A stretch of DNA of 64,000 bases from Gammaproteobacteria bacterium (lineage in GTDB: Bacteria; Pseudomonadota; Gammaproteobacteria; SZUA-229): assembly GCA_029881795.1 (NCBI GenBank), contig JAOULX010000013.1, forward strand, positions 1-64,000, read 5' to 3'. The notes under the pieces were generated by a model. The model had not been told where the DNA came from, searched no databases, and worked only from the letters and a program-made list of their open reading frames with translations. Positions within the stretch are counted from its first letter, which is position 1. Each line of letters begins with the position of its first letter. The translations under genes were made by a program, and so were the position numbers. Positions 1 to 64,000 of this stretch are shown piece by piece.

Positions 1-29
1 TTCGTTGTTAGAACAAATAACCACTTGAA

Positions 30-61
30 ATTTATACTGTTATTAGAGTAGCAGTATAAAT
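30..61. repeat. Inverted repeat upstream of first cassette
   Basis: Two perfect 10-base arms (30-39 and 52-61) enclose a 12-base loop. The repeat lies left of a second, longer inverted repeat and of the first small gene. It has no T-run, so it is not an obvious terminator. In this integron context it could belong to a degenerate attC or the edge of an attI site; a GTTAGAA core-like heptamer sits at 7-13. Function is not established. Confidence 0.5.
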
Positions 62-75
62 AAGAAATAAAGGAT

Positions 76-127
76 ATATGGCCATGGGCGTATTATATTA
101 CGGCCATGGCTATATACTTAACTGTTA
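76..127. repeat. Imperfect palindrome, possible degenerate attC
   Basis: Arms 76-92 and 99-115 pair at 15 of 17 positions around a 6-base loop and contain NcoI-like CCATGG cores. It is followed at 124-130 by GTTATGC, which resembles an integron R' core. An attC stem followed by its R' core just before a cassette gene is the expected layout, but no convincing R'' partner is visible upstream. The site is therefore only a candidate; the alternative is a simple leader hairpin for the gene at 152. Confidence 0.4.
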
Positions 128-151
128 TGCACATTATTAAAAGGAATGACA

Positions 152-565
152 ATGATAGGTAATAAGGAATTAAAATTTATTAAGCTTCTTTTTATCGTAG
201 CGGCATTGTGGAATCTAACCGGGGCTGGCTTTGGTTACTTTAATACGGCATATACCTTTCAGAATTTTTTTGGCCGAGAACTTTCTGATCCGCTATTCTA
301 TGATATTTACAAAGGAGCATGGGGTACAACTTTTGTATATTTTTTTGGATATCTGATCGTTGCTCATAATCCTTTGAAGCATTCAGGCATAGTCATCGTT
401 GGTGCCATTGGCAAGGTGGGCTTTGCAATTAAATTATTGCAGCTCTATCTGTCAGGTATTGCCAATTCAGTTGTACTCATCGTGGTAATCGGTGACTTAA
501 TATTTATGCTTTTGTTTATCTACTATTTCCTCATACTGTATAAGGCGAAGGAAGATATTATTTGA
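152..565 (+). CDS. Small four-helix membrane protein, cassette gene
   Basis: This 137-residue protein is almost entirely hydrophobic, with about four membrane helices (roughly residues 8-28, 48-68, 78-98 and 105-130). I do not recognise a family and assign no function. There are two in-frame ATGs at 146 and 152. The AAGGA ribosome site at 141-145 abuts the first and is correctly spaced (6 bases) for the second, so 152 is chosen. The gene is AT-rich and short, and is followed by an attC site (640-742), which fits an integron gene cassette. Small polytopic membrane proteins are common in such arrays. Confidence 0.7.
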   Translation: MIGNKELKFIKLLFIVAALWNLTGAGFGYFNTAYTFQNFFGRELSDPLFYDIYKGAWGTTFVYFFGYLIVAHNPLKHSGIVIVGAIGKVGFAIKLLQLYLSGIANSVVLIVVIGDLIFMLLFIYYFLILYKAKEDII

Positions 566-639
566 ATGAATTGCCAAGTCAGAACAAAATAAAAAAGTAG
601 AAAAAGAGCTATTATAAAAAATATGCTAAATTTAAAATT

Positions 640-742
640 GCATAACAAGTCATTTAAGTTCGCAGGTTTTTCAAACCTGCCGGACTCTCTAAAGCGGCGC
701 TTTGCTTGCTTTTTCGAGCCCGCTTAATTCAATCGTTAGATG
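640..742 (+). repeat. Integron attC recombination site 1
   Basis: The site opens with GCATAAC followed by AAG and closes with the R' core GTTAGAT (735-741), which fits the GTTRRRY consensus. Between them are nested inverted repeats: a strong hairpin with GCAGGTTT and AAACCTGC arms near 662-682, an outer AAGCGG/CCGCTT pair, and partly complementary L arms. Length (about 100 bases), the position after one small gene and directly before the next start (749), and repetition of the layout at 1401 and 2163 support an attC. Recombination would occur between G735 and T736. Confidence 0.8.
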
Positions 743-748
743 TAAAAA

Positions 749-1414
749 ATGAAAAAAATAGAATACTCCGTAATCATAATTATTTTAATCTTCGCATCAA
801 GAATAGCATGCGCAAGAACGTGTACGGAATGGAATTACTACGTGGAAAACCCACAATATTTCGTATTTTATGATGCTTTAGATAAATTAAAAGTTACTCA
901 GAATTTTGAGTCTCGTGGAGAGTATTTAAATTCTAAATTTGGTAACAATAATTGGAAAATCGAAAATAATCACTTTTCATATAATTTTCCATTAATAGTA
1001 GAGAATCCATATAGCTTTGATTTTTCTGAAAACCTAATAAATAAAAAAACAGAAAAACAAATAACAATAGTCGCTGAAATAATTATCGATAAAAAACATA
1101 TATATATTGAAATGCTTAATTTAAATGTTAATTCAAAAATTATGCACTATGAAACTAGATTTCAATTATTGATATCTGGTCAATCGAATTTATTCGTTAT
1201 CCATAAGCATAAAAATAGTGAAGTTTTGGTTTCAAATATGAAAAAGGTAAAGGTTTTAACTGGTGGCCCGTGTGGGCTCAGTGCTCGAAGTCAAGAGGAA
1301 GCTAAAAAGTTAAATACAGAGCTTTGTCGAAAAGCTAAAAAACATAAGAAAAAGAATCATCCTGCATGCGAAGCTGTTAAATTTATAGGTAATCACAATG
1401 CAGCTAACAAGTAG
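749..1414 (+). CDS. Secreted protein of unknown function, cassette gene
   Basis: The 221-residue product begins with a Sec signal peptide (lysines at 2-3, isoleucine-rich core, likely cleavage after Ala22). The mature part is asparagine- and lysine-rich and has a basic C-terminal tail with four cysteines (near 175, 193, 207 and the N-terminal Cys24-Cys26 region) that could form disulfides. I do not recognise a family. The stop codon lies inside the following attC site, a typical compact cassette arrangement. Very low GC compared with the chromosome beyond 7 kb points to acquisition. The gene has no own recognisable promoter and starts only 8 bases after attC site 1. Confidence 0.7.
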   Translation: MKKIEYSVIIIILIFASRIACARTCTEWNYYVENPQYFVFYDALDKLKVTQNFESRGEYLNSKFGNNNWKIENNHFSYNFPLIVENPYSFDFSENLINKKTEKQITIVAEIIIDKKHIYIEMLNLNVNSKIMHYETRFQLLISGQSNLFVIHKHKNSEVLVSNMKKVKVLTGGPCGLSARSQEEAKKLNTELCRKAKKHKKKNHPACEAVKFIGNHNAANK

Positions 1415-1482
1415 CTCAAGATCGTTCACTTTGTTCACTGGGACGCTCCTTACGTCGCGCCCCTTAGCAAAACGTTAGCATT
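1401..1482 (+). repeat. Integron attC recombination site 2
   Basis: The R'' element GCTAAC (1403-1408, followed by AAG) and R' element GTTAGC (1474-1479) are exact reverse complements. The region between holds further short inverted repeats, such as GGGACG against CGTC. It starts inside the end of the upstream gene and ends 9 bases before the next ATG at 1489. The same AACAAG...AACGTTAG frame recurs at site 3. Recombination would be expected between G1474 and T1475. Confidence 0.8.
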
Positions 1483-1488
1483 AAACAA

Positions 1489-2169
1489 ATGACTCTTAAA
1501 ACCAAACTTATACTAGCCGTGATTGTTGAGCTTATTTATATTATTGCCTCACGGTATGTTTCTTTTAATTTTCAAGATTTAACACCAAATTCAGAATATC
1601 TAAAGACTATATTAAGAGCATCTTCCGCAATCGCATATTACTATATATTTAAAGACTACATACTAAGCTTTAAGCCAACATATAAATTCATAAAATCACC
1701 ATTCTTTGTAATTTCAATTTTATTCTTTTTAGCTACGCCATTATTGGTAGGAAATCTCTACTTCATGGGAGACTACACGCGTATATTATTCGCTATAACA
1801 AGTATAATCGTAGGATTGCGAGAGGAGCTTGTGTTTCGTGTGTTAATACAGAATAGCTTAGAATCAAAGCTCGGGCCTGTTTATGCAATATTAATTACCA
1901 GTCTAATCTTTACGGTCTGGCATTTCGGAGCCATACCAAACAACTCATTTGCCTTTGGACAAGTGTTAATTAGTAGCATATTTCTTGGTCTTATATACTC
2001 AGCAACAAAGAGCTTCATTCTTGTTGTTTCACTACATGCTATATATGATGCTCTTTGGTCATTAACACCAATTTACACAAATGTAATAAATATAAATTGG
2101 GGTTTTGTACCACTAGTTTCTGCCATGCTTATTACTACCGCATGGTATTATAGGTTCAAAAGGTGCTAA
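1489..2169 (+). CDS. CPBP-family intramembrane metalloprotease, cassette gene
   Basis: This 226-residue polytopic membrane protein has the three conserved blocks of the CPBP (CAAX protease/bacteriocin-processing, formerly Abi) family: the EExxxR motif at 112-117, FxxxH at 141-145, and HxxxD at 183-187. In this family the glutamates and histidines form an intramembrane catalytic site; bacterial members cleave prenylated or peptide substrates or protect against bacteriocins. The natural substrate here cannot be told. The stop overlaps the next attC site and the start follows site 2 closely, so it is the payload of one cassette. Low GC agrees with acquisition. Confidence 0.85.
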   Translation: MTLKTKLILAVIVELIYIIASRYVSFNFQDLTPNSEYLKTILRASSAIAYYYIFKDYILSFKPTYKFIKSPFFVISILFFLATPLLVGNLYFMGDYTRILFAITSIIVGLREELVFRVLIQNSLESKLGPVYAILITSLIFTVWHFGAIPNNSFAFGQVLISSIFLGLIYSATKSFILVVSLHAIYDALWSLTPIYTNVININWGFVPLVSAMLITTAWYYRFKRC

Positions 2170-2227
2170 CAAGTCGTTCAAAATTGACCGCCAAACTGCG
2201 GCGGCAATTTAACTTTAACGTTAGGGC
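2163..2227 (+). repeat. Integron attC recombination site 3
   Basis: This is a compact site of about 65 bases. R'' is GTGCTAAC and AAG (2163-2173), R' is CGTTAGGG (2219-2226). The arms between them form a clear stem, AAATTG-CCGCC against GGCGG-CAATTT, with one unpaired base in the left arm. That extrahelical base is what attC sites use for strand choice. It overlaps the stop of the protease gene and sits 8 bases before the ATG at 2235. This is the best-formed attC in the window. Confidence 0.85.
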
Positions 2228-2234
2228 AAAAACC

Positions 2235-2576
2235 ATGAAGGAAGCAACCATTCAATTTCTCGATCCAGACCAGGCGTTGGTGGATATAGAAAAGAAAATG
2301 GATAGCATTCCAAATCCCGAACTATTTAATGACCCAAAACACCAAAAAATAACAGAGGCCTGGTGTGCATTTATGTTTGGTATTGGGTATAAAAAATATG
2401 TCAGTGATTGTGAGGTAGGTGTAAACGAAACAAATTCTAATACAGAGGCTGATTTTTATTTAAAAACAAAAGACAACATTTGGCCATTCCAGTTAACTGA
2501 AGTGCAGCACGCAGATAGAAAACGGGGCAAAGAATACAAAGAAATTCCAAACAAAACCTTAGCTAACCTTAGCTAG
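2235..2576 (+). CDS. Cassette gene, probably cut by transposable element
   Basis: The 113-residue product is soluble and charged, with no signal peptide; I do not recognise a family. It starts at ATG 2235, directly after attC site 3. Its stop codon TAG (2574-2576) is the first trinucleotide of the transposase-element end, so the original C-terminus and the cassette's own attC have probably been replaced. The last codons come from a tandem 10-base repeat (AACCTTAGCT at 2555-2564 and 2565-2574), which gives the ending TLANLS. The second half of the gene is not seen on the far side of the element. Confidence 0.55.
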   Translation: MKEATIQFLDPDQALVDIEKKMDSIPNPELFNDPKHQKITEAWCAFMFGIGYKKYVSDCEVGVNETNSNTEADFYLKTKDNIWPFQLTEVQHADRKRGKEYKEIPNKTLANLS

Positions 2577-2941
2577 ACACCCACCATAAATAAACCCCCA
2601 CCATAAATAAACCATAACTGAAAATCTCATTAATGACATCAGAAATTATCAATGGTTTTTTAATTTATAAAATAAGTAAGCAGGTTAAGCACATTTGTTA
2701 TAACTGCCCTAATTACAGGCGAGTGCATATCTCGGAACAGGCCGAATGACGTTAGTGTTATGTGGCGTTGTGTTTAAGGCAATCGTTCTCGACAGGGCGT
2801 TAAGCCAGGTGTTCGCAGGTAGCCTAATGTCTGGCAGGCTTGTTTGAGTTTGAAAGCGGAACCGACCAGGCCTTTGAAGTGGCTTTCAAAATGTTGTGTC
2901 ATGTAATGCCAGTGTTTGGCTTCGATATTAAGTCGTTCGAG
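2574..2941 (-). pseudogene. Truncated 3' copy of the transposase element
   Basis: This segment matches 2951-3301 over its whole length with scattered substitutions (a few percent) and one extra 17-base duplication near 2590. It carries the element end (TAGACACCCACC), about 180 bases of non-coding 3' sequence and the last roughly 56 codons of a transposase gene read on the minus strand, then breaks off at 2941. The divergence between the copies shows this is not a very recent tandem duplication. It is a remnant of a second insertion or an old rearrangement. Confidence 0.8.
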
Positions 2942-3133
2942 AGCCTTAACTAGACACCCACCATAAATAAACCATAACTGAAAATCTCATTAATGACATC
3001 AGAAATTCTCAATGCTTTTTGAATTTATAAAATAAGTATGCAGGTTATGCACATTTGTTATATCTGCTCTAATTACAGGCGAGTGCATATCTCGGAGCAG
3101 GCCGAATGACGTTAGTGTTATGTGGCGTTGTGT

Positions 3134-4129
3134 TTAAGGCAATCGTTCTCGACAGGGTGTTAAGCCCGGTGTTCGCAGGTAGCCTAATGTCTGGCAGGCT
3201 TGTTTAAGCTTGAATGCGGAACCGACCAGGCCTTTGAAGTGGCTTTCAAAATGTTGTGTCATGTAATGCCAGTGTTTGGCTTCGATATTAAGTCGTTCGA
3301 GTATTGGCGGTAGCTGGTTATTAATAAAGCCGCGCTTATCATCGCGCATTATTCTGCCTGTCCAGTCCAGCAGTTCCATGTAATCGGTTAAGCGAAACGG
3401 TAAGCCGTGTGGCATCTGTTTTCTTGGGTTTCCAACAAAAGGCATTAACGGTTTGCATTGTTGTTGGGGGTTGTTGGGTGTTGATGACGACCGGGCTTTG
3501 ACAATGCGTTTTTTAATTGATGTGTAATCTGAGGTCTCCGGTGTTTTAGCGATGGCTGCGCGCAGTGGGTTTAAATCAACATAGGCCATGCAGGCAGCTA
3601 GCGCACTGTCATCGAGTAAGGCCTGGCACTTGTAACGACCTTCCCAGAAGCGACCGCTGCAATCGTCTTCCTGATTTGCCTGGCGTGCAATCGCTTCATT
3701 CATACAGCGCATGAACCAACTGATATCCATAAGTCGAAGTCGCCATTGTTCAGCTTGTTTCGTTAACGCCACTAACTCGGACTTTGTTAGGATTTCACCG
3801 TTTGAAAACCGTTGAGATAGCAGTGAGCCTTTAAACAGCTGGTGCCAGAGTGTAATTACCTGCTCAAGATTTAATGATAGCGCCTGATCTTTATTGATAT
3901 GAAGCACGACATGGTAGTGATTTGACATCACCGCATAAGCACACAGATCGATACAAAAAATCTGCGCTAATTCAAGCAGTTTGTCTTCTAGCCACTGCCG
4001 GCGGTGCTCGAAACTATTACCGGTGAACGAATCCACGCCGCATAAAAAAGCCCGGCGTACACAGCGCGAAACACAATGATAAAAAGATGTGGCATCGAGT
4101 GATACCTGAGCATAACGAGGACGCGGCAT
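3134..4129 (-). CDS. REP-associated tyrosine transposase (Y1_Tnp family)
   Basis: The product is 331 residues, longer than the minimal IS200 type but normal for gammaproteobacterial RAYT-like proteins. The HUH metal-binding motif is His71-Tyr-His73 inside SNHYHVVLH. The candidate catalytic tyrosine is Tyr183 in the YVDLNPLRA motif, preceded by GRFWEGRYK (160-168). These enzymes cut and rejoin single-stranded DNA at hairpin sites. An AAGGAG ribosome site lies 6 bases upstream of the chosen ATG at 4129; an ATG at 4135 is too close to it. All key motifs are intact, so it may be active. The three hairpin repeats just upstream are its likely recognition sites. Confidence 0.85.
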   Translation of the reverse strand: MPRPRYAQVSLDATSFYHCVSRCVRRAFLCGVDSFTGNSFEHRRQWLEDKLLELAQIFCIDLCAYAVMSNHYHVVLHINKDQALSLNLEQVITLWHQLFKGSLLSQRFSNGEILTKSELVALTKQAEQWRLRLMDISWFMRCMNEAIARQANQEDDCSGRFWEGRYKCQALLDDSALAACMAYVDLNPLRAAIAKTPETSDYTSIKKRIVKARSSSTPNNPQQQCKPLMPFVGNPRKQMPHGLPFRLTDYMELLDWTGRIMRDDKRGFINNQLPPILERLNIEAKHWHYMTQHFESHFKGLVGSAFKLKQACQTLGYLRTPGLTPCRERLP

Positions 4130-4168
4130 GATCATCTCCTTGATCTGATAAATCCTGTTGAATAGGGT

Positions 4169-4274
4169 AATGCCTGTATGTATAGTAGTCAAATACTTAG
4201 TGTGGGTGTCCACACAGAACCAATGCCTGTATGTATAGTAGTCAAATACTTAGTGTGGGTGTCCACACAGAACC
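4169..4274. repeat. Perfect 53-bp tandem duplication
   Basis: Bases 4169-4221 and 4222-4274 are identical 53-base units lying head to tail upstream of the transposase gene. Each unit ends with one REP-like hairpin (GTGTGG GTGT CCACAC). Perfect identity suggests recent duplication, either by replication slippage or by transposase action at the element end. Confidence 0.9.
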
Positions 4275-4344
4275 GACAGCCTAATGTCTGGCAGGCTTGT
4301 TTGAGTTTGAAAGAAATACTTAGTGTGGGTGTCCACACAGAACC
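4191..4344. repeat. Three REP-like hairpin repeats at transposase left end
   Basis: A 31-base sequence occurs three times, at 4191-4221, 4244-4274 and 4314-4344. Each holds an imperfect palindrome with GTGTGG and CCACAC arms and a GTGT loop, followed by ACAGAACC. The intervals are 22 and 39 bases. The ACAGAACC tail is repeated twice more at about 4347-4367. REP-associated transposases act on hairpins of this size, so these are likely element ends or a small REP cluster. The intervals are pieces of the same element, which argues against a CRISPR array. Confidence 0.75.
4278..4313 (-). pseudogene. 36-bp transposase C-terminal fragment between REP repeats
   Basis: These 36 bases are identical to 2821-2856 of the truncated copy and differ at several positions from the intact gene (around 3181-3216). 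The fragment therefore came from the diverged copy A, not from the adjacent functional gene. It is sandwiched between the second and third hairpin repeat, showing a local rearrangement that joined a 3' coding fragment to the 5' element end. Confidence 0.8.
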
Positions 4345-4365
4345 GCACACAGAACCAACACAGAA

Positions 4366-4405
4366 CCATGAATATCTCCTTGATCAGTTAAATCCATGTT
4401 GTGTA
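4366..4405 (-). repeat. Degenerate copy of the transposase start/leader
   Basis: Read on the minus strand this resembles the transposase ribosome site and leader at 4126-4166: the ATCTCCTTGATC and AAATCC blocks are shared, with several substitutions and one inserted base. A third copy is at 5991-6033. It marks another older element end immediately right of the REP cluster. Confidence 0.6.
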
Positions 4406-4411
4406 GATTAA

Positions 4412-4559
4412 TTTATGTGAGTATTATTGTGAATAATTGAGTTGGGTGACCATGTAAGGACCTTATGTAAAATTAAAAGCAGATCTTTTGTCTAAGTGAA
4501 ACCAGGATAGCACTATCTGGATTTTAAAAAAATATAAGCATTACAAGAAAGGTGTTAAC
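4412..4559. other. Leader of the membrane gene at 4560
   Basis: No coding potential is seen. A short imperfect hairpin (CCAGGATAG against CTATCTGG) lies at 4502-4520, followed by a weak T/A stretch; it could be a relic terminator. An AAAGGTG ribosome site at about 4548-4554 serves the GTG start at 4560. Confidence 0.35.
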
Positions 4560-5870
4560 GTGAAAGATATTATAAAAAAAGTCGTATTTTTATTCTTCAC
4601 CATTTTGTCATTACTACCTGCATATGTGGCTGGCTATGGTTTAAGTAAAGTAAATGAGATGTATAAGGCAGGGGAGATTGTTTCTATAGATAAAGATGGC
4701 GTATTTATATTAGGCGCCATAGTAATATCCGTCATTATTTCCTATTTGACTTACCGAAAAAGAGACAGGAAGTTCACTGCTATTTCTTTGTTGTTAATTA
4801 TCGGGGCCGCGATAGGATATGGGGTAGCTCTATCTGATACTCAAATGGCCGATCTTCTCTATGTATATATTATACTTGCCTGCATAATACTACTTGCAGT
4901 AGTTCACCTAATAATCAGAAGCAAGCTAAGTAATACTGTAAATAGATCCATTTATACCTCTTTAGTTCTATTGGTTATAGCAAACGTATATATAGCCAAT
5001 ATATACCAAGCACCGCTTAATGAAATAACCACCATAAAAGAAATGCAAACTATCGGAAGTACTTTATGGGTGAATGAAGAAACCAGAATGCTCACCGAGC
5101 AAAACAAGTTCATTTCTCTGGAGGAAGTAGTAGGTGAATCAGTAGATAAAGCAGAAATCGTTAATCACTCAGCTGATTGGACATGGTTGAATTTAAAAAT
5201 AGTAACTTCCGGAAAAATCAGACTTATTTTATACAATACGATATTGAAAAGGCATTTCGAAGAAGCCTCCATATGGAAGGGAAGTAACTTATCATCAGGA
5301 TTGTTGTTGAACCGCGAGTCATTTCATACTGATGATAAAGGTCTTGATTATTTGTATTACGTAAGCTACCCAAACAATAAAAAGGTTGAAGAGAAGTTTT
5401 ACCTGCTTGACCTATTAAATCAGAATGAAAGACTTGCTTTAATTTCAGCGAATACCAAAAATACTAATCTCGGTAAGATTTTCTATATTCAGGGTAATGA
5501 GCTTTACACTGCGGTACCATCCAATATCAAAGTCCATAAAAAGATTCTTACGGAATGGTCTCAATGTAACAATGTAAGCATTTATAATCGTTCACGAGAC
5601 TGGGAATGGCTTATATTGATGTGTTATACCGAGGAAATACCGGAAAGCGGTCGCGTGTACTCTAATTTGGAATATTTTATATATAATACAAAATTAATGC
5701 ATAAGTTCACTGTAGACAACAGCGACCTGCTTACCGTACCAGATTTACGAAGTAATCACGTACTGAGGCAAGACATTAATGATGGGCCGTACTTTTTATA
5801 CCATAATAGAGATAAGGGGAATGTGACTTTAAGAAGATTCATACTTAATACATTAAAGAAACAGATTTAG
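4560..5870 (+). CDS. Membrane protein with large C-terminal domain, unknown
   Basis: The 436-residue product has five predicted membrane helices in its first third (about 7-27, 47-65, 73-91, 99-118 and 131-149), followed by a soluble region of about 285 residues that probably lies on one side of the membrane. I do not recognise the family. The soluble part contains two similar 'DW-W-L' stretches (near residues 206 and 351), hinting at an internal repeat such as a beta-propeller-like fold; this is inference. A GTG start is supported by AAAGGTG 9 bases upstream. It ends before a strong terminator at 5898, so it is a single-gene unit stranded between transposase remnants, and it is AT-rich like the cassette genes. 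Confidence 0.7.
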   Translation: MKDIIKKVVFLFFTILSLLPAYVAGYGLSKVNEMYKAGEIVSIDKDGVFILGAIVISVIISYLTYRKRDRKFTAISLLLIIGAAIGYGVALSDTQMADLLYVYIILACIILLAVVHLIIRSKLSNTVNRSIYTSLVLLVIANVYIANIYQAPLNEITTIKEMQTIGSTLWVNEETRMLTEQNKFISLEEVVGESVDKAEIVNHSADWTWLNLKIVTSGKIRLILYNTILKRHFEEASIWKGSNLSSGLLLNRESFHTDDKGLDYLYYVSYPNNKKVEEKFYLLDLLNQNERLALISANTKNTNLGKIFYIQGNELYTAVPSNIKVHKKILTEWSQCNNVSIYNRSRDWEWLILMCYTEEIPESGRVYSNLEYFIYNTKLMHKFTVDNSDLLTVPDLRSNHVLRQDINDGPYFLYHNRDKGNVTLRRFILNTLKKQI

Positions 5871-5897
5871 TATTTAGCATACATATTTGAACCTACC

Positions 5898-5929
5898 AAA
5901 AAGGCCAACGAGTTGTTGGCCTTTTTTTT
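5898..5929 (+). terminator. Rho-independent terminator
   Basis: A 7-base GC-rich stem (GGCCAAC / GTTGGCC) with a 5-base loop is followed by eight T residues. It lies 28 bases after the stop of the membrane gene and is preceded by an A-run, so it may also act on the opposite strand. Confidence 0.9.
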
Positions 5930-5940
5930 GCTGACTTTCT

Positions 5941-6055
5941 AATGATAAAAAGATGAGGTATCGAGTGATACCTGAGTATACGAGGGCGTGGCATGATCAT
6001 CTCCTTGATCTGATAAATCCTGTTGAGCAGGGTAATACCTGTATGTATAGTAATC
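5941..6055 (-). pseudogene. 5' remnant of a second transposase gene
   Basis: These 115 bases align with 4075-4190 of the intact element, with several substitutions and a one-base deletion. They contain the ribosome site, the start MPRPR and about 14 further codons. The deletion shifts the reading frame right after codon 5. The rest of the gene is missing and the homology stops just before where the hairpin repeat would begin, so this is a dead fragment. Confidence 0.85.
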
Positions 6056-6079
6056 GCCATTTTTAGCGATTTTATCCAT

Positions 6080-6880
6080 TTAGTTTTCAAAAGCTTTATC
6101 CCTATTTTGTACAGGCAAAGTGCTCAAGAAAGGTAAAAACTGTTTCTTCTCCTTACTCCATTGGTACGAATTGCTGCTGTGCGACTCTTTACCGTTTTCA
6201 TCACGTTTCTTCTCTTCAATAACCACGATAGGCAGAGGCTCTGCTGGTTGAATTAGCAGTTTTTGGTAAGTCCCTTTATCGTTATACTCACCAGAATAGT
6301 AGTTTGATGATGCAGACAGTCCGCTTGTGACATATTTCCCTTCATCCTTATTAAAAAGCTGGATCTCTTCATTTGATTCCTCAAAGGTTCGAAAGCTACT
6401 TGAGTGTTTGACGATGATATCGGGTATTGCGTCACCATTGAGATCCTCTACAAAACTTGAGGCATCAAGTGCGCCTGATAATGTAAAAGCGAGTTTCCAT
6501 TGAGCGTTTTTCTGCCCTGGGTTTAACCTTTTGTAAAAGACTGTGTTAGTCACCACATCACCTGCTCTCCATCCATACCTGTAGTCATAACGCAACACTA
6601 TCTGATTATCAAATTTCTTGACCAAACTAGCACTAGCACCCTCTTCACCATCAGGACTGTCAAAGTTAAGCATGTGGATGATAAACTCTTCCGGCTTTGT
6701 CGCCCCCATCGATGACTCCATTATTACTTGCGGTGCATCGGGAGCTTCGGGAGGATCAGCCATCAGCGGTTGCATAACCAAAAAAAATAGAATCACAAAC
6801 ATAAAGCGTCTGCTTTGTTTGAGTCGGTCGTCACAAAAGGAGGACTTAGTATACGCTGTCTTAACGGTATTGATTTTCAT
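6080..6880 (-). CDS. Exported protein with FG-GAP/VCBS-like Asp motif
   Basis: The 266-residue product carries a long basic N-terminus and a hydrophobic core (about 27-38) ending in LMA (39-41), consistent with a signal peptide; Met27 is an alternative start. Residues 146-154 form a D-x-N-G-D-x-x-P-D motif like the calcium-binding loop of FG-GAP/VCBS repeat proteins. The protein is probably periplasmic or surface-exposed. No family is recognised beyond this motif. The ribosome site is weak (AAGG 11 bases before the ATG). The gene is flanked by the transposase remnant at 5941 and an isolated element end at 6992, which suggests it may have been carried in or fenced off by element activity. Confidence 0.65.
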   Translation of the reverse strand: MKINTVKTAYTKSSFCDDRLKQSRRFMFVILFFLVMQPLMADPPEAPDAPQVIMESSMGATKPEEFIIHMLNFDSPDGEEGASASLVKKFDNQIVLRYDYRYGWRAGDVVTNTVFYKRLNPGQKNAQWKLAFTLSGALDASSFVEDLNGDAIPDIIVKHSSSFRTFEESNEEIQLFNKDEGKYVTSGLSASSNYYSGEYNDKGTYQKLLIQPAEPLPIVVIEEKKRDENGKESHSSNSYQWSKEKKQFLPFLSTLPVQNRDKAFEN

Positions 6881-6991
6881 CTTTAAGGCCTTGTATTTGA
6901 TTTGAAATTTAAAAGTAACATGCTTTTACGCGGTTTCAAGTAATAACTGCAATTCAGTTATGCAGCAAGTAAGTCTCCTAATCAATTAATA

Positions 6992-7012
6992 AGACACCCA
7001 TCACAAGAATAA
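6992..7012. repeat. Isolated transposase-element end
   Basis: AGACACCCATCACAAGAATAA resembles the left end of the intact element (AGACACCCACCATAAATAA at 2575-2593), sharing AGACACCCA and an A-rich tail. It is in the same orientation and has no transposase attached. It marks the right limit of element-derived sequence before normal chromosome. Confidence 0.5.
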
Positions 7013-7057
7013 TCTCAAGAATACCTAGAGTCAGATAAGGCTTACATAGCCATGAAA

Positions 7058-7486
7058 TCATGGTTTCCAGTATTTATATCCGCTCAGTTGTCGGCGTATC
7101 ATCTCCGGTGCGCCGGCGGAGACGAACTCAACTTCCAGCGGGAAGTCGTCTTCGCTAAGGTCCCAGGCTTTCATGCTGATTTTGCAGGCTTTAAAAATGA
7201 CGCCGCGGTTTGAAAGTTTGGTGAGCATTTGTGCTGTGCTTGAATTCTGTGTCAGTGCGTGAATGCCATCTTCATAGGCGACGACGACTATTTTAAGTTT
7301 GTTTTCACCGATCTCAGACAGCACTTTGTCAATTTGGAAAAAACTTTTTCGGTGTGCAAAATTGTCATTGCCGCGGGTTAATTGCATCACAATTTTCTGT
7401 GTGCTGTCATCGGTAGCGGCAAAGGCTGAACTGCTGCTAAACGATGCGATGAAAAAAATTGTTAGCGCTATAGAATAGTTAATCAT
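7058..7486 (-). CDS. Periplasmic DsrE/DsrF-like protein
   Basis: The 142-residue product has a clear signal peptide (cleavage after AFA at 21-23) and a DsrE/F-like fold pattern: a strand with KIVMQLTRG, a helix, a strand with KIVVVAYEDG and a single cysteine at 101 in the FKACK context. DsrE-family proteins in sulfur metabolism carry sulfur on a conserved cysteine in the cytoplasm; an exported version implies a periplasmic role that is not known. It is a distant paralogue of the protein at 21595-22032, with cysteine at the same residue number. The gene is divergent from the miaB operon. Confidence 0.75.
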   Translation of the reverse strand: MINYSIALTIFFIASFSSSSAFAATDDSTQKIVMQLTRGNDNFAHRKSFFQIDKVLSEIGENKLKIVVVAYEDGIHALTQNSSTAQMLTKLSNRGVIFKACKISMKAWDLSEDDFPLEVEFVSAGAPEMIRRQLSGYKYWKP

Positions 7487-7833
7487 GCTTTATCCTCATA
7501 TTTATGTATACCGGGCCTGGCCCAAACTATCTGTTACAGCCAGTCGACGGCTTATTAAATCTGCTAGTCAGCTGTCCTGTATTAACGCAAAGCATGGCTT
7601 GATTCCAGATTTGTGCCGAGTGACTGTGTCAGCCGAGTGTTTTGTTGCCTTTAAGTTAATGATATTTATTAGTTTTTTATTATTATCTACTGTTTCAGAT
7701 TGTAATAGTACGGTTGGAGTCAGGTACGGGGTCAAGTATCTATAGCAGATTTTTAGTGGAGGCTCTGAATTTTGATTAAATAATGCTGGTCTGTGGTAAA
7801 ATTTGCGGTCTGTTTTGAATAGTTAAGGTTGTT
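7487..7833. other. Intergenic region with divergent promoters
   Basis: About 350 bases separate the DsrE-like gene from miaB. A promoter candidate for miaB is listed separately. An 86-codon open frame at 7485-7745 has no ribosome site or recognisable protein and is treated as chance. Nothing else is seen. Confidence 0.5.
7772..7802 (+). promoter_or_regulatory. Candidate extended -10 promoter for miaB
   Basis: TAAAAT (7797-7802) is preceded by TGG, forming an extended -10 element. A TTGATT at 7772-7777 is 19 bases upstream, a long spacer that an extended -10 tolerates. The start codon of miaB is 32 bases downstream. Confidence 0.45.
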
Positions 7834-9216
7834 ATGGCTCGCAAGCTGTATATAAAGACGTTCGGTTGTCAGATGAATGAGTATGACTCGGCAAAAATGT
7901 ACGATGTGCTGGCTGAATCTCATGGTCTGGAGCAGGTCTCTGATGCGACTGAGGCCGATATTTTACTGTTAAACACCTGTTCAATTCGTGAAAAAGCGCA
8001 GGAAAAGGTCTTTCATCAGTTAGGCCGCTGGCGCAAGCTGAAAGATAAAAAACCGGAGTTAGTGATTGGCGTCGGTGGTTGTGTTGCCAGTCAGGAAGGT
8101 CAGGTTATCCGTCAGCGAGCACCTTATGTTGATCTGGTGTTTGGTCCACAGACCATTCACCGCTTACCGGCGATGCTCAGCGAGATTGATAATAAGCACA
8201 AGCCATTGATGGATATCTCATTTCCTGAGATAGAAAAATTCGACCACCTACCAGAACCCAAAGCTGAAGGCCCTACCGCCTTTGTGTCTATTATGGAAGG
8301 TTGCAGCAAATATTGCACCTTTTGTGTGGTGCCTTATACCCGCGGTGAAGAAGTCAGTCGTCCGTTTGATGATGTGTTAGCAGAAGTCTCTCAGCTGGCG
8401 GCACAGGGTGTGCGTGAAGTGAATTTGCTGGGTCAGAATGTAAATGCTTATCGCGGCGTCATGAGCACCGATGCTGCTGATGATGCGGAAGAGACTGCCG
8501 ATCTGGCCTTGCTGATCACTTATGTGGCAGCAATAGAGGGCATTGATCGTATCCGCTTTACAACCTCACACCCGGTTGAATTTTCAGAGCGCCTGATCGA
8601 TGTTTATGATGAAGTACCTGAGCTGGTCAGTTTTGTCCATCTGCCCGTGCAGAGCGGTTCGGATTTAACATTATCGGCAATGAAGCGGGGCCATACCTCA
8701 CTTGAATACAAATCAAAAATCCGCAAGCTGCGTGAGAAACGTCCGCAGCTGACAGTTTCCTCCGATTTTATTATTGGATTCCCCGGCGAAACAGAAAAAG
8801 ACTTTGAAGCGACGATGACGCTGATTGATGACGTCGGTTTTGATATGTCTTACAGTTTTATTTACAGCGCTCGCCCTGGTACACCGGCTGCGGCCTATGA
8901 AGATGATGTGTCACTGGAAACCAAAAAGCTGCGGCTGCAGCGACTGCAGGATAAAATAAACGAGCAAGCTGCGGCGATCAGTCAGTCGATGGTCGGTTCG
9001 GTGCAACGAATTCTGGTCGAGCGTAAGGCACGCGAAGCAGAAGGCGTGCTGACAGGGCGCACAGAAAATAACCGGGTTGTTAGATTTGCCGCTGCCGATT
9101 ATCTTATCGGTCGCTTTGTCACGGTTAAAATTACAGAAGCCACCACAAACTCGCTGCGCGGAGACTTTATTGAAGTTTCTGATCACGACACTGTGAAAGT
9201 ATTTGCAGCCGTTTAA
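7834..9216 (+). CDS. miaB: tRNA-2-methylthio-N6-dimethylallyladenosine synthase
   Basis: MiaB is a radical-SAM methylthiotransferase that adds a methylthio group to i6A37 of tRNAs reading UNN codons. The 460-residue protein has the UPF0004 N-terminal domain with cluster ligands Cys12, Cys49 and Cys83, the radical-SAM CxxxCxxC at Cys157/161/164, and a C-terminal TRAM domain (about 375-445) that binds tRNA. All six cluster cysteines are present at the same positions as in well-studied enterobacterial MiaB. It begins the run miaB-ybeZ-ybeY-corC-lnt, the usual gammaproteobacterial order, with 39 bases before ybeZ. AAGG lies 6 bases before the ATG. Confidence 0.97.
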
Positions 9217-9255
9217 TATTCTTTTTAACAACCAATAAAAGCATCGTCATAAACT

Positions 9256-10215
9256 ATGAGTGAAACTACCAGTATTCTGCTTGAACCGGCTAATAATATG
9301 CGGCTGGCAAATTTATGCGGCCCGATGAATCAGCATCTGCGTGAAATTGAAAAACGTACTGGTGTTGAAATTACCCATCTGAGTAACGAGTTTAAAGTCA
9401 GCGGTGATGCTAAAGTTATTATCCGTGTTAGCGAGCTGTTAAAAGACCTTTACGCTTCGACTGAAAAAGAAACATTAAAAGCCGAATCGCTGCATCTGAG
9501 TTTGCAGCAGATGCTTAACGATAAGTATTCGTCTGAGATGGAGCTGGGTGCCGGTACGGTGAATATACGTCGCGGTGCAATCAAGGGCCGTGGTGAACAT
9601 CAGCGTGAATACCTGGCTAACCTGAGCAAATACGATGTTACGTTTGGTGTTGGTCCGGCCGGTACCGGTAAAACTTATCTGGCAGTGGCGGCGGCTGTGC
9701 AGGCGCTGGAACAGGAAAAAGTGCAGCGTCTGGTGCTGGTGAGACCGGCGGTAGAAGCGGGTGAAAAACTGGGCTTTCTGCCGGGGGATCTGGCGCAAAA
9801 AGTTGATCCATATATCCGGCCTATTTACGATGCGCTGTATGAAATGCTGGGTTTTCAGCAGGTCAATAAACTGATAGAAAATAACGTGATTGAAATTGCG
9901 CCGTTGGCATATATGCGTGGTCGCAGTCTGAATGAATCATTTATTATTCTTGATGAGGCGCAAAATACCACGGTAGAACAGATGAAAATGTTTCTTACTC
10001 GTTTTGGTTACGGATCGAAAGTGGTTGTTACCGGTGATATTACTCAGATTGATTTGCCTAAGGATAAAAAATCCGGTCTTAAACATGCGGTTGATGTGCT
10101 GAAAAATATTGATGCCATTGGCTTTACATATTTTGACAGTAAAGATGTGGTGCGCCATGCAATGGTGCAGAAAATTGTTGAAGCGTTTGAATCCTATAAT
10201 AAACTGAAACAGTGA
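9256..10215 (+). CDS. ybeZ: PhoH-like ATPase YbeZ
   Basis: This 319-residue PhoH-family P-loop protein partners with the endoribonuclease YbeY in rRNA and RNA quality control. Walker A is GPAGTGKT at 133-140 and Walker B is ILDEAQN near 234-240. The N-terminal part (about 15-75) resembles a KH-like RNA-binding region. The length is close to the family norm. Its stop overlaps the possible GTG start of ybeY, implying translational coupling in the miaB operon. Confidence 0.95.
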   Translation: MSETTSILLEPANNMRLANLCGPMNQHLREIEKRTGVEITHLSNEFKVSGDAKVIIRVSELLKDLYASTEKETLKAESLHLSLQQMLNDKYSSEMELGAGTVNIRRGAIKGRGEHQREYLANLSKYDVTFGVGPAGTGKTYLAVAAAVQALEQEKVQRLVLVRPAVEAGEKLGFLPGDLAQKVDPYIRPIYDALYEMLGFQQVNKLIENNVIEIAPLAYMRGRSLNESFIILDEAQNTTVEQMKMFLTRFGYGSKVVVTGDITQIDLPKDKKSGLKHAVDVLKNIDAIGFTYFDSKDVVRHAMVQKIVEAFESYNKLKQ

Positions 10216-10703
10216 TAGATAAAATGCTTGATCTTGTTATCCAGAATCAACAAAAAGATACAGAGCTGCCGGCAGAGGATTTTTTAGTCAGCTGTGCGGC
10301 GGCAGCTTTTCTCGGTGATAACGCCGCTCAGGTAACACTGAGAGTTGTTGATGAAGAAGAAAGTGCGGATTTGAATGAGGCTTATCGCGGTAAAAACAAG
10401 CCGACTAATGTGCTGTCTTTTCCGATGGATATGCCGGCGGAGTTTCTCGATGTGCTTGATCTGGTGATGCTGGGCGATCTGGTTGTCTGTGCTTCTGTGG
10501 TTAGCGATGAGGCCCGCCAGCAGGGTAAAACTGAAAAAGCGCACTGGGCGCATATGCTGGTACATGGTATGTTGCATCTGCAAGGTTATGATCACATCTC
10601 AGATGCTGATGCAGAAACAATGGAAAAGCTGGAAATAAAATTATTATCCCAACTGGGTTTTGACGACCCGTATCGATTACAATCTGAACACAATGAAGAG
10701 TAA
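10212..10703 (+). CDS. ybeY: Endoribonuclease YbeY, 16S rRNA maturation factor
   Basis: YbeY is a metal-dependent endoribonuclease needed for 3' maturation of 16S rRNA and ribosome quality control. The signature HGMLHLQGYDH, with three histidines for the metal ion, is present near residues 116-126. The start is ambiguous: GTG at 10212 overlaps the ybeZ stop by four bases, while ATG at 10224 would give the N-terminus MLDLVIQ, close to the family pattern; neither has a strong ribosome site. Length 163 (or 159) residues is normal. It is followed by corC after 8 bases. Confidence 0.93.
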   Translation: MIDKMLDLVIQNQQKDTELPAEDFLVSCAAAAFLGDNAAQVTLRVVDEEESADLNEAYRGKNKPTNVLSFPMDMPAEFLDVLDLVMLGDLVVCASVVSDEARQQGKTEKAHWAHMLVHGMLHLQGYDHISDADAETMEKLEIKLLSQLGFDDPYRLQSEHNEE

Positions 10704-10711
10704 ATCTGAAA

Positions 10712-11578
10712 ATGGCTGAAAAAGAGTCTGCAAATAATCAGCGAAGCTGGCTGGATCGTTTAAGTCTGGCATTTTTGTCAGAGCCGCAAAGTCGGCAGGA
10801 ATTAATTGATATGCTCAGGCTGGCACAAAAGCGTGATCTGTTTGATAGCAATGCCCTGACGATGATGGAAAACGTGATTCAGGTGGCCGATACTCAGGTG
10901 CGCGATATCATGGTGCCTCGATCGCAAATGATAGTGATTGAAGAGAGTTCGGATTATGAAAATATGTTACCGATGGTAACCAATTCCGGTCACTCGCGCT
11001 TCCCGGTTATCGGTGATAATCGTGATGAAATTATCGGTATCTTGCTGGCAAAAGATTTGTTGCGCTACGCTGATATGGCAGAGCGCGAAGAGTTTGAATT
11101 GCGCGATATTCTGCGTTCCCCGGTGTTTGTGCCTGAAAGTAAACGGATAGACGATTTATTGCGTGACTTCAGAGCCAGTCGTAATCATATGGCGCTGGTA
11201 GTTGATGAATACAGTGGTATTGCCGGGCTGGTAACGATTGAAGATGTACTCGAGCAAATTGTGGGTGAAATTGATGATGAACACGATGAGGCGGATCAGT
11301 TAAATATTCGGCGTCACGGTCTGGCGCGGTATTCTGTCCGGGCGATGACACCGATAGAAGAATTTAACGATGTTTTTGCCAGCGACTTTAGTGATGAGCA
11401 GTTCGATACCATAGCCGGGGTACTGATTCAAAAGTTTGGTCACGTCCCAGAGCGCGGAGAAATGATCTCTATTGGCCGTTTACAATTTAAAATTATGAGT
11501 GCTGATAGTCGCCGCATTCAGAATATTCAGGTCATTATTCTGCCGGTTGCTGTCAGCGACGAACAGAACGCTGAATGA
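10712..11578 (+). CDS. corC: CBS-domain protein CorC (HlyC/CorC family)
   Basis: The 288-residue protein has two CBS domains (about 68-185, including RDIMVPRSQM and the later LVVDEYSG / IAGLVTIEDVLEQIVGEI blocks) and a C-terminal transporter-associated CorC_HlyC domain (about 205-280). It lacks membrane helices, as in the short cytosolic CorC type implicated in magnesium/cobalt efflux. It lies between ybeY and lnt as in other gammaproteobacteria, and its stop overlaps the lnt start (ATGA). Confidence 0.93.
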   Translation: MAEKESANNQRSWLDRLSLAFLSEPQSRQELIDMLRLAQKRDLFDSNALTMMENVIQVADTQVRDIMVPRSQMIVIEESSDYENMLPMVTNSGHSRFPVIGDNRDEIIGILLAKDLLRYADMAEREEFELRDILRSPVFVPESKRIDDLLRDFRASRNHMALVVDEYSGIAGLVTIEDVLEQIVGEIDDEHDEADQLNIRRHGLARYSVRAMTPIEEFNDVFASDFSDEQFDTIAGVLIQKFGHVPERGEMISIGRLQFKIMSADSRRIQNIQVIILPVAVSDEQNAE

Positions 11579-13098
11579 CTGATCGACTAAAAGGATTTTT
11601 TTCAAATCAAAAAATGACAGATCTGCTGGCGTTGCTGCTGGGCCTGTGTCTGCCTTTTGCTTTTGCGCCTTATGATCTGCCATATCTTGCCTTTCCATTA
11701 CTCAGTGTTTTTCTGTTACTGATTTTACAACAGTCTAATGGACGCAGCTTCTGGCGTGGCTGGCTGTTTGGCTTCGGTCAGTTTGTGGTCGGTTTTAGCT
11801 GGATCTATCACAGTGTGCATACTTTTGGCGATGCCCCGGCAGCACTGGCAATAGCAATGATTATTTTGCTGGCGGCCTATTGTGCGTTGTTTCCGGCTCT
11901 GGCTGCCTATTTGTCGCAGCGTTTTTTTGCCGCCAGCCAGACTTTGTTTTTGTTGGCCGGTTTCCCTCTGATGTGGGCGCTGACTGAATGGTTAAGAGGT
12001 TATCTGTTCACCGGGTTTGCCTGGCTTTCGCTGGGCACTTCGCAAGTAGAAACCAGTCTGGCAAATTTTGCACCGTTGTTTGGTGCGCTTGGTGTCAGTG
12101 CGCTGATGCTGTTGCTGGCAGGACTTATTCTGATCAGTGTATTACAGCCTGCGAAAGCCCGTTATTTTCTGTCGGCCGCGGTTGCTGTATTGGTGATTGG
12201 GCAGTTATTGTTTTTCATTAACTGGAGTCAGCCGGTTTCTGGGCCATTGAAGGTCAGCCTGCCGCAGTTGAGTGTGACCCAGGATATGAAGTGGCGTGAA
12301 GAGATAAAATGGCCGTCACTTAACTGGTATCAGCAGCAGACCAATGAGCATCATGACAGCGATATTGTGATCTGGCCGGAGACCGCAATTCCTGATTTTC
12401 TGTACCGGGTAAAACCGTACTGGAATAACATTAAGCAGCAGGCAAAACAGACTGACACCGCCGTCGTTGCCGGGGTGTTTTTGCGCGACCCTAAAAGCGG
12501 CCGTTATTACAACAGTCTGATTAGTAGCAGTGGTGACTATTATCAAAAAAGGCACCTGGTTCCACTGGGTGAGTATATGCCGCTGCGCGGGCTGTTCGAA
12601 TTCCTGCGACAGTATATTAATTTTCCAATGAGTAATATTGATAGTGGCAGTGATCAGCAGCCACTGATGAAAGTGGCCGGTTATGAAGTCGGCTCGAGTA
12701 TTTGTTTTGAAGACGTTTTTGATCGCGATATACGCGCCAGTTTGCCGGCAGCAAAATTTTTAATAAATGCCAGTAATGATGCCTGGTTTAAACGCACCGC
12801 CGAACCGTTCCAGCATCATCAGATTGCACGTATGCGGGCGATTGAAGCGGCCAGATATTTAATTCGCTCCACCAATACCGGTATCTCGGCGATTATTGGA
12901 CCGAAAGGTCAAGAGATTGTCAGCAGTGAGTTATTTGTACGAACCACGATCAGCGGTGAGATCAGAGCGATGTCGGGCAGCACGGCCTATGTCTTCTGGG
13001 GTAATGTGCCGCTGATTACACTGGCTGTAGCGTGGCTGTTGTGGCAGGCGCGCCGTGAGGCAGCTAGAAACAAGCGGGATCATGATAAATCATCATAA
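11575..13098 (+). CDS. lnt: Apolipoprotein N-acyltransferase
   Basis: Lnt transfers the third acyl chain from phospholipid to the N-terminal cysteine of lipoproteins at the inner membrane. The 507-residue protein has about six to eight N-terminal membrane helices, a periplasmic nitrilase-like domain (about 225-470) and a final helix. The nitrilase triad is visible: Glu in WPETAIP (about 268), Lys in KRHLVPLGEY (about 326) and Cys in SICFED (about 376). The start overlaps corC by four bases. The gene is convergent with the zinc-ribbon gene; 31 bases lie between them. Confidence 0.96.
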   Translation: MTDRLKGFFSNQKMTDLLALLLGLCLPFAFAPYDLPYLAFPLLSVFLLLILQQSNGRSFWRGWLFGFGQFVVGFSWIYHSVHTFGDAPAALAIAMIILLAAYCALFPALAAYLSQRFFAASQTLFLLAGFPLMWALTEWLRGYLFTGFAWLSLGTSQVETSLANFAPLFGALGVSALMLLLAGLILISVLQPAKARYFLSAAVAVLVIGQLLFFINWSQPVSGPLKVSLPQLSVTQDMKWREEIKWPSLNWYQQQTNEHHDSDIVIWPETAIPDFLYRVKPYWNNIKQQAKQTDTAVVAGVFLRDPKSGRYYNSLISSSGDYYQKRHLVPLGEYMPLRGLFEFLRQYINFPMSNIDSGSDQQPLMKVAGYEVGSSICFEDVFDRDIRASLPAAKFLINASNDAWFKRTAEPFQHHQIARMRAIEAARYLIRSTNTGISAIIGPKGQEIVSSELFVRTTISGEIRAMSGSTAYVFWGNVPLITLAVAWLLWQARREAARNKRDHDKSS

Positions 13099-13129
13099 TC
13101 CGTTTTGTTGTGTTACTGAGCGAACCGGC

Positions 13130-13648
13130 TCAGTGGCCGGGTGGTAAACGGAAGCGGCTAAATTCGGTATGTTTACAGACAGGGCATGAGCTAAGCGGGC
13201 TGACGCTGTCGACATGCACCACATTCTGGCAGTGGCCGCACTGGTAATCTCCGCGGCAGGCGAGATCGGTGGCATAGTAGGTAGTGTCTTCGATCTTGCC
13301 GATAAATTGTCTGATTTCCATCCGCGTGTGATCAGCGACGCACAAAAACAAATCCAGAATTTTTTGTTCGAGACCATCCAGATCCATTTTTAACCATTCG
13401 GTAAAATCACTGTCTGTTTCCATTAAGTGCTCAGCGGCATCGTTTAAATCATTTTTTATCGTATTGGCAATCTGCTCGGCTTCTCTGTGAGTCAGTTCCT
13501 GTCGCTGGCGGGCTTCTTCGATGGCTTTTTCCATCGCTTTGTGAAGGGTTGGAGGGGTTTCTTCCGTGGCATTATCGATTGTCGATTTGATACGCTCCAT
13601 CATCTTATTATAACCGTCAACTAAATGACTGGTATCTTGATGATTCAT
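13130..13648 (-). CDS. Zinc-ribbon protein of the YbeL/DUF1451 type
   Basis: The 172-residue product has an N-terminal helical, glutamate-rich part (about 1-115) and a C-terminal zinc ribbon with CGHC (about 138-141) and CPVC (about 156-159). This layout matches DUF1451 proteins such as YbeL, whose gene is divergent from leuS in enterobacteria; the same position is kept here. Its role is unknown; zinc binding is inferred from the four cysteines. The gene is transcribed away from leuS across a 227-base divergent region. Confidence 0.85.
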   Translation of the reverse strand: MNHQDTSHLVDGYNKMMERIKSTIDNATEETPPTLHKAMEKAIEEARQRQELTHREAEQIANTIKNDLNDAAEHLMETDSDFTEWLKMDLDGLEQKILDLFLCVADHTRMEIRQFIGKIEDTTYYATDLACRGDYQCGHCQNVVHVDSVSPLSSCPVCKHTEFSRFRLPPGH

Positions 13649-13801
13649 AATGAGTCCTGCTTTGATAGTAATTACCTCAAGTCATTGTTTCTTTGCCTGC
13701 ATGGCTGATGTATCCTTGCTCTTTTATCGCGACAGCTGCACTTTCATAGGGTGGGGCTGTTGGTGATATAACCCGTTTAAGGTTTCTAGCGGTTCAGTGG
13801 C

Positions 13802-13807
13802 TATAAT
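13802..13807 (+). promoter_or_regulatory. Candidate -10 box for leuS
   Basis: A perfect TATAAT lies 69 bases before the leuS start in the divergent leuS/zinc-ribbon region. No good -35 box is seen at 16-18 bases; only TTAAGG-like sequence is upstream, so the assignment is tentative. Confidence 0.35.
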
Positions 13808-13848
13808 GCTGAATTCTGCTAATTAAAAATATTTTATAGACCATATAA

Positions 13849-16331
<2,483 letters not shown>

Positions 16332-16332
<1 letters not shown>

Positions 16333-16898
16333 TGCTGTTTAAGAAACTCAATAAGTTGCTGGTGTACAGCTTGATGCTGGCTGTGTTGTCAGCCTGTGGT
16401 TTTCATTTGCGCGGTGACTATCAGCTGCCGGATGAAATGTCAGCGGTTTATCTGAGCGCAGGTAATTTGCATTCTGAACTGTTGCAGGATCTGCAACGGA
16501 TTTTGAAAACAAATGGTTCGCGGGTTGTTAAAGACGCCACTCTGGCACAGGCGACGATTAAAATTGAGAACGAGACACTCAGCGAGCGGGTGGTCTCGGT
16601 GGATAATCTGGGGCGTGCCAGTGAATATGAAATCAAGCTGATATTGCAATACTCAGTCAGCGTTTCAGCGCAGCAATCGGCAACTGCTTTATCCATAAAA
16701 AACAGAAAACTCGAATTGATTCGTGATTATATTTATGACAATCAGGCGGTATTGGGAAAAAGCCGGGAAAAAGACGTTCTGGTTCGTGATATGCAACGCG
16801 ATGCCTCACGGCTGATTATGTTGCAAATTCAGGCCGCCCATAAGAAAAATATCATGCCACGCTCTGTTGATGTGCAGCCTGAAACCGCCCAGCAATAA
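16332..16898 (+). CDS. lptE: LPS-assembly lipoprotein LptE
   Basis: LptE plugs the LptD barrel and helps insert lipopolysaccharide into the outer leaflet. The 188-residue precursor has a lipoprotein signal ending in LSAC (Cys22), followed by the GFHLRG motif typical of the family. The start overlaps the leuS stop by one base. The low sequence similarity expected for LptE is offset by the invariant leuS-lptE-holA context. Confidence 0.93.
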
Positions 16899-16966
16899 CG
16901 CGGCATGCTATCGCCCCAGACGGACTTACTATGACTATGTGTTCAGACTGTGAAAAATAACCGACT

Positions 16967-17980
16967 GTGAAAATACGAACTGACCAGCTAAGCCAGCATT
17001 TAGAAAAAAAACTGGCACCACTTTATCTGATATCCGGGGATGAGCCATTGCAAGTAATGGAAGCAACCGATCAGGTCAGAGCCAGAGCCAGAGAGCTGGG
17101 CTACAGCGAACGAACAGTGATGGATGTGGATAAAGATTTTGACTGGAACACTTTAACCGAAGAATCCAATAGCCTGTCACTTTTTGCTGAACAGCGCATC
17201 CTTGAGTTGCGCATGTCGGGCGCTAAACCGGGTAAGCCCGGTTCCGCAGCTTTGGTTGAATACGCAGCAAGACCTGCCGATGATACGGTTTTAATTATTA
17301 CCGCCGGTAAGCTGGATAAAACCGCCAGCAATTCAAAATGGTATAAAGCACTGGATGCGCTGGGTGTCATGATACAGTGCTGGCCGATCGACAGTTATGC
17401 GCTGCCGGTCTGGATAGAAAATCGCTGCAAGATGAAAGGATTGCATCCTGATAAAGAAGCTGTTCGTTTGCTGGTGGATCGGGTTGAGGGTAATTTGCTG
17501 GCTGCGGCGCAGGAAATTGAAAAACTCAGTTTACTGGTAGACTCCGGCAGGCTCGATGCAGAGCAAGTTACAGCGGCAGTGGCAGATAGTTCACGTTTTA
17601 ATATTTATGATCTCAGTGATGCTGCTTTAGCGGGTGATATTGCCAGAACGGCACATATCATCAGCGGCTTGCAGGATGAAGGGGTTGAAGCTGTGCTGGT
17701 GTTATGGGCATTAAGCCGAGAAATTCGCAGCTTGTTGGCGGCTGCAGAAAGCTCTCAGCAATCGGTTGATTCGGCACTGGCAAAAGCCGGTGTCTGGAGC
17801 AAGCGTGTACCACTGATGAAAAAAGCGCTTGCTAAACATAATCAGCACAGTCTTAAGCGATTGCTGTCATTATGTGCCAGCACCGATCGAGTGATTAAAG
17901 GCATGGAGGCGGGTAAGACCTGGGATCAGTTGTACCAGCTTTGCCTGTGTCTGGCGGGCTACCAGTTAGCGACCGAGTGA
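16967..17980 (+). CDS. holA: DNA polymerase III subunit delta
   Basis: The delta subunit opens the sliding clamp as part of the clamp loader. The 337-residue protein starts with a GTG and shows the family N-terminus (LAPLYLISGDEPL, about 16-28) and the C-terminal collar domain. It follows lptE after a 68-base gap. Its stop (TGA 17978-17980) overlaps the ATG of the downstream DNA glycosylase by one base, linking the two translationally. In many relatives nadD follows holA directly; here nadD is about 6 kb further on. Confidence 0.95.
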   Translation: MKIRTDQLSQHLEKKLAPLYLISGDEPLQVMEATDQVRARARELGYSERTVMDVDKDFDWNTLTEESNSLSLFAEQRILELRMSGAKPGKPGSAALVEYAARPADDTVLIITAGKLDKTASNSKWYKALDALGVMIQCWPIDSYALPVWIENRCKMKGLHPDKEAVRLLVDRVEGNLLAAAQEIEKLSLLVDSGRLDAEQVTAAVADSSRFNIYDLSDAALAGDIARTAHIISGLQDEGVEAVLVLWALSREIRSLLAAAESSQQSVDSALAKAGVWSKRVPLMKKALAKHNQHSLKRLLSLCASTDRVIKGMEAGKTWDQLYQLCLCLAGYQLATE

Positions 17981-18501
17981 TGGCATCAGCTACAGCCGTA
18001 GAGTTATTAACGGGCTTTGATTGTCTGGCTGATGCTTCCTCAGAGATTCTGATTTTAGGCTCTATGCCAGGTCTCGCGTCATTACAAAAACAGCAATATT
18101 ACGCGCACCCGAGAAATGCATTCTGGACAATCATGCAGGCTTTATATGCTATCGATGCTGATGCGACTTACGCTGAGCGGCTGGCGGCGTTAGCCCGACA
18201 TAAAGTGGCGTTGTGGGATGTCGCTCATCAATGTGCCCGCAGCGGCAGCCTAGATGCTGATATTCAGGCAGATACTGTGCAAGTTAATGATTTCTCAAGA
18301 TTATTTGATAGCTGTCGGGATATTAGTCGGGTCTATTTCAACGGTGGCAAAGCCGCCGCTCTATACAAAAAACATGTGCTGAAGGCTGAAAATCAGCTGC
18401 CGGAGCATTTGCAATATACACAGTTACCCTCCACCAGTGCCGCTCATGCCGCTATCACATTAAGCCAGAAAATTACTGCATGGCGTCAAATTTGCAGCTA
18501 A
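17980..18501 (+). CDS. DNA-deoxyinosine (hypoxanthine) glycosylase, UDG family 6
   Basis: The 173-residue protein matches the uracil-DNA glycosylase superfamily members that remove hypoxanthine from DNA: the N-terminal GSMPG motif (about 26-30), QYYAHPRNAFW (about 38-48) and the C-terminal LPSTSAAHA motif near 152-160. ATG 17980 is chosen because it overlaps the holA stop; an upstream in-frame ATG at 17941 would lie deep inside holA. The product would excise deaminated adenine. Substrate assignment follows the family, not direct evidence. Confidence 0.85.
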   Translation: MASATAVELLTGFDCLADASSEILILGSMPGLASLQKQQYYAHPRNAFWTIMQALYAIDADATYAERLAALARHKVALWDVAHQCARSGSLDADIQADTVQVNDFSRLFDSCRDISRVYFNGGKAAALYKKHVLKAENQLPEHLQYTQLPSTSAAHAAITLSQKITAWRQICS

Positions 18502-18652
18502 TCGATCTCTTGACTGATTAATGTTTTCTTTACAAAATCATATACTTGGCATATTCTCTTAATAATATACAAAAACTTTATGCCAGTGATGTGCAAATTT
18601 AAGTATGTCTTGCTGCAGTAAAAATAAAAGTCGGGAAATATAAGGAGTGGTT

Positions 18653-19186
18653 ATGAGATTACAGCAAATGATCGTGGGCATGATGTTGTTAATATCGTTC
18701 GGCATATCACAGGCGGGTGAGGCAAGACATTATTTTGGCATTAGTAATGAAAGCTATGATATTGAAGGTCTGTCGGCCATTTCATATCGTTACGGCTATG
18801 ATGTTGGTAATGTCGTTTCGTTTGAGATTGATTATAGTCAGACTGATTTTGCCGCCCCAACCTCGACGATCTCAACACTGGATTCAGCCACTAACCTGAT
18901 GCTGAATTTCAATCACCGTTACGAATCCGTTAATATCTATCTGGCTCTGGGTTATGGCAGTGTGGCAATGACGCAGCCCGGACTGATTTATCGAGATGGT
19001 TTTAATGGCCCGGCCTATGGCGTCGGTATTGAGCTTTATGGCAGCAAAGATACCGCCATTAGTTTTTCCTGGTTAAGGCGACTGGCCTCACAGGAAGACC
19101 CGGCTATACCACAGGCAGAAGTTGATTCAGTTCGTGTTGGGATAGTTCATCATTTTGATTTTGCGAACACAATCAGTCGTTATTGA
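18653..19186 (+). CDS. Outer-membrane beta-barrel-like protein
   Basis: The 177-residue precursor has a signal peptide ending in SQA (about 19-21). The mature part has alternating polar/hydrophobic strands with aromatic ends and finishes in a strand ending in aromatic/hydrophobic residues. This is typical of small OmpA/porin-like 8-stranded barrels. ATG 18653 has AAGGAG 5 bases upstream and is preferred over the GTG at 18647. The gene stands alone with no clear partner. Function unknown. Confidence 0.65.
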   Translation: MRLQQMIVGMMLLISFGISQAGEARHYFGISNESYDIEGLSAISYRYGYDVGNVVSFEIDYSQTDFAAPTSTISTLDSATNLMLNFNHRYESVNIYLALGYGSVAMTQPGLIYRDGFNGPAYGVGIELYGSKDTAISFSWLRRLASQEDPAIPQAEVDSVRVGIVHHFDFANTISRY

Positions 19187-19311
19187 TAGCCGCTTTGCGC
19201 AAAAATCTTTTACAGCGCTGATGCCGCTACAGGTTCACATGACTGTTTAGATAAAGTTTGTCATGGCTAAGTGGGTTGTTATTAACAGTTCAATATTCCG
19301 GTAACCGTATC

Positions 19312-20445
19312 ATGGCTCAATTAAAACAGTGGCTGATCAGAAGAAGATGGCTCTTGTTTTTGTGGTTGTCAGCGCACTTTGTTTTATCCTGTAGTTCATC
19401 TAACCAGACACGGATACAGCCACTGGCTGACTCTCAGGGTCAGGTATTTTTTTCCATGACCGTATCGGGTTATCCCGCTTTCGAATTCAAATTAACGTTT
19501 GTTAATGAATTAACAAGCCAAGAAATAACGGCAGAGCTAAGAAATAATGATTCTGAAATTGATTCAGGGCAGGAGTCTGCTGACGGTTTCAGGTCGTTTC
19601 TCACTCCTAAAGGTAAACTGATTGAGCTGGCTTTGCCAGCAGGTGTTTACAGGCTTAAGCAATGGACAGCAAAGCCTGATACCCCCCTCGGTGAATACAG
19701 CCTTGCTAAAGATTTAAATAAAAGGTTCAGGGTCAAGGCGGGCCATGAATTGTATCTGGGGAATTTACACCTGCACCTCAGGCAAAAGACTCAGTCGCTG
19801 TTTATCAGAGATAATCGTTTGCGTGATGTCAGTTTGTTTTACCAGCGGCACGATAGGTTAAAAGAGGGCTCGTTGTTAATCAGTTCTGCAGTATTTCTAA
19901 ACCCGGCAGCAAACCGGGCACATTTATTTAATGCCTATGCAGGCTGTAGTCCGAGTGGGTATCAGCTGTACAGTAAAAAAAGATTACCTCTGAGTGCTGA
20001 AAAATTCAGAACACTGAGGCTGGCTACAGAGCACAAGAAAGTATCGCGAATTGATGGTTACCGCCTTAAGTTCAGAGACCCTAACGGTTACGAGACGCTA
20101 AATCTGGCGGCTGAATTGTCTGATGCTCGTCATTACCAGCAGGATAAAGAGCATATCAGGCAATGGTTTGTAGGTATTAAAGCAGGTGGCGTTTTTAATA
20201 GCGAGTTTGAGAAAAAGCCATATTTTTCCGAATATAGCTTAATAAGTCGCGTGCTTGTGGAGCAGCGACTGCTGTACAAAGCAGTGATGTTTGATGACGC
20301 GGCACAAATGATTGTTACGCTGGCGTTTACAAACCCGCCTGACTATCAGCGTTTTTATCAGACGGCTGAAGGATTTCTGCCTGCAGCACAGAAAGCGGTG
20401 GACTCTTATCAGCAATGTGTTGAGCAGCGCTTGAACCACAGCTAA
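19312..20445 (+). CDS. Lipoprotein of unknown function
   Basis: The 377-residue precursor has a basic N-terminus, a hydrophobic stretch and a lipobox-like VLSC (Cys27), so it is probably membrane-anchored on the periplasmic side. An early region (about 80-150) reads like a beta-sandwich, including a VYRLKQW stretch seen in carboxypeptidase-regulatory-like folds. I do not recognise a family. A TTG at 19258 would extend it by 18 residues, but the ATG gives a proper signal sequence. There is no operon partner beyond the methyltransferase 44 bases downstream. Confidence 0.6.
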   Translation: MAQLKQWLIRRRWLLFLWLSAHFVLSCSSSNQTRIQPLADSQGQVFFSMTVSGYPAFEFKLTFVNELTSQEITAELRNNDSEIDSGQESADGFRSFLTPKGKLIELALPAGVYRLKQWTAKPDTPLGEYSLAKDLNKRFRVKAGHELYLGNLHLHLRQKTQSLFIRDNRLRDVSLFYQRHDRLKEGSLLISSAVFLNPAANRAHLFNAYAGCSPSGYQLYSKKRLPLSAEKFRTLRLATEHKKVSRIDGYRLKFRDPNGYETLNLAAELSDARHYQQDKEHIRQWFVGIKAGGVFNSEFEKKPYFSEYSLISRVLVEQRLLYKAVMFDDAAQMIVTLAFTNPPDYQRFYQTAEGFLPAAQKAVDSYQQCVEQRLNHS

Positions 20446-20489
20446 TAACAATAAAATAGTTAGGCTTAATTAAAGAGAAGGAGGATGTC

Positions 20490-21092
20490 ATGCTTGAATT
20501 CTGGCAACAGCGCTATAGTGAAGAGGGTTATGCCTATGGTGATAGGCCTAATGTGTTTTTTAAACAGGTACTTGATGGCCTGGAGCCAGGTAAGATTCTA
20601 TTGCCGGCAGAAGGTGAAGGCCGAAACTCAGTCTATGCGGCTTTAAAAGGCTGGCAAGTTGATGCTTACGACTTTAGTGAACAAGCTGTTGAAAAGGCAC
20701 TTGAGTTTGCTGATAAACACCAGGTGAGTATTAACTATATACAAAGCAGTCACAGCGAACTCATGAACAGGTTTAAACAGGACTATGACGCAATTGCCCT
20801 GATTTATGCCCATGTTCCCAATGACATCAGAGAAAGTTTTCACCGCCAGTTGTTAACACTGCTGAAGCCAGGCGGGTATTTTATGATGGAGGCGTTTACA
20901 ACAGAGCAGATAACCAGGTCATCTGGTGGGCCTAAAGATATCAATATGTTGTACACGCTGGATCAGGTCAGAAGTGACTTTGAAAAACTCTGTCAGTTGA
21001 ATTTACTGGAAGCGGTGACAGAGGTTCTTGATGAAGGAAAGTATCATGTCGGCGAGGCTCACTTCATCCGTATGCTGGCGGTTAAAAAATAG
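20490..21092 (+). CDS. Class I SAM-dependent methyltransferase
   Basis: The 200-residue protein starts with the FWQQRYSEEGYAYGDRPN motif common to TehB/thiopurine-type methyltransferases. Motif I appears as LLPAEGEGRNSVYAA (about 37-51), the acidic motif II as VDAYDFSEQAV, and motif IV around DYDAIALIY (about 97-105). It would transfer a methyl group from SAM to a small molecule; the substrate is unknown, with tellurite/thiol-type detoxification a possibility by family. GGAGG is 7 bases before the ATG. Confidence 0.85.
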   Translation: MLEFWQQRYSEEGYAYGDRPNVFFKQVLDGLEPGKILLPAEGEGRNSVYAALKGWQVDAYDFSEQAVEKALEFADKHQVSINYIQSSHSELMNRFKQDYDAIALIYAHVPNDIRESFHRQLLTLLKPGGYFMMEAFTTEQITRSSGGPKDINMLYTLDQVRSDFEKLCQLNLLEAVTEVLDEGKYHVGEAHFIRMLAVKK

Positions 21093-21594
21093 CTTGTTTG
21101 TACTGATTTCTTACAAAGGGTATACCCTAGGCTGCCTGTTAGTAGTTGCCTATTAGGTAGGCAATATACCCGCTATAAAATTATGTTATCTAATGGCTTT
21201 GGGTCGCAATCATTGCAGTTAATTGTAAATAATCAAATATTCCATTTTTTTTCATATCCGCATGATTTATTTTTCTTGTCTGTGTAAATTGTTGTTTTTA
21301 TAGGGTTTAATATTTTTTTCGGTTTGCGATAGAAGGCGTTTTATTGCAGCCTATTGTATTTTTTTTTAGAAAAGATTGTTCTTTTCCGATTTATTGTTAA
21401 TATAAAAAACATTCGCGATTTGCTGTCCGGTTGTTGATCGGTCAGGCGTGGAAAGATGGGTTGTGAGTTTGTCTTTACCGTTAAAGGCAGTTGATAAAGT
21501 AGGAAGCTATTAAAACACAGTGGATTAATCAACACAGATCTCCCCCAGTTTATTTGACAAATATAAAAGTTTTAACCAATTTGGAGCTATAAAG
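21093..21594. other. AT-rich 500-bp intergenic region
   Basis: No convincing gene is seen; a 64-codon minus-strand frame at 21341-21535 lacks a ribosome site and is rejected. It contains GGGTATAC...TATACCC inverted halves around 21118-21172 and a small hairpin TTGCCT/AGGCAA at 21147-21165. A TTGACA at about 21555 may belong to the promoter of the DsrE-like gene, but its -10 box is poor. Confidence 0.4.
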
Positions 21595-22032
21595 ATGAAA
21601 AAAATATTTGCAGTCGCACTGGCGACAGTAATGATGTTAGGTGCTGGTTTTGCAGTTGCTGGTAGTTATTCAAAGCAAAAAGTTGCATATCATGTTAACT
21701 ATGACAACCCAAAGCGCCAGGCCGGTGCAATGCGTAACATTCAGAACCATATCAATGCTGTTGGTGCAGAAAATCTTGATCTGCGTATCATCATGCACGG
21801 TAAAGGCGTATCACTGTTAATGAAAGCTAACAGCGATGCTAACTTCGAATCTAAAGTTGTTAGCCTGAAAAGCCAGAACGTAGCATTTAAAGTATGTAAA
21901 AATACTTTACGCGGTAAGAAAATCGATTACAAATCTGACCTGTTTGATGTAGCGGAGTCTGATATTGTTCCTTCTGGTGTTGCTGAGCTGGCTCACCTGC
22001 AGCAACAAGGTTTTGCATATATCCGTCCATAA
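21595..22032 (+). CDS. Periplasmic DsrE/DsrF-like protein
   Basis: The 145-residue precursor has a signal peptide (cleavage after VAG, about 21-23) and the DsrE-like pattern, with Cys101 in FKVCKNTL. It is a paralogue of the protein at 7058-7486. Codon use is dominated by a few preferred codons and GGAG is well placed, so it may be highly expressed. A strong terminator follows within 21 bases and a long AT-rich leader precedes it, indicating a single-gene transcription unit. A role in periplasmic sulfur handling is plausible by family only. Confidence 0.75.
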   Translation: MKKIFAVALATVMMLGAGFAVAGSYSKQKVAYHVNYDNPKRQAGAMRNIQNHINAVGAENLDLRIIMHGKGVSLLMKANSDANFESKVVSLKSQNVAFKVCKNTLRGKKIDYKSDLFDVAESDIVPSGVAELAHLQQQGFAYIRP

Positions 22033-22052
22033 GACAGTTATATAAAAAACTC

Positions 22053-22087
22053 AAAAAAGGGCAAACGTCATGTTTGTCCTTTTTTTA
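22053..22087 (+). terminator. Rho-independent terminator
   Basis: An 8-base stem (GGGCAAAC / GTTTGTCC, one G-T pair) with loop GTCAT is flanked by six A and seven T residues just after the DsrE-like gene. Confidence 0.9.
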
Positions 22088-22320
22088 TGCCGGTAATAAA
22101 TTTTTAAAGAATTCTCCCGTCAATCCTGCACTTGCCTGTATCTCAATGTATTATTCTCAGAATTGTTTTATCGGCCGGACTATTCCTCACTTAGGCGTAT
22201 AACGGATGATCGTGACTTAATGTCCGCAGCGGGTGCTGTTCCGAGCTTTGGAAGGGGTTGTGCGCGCTAGCATTTTCTCAGCTATGCCGGCGACACTAAG
22301 AGCAAGCTGAAACACCTGCC

Positions 22321-22749
22321 TCAGACCGCTATTTTCAACATACCCGATGTGAAGGTTTTGTTCGTGGCTTGTTGCATCTGGTTATGATTTTGTATCTGCA
22401 GGTCCTCGACTTCATCGCCGTTAATAAACAGATAACGAGTGTGAGTGGTAGCAGTCGCTTTTATAGCACGTGTGGCAGAGCTGAGAATGGCAAAGCGGCA
22501 TTGGCTTTCATCGGACTGAATCTGCCAGCAGTACTGCATTTCATTACCATTATACAGCCATTTATTCTGACTCTTAATGTTGCCGTCCAGAATGAGCAGG
22601 TGGTGCTTTACAGCATTTTCTGGAGCTGTTATTTCGGTCCCGGCAGCAACCGTGTATATCGTTGTTTGTTCTATCAGTGCCAGTATTTGCTGTGAGTTTA
22701 AATGCGCAAAAATGGGTGTTTTTCGTAAACTGTTTATCAGTGTTTGCAT
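22321..22749 (-). CDS. Cyclic-nucleotide-binding-domain-like protein, no HTH
   Basis: The 142-residue product begins with the pattern of Crp/Fnr N-terminal domains (RKTPIFAHLNSQQILALIEQ, then a beta-roll with a HHLLILDGNIKSQ glycine turn near 60-70). It stops before any helix-turn-helix domain, and the usual phosphate-binding cassette is not recognisable. The ATG at 22749 has AAGGGA about 7 bases upstream; a more distal ATG at 22812 is less likely. It is probably a stand-alone sensory or degenerate domain. No partner gene is adjacent, and it is divergent from proA. Confidence 0.6.
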   Translation of the reverse strand: MQTLINSLRKTPIFAHLNSQQILALIEQTTIYTVAAGTEITAPENAVKHHLLILDGNIKSQNKWLYNGNEMQYCWQIQSDESQCRFAILSSATRAIKATATTHTRYLFINGDEVEDLQIQNHNQMQQATNKTFTSGMLKIAV

Positions 22750-22946
22750 GATGATCCCTTTAAAAATGTGAGCCCATATTGATATTGTGGGAGCCGCGAT
22801 CGGTATCATCAAGCAGAGCCTATTTGAATTGTGATAAGTGTCTCAAAGATTTTAATAAAGACGAACATTAGTATAAGTTAATAGAGCATCGCTGTTTTAC
22901 GATAAAACAGGCATAATAGGGCTTTAGAAAACAAATCGGTTTGATC

Positions 22947-24230
22947 ATGAGTGTGAGCCTTGAAACAATGAAATTTGATGTTGAGCAATATATGACAGCT
23001 CTGGGTGAAAATGCCCGCTCCGCTGCGACACAGATGGCTAAGGCTGAAACTGCGGTAAAAAATAAAGCCTTGGTAGCGATCGCTGATGAGCTCGATGCTG
23101 GCCGTGCGCAACTTAAGCAGGAGAATCAGCGGGATCTTCAAGCGGGTAAGGAAAAAGGTCTGGATGCGGCGCTGCTGGATCGGCTGGCATTAACCGAGAG
23201 TCGAATTGACAGCATGATAGAGGGCTTGCGTCAGATTGCATCCTTAGCAGATCCTATTGGCGAAATTAATGATATGAGTTACCGGCCTTCTGGGATTCAG
23301 GTCGGACGAATGCGTGTGCCATTAGGTGTGGTGGGTATTATATATGAGTCGCGACCTAATGTGACGGCTGATGCTGCTGCCTTGTGCCTGAAATCAGGAA
23401 ACGCGACAATCTTAAGAGGTGGTTCCGAAGCGATTTATTCTAACCAGGCGATAGCGGCCTGTATTCGGTCCGGACTAAAAACAGCGGGTTTACCAGTTGA
23501 TGCTGTGCAAGTCATCGAAACAACCGATCGCGCTGCTGTTGGCGCCTTGCTACAAATGAAAGAATCGGTGGATGTGATAATTCCACGTGGTGGTAAAAGC
23601 TTGATCGAACGCATCAGTAATGAATCTAAAATACCGGTGATTAAACATCTGGATGGTATTTGTCATGTCTATATTGATGACTTTGCCGATCAGAAAAAAG
23701 CGCTCGATGTCGCCTTTAATTCTAAAACTCAGCGTTATGGTACCTGTAACACGATGGAGACCTTGCTGGTATCAGCTGCTGCGTCGGCTTCTGTATTGCC
23801 ACCACTGGCTAAGTTATATCAGCAGGAAGGGGTTGAATTGCGCGGTTGTGAGAAAACCATGAAGTTGTTGCCTGAGATAAAACAGGCGGACGCGGCAGAC
23901 TGGGATACTGAATACCTGGCACCTATTTTATCGATTAAAATTGTGACTGGACTGGATCAGGCAATCGAACATATCAATCATCATAGCTCACAGCATACTG
24001 AATCTATAGTCACAGAAAACTACAGCCATGCAAGGCGGTTTTTAAGAGAAGTGGATTCAAGCTCGGTAATGGTGAATGCTTCTACGCGTTTTGCTGATGG
24101 ATTTGAATATGGACTGGGAGCAGAGATCGGTATTAGTACCGACAAATTTCATGCCCGTGGCCCGGTGGGTCTGGAAGGCCTGACCAGTCTCAAGTATATC
24201 GTACTGGGTGATGGACATATCCGTAACTGA
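22947..24230 (+). CDS. proA: Gamma-glutamyl phosphate reductase
   Basis: ProA reduces gamma-glutamyl phosphate to glutamate semialdehyde in proline synthesis. The 427-residue aldehyde-dehydrogenase-fold protein has the [18 protein letters not shown] block (about 115-132), the catalytic cysteine in [13 protein letters not shown] (about 265-277) and the C-terminal [17 protein letters not shown] motif. ATG 22947 is chosen; the in-frame TTG at 22941 adds two residues. Its end overlaps nadD by 20 bases. Confidence 0.97.
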
Positions 24231-24846
24231 CAAATTGTTGGGGGTATTTGGCGGTACGTTTGACCCGCTGCATATTGGCCATCTGAGAACCGTTCTAGAC
24301 GTGCAGCAGGCTTTGGCGCTGCAGCAGATACGTATGCTACCCAATTATATTCCTGCACATCGTCAAAAGCCGGTGTTAGAGGCTCAGCAGCGATATTTTT
24401 TATTGCAAAAAGCGCTCAAGGAAACTCCCGGACTGGTGGCTGATGATCGTGAGATCAGGCGTCAGGGAATCTCGTATATGGTCGATACCCTGGCTGATTT
24501 AAAGCAGCAGTTTCCACAGAAACACCTGTGTTTGATCGTCGGTGGTGATGCTTACCGGGATTTTTGTAAATGGCATCAGTGGCAGGACATTCTGCAACTC
24601 GCGCATTTGCTAGTGATGAAAAGAGCGGGTCTGGCGAACCAGCAAAATAAGGAACTGCAGCAGCGGGTAACGACGGATAAGAATCGTTTGCTGTCGGTAG
24701 CTGCAGGGAATATTGTTTTTCTCGATGTATGTCAGTTAGAGATTTCATCGACACGAATCAGAGAAATGATACGGCAGAAACAAAGTGTACAATTTTTGGT
24801 GCCTGAAATAATCAGGTCAGATTTACAAACATTATATGAAGGTTAA
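24211..24846 (+). CDS. nadD: Nicotinate-nucleotide adenylyltransferase
   Basis: NadD converts nicotinate mononucleotide to deamido-NAD. The 211-residue protein carries the nucleotidyl-transferase motif [12 protein letters not shown] near the N-terminus (about 11-22) and the C-terminal ISSTRIR motif (about 182-188). The ATG at 24211 lies inside the end of proA; a GTG directly before it is an alternative. The order nadD-rsfS-rlmH-maf-rng-yhdP is conserved in gammaproteobacteria. Confidence 0.96.
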
Positions 24847-24848
24847 TT

Positions 24849-25178
24849 ATGCAGCTTGAAGCGATGCAAAAACTGGTAATCGATACTCTGGAAGATCTTA
24901 AAGCAATCAATATCGTTGTGCTTGACGTAAGTCAGCAAACATCGGTAACGGATAAAATGATTATTGCCAGTGGTACCTCATCGCGTCATGTCAGAGCGAT
25001 GGCAGAAAATATTCTTGCCGCGGCAAAAAAAGCCGGTTGTCCGGCGCTGGGTTCAGAAGGTGAAGTCGGTGCGGACTGGGTGCTGGTTGATCTGGGAGAT
25101 GTGATAGTGCATGTGATGATGCCGGAGACCCGCGAGCTTTACGATCTTGAAAAACTGTGGACGTTTGTTTCCCGTTAG
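24849..25178 (+). CDS. rsfS: Ribosomal silencing factor RsfS
   Basis: RsfS binds ribosomal protein uL14 and blocks 50S-30S joining under starvation. The 109-residue protein matches the family in length and motifs: a DVSQQTSVTDKMIIASGTSSRH stretch (about 25-46) and the C-terminal region with GDVIVHVMMPETRELYDLEKLW. Two bases separate it from nadD. Confidence 0.96.
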   Translation: MQLEAMQKLVIDTLEDLKAINIVVLDVSQQTSVTDKMIIASGTSSRHVRAMAENILAAAKKAGCPALGSEGEVGADWVLVDLGDVIVHVMMPETRELYDLEKLWTFVSR

Positions 25179-25221
25179 TGCGGGATTGCAGGGCGCAGTG
25201 TATTAACATGCGTAAAACGAC

Positions 25222-25692
25222 ATGAAAATTTATCTGTTAGCGATTGGTCAGCGTATGCCTGCATGGGTTGAGCAGGGTTATAAAGAGTATGCTTCGCGTT
25301 TATCGGGCAGTGTGCAAATTGAGCTGAAGGAAATTCCGGCAGCGAAACGTGTGCGTAATTCTGTGACTGAGAAAATTAAACAGGATGAGGGACAGCGCTT
25401 ACTGGCAGCGGTACCACGCGGAGCAAAAATTATTGTCCTCGATGAGCACGGTAAATCCCAGACCACAAAGCAGCTTGCAGTGCAGCTGGATGAGTGGCTG
25501 CAGATGAGTCAGGATGTTGCCATATTAATTGGTGGAGCCGATGGTTTGTCGCCCGAATGTCTACAGATATCTGATTACAAATGGTCGTTGTCAGCGTTTA
25601 CTTTTCCGCATCCGCTGGTCAGGATCGTACTGGTTGAGCAGGTTTATCGTGCCTGGTCGCTTCTGAATAACCATCCGTATCATCGCGAATGA
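25222..25692 (+). CDS. rlmH: 23S rRNA pseudouridine1915 N3-methyltransferase RlmH
   Basis: RlmH methylates pseudouridine 1915 in helix 69 of 23S rRNA. The 156-residue SPOUT protein has the knot region IGGADGLSPE (about 103-112) and the C-terminal LVEQVYRAWSLLNNHPYHRE signature (about 136-155). It follows rsfS by 43 bases and overlaps maf (ATGA). Confidence 0.97.
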   Translation: MKIYLLAIGQRMPAWVEQGYKEYASRLSGSVQIELKEIPAAKRVRNSVTEKIKQDEGQRLLAAVPRGAKIIVLDEHGKSQTTKQLAVQLDEWLQMSQDVAILIGGADGLSPECLQISDYKWSLSAFTFPHPLVRIVLVEQVYRAWSLLNNHPYHRE

Positions 25693-26276
25693 ATAGCCGT
25701 CAGCTGATCCTGGCATCTGCATCGCCACGTCGTGTGGAATTGCTGCAGCAAATTCAGGTCGAATTTAAACAACAAATCGCTGATATAGACGAGAGTGTCG
25801 AGCATGGTGAGCTGGCAGATGATTATGTCTGCCGGCTATCATTGCAAAAGGCCCGGCATATTCAGCAGAGCTGCGGTAAAGAATTTGCTGTTTTAGGAGC
25901 GGATACGATTGTGCTGGTGGATCAGCAGATACTGGGTAAGCCTGCAGATTATCAGGATGCTGTTAAAATGCTGAATATGTTGTCCGGGCGTACCCATCAG
26001 GTGATGACAGCTGTTACACTGATGACTGAAAAAAACGTCAACACCCGGCTCAGCATCAGTGATGTTAGTTTTATGGAGCTGGACTCTGAAATGATAGAGT
26101 CTTATTGGCAGACAGGCGAGTCGAAGGATAAAGCCGGTGCTTATGCCATACAGGGTATCGGCGGACAGTTCGTAACAAAAATTAATGGCAGCTACTCAGC
26201 CATCATGGGTTTGCCCTTGTATGAAACAAGGTGTCTGTTGCAACAAGCAGGCTTTAGATTGGCCGGCAGCAGTTAA
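25689..26276 (+). CDS. maf: Maf-family nucleotide pyrophosphatase
   Basis: Maf proteins hydrolyse non-canonical or canonical nucleoside triphosphates. The 195-residue protein has the N-terminal LASASPRRVELLQQI motif (about 8-22), the DIDES element, the GADTIV motif (about 74-79) and the KDKAGAYAIQGIGG block (about 147-160) typical of the YhdE (dTTP/UTP) subgroup. Its start overlaps rlmH by four bases and it precedes rng, as in relatives. Confidence 0.93.
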   Translation: MNSRQLILASASPRRVELLQQIQVEFKQQIADIDESVEHGELADDYVCRLSLQKARHIQQSCGKEFAVLGADTIVLVDQQILGKPADYQDAVKMLNMLSGRTHQVMTAVTLMTEKNVNTRLSISDVSFMELDSEMIESYWQTGESKDKAGAYAIQGIGGQFVTKINGSYSAIMGLPLYETRCLLQQAGFRLAGSS

Positions 26277-26309
26277 GAAAAAAAATAACATAAAAAGAAT
26301 TGATGGATT

Positions 26310-27764
26310 ATGAGCAAAGAGATACTGATTAATGTCACGCCGCAGGAAACTCGTGTCGCCATTCTAGAAAATGGCGTGCTACAAGAACTTTATCTGGAAA
26401 GACTGGGAAGCAGAGGTCTGGTCGGTAATATATACATGGGCAAGGTGGTCCGAGTGCTACCAGGGATGGATGCGGCATTTGTCGACATCGGTCTGGAGAA
26501 GGCGGCTTTTTTACATGCATCTGATATTGAAGTGTCGGGTGAGGCTGAATCAAGTCGTAAATCAATCAGCCAGCTGGTGCATGACGGAAAAAAACTTTTA
26601 GTCCAGGTGGTTAAAGATCCGATGGGCACAAAAGGCGCCCGTCTGACAACCAATATCACAATCCCTTCACGCTATCTGGTATTTCTGCCCAACTCTGACA
26701 CCATCGGTGTTTCATCAAAAATTGATGATGAGGATATGCGCCAGCGTTTAAAAGATGACCTGCTGGAGCATAAGGACCTGATTGGTGAATCCGGATACAT
26801 ATTGCGTACCGCAGCAGAGCGCTCAACAGCAGAATCATTGCGGCGTGACATCAAGTTTTTAAAATCACTCTGGAGTTCAATAGAAGAACACAGAAAAAAC
26901 GCCAGCGCAGGAGATATTATTCATCAGGATCTGCCGCTGCATCTCAGGGTGCTGAGAGATATGGTGGATGATGATCTGGAAAAAATCAGGATTGATTCGA
27001 GAGAAAACTGTGCGCGCATGAATGACTTTGCTGCAAAGTATGTTTCTGAGTTGAAAGCAACAATTGAACATTATCCGGGTGAAAGGCCAATATTTGATTT
27101 GTATGGCGTTGAGGATGAAATTCAAAAAGCACTTGAAAGAAAGGTGCAGTTAAAATCCGGCGGATATCTGATACTGGATCAGACTGAAGCGATGACGACG
27201 ATTGACGTCAATACCGGTGCATTTGTCGGCCATAGAAACCTTGAAGAGACAATTTTTAAAACCAATCTGGAAGCTGCGCAGGCAATTGTGCGACAGCTGC
27301 GTCTAAGAAACCTGGGTGGCATTATCATCATCGACTTTATAGATATGACGGAAGATGAACACCGGCGTCAGGTTATGCGTGCGCTGAATAAATGTTTAGA
27401 AAAAGATCATGCAAAAACAAATGTGTGTGATGTGTCTTCACTGGGGCTGGTTGAGATGACACGTAAACGCACTCGCGAAAGTCTTGAGCATGTGTTGTGT
27501 GAAGGTTGCCCGACCTGCGGTGGCAGAGGTTCAGTTAAAACAGCTGAAACCATTTGTTATGAAATCTTCAGGGAAGTAATTCGTGAAGCCAGGCAGTTTG
27601 ATGCGCAGAAGCTGATGGTGCTCGCTGCACAGGATGTGATAGATATGTTGCTTGATGAAGAATCAAATAGTCTGGCCGAACTGGAAGACTTTATCGGTAT
27701 CAGTATCCGCTTACAGGCAGAAGTGCTGTACGCGCAGGAACAATTTGATGTCGTAATTATGTAA
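26310..27764 (+). CDS. rng: Ribonuclease G
   Basis: RNase G is an endonuclease processing the 16S rRNA 5' end and turning over some mRNAs. The 484-residue protein (family about 489) has the S1 domain (about 38-120), the 5'-sensor/RNase H-like region, catalytic aspartates in the MTTIDVNTG (about 296-304) and IIIIDFIDM (about 344-352) motifs, and the Zn-link cysteines in CEGCPTCGG. It lacks the long C-terminal scaffold of RNase E. YhdP follows after 5 bases. Confidence 0.97.
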   Translation: MSKEILINVTPQETRVAILENGVLQELYLERLGSRGLVGNIYMGKVVRVLPGMDAAFVDIGLEKAAFLHASDIEVSGEAESSRKSISQLVHDGKKLLVQVVKDPMGTKGARLTTNITIPSRYLVFLPNSDTIGVSSKIDDEDMRQRLKDDLLEHKDLIGESGYILRTAAERSTAESLRRDIKFLKSLWSSIEEHRKNASAGDIIHQDLPLHLRVLRDMVDDDLEKIRIDSRENCARMNDFAAKYVSELKATIEHYPGERPIFDLYGVEDEIQKALERKVQLKSGGYLILDQTEAMTTIDVNTGAFVGHRNLEETIFKTNLEAAQAIVRQLRLRNLGGIIIIDFIDMTEDEHRRQVMRALNKCLEKDHAKTNVCDVSSLGLVEMTRKRTRESLEHVLCEGCPTCGGRGSVKTAETICYEIFREVIREARQFDAQKLMVLAAQDVIDMLLDEESNSLAELEDFIGISIRLQAEVLYAQEQFDVVIM

Positions 27765-27769
27765 TTGCC

Positions 27770-30700
27770 ATGCCGTTGAAATCAGACAATAGACAAAATC
27801 AATATTTTTCGAGACTACGCTGGTGGTTGTTTGTAGTAACTAGCGTTGTACTGATTTTGTTTGTGATGCTGATGGCTGTTTTAAGACTGGCGTTACCTTA
27901 TCTGACCTCGTACCAGGATGAAGTTGAAAACAAGCTGCAGGATGCGCTGGGTTACCCGGTTCAGCTAGCAAGAATTGATGCAGATTGGTACTGGTTGTCG
28001 CCGCGCATAAAACTGATCGATGTTAAAATAAATAAGCGCGGCCAGCGTTCACAGCTGGTACGATTTGATGAAGTGATTGTTGAGTTTGGTATAGTTAGCA
28101 ATCTTTTAAATTTAAGTTTCGAACCAACAGTAATCTCGCTTAACGGCTCACATTTAAATTTGCTAAGAGATAAATCAGGTCAGTTATCTGTTCAGGGTTT
28201 GCCACTTGATATGTTATCAGCTGGTGTCGGGCATGACGCGGCAGTGACAGCTGCTGCGGACAAGGCGCTTGAGTTTCTCAATAACAAAACCATAGAGCTG
28301 CAGGATTTGACGGTGCGCTGGACTGATCTGTCGGTTTCATCGGTGAGCATGAATTTTAATGTTCGTAATCTGGCGTTTAAAGTGAATGATGGTCAGTATG
28401 GCGTATATATTGATACTGAAACGCCTGAGCAGATAGGTAAGAAGATTCTGCTGATTGCAAGGATGAAAAAAAATAAAGAAAACTGGCAATCCTCTGTCTA
28501 TATCAATGCTGATGCGGTGCAGCTAGATTATTTCATGCACTATATCAAGACACCGGGATTTAAAGTGTCCAGCAAGCTTGATGCAGAGTTGTGGTTAAAA
28601 CTAAATGAAAAGGAACTGACCAGTCTCAAAGGTATAGTGGCAAGCAGTGATTTGGTGTTGTCGAGCGCTCATGAAAAAAACAATAAATCCTGGTCGGCTA
28701 GTAAGTTATCTGTAAATTTTCAGCTGGCACACACACAAAATGAATGGCAGCTGGTATTTGATGATATAAACATGAAGCTGGCTGAGCATGACTGGAATCA
28801 TTTGTATTTGTCGCTGACTTACAATGAGATCAGCAATGCACTGGCAATGCGCAGTGAATATTTGGATCTTGCAGATGCCCACTATCTGCTCACAAAGCTG
28901 CCACTTAATGATGATTTGGCAAAAAATATAACGTTATTGAAACCTGAAGGAATATTACGAAAAACAGAAGTTGTGATAAATGACTGGAAACGACCCGGTG
29001 ACTGGCTACTGAAAACCCGGTTTGAAGAGTTTGGGATCAGTTTACCGAAAAGAAATATCAGATTAGATGGGCTGAGTGGTGAGCTACAGCTTGATAAAGA
29101 TAAAGGACAGTTGATGCTGGATAGTCAGCAGGCTGTTTTTAAGTCGGATTTATTTAATGAAGCTCTGGCGTTTGAAGCAGTAAAAGGAGTTTTTGATGTC
29201 GAGCGGGATGCGGAAAAATTTAAGATTAATTCGGATCTGCTCAGTGCGAAATTAAGTTCAGTTGATGTTTTCTCGCGGTTAAATATTGAGTTTAATGATC
29301 AGCTCTATGCGGATTTTCAGATTCAGATCGATAAAGCAGACTCGACGATGTTTAAGCGTCATCGTAGTGATGGTTTGCTGGGGAAAAAAGTAGCGGGCTG
29401 GCTTACAGAATCAATTGTGCAGGGTGAACTGACGGATCTGAAGTTTCTTTTCCATGGCGCAGTAAATGAATTTCCTTTTGCGGCAAATCAAGGTGTGATG
29501 CAGTCAGCTTTTAATATCGACAAAGGGATACTTAATTACAACTCTGACTGGCCTAAAATAAATAATATAAAAGCCAAGTTCAGCGCGGATAACAGCAAGT
29601 TGCAGATTGCAGCTGAGTCTGCATCTACTGCCGAGGCAGAGTTAACTGATGTGCTGACCACGATTGATCTTGCCGGTGATAAGCATGTCAAAGTAAGCGG
29701 AACGATTGCAGCTGTGCAAGAAAACGTTGATGCATTTTTCACAGCGACGCCACTAAAACGGAATTATCGTTTACTGACTCAGTACACGAAACTCGCTGGT
29801 GAATTAAGTTGTCGTTTAAATCTTGATATTCCATTGGATGCTAAATCACAGATTAATGTCAGTGGTCAGCTTGATCTTAATAATAATGAATTAGATATTG
29901 AGAAGTTTGGCTATCATTTTGATGCAGTAAATGCAGCGGTCATTTTTAATAATGCCTCAATCGAGGCCGAACCAATAACAGCTGTATTTAATCAGCAGTC
30001 ATTAGAAGCCTCTGTGAATACTGTGATTCGAGGTTCAGGTGACAAAACCTGGAAGCAGACACTGTTAAGTGCAAAAGTGAAGTCTGATATAAAATCAGTC
30101 TTGCCATTTGATATTAATACAGATAGCTTGTTTAACAATCAGACAGACTGGCAGCTGGCGATGGCATTTAATCATCCGCCATCTGATTTGGAAGTCATGT
30201 CACTGAGTTTGGAGTCAAAGCTTTCAAATATTGATATCCAGCTGCCGAGGCCGTTTGCAAAAGCGGCGGAAGAAACAGCGCCTTTTTACCTTGGGGCTAA
30301 ATTTTCATCCGAATATTCAGACCTTAAAATCAGTTACAATGATTTGCTTGATATGACTATGCAATGGGATAACGAGTCGGATGCTGTGCGCTCTGCCATT
30401 AAAGTGAATAGCGGTGTGGCAGAGCTGCCTGAAAAAGGTATTTATCTAGCGGCTAATGTTGAGCAGTTAGATCTGAAACAGTGGCAAGAAATCGTTTTAC
30501 CATTTTTCACCGGTCCGAGTAATAACTTTGAACTGGATCAGCTTCAGCTGCAGATTAATGCTGATAAACTGTTCTATCAACGTTACCAGCTTTCGAAAAT
30601 TAAAATGAATGCGGCATTGCTCGATGGTAACTGGAATATAAATCTCGATTCAGACAAAGCTGCAGCTAATGTAAGGTTTTCAGAGGGTATCAGTGATGAG

Positions 30701-31651
30701 AATCCGATCAGTGTCAGTTTCAGCAAAATGGATTTGTCGCCAGTTGATGCAGAAGAAGATTTGCCAGCTACATCAACAGATAAGACTTTCCTTAATACAA
30801 TTTCCCCGAGTAAAATTCCTGCGCTGAATGTCTCAGGAAAAAACTTCAGGTATAAAAACTACCAGTTTGATGCGATTGAAATTCAAAGCAGACAAAGCTC
30901 TTACGGTCTGGCCTTGCATAGCATGAATTTAACGGCAGATGCAGTCAATATTAAAGCCAAGGGTAACTGGCTTGTAGGTGATAATGGTAAGGTGCAGTCG
31001 AGTCTTAGGCTTGAGCTTGAAAGCGATGATGTTGGGAAAGTTTTATCATCTTTTGATATTACAAAAAGCATTAAGGATGGAAAAGGCTCTGCAGTGATAG
31101 ACTGGCAATGGCCGGCCTCACCGTTTGATTTTGACTGGAAGTATGTCAGTGGTAGGATGGATTTGGAGGTAAAAGATGGGCGCTTTGTTGATATAGAACC
31201 GGGTGCCGGAAGATTGTTGGGAGTGTTTAGTCTGAGCGCTTTACCGAGGAGGTTTATACTCGATTTTAGTGATACATTCAGTGAGGGTTATGAATTTAAC
31301 CGTTTAAAAAGTCACTCATCATTTGAGAAAGGTCAGCTCTCGACGACAAATACATATATTACCGGTACATCGGCAGATGTGTATTTTAAAGGCCGAATTG
31401 GTTTGTCGGATAAAGATTATGATCAGGTAATGTCAGTGGTTCCCAGGATTACGTCAGGTGTGTCTGGCTGGCTCGCGGTGTTGCAGGGGGCGACGGTGGG
31501 TCTGGTGGCATACGTTGGTCAAAAATTACTGGGAGTCGATGAAGCGGCAAAAAATCAGTATCATATTACAGGCAGCTGGAGTAATCCGTTAATAACAAAA
31601 ATCGACAGCAGGGCGACTCCATCATCATTAAACAGCCAGCCAGATGAATAA
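27770..31651 (+). CDS. yhdP: YhdP family AsmA-like phospholipid transport protein
   Basis: YhdP belongs to the AsmA-like bridge proteins that carry phospholipids between inner and outer membranes. The 1293-residue protein has one N-terminal membrane helix (about 18-40), then a very long repeated beta-strand region forming a hydrophobic groove, and the conserved C-terminal DUF3971/AsmA2 region with the GRFVDIEPGAGRLLGVFSL motif (about 1137-1155). Length equals the family norm (about 1270). It sits in the classical maf-rng-yhdP order. The last codons overlap the next gene by 8 bases. Confidence 0.95.
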   Translation: MPLKSDNRQNQYFSRLRWWLFVVTSVVLILFVMLMAVLRLALPYLTSYQDEVENKLQDALGYPVQLARIDADWYWLSPRIKLIDVKINKRGQRSQLVRFDEVIVEFGIVSNLLNLSFEPTVISLNGSHLNLLRDKSGQLSVQGLPLDMLSAGVGHDAAVTAAADKALEFLNNKTIELQDLTVRWTDLSVSSVSMNFNVRNLAFKVNDGQYGVYIDTETPEQIGKKILLIARMKKNKENWQSSVYINADAVQLDYFMHYIKTPGFKVSSKLDAELWLKLNEKELTSLKGIVASSDLVLSSAHEKNNKSWSASKLSVNFQLAHTQNEWQLVFDDINMKLAEHDWNHLYLSLTYNEISNALAMRSEYLDLADAHYLLTKLPLNDDLAKNITLLKPEGILRKTEVVINDWKRPGDWLLKTRFEEFGISLPKRNIRLDGLSGELQLDKDKGQLMLDSQQAVFKSDLFNEALAFEAVKGVFDVERDAEKFKINSDLLSAKLSSVDVFSRLNIEFNDQLYADFQIQIDKADSTMFKRHRSDGLLGKKVAGWLTESIVQGELTDLKFLFHGAVNEFPFAANQGVMQSAFNIDKGILNYNSDWPKINNIKAKFSADNSKLQIAAESASTAEAELTDVLTTIDLAGDKHVKVSGTIAAVQENVDAFFTATPLKRNYRLLTQYTKLAGELSCRLNLDIPLDAKSQINVSGQLDLNNNELDIEKFGYHFDAVNAAVIFNNASIEAEPITAVFNQQSLEASVNTVIRGSGDKTWKQTLLSAKVKSDIKSVLPFDINTDSLFNNQTDWQLAMAFNHPPSDLEVMSLSLESKLSNIDIQLPRPFAKAAEETAPFYLGAKFSSEYSDLKISYNDLLDMTMQWDNESDAVRSAIKVNSGVAELPEKGIYLAANVEQLDLKQWQEIVLPFFTGPSNNFELDQLQLQINADKLFYQRYQLSKIKMNAALLDGNWNINLDSDKAAANVRFSEGISDENPISVSFSKMDLSPVDAEEDLPATSTDKTFLNTISPSKIPALNVSGKNFRYKNYQFDAIEIQSRQSSYGLALHSMNLTADAVNIKAKGNWLVGDNGKVQSSLRLELESDDVGKVLSSFDITKSIKDGKGSAVIDWQWPASPFDFDWKYVSGRMDLEVKDGRFVDIEPGAGRLLGVFSLSALPRRFILDFSDTFSEGYEFNRLKSHSSFEKGQLSTTNTYITGTSADVYFKGRIGLSDKDYDQVMSVVPRITSGVSGWLAVLQGATVGLVAYVGQKLLGVDEAAKNQYHITGSWSNPLITKIDSRATPSSLNSQPDE

Positions 31652-32009
31652 TAGCTTTAAACAGATTATAGTCTGCACGTTAATCAGTCTGTCGGCGTTT
31701 GATCTGTATGCAGCAGACTCAGATGTGCTCGAGATTACAGCTGAGCAGTGGGCAATACCGCGACATGGTGAAAGAATTATCAAAATGCCTGCAATGAAAA
31801 AACTTGTTAAGTTATGGCATAATGATCCCACACAGGTAATTGAAATCAGTTATCCGGGTGGCGAGAATGGCGAGATCTGGCTAACCGAACTGATCGACTG
31901 GCTGATTGCTTTAGGCATAGCATCTGATAGTATTAAAACGACTGTCGGTAGTGGTTCGAAAGACATTATAAAATTAACTGTCCCGGTGGCAGGAGGAATT
32001 GTAAAGTGA
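31644..32009 (+). CDS. Small periplasmic protein of unknown function
   Basis: The 121-residue product starts inside the end of yhdP and has a signal peptide (cleavage after LYA, about 21-23). The mature part contains a GERIIKMPAMKKLVKLW stretch and a PGGENGEIW motif followed by a helix, suggestive of an OmpA-like or peptidoglycan-associated mini-domain; I do not assign a family. It overlaps the nitrilase start by four bases (GTGA), so all three genes are translated as one unit. It is inserted between yhdP and the nitrilase, which are often direct neighbours. Confidence 0.7.
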   Translation: MNNSFKQIIVCTLISLSAFDLYAADSDVLEITAEQWAIPRHGERIIKMPAMKKLVKLWHNDPTQVIEISYPGGENGEIWLTELIDWLIALGIASDSIKTTVGSGSKDIIKLTVPVAGGIVK

Positions 32010-32836
32010 CAATGGTAGCAGCTATTCAGATGGCGTCGGGTCCAAATGTTCAGGCAAATCTGGATCGGGCAGAAAAACTTATTTCAGAAGCTGTTGCGCA
32101 GTCTGCAAAGCTTATTGTTTTACCTGAGTATTTTTCCTTTATGGGAAAAACAGATCAGGAACGAGTTGCAGTTGCTGAAACCGATGGTGATGGTAAGGTG
32201 CAGCGCTTTTTATCTGAACAGGCCAGAAAGAATTCTATCTGGCTGGTTGGCGGTACTATCCCGATAAAATCGGATGATCCTGATAAGCTATATACCAGCT
32301 GCATGGTATTTAATGATCAGGGCGAACGGGTAGCCAGTTACAACAAGATTCATCTATTTGATGTGACAATTCAGGAATCAAACGAAAATTATACCGAGTC
32401 AGATACAACCTTATCAGGTGATGAAACGGTTGTGGTTGATACGCCTTTTGGCAAGCTGGGGCTGGCGATCTGTTACGACCTGAGGTTCCCGGAGATGTTC
32501 AGAAACATGGTCAACCAGGGTATGGAAATCTGCGCTATCCCGGCTTCATTTACGGCCTTTACCGGTAAGGCGCACTGGGAAGTGCTGGTGCGTGCCAGAG
32601 CGATTGAAAATCTGTGTTATGTTGTTGCTGCCGCGCAGGGTGGTTATCATGTCAGTGGTCGTGAAACACACGGTAACAGCGCTATCGTAAATCCTTGGGG
32701 GCAGGTGCTCAATTATATGGGTAAAGGTGCAGGGGTTGTGGTGGCGAAACTTGATCGACAGTATCTTGAATCTACCCGTGAACATTTTCCTGTGCTGCAG
32801 CACAGACGTCTGTCGTGTCAGATTACTACTGATTAG
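32006..32836 (+). CDS. Nit-type carbon-nitrogen hydrolase
   Basis: The 276-residue protein is a nitrilase-superfamily amidase, most like the Nit1/YhcX group that repairs deaminated glutathione. The catalytic triad is visible: Glu41 (LPEYFSF), Lys114 (YNKIHLFD) and Cys156 (AICYDLRFPE). It starts with GTG overlapping the previous stop. In relatives the gene sits between yhdP and tldD; here tldD is not downstream, as a palindromic terminator and convergent genes follow. Confidence 0.9.
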   Translation: MTMVAAIQMASGPNVQANLDRAEKLISEAVAQSAKLIVLPEYFSFMGKTDQERVAVAETDGDGKVQRFLSEQARKNSIWLVGGTIPIKSDDPDKLYTSCMVFNDQGERVASYNKIHLFDVTIQESNENYTESDTTLSGDETVVVDTPFGKLGLAICYDLRFPEMFRNMVNQGMEICAIPASFTAFTGKAHWEVLVRARAIENLCYVVAAAQGGYHVSGRETHGNSAIVNPWGQVLNYMGKGAGVVVAKLDRQYLESTREHFPVLQHRRLSCQITTD

Positions 32837-32872
32837 AAAAAACTCTGAATATTTGAAAATTCAGAAACAGTC

Positions 32873-32904
32873 AGGCCGCTGTTATTTGCAAATAACAGCG
32901 GCCT
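32873..32904. terminator. Perfect 32-bp palindrome, likely bidirectional terminator
   Basis: Bases 32873-32888 and 32889-32904 are exact reverse complements with no spacer (GGCCGCTG stem base, TTTGCAAA centre). It is followed by TTATTTATTTA on the plus strand and lies between the convergent nitrilase and ComFB-like genes. The T-tract is interrupted, so efficiency is uncertain. Confidence 0.7.
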
Positions 32905-32957
32905 TATTTATTTACGCCCTGGCTGGTCAAGATAATTGGTCAGGGTAATGGCAGTGA

Positions 32958-33233
32958 TTAGTGTCGGCTATCAAAATTTTCGTCAATAAAGGCTTTGGCT
33001 TCTTTAATAGACTGCCTTACCCGTGTGTCCATCTCGGCTCGTTCATCTGACTTTAAAAAGAAAGCCATATCGACTTCGTAGCGCACATAGCGGTTTGGTA
33101 ATTTGTTAAGTGCAAGGCAGGCGATATCAAGAAAATAGTCATCCGGTTGGCCAGTTGAATTCGGAACTACGTGACGGTCTATATAGTCAAAAACCAGGTG
33201 TTCATAGTAGTTGTGTATTTGTGATCGTTCCAT
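32958..33233 (-). CDS. ComFB-like late competence domain protein
   Basis: The 91-residue protein matches the ComFB family: HNYYEHLVFDYI near the N-terminus, DIACLALNKLPNRYVRYEVDMAFF in the middle (about 47-70) and a helical end. In cyanobacteria and other bacteria ComFB-type proteins have been reported as cyclic-di-GMP receptors linked to type IV pili and competence. It is the last gene of the purM-purN-DUF3108-darP run, 41 bases behind darP. No competence genes are nearby. Confidence 0.85.
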   Translation of the reverse strand: MERSQIHNYYEHLVFDYIDRHVVPNSTGQPDDYFLDIACLALNKLPNRYVRYEVDMAFFLKSDERAEMDTRVRQSIKEAKAFIDENFDSRH

Positions 33234-33274
33234 ATTTAAAACCTGTATAGCTGATAGTTATTTAATTATAGTGC

Positions 33275-33793
33275 TTATATATCGAAGTCCAATACTTCAC
33301 GGATATACTTGAATAATTTTCTTGTGTGCACTGGTGTGTCGGATTTTTCTTGTTCTTTAATGGCGTTTTTAACCATCTGTCTGAGTTTCTGGCGGTCAGC
33401 CTGATGATGCTCACCAATAAATGCGTTAACCGCTTGGTCTCCTTCGGTCAGCATTTTATCGCGCCAGTTTTCCATTTCTTTAAAACGCGCGTTGTTTTGT
33501 AAAACCGGCTCTTTAAGTTTGATTATATGGTCGCGAATAGTTTCCCAGTCATCCTGGCGAATTAACTTGCCAATATAAAGCCGCTGGCGTTTAAGAGCGC
33601 TGTGTTTGCGGATGCGTTTGTATTCCATAATGGCATTAAACAGACTGTCTGACATCGGTACAGATTTGATTTGCGCATCGGTGAATTGTGCTAGTTCAAC
33701 GCCGAGGTCGGTAATGGCGTTGGCATCACGCTTGAGCTGGCTTTTACTGATATAGTCATCATCGTCAAGTGGTGAGTCGGTAGTGTCATTCAT
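33275..33793 (-). CDS. darP: Ribosome biogenesis factor DarP (YjgA, DUF615)
   Basis: DarP associates with late 50S intermediates and helps maturation of the peptidyl-transferase centre. The 172-residue protein has the DUF615 pattern: a YISKSQLKRDANA start (about 13-25), an LFNAIMEYKRIRKHSALKRQRLYIGKLIR core (about 47-75) and the C-terminal KLFKYIREVL. Its start overlaps the DUF3108 gene by 8 bases, so it is co-translated with the purine genes. Confidence 0.93.
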   Translation of the reverse strand: MNDTTDSPLDDDDYISKSQLKRDANAITDLGVELAQFTDAQIKSVPMSDSLFNAIMEYKRIRKHSALKRQRLYIGKLIRQDDWETIRDHIIKLKEPVLQNNARFKEMENWRDKMLTEGDQAVNAFIGEHHQADRQKLRQMVKNAIKEQEKSDTPVHTRKLFKYIREVLDFDI

Positions 33794-34517
33794 TTGTATT
33801 CAGCTCGGTTAGCCATAAAGTGGCTTCTAATTGTTGATTTTTAAATTTTTCAATTTTCAGCGGGAAATAGTTGGCTGACGGGTCGAGATAAAAAACAACC
33901 GTTTTATTGTCATAGCTGCGTTGCCAGACAGCAACCGTTTTACTATTTTCGTTACTGTCATTTTCGTCATCTTCTATCTCAAGCGTGTTCAGGCCAAGTC
34001 TTTCAAAGCTTATGCGCTTGATTTTATCGTGAACCAGGACATTAAAGGATAGCTGGCTGAGGTTATGACCGGCATTGGAAATTAGCGCCAGCAGAATCGA
34101 ATGGTTATCCCATAATGTCTGCTTAAAATCTGTGGTGGTTGCTGTGTTGTCGATAACGGTGCTGACGCGGTGAGTGTCCCAGTCGACAGTGCTGCTAATA
34201 TGCTGCGGCTTCTCGCCGGTTTGTATAAATTCATAAGATGTCAGCTTGCTCTGTCTGGCTGAAGAAATATCAAACAGACTGAGTTCAGAAACCCTGGTGT
34301 CATTAAATAATGATAAAAGGCCTTTTAGTTCGGTGTGTGATTCAAAGCGCGCCTGCTGTTTCGTTTTCTGTAGCTGATATTGCGTTTCGGCTACCAACAA
34401 ACTGCTCTTATAGAGTTCAAACGTAGCTCGAAATTCTGCCGGCAGACGAGACGTCACAGCGTCTGCATTAACGTTGATGGCGCTGCCAAATAAGACTGAA
34501 AAGAGCAACCATTTCAT
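33786..34517 (-). CDS. DUF3108 periplasmic protein
   Basis: The 243-residue precursor has a short signal peptide (cleavage near 18-19) and the DUF3108 pattern: LPAEFRATFELYKSSLLVAE, an amphipathic beta-barrel-like region and the terminal PLKIEKFKNQQLEATLWL block. DUF3108 proteins commonly follow purN in gammaproteobacteria; function is unknown, possibly lipid-binding given the LolA-like fold. Two bases separate it from purN. Confidence 0.88.
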   Translation of the reverse strand: MKWLLFSVLFGSAINVNADAVTSRLPAEFRATFELYKSSLLVAETQYQLQKTKQQARFESHTELKGLLSLFNDTRVSELSLFDISSARQSKLTSYEFIQTGEKPQHISSTVDWDTHRVSTVIDNTATTTDFKQTLWDNHSILLALISNAGHNLSQLSFNVLVHDKIKRISFERLGLNTLEIEDDENDSNENSKTVAVWQRSYDNKTVVFYLDPSANYFPLKIEKFKNQQLEATLWLTELNTNE

Positions 34518-34519
34518 GA

Positions 34520-35179
34520 TCAGGCCGTTTCTGGTTTGAGGACAACAGGTTGCTGCATTAATTGCTGATCAAAATAGATAACCTGGTCTTGCAGGCTTAA
34601 TCTGTGTTCGGCGAACCAGCGCACGACCTGTGGGTAAATGATATGTTCCTGCTTGATGACTTTAAGCCTTAAAGATTCGGCGTTGTCATTGGCTTTTACA
34701 GTGACTTCGATCTGAGCGATAACCGGGCCGCCATCAAGCTCGTTACTGACAAAGTGAACCGATGCGCCGTGTCTTTTATGCTTTGCATCAAGCGCACGCT
34801 GATGTGTATTCAGGCCTTTAAAATGCGGCAGTAATGACGGGTGTATATTAATCAGGCGGCCGCTGTAGTGATTAACAAAGTCATTGCTGAGTATTCTCAT
34901 AAAACCAGCCAGCACAACAAGATCCGGATTGTAGGCGTCAATTTTGCTGATCATGGCCTGATCAAAGCTGGTTCGGTCAGGGAATTCGTTGTGATCAATA
35001 AAAATGCCCGGAATGCCGGCATTCTCCGCGCGTTGCAGCCCGAAGGCATCGGCTTTGTTACTGATTACGGCTTTGATTTCGGCCTTTATGGGTTGCTTGC
35101 TGAGATCGTCGATCAGTGCCTGCAGGTTGCTGCCAGAGCCGGAAATCAAGACAACGATAGATAACGTAGCTTTGCACAT
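34520..35179 (-). CDS. purN: Phosphoribosylglycinamide formyltransferase
   Basis: PurN transfers a formyl group from 10-formyl-THF to GAR in purine synthesis. The 219-residue protein has the N-terminal VVLISGSGSNLQALID motif (about 8-23), the active-site Asn-His-Asp set in the RLINIHPSLLPHFKG block (about 102-116) and GASVHFVSNELDGGPVIAQ (about 131-149). It lies 5 bases behind purM in a standard pair. Confidence 0.97.
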   Translation of the reverse strand: MCKATLSIVVLISGSGSNLQALIDDLSKQPIKAEIKAVISNKADAFGLQRAENAGIPGIFIDHNEFPDRTSFDQAMISKIDAYNPDLVVLAGFMRILSNDFVNHYSGRLINIHPSLLPHFKGLNTHQRALDAKHKRHGASVHFVSNELDGGPVIAQIEVTVKANDNAESLRLKVIKQEHIIYPQVVRWFAEHRLSLQDQVIYFDQQLMQQPVVLKPETA

Positions 35180-35184
35180 GGGCC

Positions 35185-36228
35185 TTATTCAATAATGACT
35201 TCAGGGCTTCCCTCGGCAGCGGTAATACGGCCGATTATACGAACCTCTTCACCGGCTGCATTGAGTTCGCTTATCGCTTGCTCGGCATCTGCTGCGGCAA
35301 CTATCACAGCCATACCAATACCGCAGTTAAAGGTACGATGCATTTCACGGGTCTCAACCTGGCCTTTTTCCTGCAGCCATTTAAAAATAGCGGGCAACTC
35401 AAGACTGGCGGCCGACAGAGTGGCATTGGTATTGTCAGGCAGTACACGTGGAATATTTTCCAGTAAACCGCCGCCGGTAATATGCGCCATGGCATGGACA
35501 TCAATACTGTTGATTAAGGAAAGCAGGGGCTTGACATAAATGCGGGTAGGAGCCAGTAAGGCTTGACCCAGCGTGCTACCCTCAAAAGCCTCATTCAGAT
35601 CGGCTTGGCTAACTTCGATGATCTTACGAATAAGTGAATAACCGTTTGAATGTGGACCAGAAGATGCCATACCTAAAATAACATCACCGGGCTGAACTTT
35701 GCTGCCATCGATAATCCGGCTTTTTTCGGCTATGCCGACACAGAAACCGGCCATGTCATAGTCACCGGCGGCATACATGCCCGGCATTTCGGCGGTTTCG
35801 CCTCCGATTAAAGAAGCGCCTGACAGCAGACAGCCAGTGGCGATGCCTTTAATGACATCAACTGCGACTTCGGTTTCGAGTTTGCCGGTGGCATAATAGT
35901 CGAGGAAGAAAAGCGGCTCGGCACCCTGAACCAGGATGTCATTAACACACATGCCTACCAGATCAATCCCAATGGTGTCGTGTTTGTTTAATTCGGTAGC
36001 CAGCTTAAGTTTGGTGCCGACGCCGTCGGTACCAGAAATTAAAACAGGCTCTTTATAGCGGTCCAGCGGGATCTGAAACATGGCGCCGAAGCCGCCAAGG
36101 CCACCGAGTACTTCGGGACGTTTGGTTTTAGCGACATGTGGTTTGATTTTATCAATCAAATCATTGCCAGCATCAATGTTTACACCAGCATCTTTATAAC
36201 TGAGAGAAGTTGGACTATTGGAGTCATT
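35185..36228 (-). CDS. purM: Phosphoribosylformylglycinamidine cyclo-ligase
   Basis: PurM closes FGAM to AIR. The 347-residue protein has the [13 protein letters not shown] start (about 9-21), [10 protein letters not shown], the ATP-grip-like [15 protein letters not shown] (about 61-75) and [13 protein letters not shown] (about 250-262). ATG 36228 is chosen because it gives the family N-terminus; an upstream in-frame ATG at 36276 lies in the divergent promoter region. It is the first gene of the minus-strand operon purM-purN-DUF3108-darP-comFB. Confidence 0.97.
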
Positions 36229-36303
36229 CATGAGACGTGCAGAACCCGAAATTATATGAAGTATGGTATTGTACACGCTCTACTACCCGGTTATGAAATT
36301 TCT

Positions 36304-37428
36304 ATGCGACAGATTGTTAAAAATTTACAAATATTGAGTGTATACGGGCTTATTACAGCGGTGTTGCTGATCAGTACGCCGGCTTCGGCGGTAGTGGTTG
36401 AGCATCTTTATGAGGCTGAAATCGCCGTCAGTGATCAGACCCGGAAAACCCGGCATGAGGTTTTCAAAAAAGCTTTCCAGCAGACCCTGATCAAGGTGGT
36501 CGGCAGCAGCCGAATTCTGGGTAATCCGATGATAGATGATGCCCGTGATAAGGTTTTAAAATACATCTCACAGTTTCGTTACCGTGATCTGCCGGAAGGT
36601 TTTGTGCAGCCTGTGGCGGCAGAGAATGTCGAAGCTGCTGCAGTCTATACCAATATGCTATGGATTAAGTTTGATGTGCCGGCGATCAATGCCTTACTGA
36701 GTAGCAGTCAGCTACCGGTTTGGGGTCGACAGCGGCCTGAAACACTGGTCTGGATTGCAGTGCGAGATGGTGCTCAGCGTTATGTGTTAAAACGCCGGGA
36801 TATTTCACCGATCAAAGATGAGATTGAAAAAGCGGCAAGATTACGAGGTTTACCGATACTCTGGCCAGAGTATGATGATGAGGATCGTTCGCGCCTGAGC
36901 TTTGTCGATCTCTGGGGTGGCTTCTGGGACAATATATTAACGGTTTCTCGGCGTTATGATAAAGAGTCGATGCTGGTGGGTCGCTATTTTTGGGCCGGTA
37001 ATGAATGGCAGGTAAAATGGGACTTATTAGGCGATAAGCATCAGCAATACTGGCAGATTAATAGCCGGGATCTGGATTTGCTGTCAAGTGCTGGGATTGA
37101 TAACGCCAGTGATAAAATCTCGCCGAGATATGCGCTGTTTTTACGTGAATCCAGCGGTGGTAATTTTTATCTTGATGTACATGGAATCAGTAATACCGAC
37201 CGTTATGCAACAATCACGACGTATCTTCGCGGTTTGTCACCGATTAAAGACCTTAATGTCAGTGAAGTTAGCGCACAGGGTATGCGTTTTAAAATAGATG
37301 CACAGGGTAGCGTTGACGATGTAAAACGTCTGATCGCATTAGGGTCTCTGTTAAAACCGGTTAATGTTCAGGTAACGACACAGCATCCGCTTCAGGGTGA
37401 TGTGGTGCTGGCGTATGAGTTGAGATAA
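36304..37428 (+). CDS. DUF2066 periplasmic protein
   Basis: The 374-residue precursor has a signal peptide (cleavage after ASA, about 27-29) and the DUF2066 pattern: a VEHLYEAEIAVSDQT start, a QTLIKVVGSSRIL block and LLWPEYD-like stretches. Longer open frames upstream (ATG 36256 or codons to 36136) overlap purM and its promoter and would spoil the signal peptide, so 36304 is chosen. DUF2066 genes are typically divergent from purM and followed by an AI-2E-type transporter and hda, as here. Function unknown. Confidence 0.88.
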   Translation: MRQIVKNLQILSVYGLITAVLLISTPASAVVVEHLYEAEIAVSDQTRKTRHEVFKKAFQQTLIKVVGSSRILGNPMIDDARDKVLKYISQFRYRDLPEGFVQPVAAENVEAAAVYTNMLWIKFDVPAINALLSSSQLPVWGRQRPETLVWIAVRDGAQRYVLKRRDISPIKDEIEKAARLRGLPILWPEYDDEDRSRLSFVDLWGGFWDNILTVSRRYDKESMLVGRYFWAGNEWQVKWDLLGDKHQQYWQINSRDLDLLSSAGIDNASDKISPRYALFLRESSGGNFYLDVHGISNTDRYATITTYLRGLSPIKDLNVSEVSAQGMRFKIDAQGSVDDVKRLIALGSLLKPVNVQVTTQHPLQGDVVLAYELR

Positions 37429-37436
37429 CAGCTGTG

Positions 37437-38492
37437 ATGAATGATTCGCAAAAATGGATGATATTAATATCGGCAGTGCTGTTATCGGTTCTGCTTTATT
37501 TGCTGGCCCCGGTATTAACCCCGTTTTTTATCGCCGCTTTACTGGCCTATCTGGGAGATCCGCTGGTAGATCGCCTGGAAAGGTATAAGCTCAGCAGAAC
37601 GCTGGCCGTTTGTATTGTGTTCTCTATTATTTTTCTGGTAATCGTTGCGGTGCTGGTGTTTTTAATACCAATGCTGGAATCACAAATCAGCTATCTGGTG
37701 AAGAAACTTCCGGCACATATCAGCTGGCTACAACAGGAATTGGTACCGACACTGGCCAGCCGATTAAATCTGGACCCCGCGGTTTTCAATCTGACTGATG
37801 TGCGTCAGGCAATCAGCCAGCAATGGAGTGCAAGTGGCGGCAATATCCTCAACCTGTTTAAATCGATTTCTGATTCCGGTTTACTGGTCATGCTATGGCT
37901 GGCAAATCTGGTGTTGATTCCGGTAGTCACCTTTTATTTATTACGTGACTGGGATATTTTAGTGGCGCGGGTTCACGAGTTGTTACCACGGGCCAAAGAG
38001 CCGGTGATAAAAAAACTGGTGATCGAATCGGATAGCGTACTGGCGGCCTTTTTACGTGGTCAGTTTATGGTGATGATAATACTCGGGCTGATTTACGCGC
38101 TGGGCCTTAAGCTAATCGGCCTGAAACTGGCCTTGTTGATCGGCATGCTGGCGGGGCTGGTTAGTTTTGTGCCATATCTTGGTTTTATTGTGGGTATTGT
38201 AACAGCCGGCGTTGCGATGCTTTTACAAACACAGGATATCCTGCAGATCTGGCCGGTGTTCATCGTCTTTGGTGTCGGACAGATGCTGGAGGGAATGCTG
38301 CTAACACCATTATTGGTAGGAGATAAAATTGGTTTGCACCCGGTGGCTGTTATCTTTGCCGTGTTAGCCGGGGGGCAGTTGTTTGGTTTTATTGGGATCT
38401 TGTTAGCCTTACCGGTGGCCGCCATTATTGCAGTGTTATTACGTCACGCGCATCAGCAATATATCAACAGTTCGCTTTACGACACAGAGTAA
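37437..38492 (+). CDS. AI-2E/PerM family transporter
   Basis: The 351-residue membrane protein has about eight helices in the PerM/AI-2E family arrangement, with a helix pair at the start, a soluble linker (about 80-150) containing the SYLVKKLPAHISWLQQEL amphipathic part, and a C-terminal helix cluster with the GLVSFVPYLGFIVGIV motif. Substrates in this family vary (quorum-signal export, ion/proton antiport) and cannot be told. A paralogue is at 61045. A GTG directly upstream is an alternative start. hda follows after 17 bases. Confidence 0.88.
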   Translation: MNDSQKWMILISAVLLSVLLYLLAPVLTPFFIAALLAYLGDPLVDRLERYKLSRTLAVCIVFSIIFLVIVAVLVFLIPMLESQISYLVKKLPAHISWLQQELVPTLASRLNLDPAVFNLTDVRQAISQQWSASGGNILNLFKSISDSGLLVMLWLANLVLIPVVTFYLLRDWDILVARVHELLPRAKEPVIKKLVIESDSVLAAFLRGQFMVMIILGLIYALGLKLIGLKLALLIGMLAGLVSFVPYLGFIVGIVTAGVAMLLQTQDILQIWPVFIVFGVGQMLEGMLLTPLLVGDKIGLHPVAVIFAVLAGGQLFGFIGILLALPVAAIIAVLLRHAHQQYINSSLYDTE

Positions 38493-38509
38493 AAAGCAGA
38501 TTTAGAATT

Positions 38510-39205
38510 ATGCAACAGTTACCTTTGCAGCTTCAGCCAAAAGAAAGCTGCACTTTCAAAAGTTTTTTTTCAGGCTCTAATCAACTGGCAGTCGATATAC
38601 TTCGTGATATCTTCAATGACAACGGCGAACAGCAAGTTTTTCTCTGGTCTGCCGAGGGCCTGGGGAAATCACATTTATTACAGGCTGCCTGTCAGCTGGC
38701 ATCCAGTCAGAAAATGACAGCCAGCTATCTGCCACTGGATCAAATGCCGGGTGTGACTACCGATATACTGCAAGGCAGCGAATGCCTTGATCTGATCGCG
38801 ATCGACGGGCTGGATGCAGTGTTAGGTAATGATGAATGGGAGTTGGCGCTGTTTTCATTAATCAATCAGGCCAGAGAATCGATGGTGAGACTGGTATTTG
38901 CGGCCGAGAAGCCACCGGCGGAACTGATGATAAATTTGCCGGATTTGAGGTCGCGGTTAAGCTGGGGCCCGGTACTGCAATTAAAATCACTGAGTGATGA
39001 CGAAAAGCGATCGGCATTGCAGAGACGTGCTGCTAATCGTGGTCTTGAATTACCTGATAATGTCGCAGCCTATTTGCTGCAGCACTATCCGCGTGATTTG
39101 TTTTTGCTTTATCAGAACATGGATAAGCTGGATCAGGCTTCTCTGGTGCAACAAAGGCGTCTGACGATTCCCTTTGTTAAAGAGGTTTTAGTAGCAGGAA
39201 GTTAA
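38510..39205 (+). CDS. hda: DnaA regulatory inactivator Hda
   Basis: Hda with the DNA-loaded clamp stimulates ATP hydrolysis by DnaA to limit re-initiation. The 231-residue DnaA-like AAA+ protein starts with the clamp-binding QLPLQL (3-8), has a Walker A-like WSAEGLGKSHLL (about 43-54), a Walker B DLIAIDGLDAV (about 86-96) and a sensor/arginine region. The Walker A reads EGLGKS, a family-typical form. The gene ends 5 bases from the convergent DUF2069 gene. Confidence 0.95.
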   Translation: MQQLPLQLQPKESCTFKSFFSGSNQLAVDILRDIFNDNGEQQVFLWSAEGLGKSHLLQAACQLASSQKMTASYLPLDQMPGVTTDILQGSECLDLIAIDGLDAVLGNDEWELALFSLINQARESMVRLVFAAEKPPAELMINLPDLRSRLSWGPVLQLKSLSDDEKRSALQRRAANRGLELPDNVAAYLLQHYPRDLFLLYQNMDKLDQASLVQQRRLTIPFVKEVLVAGS

Positions 39206-39210
39206 TCAGA

Positions 39211-39585
39211 TCATGCAGTTGTGTTTTTTGCCGCTTTATCGGCTTTGCCCTGTAACCGAGCAAACATAATAGCACTGAAGAAAAATACCAGACTGGAAAA
39301 GGTAATCAGCAGTCCAATCAGCCTGTCGGCTTCAGCACCGGCATACCAGACACCAATTATAAAATAATACAGAGCCAGATAGCCTGCCCAGGCGTGAGTG
39401 TATGCTTTGCCGGCCAGTAATCCTCTGAGCGGAAACAATAACGGTCCGATATGAAAAAGCAGCGCCGGTAACATATTCTGAGGGGCTGGTTTGTTAAACA
39501 CAAACAGCAATAAATACATGCTCAGCATTAACATAAAGTAAGCAGCAAGGCTGAGGCGTCGAAACAAAGGTGTGGCTGAATGCAT
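39211..39585 (-). CDS. DUF2069 membrane protein
   Basis: The 124-residue protein has four predicted membrane helices and the DUF2069 features (LFPLRGLLAGKAYTHAWAGYLALYYFIIGV). It is the third gene of arsC-wrbA-DUF2069, a set commonly found next to hda in gammaproteobacteria. Function unknown. Confidence 0.88.
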   Translation of the reverse strand: MHSATPLFRRLSLAAYFMLMLSMYLLLFVFNKPAPQNMLPALLFHIGPLLFPLRGLLAGKAYTHAWAGYLALYYFIIGVWYAGAEADRLIGLLITFSSLVFFFSAIMFARLQGKADKAAKNTTA

Positions 39586-39597
39586 AATAATGACTGC

Positions 39598-40197
39598 TTA
39601 AATAATGGGTTTTACAGAATGCGCCACCAGCGCAACGCGTTTGCCAAGGGCTTTACAAAGAGCTTTCTCATCGTCAGATAACTGTAAGTTAAGCTGATCG
39701 TTGGTCAGGCGACTGGCTCCATACGGGCTGCCACCGGATGTGGTTTGCATTAAAGCCTGTTCACTATAGGGTAAACCAACCAGTATCATGCCATGATGTA
39801 ACAGCGGCAGCATCATGGATAGCAGAGTTGATTCCTGGCCACCGTGCATACTGGCTGTGGCGGTAAAGACAGCGGCGGGTTTATTAACCAGCGCTTTAGA
39901 CATCCACAATGGGCCGGTGCTGTCGATAAAGTATTTTAAAGCCGCTGCCATGTTTCCAAAATGCGTCGGGCTGCCCATGACCAGACCGTCGCATTCTTCA
40001 AGATCTTGTGCTGTTGCATAGGGTGGACCGCTGGCTGGAATTTCGGCTTCGACAGCGCTGTTAACCGGAGAAATATGAGGCACAGTACGGACACGCGCCT
40101 GCATGCCCTCGACCTCTTCAATACCTCGCGCAATCAGCTCGGCCATTTCAGCGGTGCTACCACCCTGGCTATAGTAAAGCACCAGAACATCGGCCAT
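39598..40197 (-). CDS. wrbA: NAD(P)H:quinone oxidoreductase WrbA
   Basis: WrbA is a tetrameric flavoprotein reducing quinones by two electrons. The 199-residue protein has the FMN phosphate loop YSQGGSTAEMAE (about 9-20), the PTHFGNMAAALKYFID block (about 77-92) and the FTATASMHGGQE loop (about 110-121). Its start codon shares one base with the arsC stop region, showing tight coupling. Confidence 0.95.
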   Translation of the reverse strand: MADVLVLYYSQGGSTAEMAELIARGIEEVEGMQARVRTVPHISPVNSAVEAEIPASGPPYATAQDLEECDGLVMGSPTHFGNMAAALKYFIDSTGPLWMSKALVNKPAAVFTATASMHGGQESTLLSMMLPLLHHGMILVGLPYSEQALMQTTSGGSPYGASRLTNDQLNLQLSDDEKALCKALGKRVALVAHSVKPII

Positions 40198-40550
40198 TAT
40201 AAAATCTCCAGCACAGTTTCTGGGGGTCTGCCAATGGCGGCTTTGCCATTACTGACGACGATCGGGCGCTCGATGAGTTTTGGAAATGCAATCATCGCTT
40301 CAATTAGCTGCTTTCGGCTGAGGCTCTCATCTGCCAGATTATTGGCTTTGTATTCGGCCTCAGTTTTGCGCATCAGCTGACGCGGTTCGATGCCGAGCAT
40401 AGTCAGTAGCTGATCCAGCGTCTCAAAATCTGGCGGGGTATTGAGATACTCTACCACCTCGGGTGATACCGCATTGGCATGCAGTAATTCCATTGTCTGG
40501 CGAGATTTTGAGCAGCGCGGATTATGATAAATAGTGACGTTGTCGGCCAT
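40197..40550 (-). CDS. arsC: ArsC-family glutaredoxin-type reductase
   Basis: The 117-residue protein has the ArsC thioredoxin-like fold: catalytic Cys13 in HNPRCSKSR and the ERPIVV...AIGRPPE block at the end (about 92-111) that includes the family arginine positions. It may reduce arsenate with glutaredoxin; some relatives of this hda-linked group have no proven arsenate activity. It is first in the arsC-wrbA-DUF2069 operon. Confidence 0.9.
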   Translation of the reverse strand: MADNVTIYHNPRCSKSRQTMELLHANAVSPEVVEYLNTPPDFETLDQLLTMLGIEPRQLMRKTEAEYKANNLADESLSRKQLIEAMIAFPKLIERPIVVSNGKAAIGRPPETVLEIL

Positions 40551-40855
40551 AACTGACTCCAGTTTTTCGGGGAGGATGTGAAAAACTGTATTTTAACACT
40601 TAATAGTCAAAGAAAATATCTAGCATTAATGTGTCATTTTAGGGCATTAAAAAATAGCTTAATAACCTGTCATCGACCGAATAGTGGCAGTTGTCGCCAG
40701 AGCCGCTGAATAAGCCGTTTTTTTTCAATAAAGCAACAGCTATTGCTTGACAGGCTATGATGGCATTGTTAGTTTGCTGATATTAATAGATATTTGTCCG
40801 GCTCAGGGTTTTCTGAGGCTGAACACCACAATAATATAAATTCTGGAGATTAATA
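40551..40855. other. Divergent intergenic region arsC / LysM gene
   Basis: About 305 bases. A TTGACA at 40748-40753 followed after 17 bases by TAGTTT is a weak promoter candidate for the LysM lipoprotein gene. A run of eight T residues lies near 40719-40726 without a strong stem. Nothing else is seen. Confidence 0.35.
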
Positions 40856-41332
40856 ATGAAAAGCGTTACTTTGGCTAAGCTACTGGCTGTTTCGATTGCA
40901 ACTGTTGGGCTGATAGCCGGTTGTGGTGGAGCAGAGACAAAAGATGATCCAGTTGAGCAGCCAGTTAAGCAGGAAGCTGAGGCAAAAACAGAGGCTGCTG
41001 CTGATAATAATGCCATGCAGTCTTCCGTTGACGAGACTAATCAGAAAAACTCGGCCGCAAGCGCAAGCTATGAAGTGGTAAGCGGTGATAATTTATGGAA
41101 TATTTCGGGTAAAAACGAAATATATTCAGATCCGTACCAGTGGCCACTGATCTATAAAGCAAACCGCGACAAAATTAAAGATGCTGATTTAATCTATTCA
41201 GGTCAGACGCTGGAAATTAACCGATCTGCGTCACAGTCAGATATGGATGCTGCGACCCGCCATGCTAAAACACGCGGAGCCTGGACACTGGGTGAGCAGG
41301 AGTCGTCAGATAAAGCCTATTTGAGTGAATAA
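40856..41332 (+). CDS. LysM-domain lipoprotein
   Basis: The 158-residue precursor has a lipoprotein signal with LIAGC (Cys23), an acidic alanine/glutamate-rich linker (about 28-68) and one LysM domain (about 70-121: YEVVSGDNLWNIS...YSGQTLEI) that binds peptidoglycan. The C-terminal tail is basic/aromatic. It has its own ribosome site (GGAG) and terminator (41367-41394), so it is a single-gene unit. It is probably an outer-membrane or periplasmic anchor to the cell wall. Confidence 0.88.
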   Translation: MKSVTLAKLLAVSIATVGLIAGCGGAETKDDPVEQPVKQEAEAKTEAAADNNAMQSSVDETNQKNSAASASYEVVSGDNLWNISGKNEIYSDPYQWPLIYKANRDKIKDADLIYSGQTLEINRSASQSDMDAATRHAKTRGAWTLGEQESSDKAYLSE

Positions 41333-41366
41333 ATAGCTCATATACCTAAAAAATTATTGATCTGTT

Positions 41367-41394
41367 TAAAAGCCCGCATTGCGGGCTTTTTTTA
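41367..41394 (+). terminator. Rho-independent terminator
   Basis: AGCCCGC / GCGGGCT stem with a 4-base ATTG-type loop is followed by seven T residues, 35 bases after the LysM gene. Confidence 0.92.
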
Positions 41395-41446
41395 TTCCGA
41401 TTAACAGGGTATTCTCATAAGCGGTACAGTAGTTGCTGGAAAGTTT

Positions 41447-41995
41447 ATGAGGTTTTTAACAAACAGGTTGAGCTTGTGGCTATTCGGTCTCTGTGTTGTG
41501 GCTGGTGCCGCCAGCGCTGCAGATGAAAGAGCGATTTTTGATCAGACACTGGGTGATTTTACAGAGGAGCTGGTTGAAGCCAGAGATCAGGGCAAGCAGG
41601 GTATCTTGCTGTTCTTTGAAATGGATGAATGCCCGTTTTGTCATCGCATGAAGACGACGGTGCTGAATCAGCCAGAAGTGATCAAATATTTTAAAAAGCA
41701 CTTTCTAATATTTTCGATAGATATTGAAAGTGATGTAGAAATGACTGATTTTTCCGGTAAAACAATGCTGATGAAGGACTTTGCAGAAATTCATAATCGT
41801 GTCAGAGCAACTCCGGTATTTGTTTTTCTTGATCTGAATGGAAAGCTAACAACACGATATACAGGTCCTGCTTCCGGTGTTGAGGAGTTTATGTGGCTCG
41901 GTGAATACGTGTTGAATGAAGAGTATAAAAAAGTTCGTTTTACAAAATATAAACGCCAAAGAAAAAAAGAAAAAAAGAAGAATAAAGGCCAGTAA
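41447..41995 (+). CDS. Exported thioredoxin-like protein
   Basis: The 182-residue precursor has a signal peptide (cleavage after ASA, about 22-24) and a thioredoxin fold with the active site Cys62-Pro-Phe-Cys65, preceded by FFEMDEC, and the cis-proline in RATPVFVF. This resembles SoxW/DsbD-like periplasmic thioredoxins. The C-terminus is a strongly basic tail (KRQRKKEKKKNKGQ), which is unusual. It is the first gene of a four-gene run; the TolC-like gene starts 3 bases after its stop, so its substrate may be a component or cargo of that system. Confidence 0.87.
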   Translation: MRFLTNRLSLWLFGLCVVAGAASAADERAIFDQTLGDFTEELVEARDQGKQGILLFFEMDECPFCHRMKTTVLNQPEVIKYFKKHFLIFSIDIESDVEMTDFSGKTMLMKDFAEIHNRVRATPVFVFLDLNGKLTTRYTGPASGVEEFMWLGEYVLNEEYKKVRFTKYKRQRKKEKKKNKGQ

Positions 41996-41997
41996 TA

Positions 41998-43281
41998 ATG
42001 AATTATTTGAGTCGGCTGGGGTTGGTGTTAGCACTGCTGCCAGCACATATACAGGCTGCTGAACTGCCTGATAACCTAGGCTTTGATATGGTTATGAAAG
42101 TAGTGGATGAGGGACAGTATGCAGATGCTTTGGTGCTAAAAGCGGAGTTGGAGTCGATACAGTCAGAGCTTCTGACTGTGCAGGGGTTAAATGACTTCAA
42201 TATCAATCTGGAGGCGGCAGCCCAGTATATTGAACCATCGCAGGTGCTGACTGAAGCCGTTAATGATGACCATCAGCTGGCCATTGTGATGAAAAAAAAT
42301 CTGCTGGATGCCGGCTACAGCAGTCATAAAGAACAATCGCTCGATACACGAATAAAATCATTCGATTTATTGATGAAAAACAGGCGCCTCGAAAAACGTA
42401 TTGAAGCGGCAAGAAAGTTTTTTGATATCAAACTAGCTGATTTAAATTATGCGGTTGATAACGAAGCAATTTCAACAGCGTATATCAAGTTTAATAAAAC
42501 TGAGGAAAGAAATCAGTTAAAGCAACAGTCAGATGTTGAGTTGCTGAAAGCACAATTTGAATATCAGCAGGTCAGGGCTAGACGCTATCAGAGTGAAACC
42601 ATGCAGCGGATTAGCCGGGCGCGTTTCGCCGAAAGTATTTCCAGGCCGAAAGAGCTGCCAGCTGAAGTGATTATTCCAGACCTGTCGTTTATTAACAGAG
42701 AGCGGCCTGATTATGATGAGATTCTGAAAGTCGTGTTGGTCAATAATCTGGAATTGCGAATGCAGCAACTTCAGGTTGAGGCAGCAACTTATGAATTGAC
42801 TGCCAGCAGAAAAAAACACGGTTCTACTTTGTCGACAGAGCTTGAGTGGAGAGAATATAGCAACGAGTTGCCATCCAGAAATAATTTCCGGGCAGCTATA
42901 AAGTATTCAGTGCCGTTGTATGAAAATGATTCGGCAAAATCGGATGTTGCAAAAGCCCGTGCTAACCTACAAAAACAACAGGCCTTGTTGTTAAAGCTGG
43001 AATCTAAAATCAGACAGCAAAGCCTTGAAGTCTGGCAGCAGATGTATGTGTTAAGGGCACGTCAGGACAGCGATAAAGTGGCTGAAGAATACCGGGAATT
43101 ATATCAGGACAGAAGCCGTGCTTATTATGAGATGGAGTTCAGAACAGATCTTGGTGATTCCTTCGTTCGGGTGTCAGAAGCCCGGCTTGAAAAATATACA
43201 AATGACTTTGAGCTGGCAATCTCCTGGATGCGGCTTGCAATGCTGAGCGGATTAACATTAGAGGAATATTTGCAGCAATGA
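41998..43281 (+). CDS. TolC-like outer-membrane efflux protein
   Basis: The 427-residue precursor has a signal peptide (about 1-20), long alpha-helical hairpins (for example about 45-75, 105-205 and 320-380) and short strand segments, as in the TolC/OEP family, with two internal halves. It is a little shorter than TolC (about 470 mature). It would form a trimeric channel across the outer membrane. Its stop overlaps the adaptor gene start by four bases, so it is translated with the adaptor and ATPase. Confidence 0.8.
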   Translation: MNYLSRLGLVLALLPAHIQAAELPDNLGFDMVMKVVDEGQYADALVLKAELESIQSELLTVQGLNDFNINLEAAAQYIEPSQVLTEAVNDDHQLAIVMKKNLLDAGYSSHKEQSLDTRIKSFDLLMKNRRLEKRIEAARKFFDIKLADLNYAVDNEAISTAYIKFNKTEERNQLKQQSDVELLKAQFEYQQVRARRYQSETMQRISRARFAESISRPKELPAEVIIPDLSFINRERPDYDEILKVVLVNNLELRMQQLQVEAATYELTASRKKHGSTLSTELEWREYSNELPSRNNFRAAIKYSVPLYENDSAKSDVAKARANLQKQQALLLKLESKIRQQSLEVWQQMYVLRARQDSDKVAEEYRELYQDRSRAYYEMEFRTDLGDSFVRVSEARLEKYTNDFELAISWMRLAMLSGLTLEEYLQQ

Positions 43282-44030
43282 AACTTCAATATTTAATATT
43301 TATTATCAGCGTGGTGTTATTTCAACAGCCAGCAAATGCAGCAGAGTATGAAGCCAAGCTATCGCTGGCAGATATCAGACAACTGAGTCTGCCGGTGTCA
43401 GGTATTGTTGAAACGATTAATGTGGCGGCAGGCGCTTTTGTTAAGGCTGGTGAAAAAATGCTGTCACTCGATTGCGGTTTGTACAGAGCAAAGCTGAAAC
43501 AAAGCTTGGCGCTGGCAACAGGGCTGGAGCCAGGCGTGGAAACTGCTCGAAAGGAAAAAGAGTTAGCCGACGAGTTGTTTGCCAGAACGGTTCTGTCAGA
43601 GATTGAGCACCGTCAGGCAGAGCTTGTTTACATTGAAAAAAAATCAAAACACAGTGCGGCGGTGGCGCATAGTGAAGAACTCAAATGGCAGGTGAAAAAC
43701 TGTGATCTGCTGGCGGACACTGATCTTATGGTGCTTGATGTGCATGTTAATAAAGGCCAGTTGTTTAATCTGAAAGCAGATAAATCATTGTTATTGACGG
43801 TTGCCAGTCAAAAAAACATGCAGCTAACAGCGAAACTTGCTTTGCCTTTGGTGCATCCGATCAAAATCAATCAGACAGTAAAAGCGTCGGTTGCTGGTCG
43901 TTTATTAGAAGGAAAGATAATATCCGTTTTATTTCGATCGGATGACACGGCGATTGTTACCGCATCTATCGATCTGTTTGATCCGCTTTTAATATCAGCG
44001 AAATCAGCTAGACTTATTATCAAACATTAA
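43278..44030 (+). CDS. Short periplasmic adaptor (HlyD/MFP-like)
   Basis: The 250-residue precursor has a signal peptide (cleavage after ANA, about 19-21), a biotinyl-lipoyl half motif (LPVSGIVETINVAAGAFVKAGEKMLSLDC, with the key VSG and VKAGE positions about 39-64), a short coiled-coil region (about 88-135) and a terminal beta-barrel domain. It lacks a lipobox and is about 100 residues shorter than usual adaptors. It overlaps the TolC-like gene by four bases and the ATPase gene by one. No inner-membrane pump gene is adjacent. Confidence 0.78.
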   Translation: MKLQYLIFIISVVLFQQPANAAEYEAKLSLADIRQLSLPVSGIVETINVAAGAFVKAGEKMLSLDCGLYRAKLKQSLALATGLEPGVETARKEKELADELFARTVLSEIEHRQAELVYIEKKSKHSAAVAHSEELKWQVKNCDLLADTDLMVLDVHVNKGQLFNLKADKSLLLTVASQKNMQLTAKLALPLVHPIKINQTVKASVAGRLLEGKIISVLFRSDDTAIVTASIDLFDPLLISAKSARLIIKH

Positions 44031-45823
44031 TGAATCTAAAGGACGCCGCTATTAAAACACAGGCCGGAAAAAAACTCGATATTCATCAGATTCTCTTATG
44101 GCTGGAAGAAGAAGGCCGGGTAATAAAAGATAACTCGATGATGTTGCGGACACTGGCCGATTCACGAGAGAACCAGAATAAACATCCATTGCAGATTATT
44201 GCTGATCGAAATTGGAAAGATGAAAGCTGTAACGGACAGTTGCTGACTCTTGAGTTTCTAACAAACTGGCTGGCACAACGCTTTGATCAGGAATATTTTC
44301 GCATAGATCCGCTGAAAATTGATGTCGGTTCGGTGACAAAAGTCATGTCCTACGCCTATGCGGCACGATTTAATATTTTACCGGTACTGGTCGAAAATGA
44401 TGTTATAACCGTTGCAACCTGCGAGCCAGAAGTAACCGAGTGGGAAACCGAGTTGGGCGGTATCCTCAATAAAAAATTCATACGAGTGATATCTAATCCT
44501 GATGATATTCACCGTTACCTGCTTGAGTTTTATAGTTTATCAAAATCTGTTATTGGTGCCAGTAATGAGAATGATCAGTCAGCAACCAATTTTCAGAACC
44601 TTGAGCAACTTATGGATCTGGGCAGAGCAGGTAAGCTGGATGCGAATGATCAACATGTTGTCAATATCGTCGACTGGTTGTTGCAGTATGCATACGATCA
44701 GCGTGCCAGTGATATACATTTAGAACCGCGCCGTGAGACCAGTAAGGTACGTTTTAGAATTGACGGCGTCATGCACGAAGTTTATCAGTTGCCAACAGCT
44801 GTCTTGGCGGCAGTGACTAGCCGGATAAAAATTCTTGGCCGGATGGATGTGGCTGAAAAACGCCGACCACAGGATGGTCGCATAAAAACCAGAACAGCTG
44901 ATGGTCTGGAAGTTGAACTGCGGCTGTCTACGATGCCGACTGCTTTCGGTGAAAAACTGGTAATGCGTATTTTTGACCCCGAAGTGCTGGTAAAAAATTT
45001 CCGCGAGTTAGGTTTTTCAGCCGCTGACGAACAGAGCTGGGATGCGATGATTCAGCAACCCAATGGCATTATTTTGGTGACAGGGCCAACCGGGTCCGGC
45101 AAAACCACAACGCTGTATTCAACGCTTAAACAACTGGCAAAACCTGAAGTTAATGTATGCACTATAGAAGATCCGATAGAGCTGGTTGAACCGGCGTTTA
45201 ATCAGATGCAGGTGCAGAAGAATATCGATGTTGATTTTGCTGGCGGTGTAAAAACCCTGTTAAGGCAGGATCCCGATATCATTATGATCGGAGAAATTCG
45301 TGACATGGAAACTGCCGATATGGCAATCCAGGCCGCATTGACCGGGCATCTGGTGTTATCCACACTGCATACGAATGATGCGCCGACTGCCATTACCCGT
45401 CTTATGGATATCGGTGTGCCGCCGTATCTAATTAATTCGGTTTTAATCGGGGTGATGGCACAACGACTAGTCAGAACCTTATGTCCACACTGTAAAGAAG
45501 CTGTTGATATAACAGATGATCAGTGGAAACAACTGGTCAAGCCCTGGAAGCCAGCAAAACCCAAAAAGATTTACAAGGCAGTTGGTTGTTTAGAGTGCAG
45601 AAACACCGGGTATCTGGGGCGTATGGGTTTATATGAAATGTTCAGCTATTCACCTGCGCTTAAAAAAATGATGCTGGATGGCGGCAATGTGGATGAAATA
45701 CGCCAGCAAGCAATAAAAGAAAATATGCGGGTGCTACGACTCAGTGGTGCTCAGAAAGTGGGTCAGGGCCTTACCACGGTCGAAGAAGTACTGAGAGTTG
45801 CGCCACCACCGATAGGTATCTGA
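44030..45823 (+). CDS. GspE/PilB-type secretion ATPase
   Basis: The 597-residue protein has an MshEN/GspE-type N-terminal domain (about 65-170) and a hexameric secretion ATPase domain (about 205-590) with Walker A GPTGSGKT at 352-359, the Asp box, Walker B DPDIIMIGEIRD, the His box and a four-cysteine zinc motif (CPHC...CLEC). These ATPases drive type II secretion or type IV pilus assembly. Here it is linked not to GspF/pilin genes but to TolC-like and adaptor genes, sharing one base with the adaptor stop. A basal hairpin (ACGACAG / CTGTCGT, 45834-45850) lies just after it. Confidence 0.92.
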   Translation: MNLKDAAIKTQAGKKLDIHQILLWLEEEGRVIKDNSMMLRTLADSRENQNKHPLQIIADRNWKDESCNGQLLTLEFLTNWLAQRFDQEYFRIDPLKIDVGSVTKVMSYAYAARFNILPVLVENDVITVATCEPEVTEWETELGGILNKKFIRVISNPDDIHRYLLEFYSLSKSVIGASNENDQSATNFQNLEQLMDLGRAGKLDANDQHVVNIVDWLLQYAYDQRASDIHLEPRRETSKVRFRIDGVMHEVYQLPTAVLAAVTSRIKILGRMDVAEKRRPQDGRIKTRTADGLEVELRLSTMPTAFGEKLVMRIFDPEVLVKNFRELGFSAADEQSWDAMIQQPNGIILVTGPTGSGKTTTLYSTLKQLAKPEVNVCTIEDPIELVEPAFNQMQVQKNIDVDFAGGVKTLLRQDPDIIMIGEIRDMETADMAIQAALTGHLVLSTLHTNDAPTAITRLMDIGVPPYLINSVLIGVMAQRLVRTLCPHCKEAVDITDDQWKQLVKPWKPAKPKKIYKAVGCLECRNTGYLGRMGLYEMFSYSPALKKMMLDGGNVDEIRQQAIKENMRVLRLSGAQKVGQGLTTVEEVLRVAPPPIGI

Positions 45824-46096
45824 TAGATTTATACGACAGTTTCTGTCGTCATCCCAAAGTATTTTATACTGTTCTTTTTCCCTTCTTCTGTCCAGAGCGG
45901 AATGCGCGTTTGATAGCCGTTATTATCTTAAAGCCTGACTGATGAAGCAGTGGTCAGCTACTTCTCAAACTTGATTCAAATATTTATTTAAATTGTGACA
46001 TGCAGAGGACGAGTCTGCGTTGTGTTTTGATAAATTGGAAGCTATATACGTTATAAATAATAATTTATTTCTATAAAAAGCATACTGAGGGGAAGC
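45824..46096. other. Intergenic region before propeller-cytochrome gene
   Basis: Holds a perfect 7-base hairpin (45834-45850) without a T-run. GAGGGG lies 7 bases before the ATG at 46097. No promoter box is convincing and nothing else is seen. Confidence 0.4.
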
Positions 46097-48901
46097 ATGA
46101 AAATAATTCATTATGGTCGTCTTGTTATCTGCTCTGTAACAGTGTTTGTGTTATCTGCAGGGGCTGTATGTGCCTCAGAAAGTTCTTATTCATTGTTTGA
46201 GTCAGGGCAGGTTAGGCCGCTGGCGCTAACATCAAAGAAGGATAGGTTAGTTGCGGTGAATACGCCAGATAATACCCTGGAAGTATTTAATATTACAGAT
46301 CAGGGGCTTGAACACCAGCTATCGATTCCGGTTGGTATGGAGCCTGTAGCAGTGGCACTGATCGGTCAATCAGAGGCCTGGGTTGTTAATCACCTTTCCG
46401 ATAGTGTTAGCATCGTCAGTCTGGAATCGGGCAAGGAAAGAGTAGTAAAAACATTACAGGTTGGTGATGAGCCCAGAGATATTGTGGTGGCAGGAAAAGA
46501 CAGTAATCGGGTTTTTATAACGACGGCACATAGAGGTCAGAATGTGCCGTATGATCCGCAGTTTTCTACACCAAGCATAGGACGTGCTGACGTTTGGGTT
46601 TTTGACAGTCAAAACACAAGTTTAACTCAGTCGGTGGATCCACTAACAATCATTAGTCTGTTCACAGATACCCCAAGGGCGCTGGCTGTGTCAGCAGATG
46701 GTAGTAAAGTTTATGCCGCTGGTTTTAAAACCGGAACGCAAACGACGACGGTATGGCACAGTATTGTCACTGATAATGGCGGTGCACCAGAGCCAACGAC
46801 GAATTATTTAAATCAGAAGCAACCGGCTTCAGGGCTAATCGTTAAATATAACGGTGAGCACTGGGTAGATGAAACGGGTAAACAATGGGATGACGCGGTA
46901 AAGTTTTCTCTGCCGGATAAAGATGTTTTTGTGATCGATGCGATGAGTAAGCCGCCGCAGCTTTATAAAGGTAATCAGGAATCCATTAGCCACGTTGGAT
47001 CCGTATTGTTTAATATGATTGTTAACCCGGTTAATAAAAAAGTTTATGTTACAAATCTTGATTCCAGCAACGAAAAACGTTTTGAAGGTCATGGGGATTT
47101 TTCTGGGCAGACTGTTCGTGGACAATTTGTCAAAAACAGAATTTCAGTTATTGACGGTAAAGATATTAAACACCTGCATTTAAATAAACATATTGATTAT
47201 AGCCATTGCTGTGATGCGCTGCCAAATGCAGAAAATGAATTAAGCCTGGCCACCCCAATGGGGATGGCAATTACGGATGACGGTAAGATATTGTATGTGG
47301 CAGGGTTTGGTTCAGCTAAGATCGGCATTTATGACACAAAAAAACTTGAGGATGACAGTTTTGTTCCGGCTCATGATCATCAGATCAAACTGTCTGGCGG
47401 TGGCCCCAGTGGCATGGTTCTGGATCAGTCGGCTAAACGCATCTATGTATTAACACGATTCGATAATTCTATTTCGGTAATTGACACGCGGACTAAAAAA
47501 GAAATTAAGCATGTGGCTATGTTTAATCCAGAACCAGAGAGTGTTACAGCGGGGCGTCCACTACTATATGATGCGGCTCATACATCCAGTCGAGGGGATT
47601 CGTCTTGCGCCAGTTGTCATATCTTCGGTGATATGGATCAGCTGGCCTGGGATCTTGGCGATCCTGATGCAGACAGTTTTCCAATGTTTGGTAAATTCAG
47701 AAATACAGCAGAAATCCTCGGCGTCAATATCAAGCATGAGTTTGCACCAATGAAAGGACCTATGACTACGCAAAGTTTACGTGGAATGGCAAACCATGGA
47801 CCGATGCACTGGCGTGGTGACCGCAATAATGCGACGGTTGATAATAATGAACAGCCCAATGCGGGTCAGTTTGACGAAGAAGGCGCATTTAAAAAATTTA
47901 ATCCGGCATTTGTCGGGTTGTTAGGGCGAAATGAACCACTTACTGATGACGAAATGAACAGGTTTACGCAGTTTATATTGCAGCTGATGTATCCACCGAA
48001 CCCTGTGCGCAATCTCGATAATTCATTAACGACAGCTCAACAAGAAGCGTTTGGGCGTTTTATGGGGCCAAAAACAGATACAAATTTTGGTTGTAATGAG
48101 TGTCATCAGCTAGATCGGCAGGCCAATGCAGAATATGGAGTCATGAAGCCCGGTTTTTTCGGTACAGACGGATTTTATTCATTAACACGATTGTCAAAAC
48201 AGGGATTAAAAGTCCCTCATCTGAGAAATATTTATCAAAAAATCGGTATGTTTGGGTTTCCCAATATTCCGCAACTGATACCAGATGTACCAGGTCAGGA
48301 AAATCAGCATATGGGTGATCAGATTAAGGGCTTTGGTTTGCAACATGATGGTAGCCGCGGAACTGTTTTTTTACAGCAAAGTGGACGCGGATTTATATTT
48401 CGTGAGCCAGGTCAAAACGGACCGGCAGATCCGGGTAATGCCGGAGGTTACGATCCAGACAGATTGATTGGTGATGAGCAAAGAAGAAATATGGAATCGT
48501 TAATGCTTGCGTTTGACAGTAATCTTTACCCGGTTGTTGGTCAGCAGGTGACTGTAAACGCATTAAATATAACAGCAATAAAGCCCCGGTTAGATTTATT
48601 GATTGGGCAAGCGGCTTTGCAGCGGTGTGATCTGGTTGCTCGTCAGTCAGCATATAAAGGCTATCTATTGACAGCTACCGGCACATTCAAATCAAGCCTG
48701 GCAAACGATCCGCTGATTTCTCTCACTGACTTGCTAGAAATAGCTAGAAAACCTTATGCAGAGATAACCTTTACCTGTGTGCCGCCAGGAGCTGGTGTCA
48801 GGATTGCTATCGACCGGGATGAAGATGGTATTTATAATCTCGATGAAATGGCGGCAGGTTCAAACCCAAATGATGCAGCCAGTATTCCGGCGGGTTTGTG
48901 A
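46097..48901 (+). CDS. Beta-propeller/di-heme cytochrome c protein
   Basis: The 934-residue precursor has a signal peptide (cleavage after VCA, about 24-26), a YVTN-type beta-propeller (about 35-495), and a C-terminal cytochrome part with two heme sites, Cys504-AS-Cys507-His508 and Cys666-NE-Cys669-His670. It ends with a DRDEDGIYNLDEM calcium-type motif (about 908-920). The di-heme region resembles MauG/cytochrome-peroxidase-like proteins fused to YVTN propellers. It would be a periplasmic redox enzyme or electron carrier; the substrate is unknown. It stands alone with its own GAGGGG ribosome site and no neighbouring cytochrome genes. Confidence 0.85.
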   Translation: MKIIHYGRLVICSVTVFVLSAGAVCASESSYSLFESGQVRPLALTSKKDRLVAVNTPDNTLEVFNITDQGLEHQLSIPVGMEPVAVALIGQSEAWVVNHLSDSVSIVSLESGKERVVKTLQVGDEPRDIVVAGKDSNRVFITTAHRGQNVPYDPQFSTPSIGRADVWVFDSQNTSLTQSVDPLTIISLFTDTPRALAVSADGSKVYAAGFKTGTQTTTVWHSIVTDNGGAPEPTTNYLNQKQPASGLIVKYNGEHWVDETGKQWDDAVKFSLPDKDVFVIDAMSKPPQLYKGNQESISHVGSVLFNMIVNPVNKKVYVTNLDSSNEKRFEGHGDFSGQTVRGQFVKNRISVIDGKDIKHLHLNKHIDYSHCCDALPNAENELSLATPMGMAITDDGKILYVAGFGSAKIGIYDTKKLEDDSFVPAHDHQIKLSGGGPSGMVLDQSAKRIYVLTRFDNSISVIDTRTKKEIKHVAMFNPEPESVTAGRPLLYDAAHTSSRGDSSCASCHIFGDMDQLAWDLGDPDADSFPMFGKFRNTAEILGVNIKHEFAPMKGPMTTQSLRGMANHGPMHWRGDRNNATVDNNEQPNAGQFDEEGAFKKFNPAFVGLLGRNEPLTDDEMNRFTQFILQLMYPPNPVRNLDNSLTTAQQEAFGRFMGPKTDTNFGCNECHQLDRQANAEYGVMKPGFFGTDGFYSLTRLSKQGLKVPHLRNIYQKIGMFGFPNIPQLIPDVPGQENQHMGDQIKGFGLQHDGSRGTVFLQQSGRGFIFREPGQNGPADPGNAGGYDPDRLIGDEQRRNMESLMLAFDSNLYPVVGQQVTVNALNITAIKPRLDLLIGQAALQRCDLVARQSAYKGYLLTATGTFKSSLANDPLISLTDLLEIARKPYAEITFTCVPPGAGVRIAIDRDEDGIYNLDEMAAGSNPNDAASIPAGL

Positions 48902-49251
48902 TGGCTGATTAAAGGCGGCTTAATATGTCTTTTTTCGTAAGGCTGACAAGTGTTTTTTATTAGATCCCGGCTATTGGTACGAATTGAGTTGGTGACAACG
49001 CTTAAATTAAAGTGAGATAAGCGCAATTTGATAAGATTTATAGTGAGTCTGTGAGTCTGAATCAGCCCTTTAAAAATATATTTACACTTTTGTTACAACC
49101 CTGAATAGGTCTGTATATTATTATATTCTGTTGGGTGCTTGTGTTTTCATGCTCACCCATTCTTTATAACATGTATATAGCAGGGTTATGCAGCAGTCTG
49201 TTGACTGTAGAATAAAACGTTACGGATAAATATCGAATAACTGGAGGTTTT
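48902..49251. other. 350-bp intergenic region
   Basis: A loose inverted repeat (GGGTG...CACCC, 49134-49160) may be a weak terminator. A TTGACT at about 49200 with a 17-base spacer to GGATAA is a poor promoter candidate for the solute-binding gene. No gene is seen; small minus-strand frames lack ribosome sites. Confidence 0.35.
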
Positions 49252-50004
49252 ATGAGCTTGTCGACTATTGCTTGTGCAATAAATAAATACATGGCAGCTA
49301 TACTGATCGGCTACGTTGTTTTGGTTTCATCAGCACAGGCTGGTACCAAGTTGACGCTGAATTCAGGTACAGCAGAACCGTTTATTACCGAAGATGGTGG
49401 TGGTTTTTATGGCGAGGTGGTAAAAGAAATATTTTCCAGACTGGATATTGATGCCAAAGTTATCCGTTTGCCATCCAGTCGATCTATATTAAATGCCAAT
49501 CAGGGAATAGATGCCGGTGTCATAGCGCGAACTAAAGGCTTTGAAAAGAAGTATGCAAACCTGATCAGGGTTCCCAGTGCAATTGTTAAATTTAAGTTTG
49601 TAGCTTACAGTCTTGATGAAACGATAAAAGTCACTGACTGGGATAGCTTTGCTCCCTATTCAGTCGGGATAATAAGAGGCTGGCGAATTTATGAAAAAAA
49701 TATACGAAATGCCAAACAGATCACCAAGGTAAATAATGCCGATCAACTGTTCAAACTGTTATTAAACGGTAGGAGTGATCTGGTTTTGTTTGAGTATTAC
49801 AGAGGCAGTTGGTGGAATAAACATTTGAATGCAAAGGCCTATTTAATTGGCTCGCCAATAGCAGAAAAAGAAATGTTTATTTACATGCATAAGAAGCATG
49901 CTGCACTGGTTCCGGAAATAACCAGAGTGATCGAGCAGATGAAACAAGACGGTACCTATGAAAAAATAAAAGACAAAACATTAATGGTAGATATGAAGCA
50001 GTGA
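49252..50004 (+). CDS. Periplasmic solute-binding protein (SBP family 3-like)
   Basis: The 250-residue precursor has a signal peptide (cleavage after AQA, about 28-30) and the polar amino-acid/SBP_bac_3 pattern: KLTLNSGTAEPFITEDGGGFYGEVVKEIF at the start of the mature protein, two lobes and a closing helix. No transporter permease or ATPase is adjacent. The histidine kinase gene starts 19 bases after its stop, so it may act as a periplasmic ligand sensor for that kinase. GGAGG precedes the ATG. Confidence 0.85.
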   Translation: MSLSTIACAINKYMAAILIGYVVLVSSAQAGTKLTLNSGTAEPFITEDGGGFYGEVVKEIFSRLDIDAKVIRLPSSRSILNANQGIDAGVIARTKGFEKKYANLIRVPSAIVKFKFVAYSLDETIKVTDWDSFAPYSVGIIRGWRIYEKNIRNAKQITKVNNADQLFKLLLNGRSDLVLFEYYRGSWWNKHLNAKAYLIGSPIAEKEMFIYMHKKHAALVPEITRVIEQMKQDGTYEKIKDKTLMVDMKQ

Positions 50005-50023
50005 GTCTTGGGGAATTGTCACA

Positions 50024-51832
50024 GTGCTGAGTTCAGTAATTAAAAGCCGGACATCTGTCAGGCTGGTATTATATATTATATTTTTTAGTTCACTGGTTAC
50101 GGTGTTTACCACGGTGACTCAGTTGTATTTTGAGTATAAAGACAATGTGGCGGTATTAAATCATAATGTTGAAAATGTAAAAGTTGGTTACCAGCAAGGG
50201 CTTACCAATGCGCTATGGCTCGATGATAAACAGCAGTTAGTGGCTATATTGCGCGGCATTAACGCATTGCCCGATATTAATTATGTCGAGGTGCGTACAG
50301 GTTCGGATATCTATGCCTCAAGTGGTCAGAAAATGAAAGAAGATGTTATACAAAATTCTTTTCATCTTTTGTATGTCTATGATGGTCAGCTGCTGACAAT
50401 TGGAGAGGCGATGGTTGAGGCCAACCTTTCAGGAATTTACCACGATTTGCTAAAGCAGCTTTGGGTGCTGTTAGCATCGAATGCTGTAAAAACATTTCTT
50501 GTTGCTATCTTTATGTTCTTTATCTTTGATAAACTGGTTTTTCGCAAACTTAATCTGATTTTTGAATTTGCTCGCTCACACGATGTTAAGAATCTGGATA
50601 GCCGGGTAGACCTGGGTATAAGCAGCAGGTCAGAAGCCCCGGATGAAATTGAATTGACAGCGATTGCTTTAAACAAAATGCAAGAGCATTTGTCGTCTTC
50701 GTTTGAAGAATTGTTAATGCTTAAAACGACGCTGGATCTGTCGCCGGATGCAATTTTTATGTGTGATACTGAAAATTTCCGTGTCTTTTATGCGAATGGC
50801 GGTGCCAAACATCTTCTGAATTATGATATCGCTGAGCTGATTGGGATGTCTGTGCTGGAAATGTCACCTGAACTGGACAAAAAAAGCTTTGATAGATTAT
50901 TGCAATCAAAAAATGGTAATGCTGGTAAAGTCGTGCGCTTCGAAACCGAGTTTGTAAATAAAAAAGGTTCTGTCATTCCGATTCAGCTGGTCCTTCAGTA
51001 TCAAAACCCGGCGGATGAAGATCCGCGCTTTGTGCTGATAGCCCGTGATATAACGGAGAGGAAAAGAGATGAAAAATTTCTTCTTAAATCACTGGAGGAT
51101 GCGCAAGCTGCGAATCAGGCAAAATCAAAGTTTTTGATGTCAGTCAGTCATGAATTGCGCACACCATTAAACGCTATTATCGGTTTTTCACAGTTGCTGG
51201 AACTGGATGCTGATAGCCTGAATTCAGACCAGAATATGGCAGTCAATGATATTCATCATGCCGGTAAGCATCTGCTGAAGCTGGTGGATGAAATTCTCGA
51301 CTTATCAAGAATAGAATCAGACAATATACCCATGACGATTGAGCATGTCGATCCAACCAGTCTGATACATGAGTGCGTTAAGACGGTTGCAGCAATGGCT
51401 GATATGAAAGGCGTTACCTTGCAAAATGATATTACAGCGGTGTTGCTGCCGAAGATAATGATTGATAAAACGCGCTTTAAACAGGTTTTAATGAATCTGT
51501 TAAATAATGCGATTAAGTACAATCGAACGGATGGTAAAGTAACCTTGCAGTCAGAACTACGTGGCAATAAAACAATTCGGTTTAAAGTGGTTGATACAGG
51601 CTGTGGCATAACGACTGATCAGCAGGCTAATGTGTTTACCGCTTTTAATCGGCTGGGTCAGGAAGGTAGTGATATTGACGGTACCGGAATCGGCCTGTCG
51701 ATAACAAAAAGACTGGTAGAGTTGATGGGGGGTAACATCGACTTTCAAAGCAGTGCTGGTCGGGGTTCGGCATTTTGGATTGATTTTGCCTGTCAGGATG
51801 AAGAGGATTCTTGTGTTATTGCGCCGGGTTAA
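50024..51832 (+). CDS. PAS-domain sensor histidine kinase
   Basis: The 602-residue protein starts at GTG. Membrane helices (about 11-33 and 147-169) enclose a periplasmic domain. A HAMP-like linker follows, then a PAS domain (about 235-355), a HisKA domain with phospho-acceptor His376 in SHELRTPLNAI, and a HATPase domain with NLLNNAIKYN, DTGCGIT and GTGIGLSI boxes. No response regulator is encoded in the window, so its output is unknown. Nineteen bases separate it from the solute-binding protein. Confidence 0.92.
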   Translation: MLSSVIKSRTSVRLVLYIIFFSSLVTVFTTVTQLYFEYKDNVAVLNHNVENVKVGYQQGLTNALWLDDKQQLVAILRGINALPDINYVEVRTGSDIYASSGQKMKEDVIQNSFHLLYVYDGQLLTIGEAMVEANLSGIYHDLLKQLWVLLASNAVKTFLVAIFMFFIFDKLVFRKLNLIFEFARSHDVKNLDSRVDLGISSRSEAPDEIELTAIALNKMQEHLSSSFEELLMLKTTLDLSPDAIFMCDTENFRVFYANGGAKHLLNYDIAELIGMSVLEMSPELDKKSFDRLLQSKNGNAGKVVRFETEFVNKKGSVIPIQLVLQYQNPADEDPRFVLIARDITERKRDEKFLLKSLEDAQAANQAKSKFLMSVSHELRTPLNAIIGFSQLLELDADSLNSDQNMAVNDIHHAGKHLLKLVDEILDLSRIESDNIPMTIEHVDPTSLIHECVKTVAAMADMKGVTLQNDITAVLLPKIMIDKTRFKQVLMNLLNNAIKYNRTDGKVTLQSELRGNKTIRFKVVDTGCGITTDQQANVFTAFNRLGQEGSDIDGTGIGLSITKRLVELMGGNIDFQSSAGRGSAFWIDFACQDEEDSCVIAPG

Positions 51833-51862
51833 GCCGTCATTCATCTCCGCTTAATTGCCTGC

Positions 51863-52495
51863 TTATCTTTTATGCCAGTGTGTTCTTAAGATATTTAAAA
51901 CCTTATCCGCGTAGACTCTGCGTCCAGTGCTGCCGTTATAGCGGGCCAGTGCTTTTACCAGATCACCGTTTTCTTTTTCTAAATAATATTTGAGAATCGT
52001 GCAACCCAGTCGCAGGTTGGTTTTTAAATCGATCAGATTATCTTCCGGGTGGCCAATTTCTTTGAGCCAGAAAGGCATTACCTGCATCAAGCCCTGGGCC
52101 CCAGCGCTTGAGATAGCAAAGCGGTCAAACCGGCTCTCAATGTGTATCACAGCCAGAACCAGCTCAGGGTGTAGTCTGGAGCGAGTGGCTTCATGGTGTA
52201 CGGATTTTAGTAATTGAATGCGTTGTTTTTTTGATGGCAATATGTGTTTTAAGCGCTCGGACATATCAACCAGCCAGACCTCGGCATCAAAGCGGTCTTT
52301 GAAGCTGTCTGCACTTTCTATCGCCTGTTGTAATAGCAGACGTAATTCCGGCTGCTCTGCTGTTAGCGCAGTTGCGTTGTTAACAGTAGCTAACAGGCAC
52401 AGTCCGATCAACCATGATCTGTTTTTTTTAGTGCTTTTGCTGGCGGATGAAATCAACAACTGAATCAAGAGCAATTTCCTGTTTGTCTTCGTCAC
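51863..52495 (-). CDS. Lytic transglycosylase (SLT domain)
   Basis: The 210-residue product has a late hydrophobic segment (about 28-44, ending NNATA) like a signal peptide, and an SLT domain with the catalytic glutamate in [12 protein letters not shown] and the GLMQVMPFW motif (about 112-142). It cleaves peptidoglycan. The start is uncertain: this ATG lies 68 bases inside proS and there is no other ATG before the signal sequence; an alternative TTG start is possible. It follows proS, a common neighbourhood. Confidence 0.85.
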
Positions 52496-54137
52496 GACGG
52501 CCTTTGTATTCGATCATGCCACTTTCAAGGCCGCGATCACCGATCACCAGTCGATGCGGAATACCGATTAATTCAAGGTCGGCTAACATGCCGCCCAGAC
52601 GCGCTTTAGTGTCGTAATAAAGCACCTCAAAACCGGCAGCACTGAGTTCCTGGTAAAGGGTTTCGCAGGCCGACTGTAATGCTTCTGACTTTTGCAAATT
52701 AATGGGCGCAATGGCAACATCAAACGGAGCGATAGACGACGGCCAGATAATGCCGTTTTCATCGTTGTTCTGTTCAATAGCTGACGCAACAACGCGGGAT
52801 ACGCCAATGCCGTAGCAACCCATGGTCATAACTTGTTGTTTACCATTCTGATCTAACACGCTGGCATTGAGTGCTGCACTGTATTTTTGACCAAGTTTAA
52901 AAATGTGGCCGACTTCGATGCCGCGAACAATCGATAAAACACCTTTGCCGTCCGGGCTGGGGTCACCGCTAACAACGTTGCGGATATCTGCGCTGACAGG
53001 TTCAGCCAGGTCACGGCCCCAGTTAACCCCGGTCAGGTGCTGATCGTCAGTGTTTGCACCACAGACAAAGTCGCTGAGCGCCGCTGCAGCGTGGTCAACA
53101 ATGAGATGTATGTTAAGGCCGACCGGGCCGATCGAACCGGGTTTGCAACCGGTTACCTGTTCCGCAATGTCATCGCTGACCAGGCTAAAGGGTTCGGCAA
53201 CCTCAGGTAAGTGTTCGGCTTTTATTTCATTAATTTCGTGATCGCCTCGCAGTACTAAAGCCACTACCTGATTGTCTTCTGCGCCTGTAACCAGCAGGGT
53301 TTTAATGCACTGAGAAGCATCGGTATTTAAAAACGCGCTGACCTCGGCAATGCTTTTCTGTCCGGGCGTAGCAACTGTCTGCATCGCAGCGCTGGCTGCC
53401 GGACGCGGTGCAGTTGGTGCGATAGCTTCGGCTTTTTCGATATTGGCGGCATAATCACTTTGATCAGATACGGCTATGGCATCTTCCCCCGACTCTGCCA
53501 GAACATGAAATTCATGTGAGCTGTTACCACCGATGGCGCCAGAGTCTGCCTGGACCGGGCGAAAGTTAAGGCCCAGTCGCTCAAAAATACGTTGGTAAGT
53601 CTGATGCATGATGTCATAGGTCTGATCCAGACAGCTCTGTTCGGCGTGGAAAGAGTAGGCATCTTTCATCAGAAACTCACGTGCGCGCATGACCCCAAAA
53701 CGAGGCCGGCGTTCGTCGCGGAATTTGGTCTGAATCTGATAATAAGTAACAGGTAACTGTTTGTAGCTGCTGAGCTCGCGCCGAGCCAGATCAGTGATGA
53801 TTTCTTCATGAGTCGGGCCAAAACAAAAGGCTCTGTCATGGCGGTCATTCATCCGTAATAACTCGGCGCCGTATTGTTCCCAACGTCCCGATTCCTGCCA
53901 TAGTTCGGCCGGTTGGACGGCTGGCATCAATAATTCCAGAGCATGGCTGCGATCCATCTCTTCACGCACAATGTTTTCGACTTTTCTTAGCACCTTCAAA
54001 CCCAGCGGCAACCAGCTGTAGAGGCCGGAAGCTAGACGGCGGATAAGGCCGGCTCTGAGCATCAGCTGATGCGAGATAATTTCTGCATCTGCCGGGGTTT
54101 CTTTGAGGGTGGAAAGTGGGAAGTTTGATATGCGCAT
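52428..54137 (-). CDS. proS: Prolyl-tRNA synthetase
   Basis: ProS charges tRNA-Pro; the 569-residue class II enzyme is the bacterial type with an editing insertion. Motif 1 lies near residues 63-85, motif 2 at about 134-150 ([23 protein letters not shown] region) and motif 3 near the [17 protein letters not shown] stretch (about 438-454), with the INS editing domain between 225 and 405. The end overlaps the lytic transglycosylase start. Confidence 0.97.
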
Positions 54138-54277
54138 AATGTTCCGGTTTTATTCTGAGGCGCAGCGGCGTTTGTAAAGCCGTGTGATGCCTGATTACAG
54201 TTTGCAATAACAGGGCGTATTGTATGAGTTGAGCTGACGCAGGTACAGCAAAAAACAAAAAGCAATTTGTGTGACGC

Positions 54278-54613
54278 TTAAAAAGTACGCTTATCCCAGC
54301 CAAACAGGCGGCGTTCGGGTGACTTGAATTCGATATAGATTCTGTTAGCCGGTATGCCCAGTTTCGATTCCATAAACTGACAGAGTTGTTGAGAATATTC
54401 GGCTGTGTGTTTGTCGTTTAGTCCCAGACTGGTCAGGCTGCAGCTGGCAGCTGGGTCGTTGCTACCGGCAAAAATTAATTTTTGCTGGTCATTAATCTGA
54501 ACCATGACATAGTTTTCAGGTTTGCAGAGCATTTTTGCACATAATTGCGATAATTCGGTTAGTACACTGTCATCGTCAATTTTTATATTACTGTTGATAG
54601 TCAGAACGGGCAT
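54278..54613 (-). CDS. MIF-family (macrophage migration inhibitory factor-like) protein
   Basis: The 111-residue protein begins MPVLTINSN, so removal of Met exposes the N-terminal proline that is the catalytic base in MIF/phenylpyruvate tautomerases. The remaining pattern (AKMLCKPENYVMVQIND, FAGSNDPAASCSLTSLGL, NRIYIEF) fits the MIF subgroup. Bacterial members are tautomerases of unknown substrate. It lies upstream of proS on the same strand with a 140-base gap. Confidence 0.85.
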   Translation of the reverse strand: MPVLTINSNIKIDDDSVLTELSQLCAKMLCKPENYVMVQINDQQKLIFAGSNDPAASCSLTSLGLNDKHTAEYSQQLCQFMESKLGIPANRIYIEFKSPERRLFGWDKRTF

Positions 54614-54624
54614 CTTTTAGCGTC

Positions 54625-55065
54625 TTATTGACAATGTTTGCTAATCATTTTCTGCATGGTTTTTTCTCGTTCGTTACGGCTTTTTTCCGTCATCACGGTG
54701 CTGCTGCCGTCTTCCTGTTTAACTCGCAAACGGCCAGCTTGATTGAGTGTGGCGATATCGTTGCGAGCTTTGTTACACAGGCTATCGTGTTGTTTTTGGG
54801 TATAGGGGTCTTTTTTATCAGCAGCTGCGGCAGGTTTATCAGTCTTTTTGTTGCTTGAGTTTGGACTTGCTTTGGGAGAGGCCGGCGCTGGAGAGCTGAA
54901 ATGTGTGCTGATCCCCATTTTTTGAGCCTGACTACCGCTCGGTGGAGCAGAGCCGTAATGAACCTGGCCAGATTCGTCCTTCCATTTGTAGATAGCAGCG
55001 CTACTGGCGGTGCTGATCAGGGCCAAAAGAATGGTGGCAAAAGCGAGTGTGTAGGGGCTGCTCAT
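54625..55065 (-). CDS. DUF4124 periplasmic protein
   Basis: The 146-residue precursor has a signal peptide (about 1-22) and the N-terminal DUF4124 motif, YKWKDESGQVHYGSAPP (about 26-42), followed by a low-complexity Lys/Ser linker and a helical C-terminus with three cysteines. DUF4124 is a small cell-envelope domain; function unknown. It is transcribed toward the MIF gene, 11 bases away. Confidence 0.87.
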   Translation of the reverse strand: MSSPYTLAFATILLALISTASSAAIYKWKDESGQVHYGSAPPSGSQAQKMGISTHFSSPAPASPKASPNSSNKKTDKPAAAADKKDPYTQKQHDSLCNKARNDIATLNQAGRLRVKQEDGSSTVMTEKSRNEREKTMQKMISKHCQ

Positions 55066-55208
55066 TAATTAGTCCGTCTTATTATAGTGCTTAGAGTTTA
55101 GTGGACAGAATCAAGGAATGCGATAGTAAATATTGATGTTGTTACAGTATATAGAGATTTGTGAAATCGCGTATATACTAAAGAAAGGCTTGAAATTATA
55201 ATAAATTA

Positions 55209-55232
55209 GTATATTATTATTTTCTAATATAC
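55209..55232. promoter_or_regulatory. Palindromic site upstream of RND pump operon
   Basis: GTATATTA (55209-55216) and TAATATAC (55225-55232) are perfect reverse complements across an 8-base spacer; with one mismatch the symmetry extends to TAG/CTA on both sides. It lies 19-42 bases before the GTG of the adaptor gene, a typical place for a TetR- or MarR-type operator. No regulator gene is adjacent on this side. Confidence 0.45.
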
Positions 55233-55250
55233 CTATCAGGAGAAACTATC

Positions 55251-56288
55251 GTGTTCAGGAATTATCTCAGCTTGGTCTTTTTTATCGTTATCAGTAGTGC
55301 GTCTTTACCGGCGATGGCGCTCGATCTGCCCACAGTAACAGTCAAAACAGAGTCATTTAAGCAGATGATTTATCTGGATGGCATGGTAGAGGCGGTACAA
55401 CAAGCGACGCTTTTTTCACAGACCTCAGGCCGCGTGATTAAGCTGGCATATGATGTTGATGATTTTGTGAAACAAGGTAGTGTGATTGCAAAGCTTCGCG
55501 ATACCGAGCAAAGAGCCCGTTATAAACAGGCCGATGCCGGCCGTGATGCGGCTAAAGCACAGGCAGAAAAAGCCAGATTGGAATTTAAACGGGTCAGCGG
55601 TTTGTTTGCAAAAAAACTGGTATCGGCTTCGTTGAAAGATCAGGCTGAGGCGGCATTAAAATCAGCTGAAGCGGCATTAAATGCAGCCAGTGCGCGATTT
55701 GATGAAGCCAAAGAACAACTCGACCACACCGTGATCAGAGCGCCTTTCAGTGGCACTCTGACACAGCGTCATATTGAACTGGGCGAAACAATACAAGTGG
55801 GCCAGCCTGTAGTCAGCGGTGTCTCAAACCGGGATGCATTGCGCTTTAATGTACAGATTCCCCAACGCCTGATTGATACCGCCCGTAAACTAACCACTGT
55901 CGATATCGTTTTGCAGGATGGTAGTCATATTACTGCAGACCAGATCACGGTTTTCCCGACTGCAGATAGCAAAACACATAGCTTTCAACTGAGAGCGCAA
56001 CTGTTCTCAAATCAACACCGTATCTACCCTGGTATGTTTGTTAAGGTCGGTCTTGAAACCGGTCAGTTGTCTCAGTTATCGGTCCCAGTTAGCAGCTTGC
56101 TGCACCGCAGTGAGTTAAGTGCGGTTTATGTATTGGACAATGGACGGGTGCAGCTACGACAAGTTCGTCCGGGGCCAACTTATAATGGCCAGCAAGTTAT
56201 TCTGAGTGGTCTGCAGCCAGGTGAAAATGTGGTGACCCAACCTAATCAGGCTGTTATTGCCATCAAGGCGCAGTTGCGAGGAGAATAA
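55251..56288 (+). CDS. RND efflux periplasmic adaptor
   Basis: The 345-residue protein starts at GTG (AGGAGA 8 bases upstream), has a signal peptide (cleavage after AMA, about 21-23), a lipoyl half (TSGRVIKLAYDVDDFVKQGSVIAKL, about 57-81), a helical hairpin (about 88-165), the second lipoyl half and a beta-barrel with FVKVGLETG near the end. It is a standard MFP of the RND type and its stop coincides with the pump start, so the two are translated together. Confidence 0.93.
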   Translation: MFRNYLSLVFFIVISSASLPAMALDLPTVTVKTESFKQMIYLDGMVEAVQQATLFSQTSGRVIKLAYDVDDFVKQGSVIAKLRDTEQRARYKQADAGRDAAKAQAEKARLEFKRVSGLFAKKLVSASLKDQAEAALKSAEAALNAASARFDEAKEQLDHTVIRAPFSGTLTQRHIELGETIQVGQPVVSGVSNRDALRFNVQIPQRLIDTARKLTTVDIVLQDGSHITADQITVFPTADSKTHSFQLRAQLFSNQHRIYPGMFVKVGLETGQLSQLSVPVSSLLHRSELSAVYVLDNGRVQLRQVRPGPTYNGQQVILSGLQPGENVVTQPNQAVIAIKAQLRGE

Positions 56289-59200
56289 TGATGGCTTTGG
56301 GAATCTCAGGACAAATAGCAAAAAAGTTTTTGCAGACAGAAATTACCCCATTGCTGGCGCTAGTCGGCTTTTTGCTGGGTGTGTTTGCGGTCATTATTAC
56401 GCCGCGTGAAGAAGAGCCGCAAATTGATGTGACGTTTGCCAATGTGTTTATTCCTTTCCCAGGCGCTACGGCCGCTGAAGTTGAAAGTCTGGTCAGCACA
56501 CCGGCCGAGCAAGTGCTGGCTGAAATCAGCGGGCTGGAGCATATCTATTCGGTTTCCCGTCCGGGTATGTCAGTGCTGACAGTGCAATATAAAGTGGGTG
56601 AAGAGCGCTCGCAGGCTATCGTCAGGCTTTATAACAAGATCTTTTCAAATCAGGACTGGTTACCGCACAACCTGGGTGTCGGTCAGCCGATTATCAAACC
56701 GAAAGGGATTGATGATGTGCCGATTGTGAGTGTAACGCTGTGGACAGAAGAAGAGGATAAAGCCGCTTATGATCTGACACAGGTTGCCCATTCGATTGAA
56801 GCAGAGATTAAACGTGTGGTGGATACGCGTAATGTGTATACCATCGGTGCCACTGAACGCGTGGTCCATGTGCTGATCGATCCGCAGCGTCTGGCTGCTT
56901 ACGATGTTTCAATCGATGATTTAAGGCGTTCATTGAGTGCATCAAATCAGTCCAGCGATGCTGGCTTTGTTGTCAATAATAATCAGGAAATAGCTGTTAC
57001 AGCGGGTCAGTTTCTGATCAATGACAGTGAAGTGGCCAATCTGATTATTGCGATGAAAAATAATAAGCCGGTTTATCTGAGTGATGTAGCCAACGTTCGC
57101 TTTGGTGCAGATCAGCCACAGGCTTATGTGTCGATGGGCACTGGCATGGCGGCTACCAGCAACGGGATAAGCGCAAAAGGCGATTTTCCGGCAGTAACCA
57201 TTGCGGTCTCAAAAAAGCCCGGATCAAATGCGGTTGAGATCGCAGAAAATGTTAGCAAGCGTATGCAGCAGCTTAGGGGTACTTTTATTCCGGATGATGT
57301 GAAGTTTGCAGTGACCCGTGATTATGGCAAAACAGCAGATGCCAAAGCCAAGAAACTGATTGGTAAATTGTTCTTTGCTACCGCGATCGTGGTGTTATTA
57401 ATCTGGTGGTTTTTGGGTTTTCGTGAAGCGATTATTGTTGGTGTGGCGATTGCTATTACGTTGGCCATTACACTGTTTGCGTCGTGGGCCTGGGGCTTTA
57501 CCTTAAACCGAGTATCATTATTCGCCTTGATTTTCTCAATCGGTATTCTGGTCGATGATGCGATTGTGGTGGTGGAGAATATTCATCGTCATATGACCGA
57601 TAAAGGCGTTGATTTGGTAAAAGCGATTCCGTTAGCGGTGGACGAAGTGGGCGGTCCCACCATCCTCGCGACTTTTACCGTGATCGCGGCCTTATTGCCG
57701 ATGGCATTTGTGAGCGGTTTGATGGGGCCGTATATGAGCCCGATCCCAATTAATGCCAGTCTGGGTATGCTGATTTCATTAGCCGTGGCGTTTATTATTA
57801 CGCCTTGGTTAGCACTGAAATTATTAAAAACAGATCATATTCAGCATCATGATGCTGACGACAATGATAAATCACTGGCCTTCTTCAGTAAGATAATGAG
57901 CCCGTTTATTTACGGTGAGCAGCAAAAGCGCAATCGTCGTTATCTGACTTTTGGCGTCGTCTTTATGATTCTGGCCTCGGTATCTCTGGCTGTGACCAAA
58001 GACGTGGTGCTGAAAATGCTGCCATTTGATAACAAGTCTGAGTTCCAGATTGTGGTGGATACGCCCGAAGGCACCAGCCTTGAACATACCAAACGGGTTT
58101 TGGATGAGCTGACGGTGTACCTGAAACAGGTGCCTGAAATCAGTGATTATCAGGTTTATGCCGGAACTTCAGCGCCGATCAATTTTAACGGTCTGGTCAG
58201 GCAGTATTATTTACGCAACGGTGCCAATGTGGGAGATATCCAGGTTAACCTGCAGGCCAAACATCTGCGTGAACGTAAAAGTCATGAGGTGGCATCCTCA
58301 TTGCGTCAGCCACTTAAAGAAATCGGTTTGAAACTGAATGCGATAGTTAAAGTGGTGGAAGTGCCGCCTGGCCCGCCGGTGATGTCTCCTTTGGTGGCTG
58401 AGATCTATGGGCCGGATTACAAGGGGCAGATCGAACAGGCCAAAAAGATTCGCGCGGTGTTTGAAAATACCGCTGATATTGTAGATGTGGATGACAGTGT
58501 GGAATATCCTTCCAGACGCTATATCGTCAAGGTTGATCGTAATCTGGCGGCAATGATGGGTGTGAGTCAGCAGGCCATCTCAAATACCCTGAGCACATTG
58601 TTGCGGGGTGAAGATATGGGGTTCTTACACGCAGAAAACGCGAAATACGCGGTACCGATCAGAGTCGAGTTACCGGCAGCAGATAAGTCATCAATCGAGG
58701 CCTTACTGAGCGTAAAAGTGCGTAGCATTAATGGCTCATTGATTCCGTTAATGGATATGGTGTCAGTGCTTGAGTCGACACGCCAGCACAGTATCTATCA
58801 TAAAGACTTATTGCCGGTGGTCTATGTCAGTGCCGATATGGCGGGTGAGCTGGACAGTCCGTTATACGGCATGTTTGATATTATCTCGGGTATTGATCTG
58901 GATAATTACTTTATCAGTCAGCCAGAGGATCCTTATGAGTTCAGTCTGAAGTGGGATGGTGAATGGACCGTGACCTACGAGACCTTCCGTGATATGGGTA
59001 TCGCGTATTCGGTTGGTTTGCTGATGATTTACCTTTTGGTAGTGGCGCAGTTCCGTTCTTATCTGGTTCCATTGATTATTATGGCACCGATCCCACTGAC
59101 CATTATCGGGGTGATGCCAGGACATGCTTTGCTGGGTGCCAAGTACACCGCGACATCAATGATCGGTATGATCGCTTTAGCGGGCATTATTGTGCGTAAC

Positions 59201-59467
59201 TCCATCTTGCTGGTTGATTTTATCAATGAGCAGTTAAAAGAAGGTATCGAGTTCCAGAAAGCGGTTATTCTGGCCTCTGCAGTACGTGCTAAGCCAATCA
59301 TTCTGACCGGTGTGGCTGCCATGATGGGGGCTATGTTTATACTGGATGACCCTATCTTTAGCGGTCTGGCTGTTTCGCTGATCTTTGGTATTCTGATTTC
59401 AACCATGCTGACACTGGTGATCATTCCGGTGATGTATTACAGCCTGATGAAAGACCGTCAGATATAA
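56288..59467 (+). CDS. RND efflux transporter permease
   Basis: The 1059-residue inner-membrane protein has the RND layout: helix 1 near 14-34, a large periplasmic loop, helices 2-7 (about 345-535) with the family IVVLLIWWFLGF and GILVDDAIVVVENI motifs, a second loop, and a helix cluster at the end (about 890-1050). Length and motifs match HAE1-type multidrug pumps. It forms a tripartite system with the adaptor; no outer-membrane partner is encoded here, so it probably uses a shared TolC-type protein. A terminator follows. Confidence 0.95.
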   Translation: MMALGISGQIAKKFLQTEITPLLALVGFLLGVFAVIITPREEEPQIDVTFANVFIPFPGATAAEVESLVSTPAEQVLAEISGLEHIYSVSRPGMSVLTVQYKVGEERSQAIVRLYNKIFSNQDWLPHNLGVGQPIIKPKGIDDVPIVSVTLWTEEEDKAAYDLTQVAHSIEAEIKRVVDTRNVYTIGATERVVHVLIDPQRLAAYDVSIDDLRRSLSASNQSSDAGFVVNNNQEIAVTAGQFLINDSEVANLIIAMKNNKPVYLSDVANVRFGADQPQAYVSMGTGMAATSNGISAKGDFPAVTIAVSKKPGSNAVEIAENVSKRMQQLRGTFIPDDVKFAVTRDYGKTADAKAKKLIGKLFFATAIVVLLIWWFLGFREAIIVGVAIAITLAITLFASWAWGFTLNRVSLFALIFSIGILVDDAIVVVENIHRHMTDKGVDLVKAIPLAVDEVGGPTILATFTVIAALLPMAFVSGLMGPYMSPIPINASLGMLISLAVAFIITPWLALKLLKTDHIQHHDADDNDKSLAFFSKIMSPFIYGEQQKRNRRYLTFGVVFMILASVSLAVTKDVVLKMLPFDNKSEFQIVVDTPEGTSLEHTKRVLDELTVYLKQVPEISDYQVYAGTSAPINFNGLVRQYYLRNGANVGDIQVNLQAKHLRERKSHEVASSLRQPLKEIGLKLNAIVKVVEVPPGPPVMSPLVAEIYGPDYKGQIEQAKKIRAVFENTADIVDVDDSVEYPSRRYIVKVDRNLAAMMGVSQQAISNTLSTLLRGEDMGFLHAENAKYAVPIRVELPAADKSSIEALLSVKVRSINGSLIPLMDMVSVLESTRQHSIYHKDLLPVVYVSADMAGELDSPLYGMFDIISGIDLDNYFISQPEDPYEFSLKWDGEWTVTYETFRDMGIAYSVGLLMIYLLVVAQFRSYLVPLIIMAPIPLTIIGVMPGHALLGAKYTATSMIGMIALAGIIVRNSILLVDFINEQLKEGIEFQKAVILASAVRAKPIILTGVAAMMGAMFILDDPIFSGLAVSLIFGILISTMLTLVIIPVMYYSLMKDRQI

Positions 59468-59490
59468 GCGTATTAAATCCGGCTTATCAG

Positions 59491-59523
59491 AAAAAAAGAG
59501 CTTCAAATGAAGCTCTTTTTTTT
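59491..59523 (+). terminator. Rho-independent terminator
   Basis: Stem AAGAGCTTC / GAAGCTCTT with a short AAAT loop is flanked by A- and T-runs, starting 24 bases after the RND pump stop. Confidence 0.93.
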
Positions 59524-59624
59524 GCAGTTTGTTTTCTTCCGAATCAGCATGAGGTATAGTTGGATAAGTTAAGTTTATGGCTTTTCAGTATGCTGGTCAC
59601 CGGCAAAAATCTTAGGAACAGAGT

Positions 59625-59655
59625 TTTATACAGGTAGTCTGATTACCTGTATAAA
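59625..59655. promoter_or_regulatory. Perfect 12-bp inverted repeat before LysR gene
   Basis: TTTATACAGGTA (59625-59636) and TACCTGTATAAA (59644-59655) are exact reverse complements with a 7-base centre, ending 37 bases before the LysR start. It could be an auto-regulatory LysR-type operator or an mRNA leader hairpin. The repeat is isolated and not seen elsewhere in the window. Confidence 0.55.
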
Positions 59656-59692
59656 TGTCTCAAAATAAAAAATACATTAGAGAGCAGGACGT

Positions 59693-60592
59693 ATGTCTGA
59701 TAGACGATTAAAGGTATTCTACACCGTGGCGCGCCTGTTAAATTTCACCAAGGCGGCTGAAACCTTACACATGACCCAGCCAGCGGTCACGTTTCAAATT
59801 CGACAGTTAGAAGAGCAGTTCAATACGCGCTTATTCGACCGTACACATAACCGGGTGAGTTTAACGGAAGCAGGCATTAAGGTGTATTCGTATACTGGTA
59901 AAATATTTGAAATATACGAAAAAATGGAAGATGCGGTCAGAGAAATGACCGGTGATGTCAGTGGCGTGGTTAATCTGGGCGCGAGCACAACTATCGCAGA
60001 ATATATGTTGCCGGCATTACTGGGTGATTTTAAAACCAGTTTTCCGGAAGTGAATATCCGCCTTAAAGTATCCAATACCGAAGGCGTGGTGTCGATGATC
60101 GAAAATAATGAAATTGATCTAGGCATTGTTGAGGCATCGGTTAATAATAAAAATCTGGATGTTGAAATCTGTCGCCGGGATGAACTGGTCGTTATCGTAC
60201 CGCCCAATCATGAGCTGGCAGACAAAAGCAGTATGTCTGCTCAGGAGCTGATGAAATACCCGTTCATTTGCCGTGAAAAAGGCTCCGGTACCCGTGAAGT
60301 GATTGAGGGTTATATTGAAGAATTTCATAATAACCACGAAATTGATTTATGTATGGAACTGGGTAGTCCGGAAGCCATTAAGGGCGCAGTTGAGGCTGGC
60401 ATGGGTCTTTCCGTCATGTCTCTGGTTACCATTTCGAAAGAACTTAAATTAGGAACGCTGGTGGCAATTCCGCTTGATCCGCCGCTAGAAAGACCTTTTT
60501 CTTTTGTCCGTCAGCGAAATAAATTCCGCGCTCATGTGATGGAAGATATGCTTGAGTTTGCGCAGAACTATTGCCGCACACATCAAAGTTAA
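59693..60592 (+). CDS. LysR-family transcriptional regulator
   Basis: The 299-residue protein has an N-terminal winged HTH (about 5-64: VARLLNFTKAAETLHMTQPAVTFQIRQLEEQF) and a LysR substrate-binding domain (about 92-290). Overall it is closest to the CysL/selenium- or nitrogen-linked LysR subgroup, but the regulated genes are not evident. An inverted repeat lies in its leader (59625-59655). The downstream small gene is 21 bases away on the same strand, possibly co-transcribed. Confidence 0.93.
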   Translation: MSDRRLKVFYTVARLLNFTKAAETLHMTQPAVTFQIRQLEEQFNTRLFDRTHNRVSLTEAGIKVYSYTGKIFEIYEKMEDAVREMTGDVSGVVNLGASTTIAEYMLPALLGDFKTSFPEVNIRLKVSNTEGVVSMIENNEIDLGIVEASVNNKNLDVEICRRDELVVIVPPNHELADKSSMSAQELMKYPFICREKGSGTREVIEGYIEEFHNNHEIDLCMELGSPEAIKGAVEAGMGLSVMSLVTISKELKLGTLVAIPLDPPLERPFSFVRQRNKFRAHVMEDMLEFAQNYCRTHQS

Positions 60593-60613
60593 TCGATTGG
60601 ATATTTCACCCCA

Positions 60614-60994
60614 GTGAAGACTGTTGAGAATAAAAAACCAAAAAATATAAAAGATATTTACGACGCATTACCAGCAGACTCACGTAATAGTCTGATGGAT
60701 TTTGCGGAGTTTTTATTTCAGCGTGATGCTCCTGCTGAGGCGGTCTCGTTACAAAAGCAGGAACTCCCTAGGCCAGAAACTGAATCAGTGGTAGCGGCGC
60801 TTAAACGGCTGAATGCAAGCTACCCGATGATTGAGAGAAAGCTAGTTTTTCATGAATCGTCATCGTTAATGACGGAACATATTCTGCAGGGACGTGATGC
60901 CGGCGATGTTATCGATGAGCTTGAAAGCTTGTTTGATCGGCATTATCAGGCACTTTTGACAGCGCAGGAAGCTGCTGATGTTGACGAGTCATGA
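60614..60994 (+). CDS. Conserved-looking small protein, unknown
   Basis: The 126-residue acidic protein starts with GTG and begins with a helix (KNIKDIYDALPADSRNSLMDFAEFLFQRD), a pattern seen in regulatory or toxin-antitoxin-related small proteins, followed by a linker and a helical end. No family is recognised. It sits between the LysR gene and the AI-2E-type transporter on the same strand, so it may belong to the same unit. Confidence 0.65.
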   Translation: MKTVENKKPKNIKDIYDALPADSRNSLMDFAEFLFQRDAPAEAVSLQKQELPRPETESVVAALKRLNASYPMIERKLVFHESSSLMTEHILQGRDAGDVIDELESLFDRHYQALLTAQEAADVDES

Positions 60995-61044
60995 CATTTA
61001 TCACAGTCTGCTTAAACCAATATTCTAAATAAAGAACTCCTTCT

Positions 61045-62115
61045 ATGATTAGTATTCTGAAATCCTGGTACGAAAGACACTTTTCTGATCCTCAGGTTAT
61101 TATCCTCGCGCTGTTATTATTGGTTTTTGCATTTGTTTCACTAACCTTTGGTAATATTCTGGCGCCAGTTATTGCAGCGATCGTCATTTCCTATGTGCTT
61201 GAAGGCGCTGTCGGTAAATTGCAAGCAATCGGGGTTCCCAGGCTGCTGTCGGTAATCATCGTGTTTGTTATATTTATCTTTACTGTACTTCTGTTATCGT
61301 TTGGGATACTGCCGTTAATTGTCAATCAGCTGATTCAGTTAGTAAAAGAGTTCCCGAATATGATCGGTGCAGGTCAAAAATTGCTGATGGAGCTGCCACA
61401 GCAATACCCATTGATATCCGAGAAACAAATTGCAGATGTGATGAGTTTTATTAATACAGAAATTGCATCGGTGGGTCAGCGTGTTTTATCCATGTCCTTG
61501 TCATCAGTTATCGATGTTTTTACCCTGATGGTGTATCTGGTTGTTGTGCCGCTGTTAATATTTTTCTTTTTGCAGGATAAAGACAATATCATTAATTGGC
61601 TGAAACGTTTTCTGCCTAATGATATGGGGCTGGCATCAAAAGTCTGGCATGAAGTGGATATAAAAATTGGTAATTATGTGCGCGGAAAAATTATCGAGAT
61701 TGTTGTTGTTGGTTTTGCAACCTATATTCCTCTGGCAATTATGGGTATGGACTACGCCGCTCTGTTAAGTCTGCTGGTGGGTTTGTCTGTTATTATTCCT
61801 TTTGTCGGGGCGGTTGCGGTGAGTATTCCTGTTGTCCTGATAGCCTTTTTCCAGTGGGGCTTTACCACTGACTTTGTTACCCTGATAGTGGCATACAGTG
61901 TGGTTCAGTTTCTTGATGGCAACTTGCTAGTGCCTTTATTGTTCTCTGAAGTGGTTAATATTCATCCTTCAGCGATTATTATTGCGGTGCTTGTATTCGG
62001 TGGTTTGTGGGGGGTCTGGGGTGTGTTTTTTGCGATTCCGCTGGCAACTCTGGTTCAGGCTGTGATCAATGCTTGGCCGGTTATCGTCGATAATGAATCG
62101 GAAACCTTGCCCTAG
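61045..62115 (+). CDS. AI-2E/PerM family transporter (second copy)
   Basis: The 356-residue membrane protein has about eight helices and the family features: NILAPVIAAIVISYVLEG near the start (about 34-51), a soluble region (about 100-160) and the GLSVIIPFVGAVAVSIPVVLIAFF and NIHPSAIIIAVLVFGG blocks near the end. It is a paralogue of 37437-38492 but clearly distinct in sequence. Substrate unknown. Confidence 0.88.
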   Translation: MISILKSWYERHFSDPQVIILALLLLVFAFVSLTFGNILAPVIAAIVISYVLEGAVGKLQAIGVPRLLSVIIVFVIFIFTVLLLSFGILPLIVNQLIQLVKEFPNMIGAGQKLLMELPQQYPLISEKQIADVMSFINTEIASVGQRVLSMSLSSVIDVFTLMVYLVVVPLLIFFFLQDKDNIINWLKRFLPNDMGLASKVWHEVDIKIGNYVRGKIIEIVVVGFATYIPLAIMGMDYAALLSLLVGLSVIIPFVGAVAVSIPVVLIAFFQWGFTTDFVTLIVAYSVVQFLDGNLLVPLLFSEVVNIHPSAIIIAVLVFGGLWGVWGVFFAIPLATLVQAVINAWPVIVDNESETLP

Positions 62116-62249
62116 CAGGGTTGGCGCCGCTGTCTCAATAATCTGCTTGCGTACTGCTCTTGTTGTTCTATTATTTATAACAGGCCGGATAGATATAAAG
62201 CTGGCATGGGCTCTAGTAAATATATAATAAGAATAAACGAGATTTTTGT

Positions 62250-62597
62250 ATGTCAGTGATTAGAATATCTCAGGTCGTCTCTGGTCAGGTTGTGATTTCT
62301 GATGTCAAAGATAGAAGTGGCAGGGTGCTGTTGGCTGCAGGCACCGGGCTGTCTGATGAAAGTATTAAAATTATAAAATCCTGGGGGGTTGCTGAGGTCG
62401 ATGTTGAACTGACAGACCGGCAAACGAAACAGGACTCAAATATCGGTGAGACCGATCCTGTAAAACTGGAAAATGCTGAGATTGAGTTGTCCAAGCGTTT
62501 TCGTTTTCTGAACAAAAATCATCCCTTTACCTGTGAGTTATTTCGACTCTGTCTGCAGCGTACATTATCTGTTCCGGAAGTGCCCGATGATAACTAG
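62250..62597 (+). CDS. Small protein preceding HDOD gene
   Basis: The 115-residue protein has a beta-rich N-terminal part (VISDVKDRSGRVLLAAGTGLSD) and a short C-terminal part. The pattern resembles the small domain found before HDOD or HD-GYP proteins, in which a strand-turn-strand leads to 'LLAAGT-LS...'. Its stop overlaps the HDOD start by 11 bases, implying coupled translation. Function unknown. Confidence 0.7.
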   Translation: MSVIRISQVVSGQVVISDVKDRSGRVLLAAGTGLSDESIKIIKSWGVAEVDVELTDRQTKQDSNIGETDPVKLENAEIELSKRFRFLNKNHPFTCELFRLCLQRTLSVPEVPDDN

Positions 62598-63447
62598 CGC
62601 TTATGACTTAGTAAAAGACACCGAGTCAGTTGCCAGCCTGCCGAATATTTTTCTAAGACTGGATAAACTGATTAATGATGCTTCCTGTGATCTGTCTGAC
62701 ATTGCCGAAGTCATTTCAGAAGATACAGGCCTTTCAGCACGGTTACTGAAAATTGCCAACAGTGCCATGTTTAATTTTCCTGCTGAAATTGATTCTATCA
62801 CCAGAGCTGTAGCGATGGTTGGAACGAGGCAGTTACGTGATCTGGTACTGGCGACCCAGATAATCGCGATGTTCGATCAGATCGATGATTCGGTTGTTAA
62901 TATGCGCTCATTCTGGAAACACAGTATTGCAACCGGGATACTGGCGAGGCTGTTGGCTTCATATCGGCGGGAACAAAACATCGAATATTTTTATTTGCTG
63001 GGTTTGTTGCATGATATAGGCAGGCTGGTGATGTTCATCGAACAGCCCGAGATGGCACTAAAGGCGATCGCATACAGAATCGAACATAATGTTTCATTAA
63101 ATGAAGCAGAATTATGTGTTTTTGGTTTTGATCATTCGGCAGTCGGGGCTGAACTGATGTGCCAATGGGGTTTGCCAAGACCAATGTATGATGCTGTTTG
63201 CTATCACCATAAACCTTCGTTATCACTGAATAACTCAGTTGATGCTGCTGTTATTCACGTGGCGGATATTATGGTTAATGCGCTCAATATAGGCTGCAGT
63301 GGTGAATCTGATATTCCGCCGATGGATGAGTCTGCCTGGGACCGGCTTGAGCTGTCGCCATATGTTCTGGCAGATGCAGTGGGTTATCTTGATCAACAAT
63401 TCAATGAGGTCGTCAATTTATTTATTGATGATGCATCATGCCAGTAA
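62587..63447 (+). CDS. HDOD-domain signalling protein
   Basis: The 286-residue protein starts at ATG 62587 inside the preceding gene. It has an HDOD domain (about 15-210) with LLHDIGRLVMF (about 138-148), helices around ITRAVAMVGTRQLRDLVL and a HHKPS motif (about 210). HDOD domains resemble HD phosphohydrolases but are mostly non-catalytic and take part in signalling, often with cyclic-di-GMP or chemosensory systems. The stop overlaps the following gene by 10 bases. Confidence 0.9.
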   Translation: MITSAYDLVKDTESVASLPNIFLRLDKLINDASCDLSDIAEVISEDTGLSARLLKIANSAMFNFPAEIDSITRAVAMVGTRQLRDLVLATQIIAMFDQIDDSVVNMRSFWKHSIATGILARLLASYRREQNIEYFYLLGLLHDIGRLVMFIEQPEMALKAIAYRIEHNVSLNEAELCVFGFDHSAVGAELMCQWGLPRPMYDAVCYHHKPSLSLNNSVDAAVIHVADIMVNALNIGCSGESDIPPMDESAWDRLELSPYVLADAVGYLDQQFNEVVNLFIDDASCQ

Positions 63448-64000
63448 TAACGGATGATGAACTGGATACGCTGAAACAGCGGCTTGAGTTTCTTGAGACG
63501 ATTAACCAGCAATATATATCCACACTTGATACGCTTAACTCTCTGGGTGATATATACGGTAATGTCAAACAAAAACGCAGACCGGAGCATATCTTTTCCT
63601 CAGCACGGCAATATGTCAATCGTTTAGCCCGGTTTGAAACAACGGCATTTCTGATGGTTAATGAGGCAGATAATTCGTTTGAACTTAAAGACTGCTTTCC
63701 GCAAACTGCAGCGACTGAGCTCCAGCTGCTGGTAGATCAGCTGATAGAAAGCGGTGAATTTGGCTGGGCATTAAATCAGAGCCGTGTTTGTCAGCCACAG
63801 TTAAAGCCACAGGGTAAAACAATATATCTGCATGTTTTAGCATCACGTACCCGAATCCGAGGTATGTTCGTCGGTGTTATGGCGAAAGACGAAGCAGTGC
63901 CGTCAGTGATGACGCTGGGTCTTGTTTCTGCGATTTTATACAACAGTGCCTATGCGCTGGAAAGCGCTGCTTTATATAAATTACTGATTAATGATAATCA
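63438..64000 (+). CDS. GAF-like sensory protein, cut by window end
   Basis: An open frame starts at ATG 63438, overlapping the HDOD gene, and runs to the last base without a stop (187 codons visible). It begins with a helical coiled-coil segment (about 5-45) followed by a GAF-like domain (about 55-170, with a YLHVLASRTRIRGMFVGVM strand pair). The C-terminal output domain (for example GGDEF, HD or kinase) lies outside the window. It completes a three-gene signalling unit. Confidence 0.75.
   Translation, partial: MPVITDDELDTLKQRLEFLETINQQYISTLDTLNSLGDIYGNVKQKRRPEHIFSSARQYVNRLARFETTAFLMVNEADNSFELKDCFPQTAATELQLLVDQLIESGEFGWALNQSRVCQPQLKPQGKTIYLHVLASRTRIRGMFVGVMAKDEAVPSVMTLGLVSAILYNSAYALESAALYKLLINDN

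Follow-up and report, generated by a model that had tools for sequence, protein, structure and literature searches.

The first 2576 bases of the window, as we call the entire 64,000-nucleotide stretch of DNA analyzed here, very probably represent what is left of the front end of a small, decayed chromosomal integron, comprising an attI site, three complete cassettes and one truncated cassette. The window begins with the first base of contig C24 in a 2.9-Mb draft assembly (27 contigs, 97.5% complete). An integron cassette array had already been proposed for this region in the first-pass annotation, and the proposal is sustained by covariance model matches to attC sites as well as by the joining contig C3, whose sequence includes attI-like and integrase portions. 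Since the integrases on contigs C3, C11 and C21 are broken and no integrase was found with a second array on contig C7, we read the window array as a frozen remnant. The features of the region are as follows.

1..131, plus strand: attI-like site, crossover G124/T125 of GTTATGC, imperfect palindrome about 73-118
125..735, plus strand: cassette 1, from the TT of the attI junction to the crossover in attC1
146..565, plus strand: cassette 1 gene, 139 aa, hydrophobic, without Pfam, NCBIfam or PADLOC match
640..741, plus strand: attC1, 44.8 bits, E 1.2e-10; R'' GCATAAC, L'' ATTTAAG, L' CTTAAT, R' GTTAGAT
749..1414, plus strand: cassette 2 gene, 221 aa, signal-peptide-like start (by eye), without family match
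1402..1480, plus strand: attC2, 38.3 bits, E 1.1e-8; L'' GCTCAAG, L' CTTAGC
1489..2169, plus strand: cassette 3 gene, 226 aa, CPBP/Rce1-like membrane protease (PF02517 63.8 bits, cut-off 22.4)
2164..2226, plus strand: attC3, 35.4 bits, E 8.1e-8; L'' GTTCAAA, L' TTTAAC
2235..2576, plus strand: cassette 4 gene, truncated by the Y1 element at about 2576, stop codon at the element border
2576..4380, minus strand: Y1-transposase element, nested or tandem partial copies, ends GACACCC / GGGTGTC, outer limit set by eye
3134-4213, minus strand: Y1 transposase gene (PF01797 23.6 bits, cut-off 23)

Detection and anatomy of the attC sites

Fourteen attC sites from other genomes within the family served to build the covariance model, which excluded all sequence of the own genome and had its pairing restricted to the R and L arms. 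These 14 sites were kept by eye out of 22 candidates near integrase genes; the remaining eight (L068:782, L079:1477 on both strands, L079:3019, L083:1477 on both strands, L105:22 and L105:657) were dropped for their coding-sequence look or for having no fitting fold. On both strands of the 64-kb window the model produced exactly three matches (E 1e-10 to 8e-8) and no fourth up to E=10. Their coordinates are within one or two bases of those of the attC-like sites that had been placed at 640-742, 1401-1482 and 2163-2227 in the first-pass annotation, which had named a lack of covariance hits as grounds for giving up its proposal; all three sites were matched. The same search of the own genome yielded nine matches up to E=10, consisting of the three in the window, five on C7 and one with an E-value of 2.58 that was taken as chance. 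As 150 of 603 first-look candidates were scored in this search, further weak attC sites may exist in the genome. In the controls, which together with the integrase region of Thiodictyon amounted to 27,467 bases, the model recovered three of the four attC sites expected between or behind the cassettes of a class 1 integron and matched nothing beyond these; on the Thiodictyon control, a plasmid region, there was no match beside the integron integrase. Rfam gave no match in the 64-kb window and none up to E=1 in 1-4500.

All three sites display the R''/R' and L''/L' arms and the unpaired L'' base that were used to judge attC membership, with a 7-base L'' pairing with a 6-base L' so that one L'' base stays unpaired. 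The next ATG follows 8 nt past the end of each site (749, 1489 and 2235), and the stops of genes 2 and 3 lie within attC (1412-1414 and 2167-2169). The annotated placement of starts and stops inside or right beside the sites therefore holds for two of the three stops, but not for that of gene 1 (565), which is located 75 nt ahead of attC1. Folding of the DNA strand opposite the genes gave z-scores of -3.17 (attC1), -0.73 (attC2) and -3.62 (attC3); the middle site thus folds little better than shuffles and is weak by energy alone.

This poor fold of attC2 would fit the alternative of hairpins formed by chance in the gaps between ordinary AT-rich genes, as would two of the pattern counts. A rule-based finder for canonical attC anatomy, devised after the sites had been seen, reported the same three plus-strand sites and, away from these, a single minus-strand site in the window, a count within chance for the whole window (20 shuffles, mean 2.15 per strand, maximum 5), and a loose DNA pattern was uninformative in the own genome (130 matches vs 138 for the control). 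Within 1-2600 the rule-based count of three is above chance (200 shuffles, mean 0.21, maximum 2). The chance explanation is refuted in practice by the E-values of the covariance model and its lack of any further match in the window, and it is also contradicted by the location of the sites between consecutive genes with a constant distance to the next ATG and by the adjacent attI-like sequence and integrase remnant; we give it virtually no credence. An initial version of the finder with compulsory R''/R' pairing recovered only the third of the three sites, since the R' of a site inside an array is contributed by the following cassette, and this demand was removed in the second version.

Integron crossover takes place between the G and the TT of GTTRRRY when attI recombines with a folded attC, and the first bases of a cassette should consequently pair with R'' of its own attC. 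This end-matching test, conceived after the sequences had been seen, covered the nine cassettes of the own genome (three in the window, five on C7 and one on C11), which matched their own R'' in 8, 5, 7, 8, 9, 9, 9, 8 and 5 bases. These lengths add up to 68, against 45.2 when cassettes and sites are paired at random (p 5e-6). Restricted to the window's three cassettes the test gave p 0.17; here cassette 2 matches just 5 bases, and the opening bases of cassette 1 (GTTATGCA) show an 8-base complementarity to the R'' of its own attC. Each cassette would have been inserted by the integron integrase through this reaction between attI and folded attC, with crossover at G/TT, and the matching ends would be its footprint.

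Cassette genes and payloads

The four plus-strand genes set apart by the attC sites are AT-rich, in keeping with their first description, with GC contents of 0.287-0.368 vs 0.45 for 7.8-64 kb. The fourth is cut short: its cassette ends at GACACCC, the terminus of the Y1 element, and the covariance model found no attC after this gene in the 64-kb window. The payloads had been described as mostly unrecognised, and indeed cassettes 1, 2 and 4 had no match in Pfam, NCBIfam or PADLOC, the third encoding a CPBP-type protease (PF02517) with the motifs EELVFR, FTVWH and HAIYD. Among 369 genomes of the class, cassette 1 had matches in three, namely the own genome and two more with identities of 27% and 24%, cassette 4 occurred in the own genome only (1/369), and cassettes 1, 2 and 4 were absent from the plasmid collection searched. 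None of the four window cassettes had a family match to resistance genes. A consensus scan detected no sigma-70-like promoter in 1-131 and nine promoter-like sites in 1-2700, below the shuffle mean of 12.7. Expression of the cassettes, if any, would need a promoter beyond those identified in the sequence.

The attI-like site and the joining contig

The first 131 bases of the window recur at two places, the end of C3 (127/127 bases) and, beside intI, C11:1156-1284 (99%). C24 and C11 part right after GTTATG, at the cassette border, and at the single base separating the C11 copy from the window copy the window has the C3 type. The region is also identical in 65 of 90 positions to the sequence upstream of intI in G035, a genome of the same genus. 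Its position, the copies and the likeness to G035 support, by sequence comparison, an attI beside intI and the first cassette, which most likely occupies about window 1-130. The first-pass annotation had expected attI to the left of base 1 and in this respect was probably mistaken.

The 127 bases shared by the start of C24 and the end of C3 (C3 end 64744 = window 127) are matched by an overlap of exactly the same length between C13 and C19, an unrelated contig pair. These two equal overlaps suggest an assembly k-mer of 127, which makes it probable that C3 is joined to C24. C3 was examined in view of the warning that in draft assemblies an integron may be divided among several contigs, which inflates the counts of attC clusters lacking an integrase, termed CALIN (passages of PMC9024848 considered here), and the common end sequence allows the array, which sits at a contig edge, to be tied to attI and an integrase remnant. 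C3 itself stops at GTTA, three bases beyond the crossover point; in a graph with k=127 this could reflect another first cassette in some cells, or a mere repeat.

Integrase remnants

Going away from the array, C3 carries the attI-like region, an intI piece, the end of a Y1 element and glycolate-oxidase-like genes (named by protein look). The integrase piece (C3:64321-64425) lies some 200 bases beyond the attI-like region and consists of about 35 codons corresponding to residues 211-245 of the L126 IntI frame. The integrase anticipated to the left of the window is therefore present as a fragment on the joining contig, but not as an integrase gene.

By its sequence, the C11 copy keeps the catalytic part of the integrase and lacks the start and the N-terminal part. 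It reaches the C-terminus (TIGR02249 355.5 bits, cut-off 265, profile 72-315 of 315), is 47.2% identical to IntI1 of the class 1 integron, and its closest named relative among the matches listed was a gammaproteobacterial MAG (68%), in a collection that may not include the own genome. Residue 211 of the L126 frame is where integrase homology begins on both C3 and C11, and from this start to the cassette border the two contigs have 424 of 426 bases in common. Sixteen bases identical between the own genome and G035, whose integrase has 326 aa, are positioned 43 nt before the integrase start codon in G035 and 11 nt before the beginning of integrase homology in the own genome, a spacing which indicates that the start and N-terminal part of intI were lost in both the C3 and C11 copies. 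The frames of the close IntI relatives L126, L129 and L131 are open for about 140 residues upstream of the usual start, and this N-terminal stretch appears conserved.

A third remnant, truncated at both ends (C21:132309-132878; L004, L060; NF011946 positions 117-305), is flanked by an mnmE-like gene on one side and by an IS3-like element with a pair of genes on the other (names by look), and no attC was matched in the 19 kb searched there with the covariance model. Two integrase searches of the own genome returned only the C11 and C21 pieces plus two weaker matches, which were taken to be XerC and XerD. A full-length integron integrase was thus not found in this draft assembly, and the array does not rank as a complete integron. 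What remains of intI at the two attI copies is the roughly 35 codons on C3, cut by the Y1 element, and the C11 copy without its N-terminal part; with no full-length integrase in the assembly, the cassettes would now be fixed in place. The incompleteness of the assembly means that an intact integrase could be missing from the contigs, and the splitting of integrons in draft assemblies described in the passages of PMC9024848 considered here likewise limits the claim of no intact integrase.

We consider it unlikely that the integron is still active, with cassettes being moved by a full-length integrase encoded in unassembled DNA or present in part of the population. The incomplete assembly, the end of C3 at a point where different cassettes would diverge, and the different first cassettes that C3/C24 and C11 bear at near-identical attI copies would all agree with such activity. 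However, only broken integron integrases were obtained from the own genome, homology between attI copies must stop where non-homologous cassettes start, whatever the cause, and the 127-base overlap is also seen at the unrelated pair C13/C19. It is still less likely that the two near-identical attI copies swapped cassettes after the loss of the intI N-terminal part, using another integrase in trans, in an array that is still changing in part of the population.

Y1 elements and probable residence of the array

The transposase of the window element scored 39.8 bits with NF047646, below the cut-off of 80, and Y1-element sequence is also present at window 5941-6055 (nested or partial) and adjoins both the C3 integrase piece and the C11 cassette. 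Fourteen matches to Y1 elements were grouped into about eight places of the genome, three of which abut integron pieces; as these places may not be independent, a preference for integron DNA is left as a remark. The C11 cassette has an attC that breaks off directly behind R'' and L'' (C11:539-559, L059) and is followed by four tandem copies of the Y1 end.

Of 54 genomes in the family, 29, the own genome among them, had integron integrases at E <= 1e-50, representing 10 of 14 genera, and the NF011946 cut-off was exceeded by none of the integrases of these 29 genomes. G035 and G036 have other genes, and no attC match of the covariance model, in the DNA upstream of a gene that by its look is miaB-like; the 3.2 kb available for G037 at this locus were not enough for comparison. 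Continuous non-cassette synteny through 1-2600, which had been put forward as evidence against an array, was therefore not encountered. The array and the C3 flank were not conserved in the relatives compared, and the best genus relatives of the C3 glycolate-oxidase-like genes reach just 56-59%.

There is a small but real chance that the locus was imported, for example by way of a mobile integron or of Y1 elements on its two sides, and is not an old resident. Y1-element sequence on both borders, the other genes at the miaB-like locus of G035 and G036 and the distant relatives of the glycolate-oxidase-like genes are what one would expect of an import, but the wide occurrence of integron integrases in the family, the resemblance of the attI-like region to that of G035 and the lack of resistance-gene families among the four cassettes argue for residence. 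The earlier designation as a sedentary chromosomal integron agrees with the distribution of integrases in the family, but not with the absence of the array at the miaB-like locus of G035 and G036; judged from these sequences, the integron is likely, though not proven, to be sedentary.

Comparison with known integrons

Decayed integrons of this sort are already documented, for instance in Xanthomonas, where cassette arrays are kept while intI is truncated, deleted or disrupted (this and the following points according to the passages of PMC12444791 considered here). The window array resembles these in lacking a working intI, in its poorly characterised payloads and in its Y1 elements, which parallel the transposases around truncated intI in one pathovar. 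It differs in belonging to another lineage, in the occurrence of several pieces and two near-identical attI copies in one genome, and in its location, as Xanthomonas intI is mostly found downstream of ilvD. Arrays that lack an integrase are frequent enough to have been named: CALIN, proposed as degraded integrons (PMC9024848, in the passages considered), have at least two attC sites and no complete integrase beside them, which also describes the three attC sites of the window; unlike a CALIN, the window array still has its attI-like site, and part of an integrase survives on the joining contig. The attC anatomy is the same as in the class 1 integron used as control (L222, E. coli plasmid p009_A), which differs in its complete integrase, plasmid location and resistance payloads. 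The present array adds a gammaproteobacterial lineage with several decaying integron pieces in one draft genome, together with payloads without known family, and leaves the understanding of integron function and decay unchanged.

A second array on C7

The five attC sites on C7 (C7:56378-63164, L123:6379-13165, minus strand; 23.4 to 45.3 bits) are located on a contig without a tyrosine-recombinase match, and this array fits a CALIN more simply than that of the window. Three of its five cassettes had PADLOC matches, as follows.

887 aa, minus-strand array: PHP-AAA protein, Ppl 1.9e-25
589 aa, minus-strand array: AAA-TOPRIM OLD-like protein, AriA 3.6e-23
352 aa, minus-strand array: candidate PDC-S11, 3.5e-28

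These matches point to a possible role of the C7 array as a phage-defence store.
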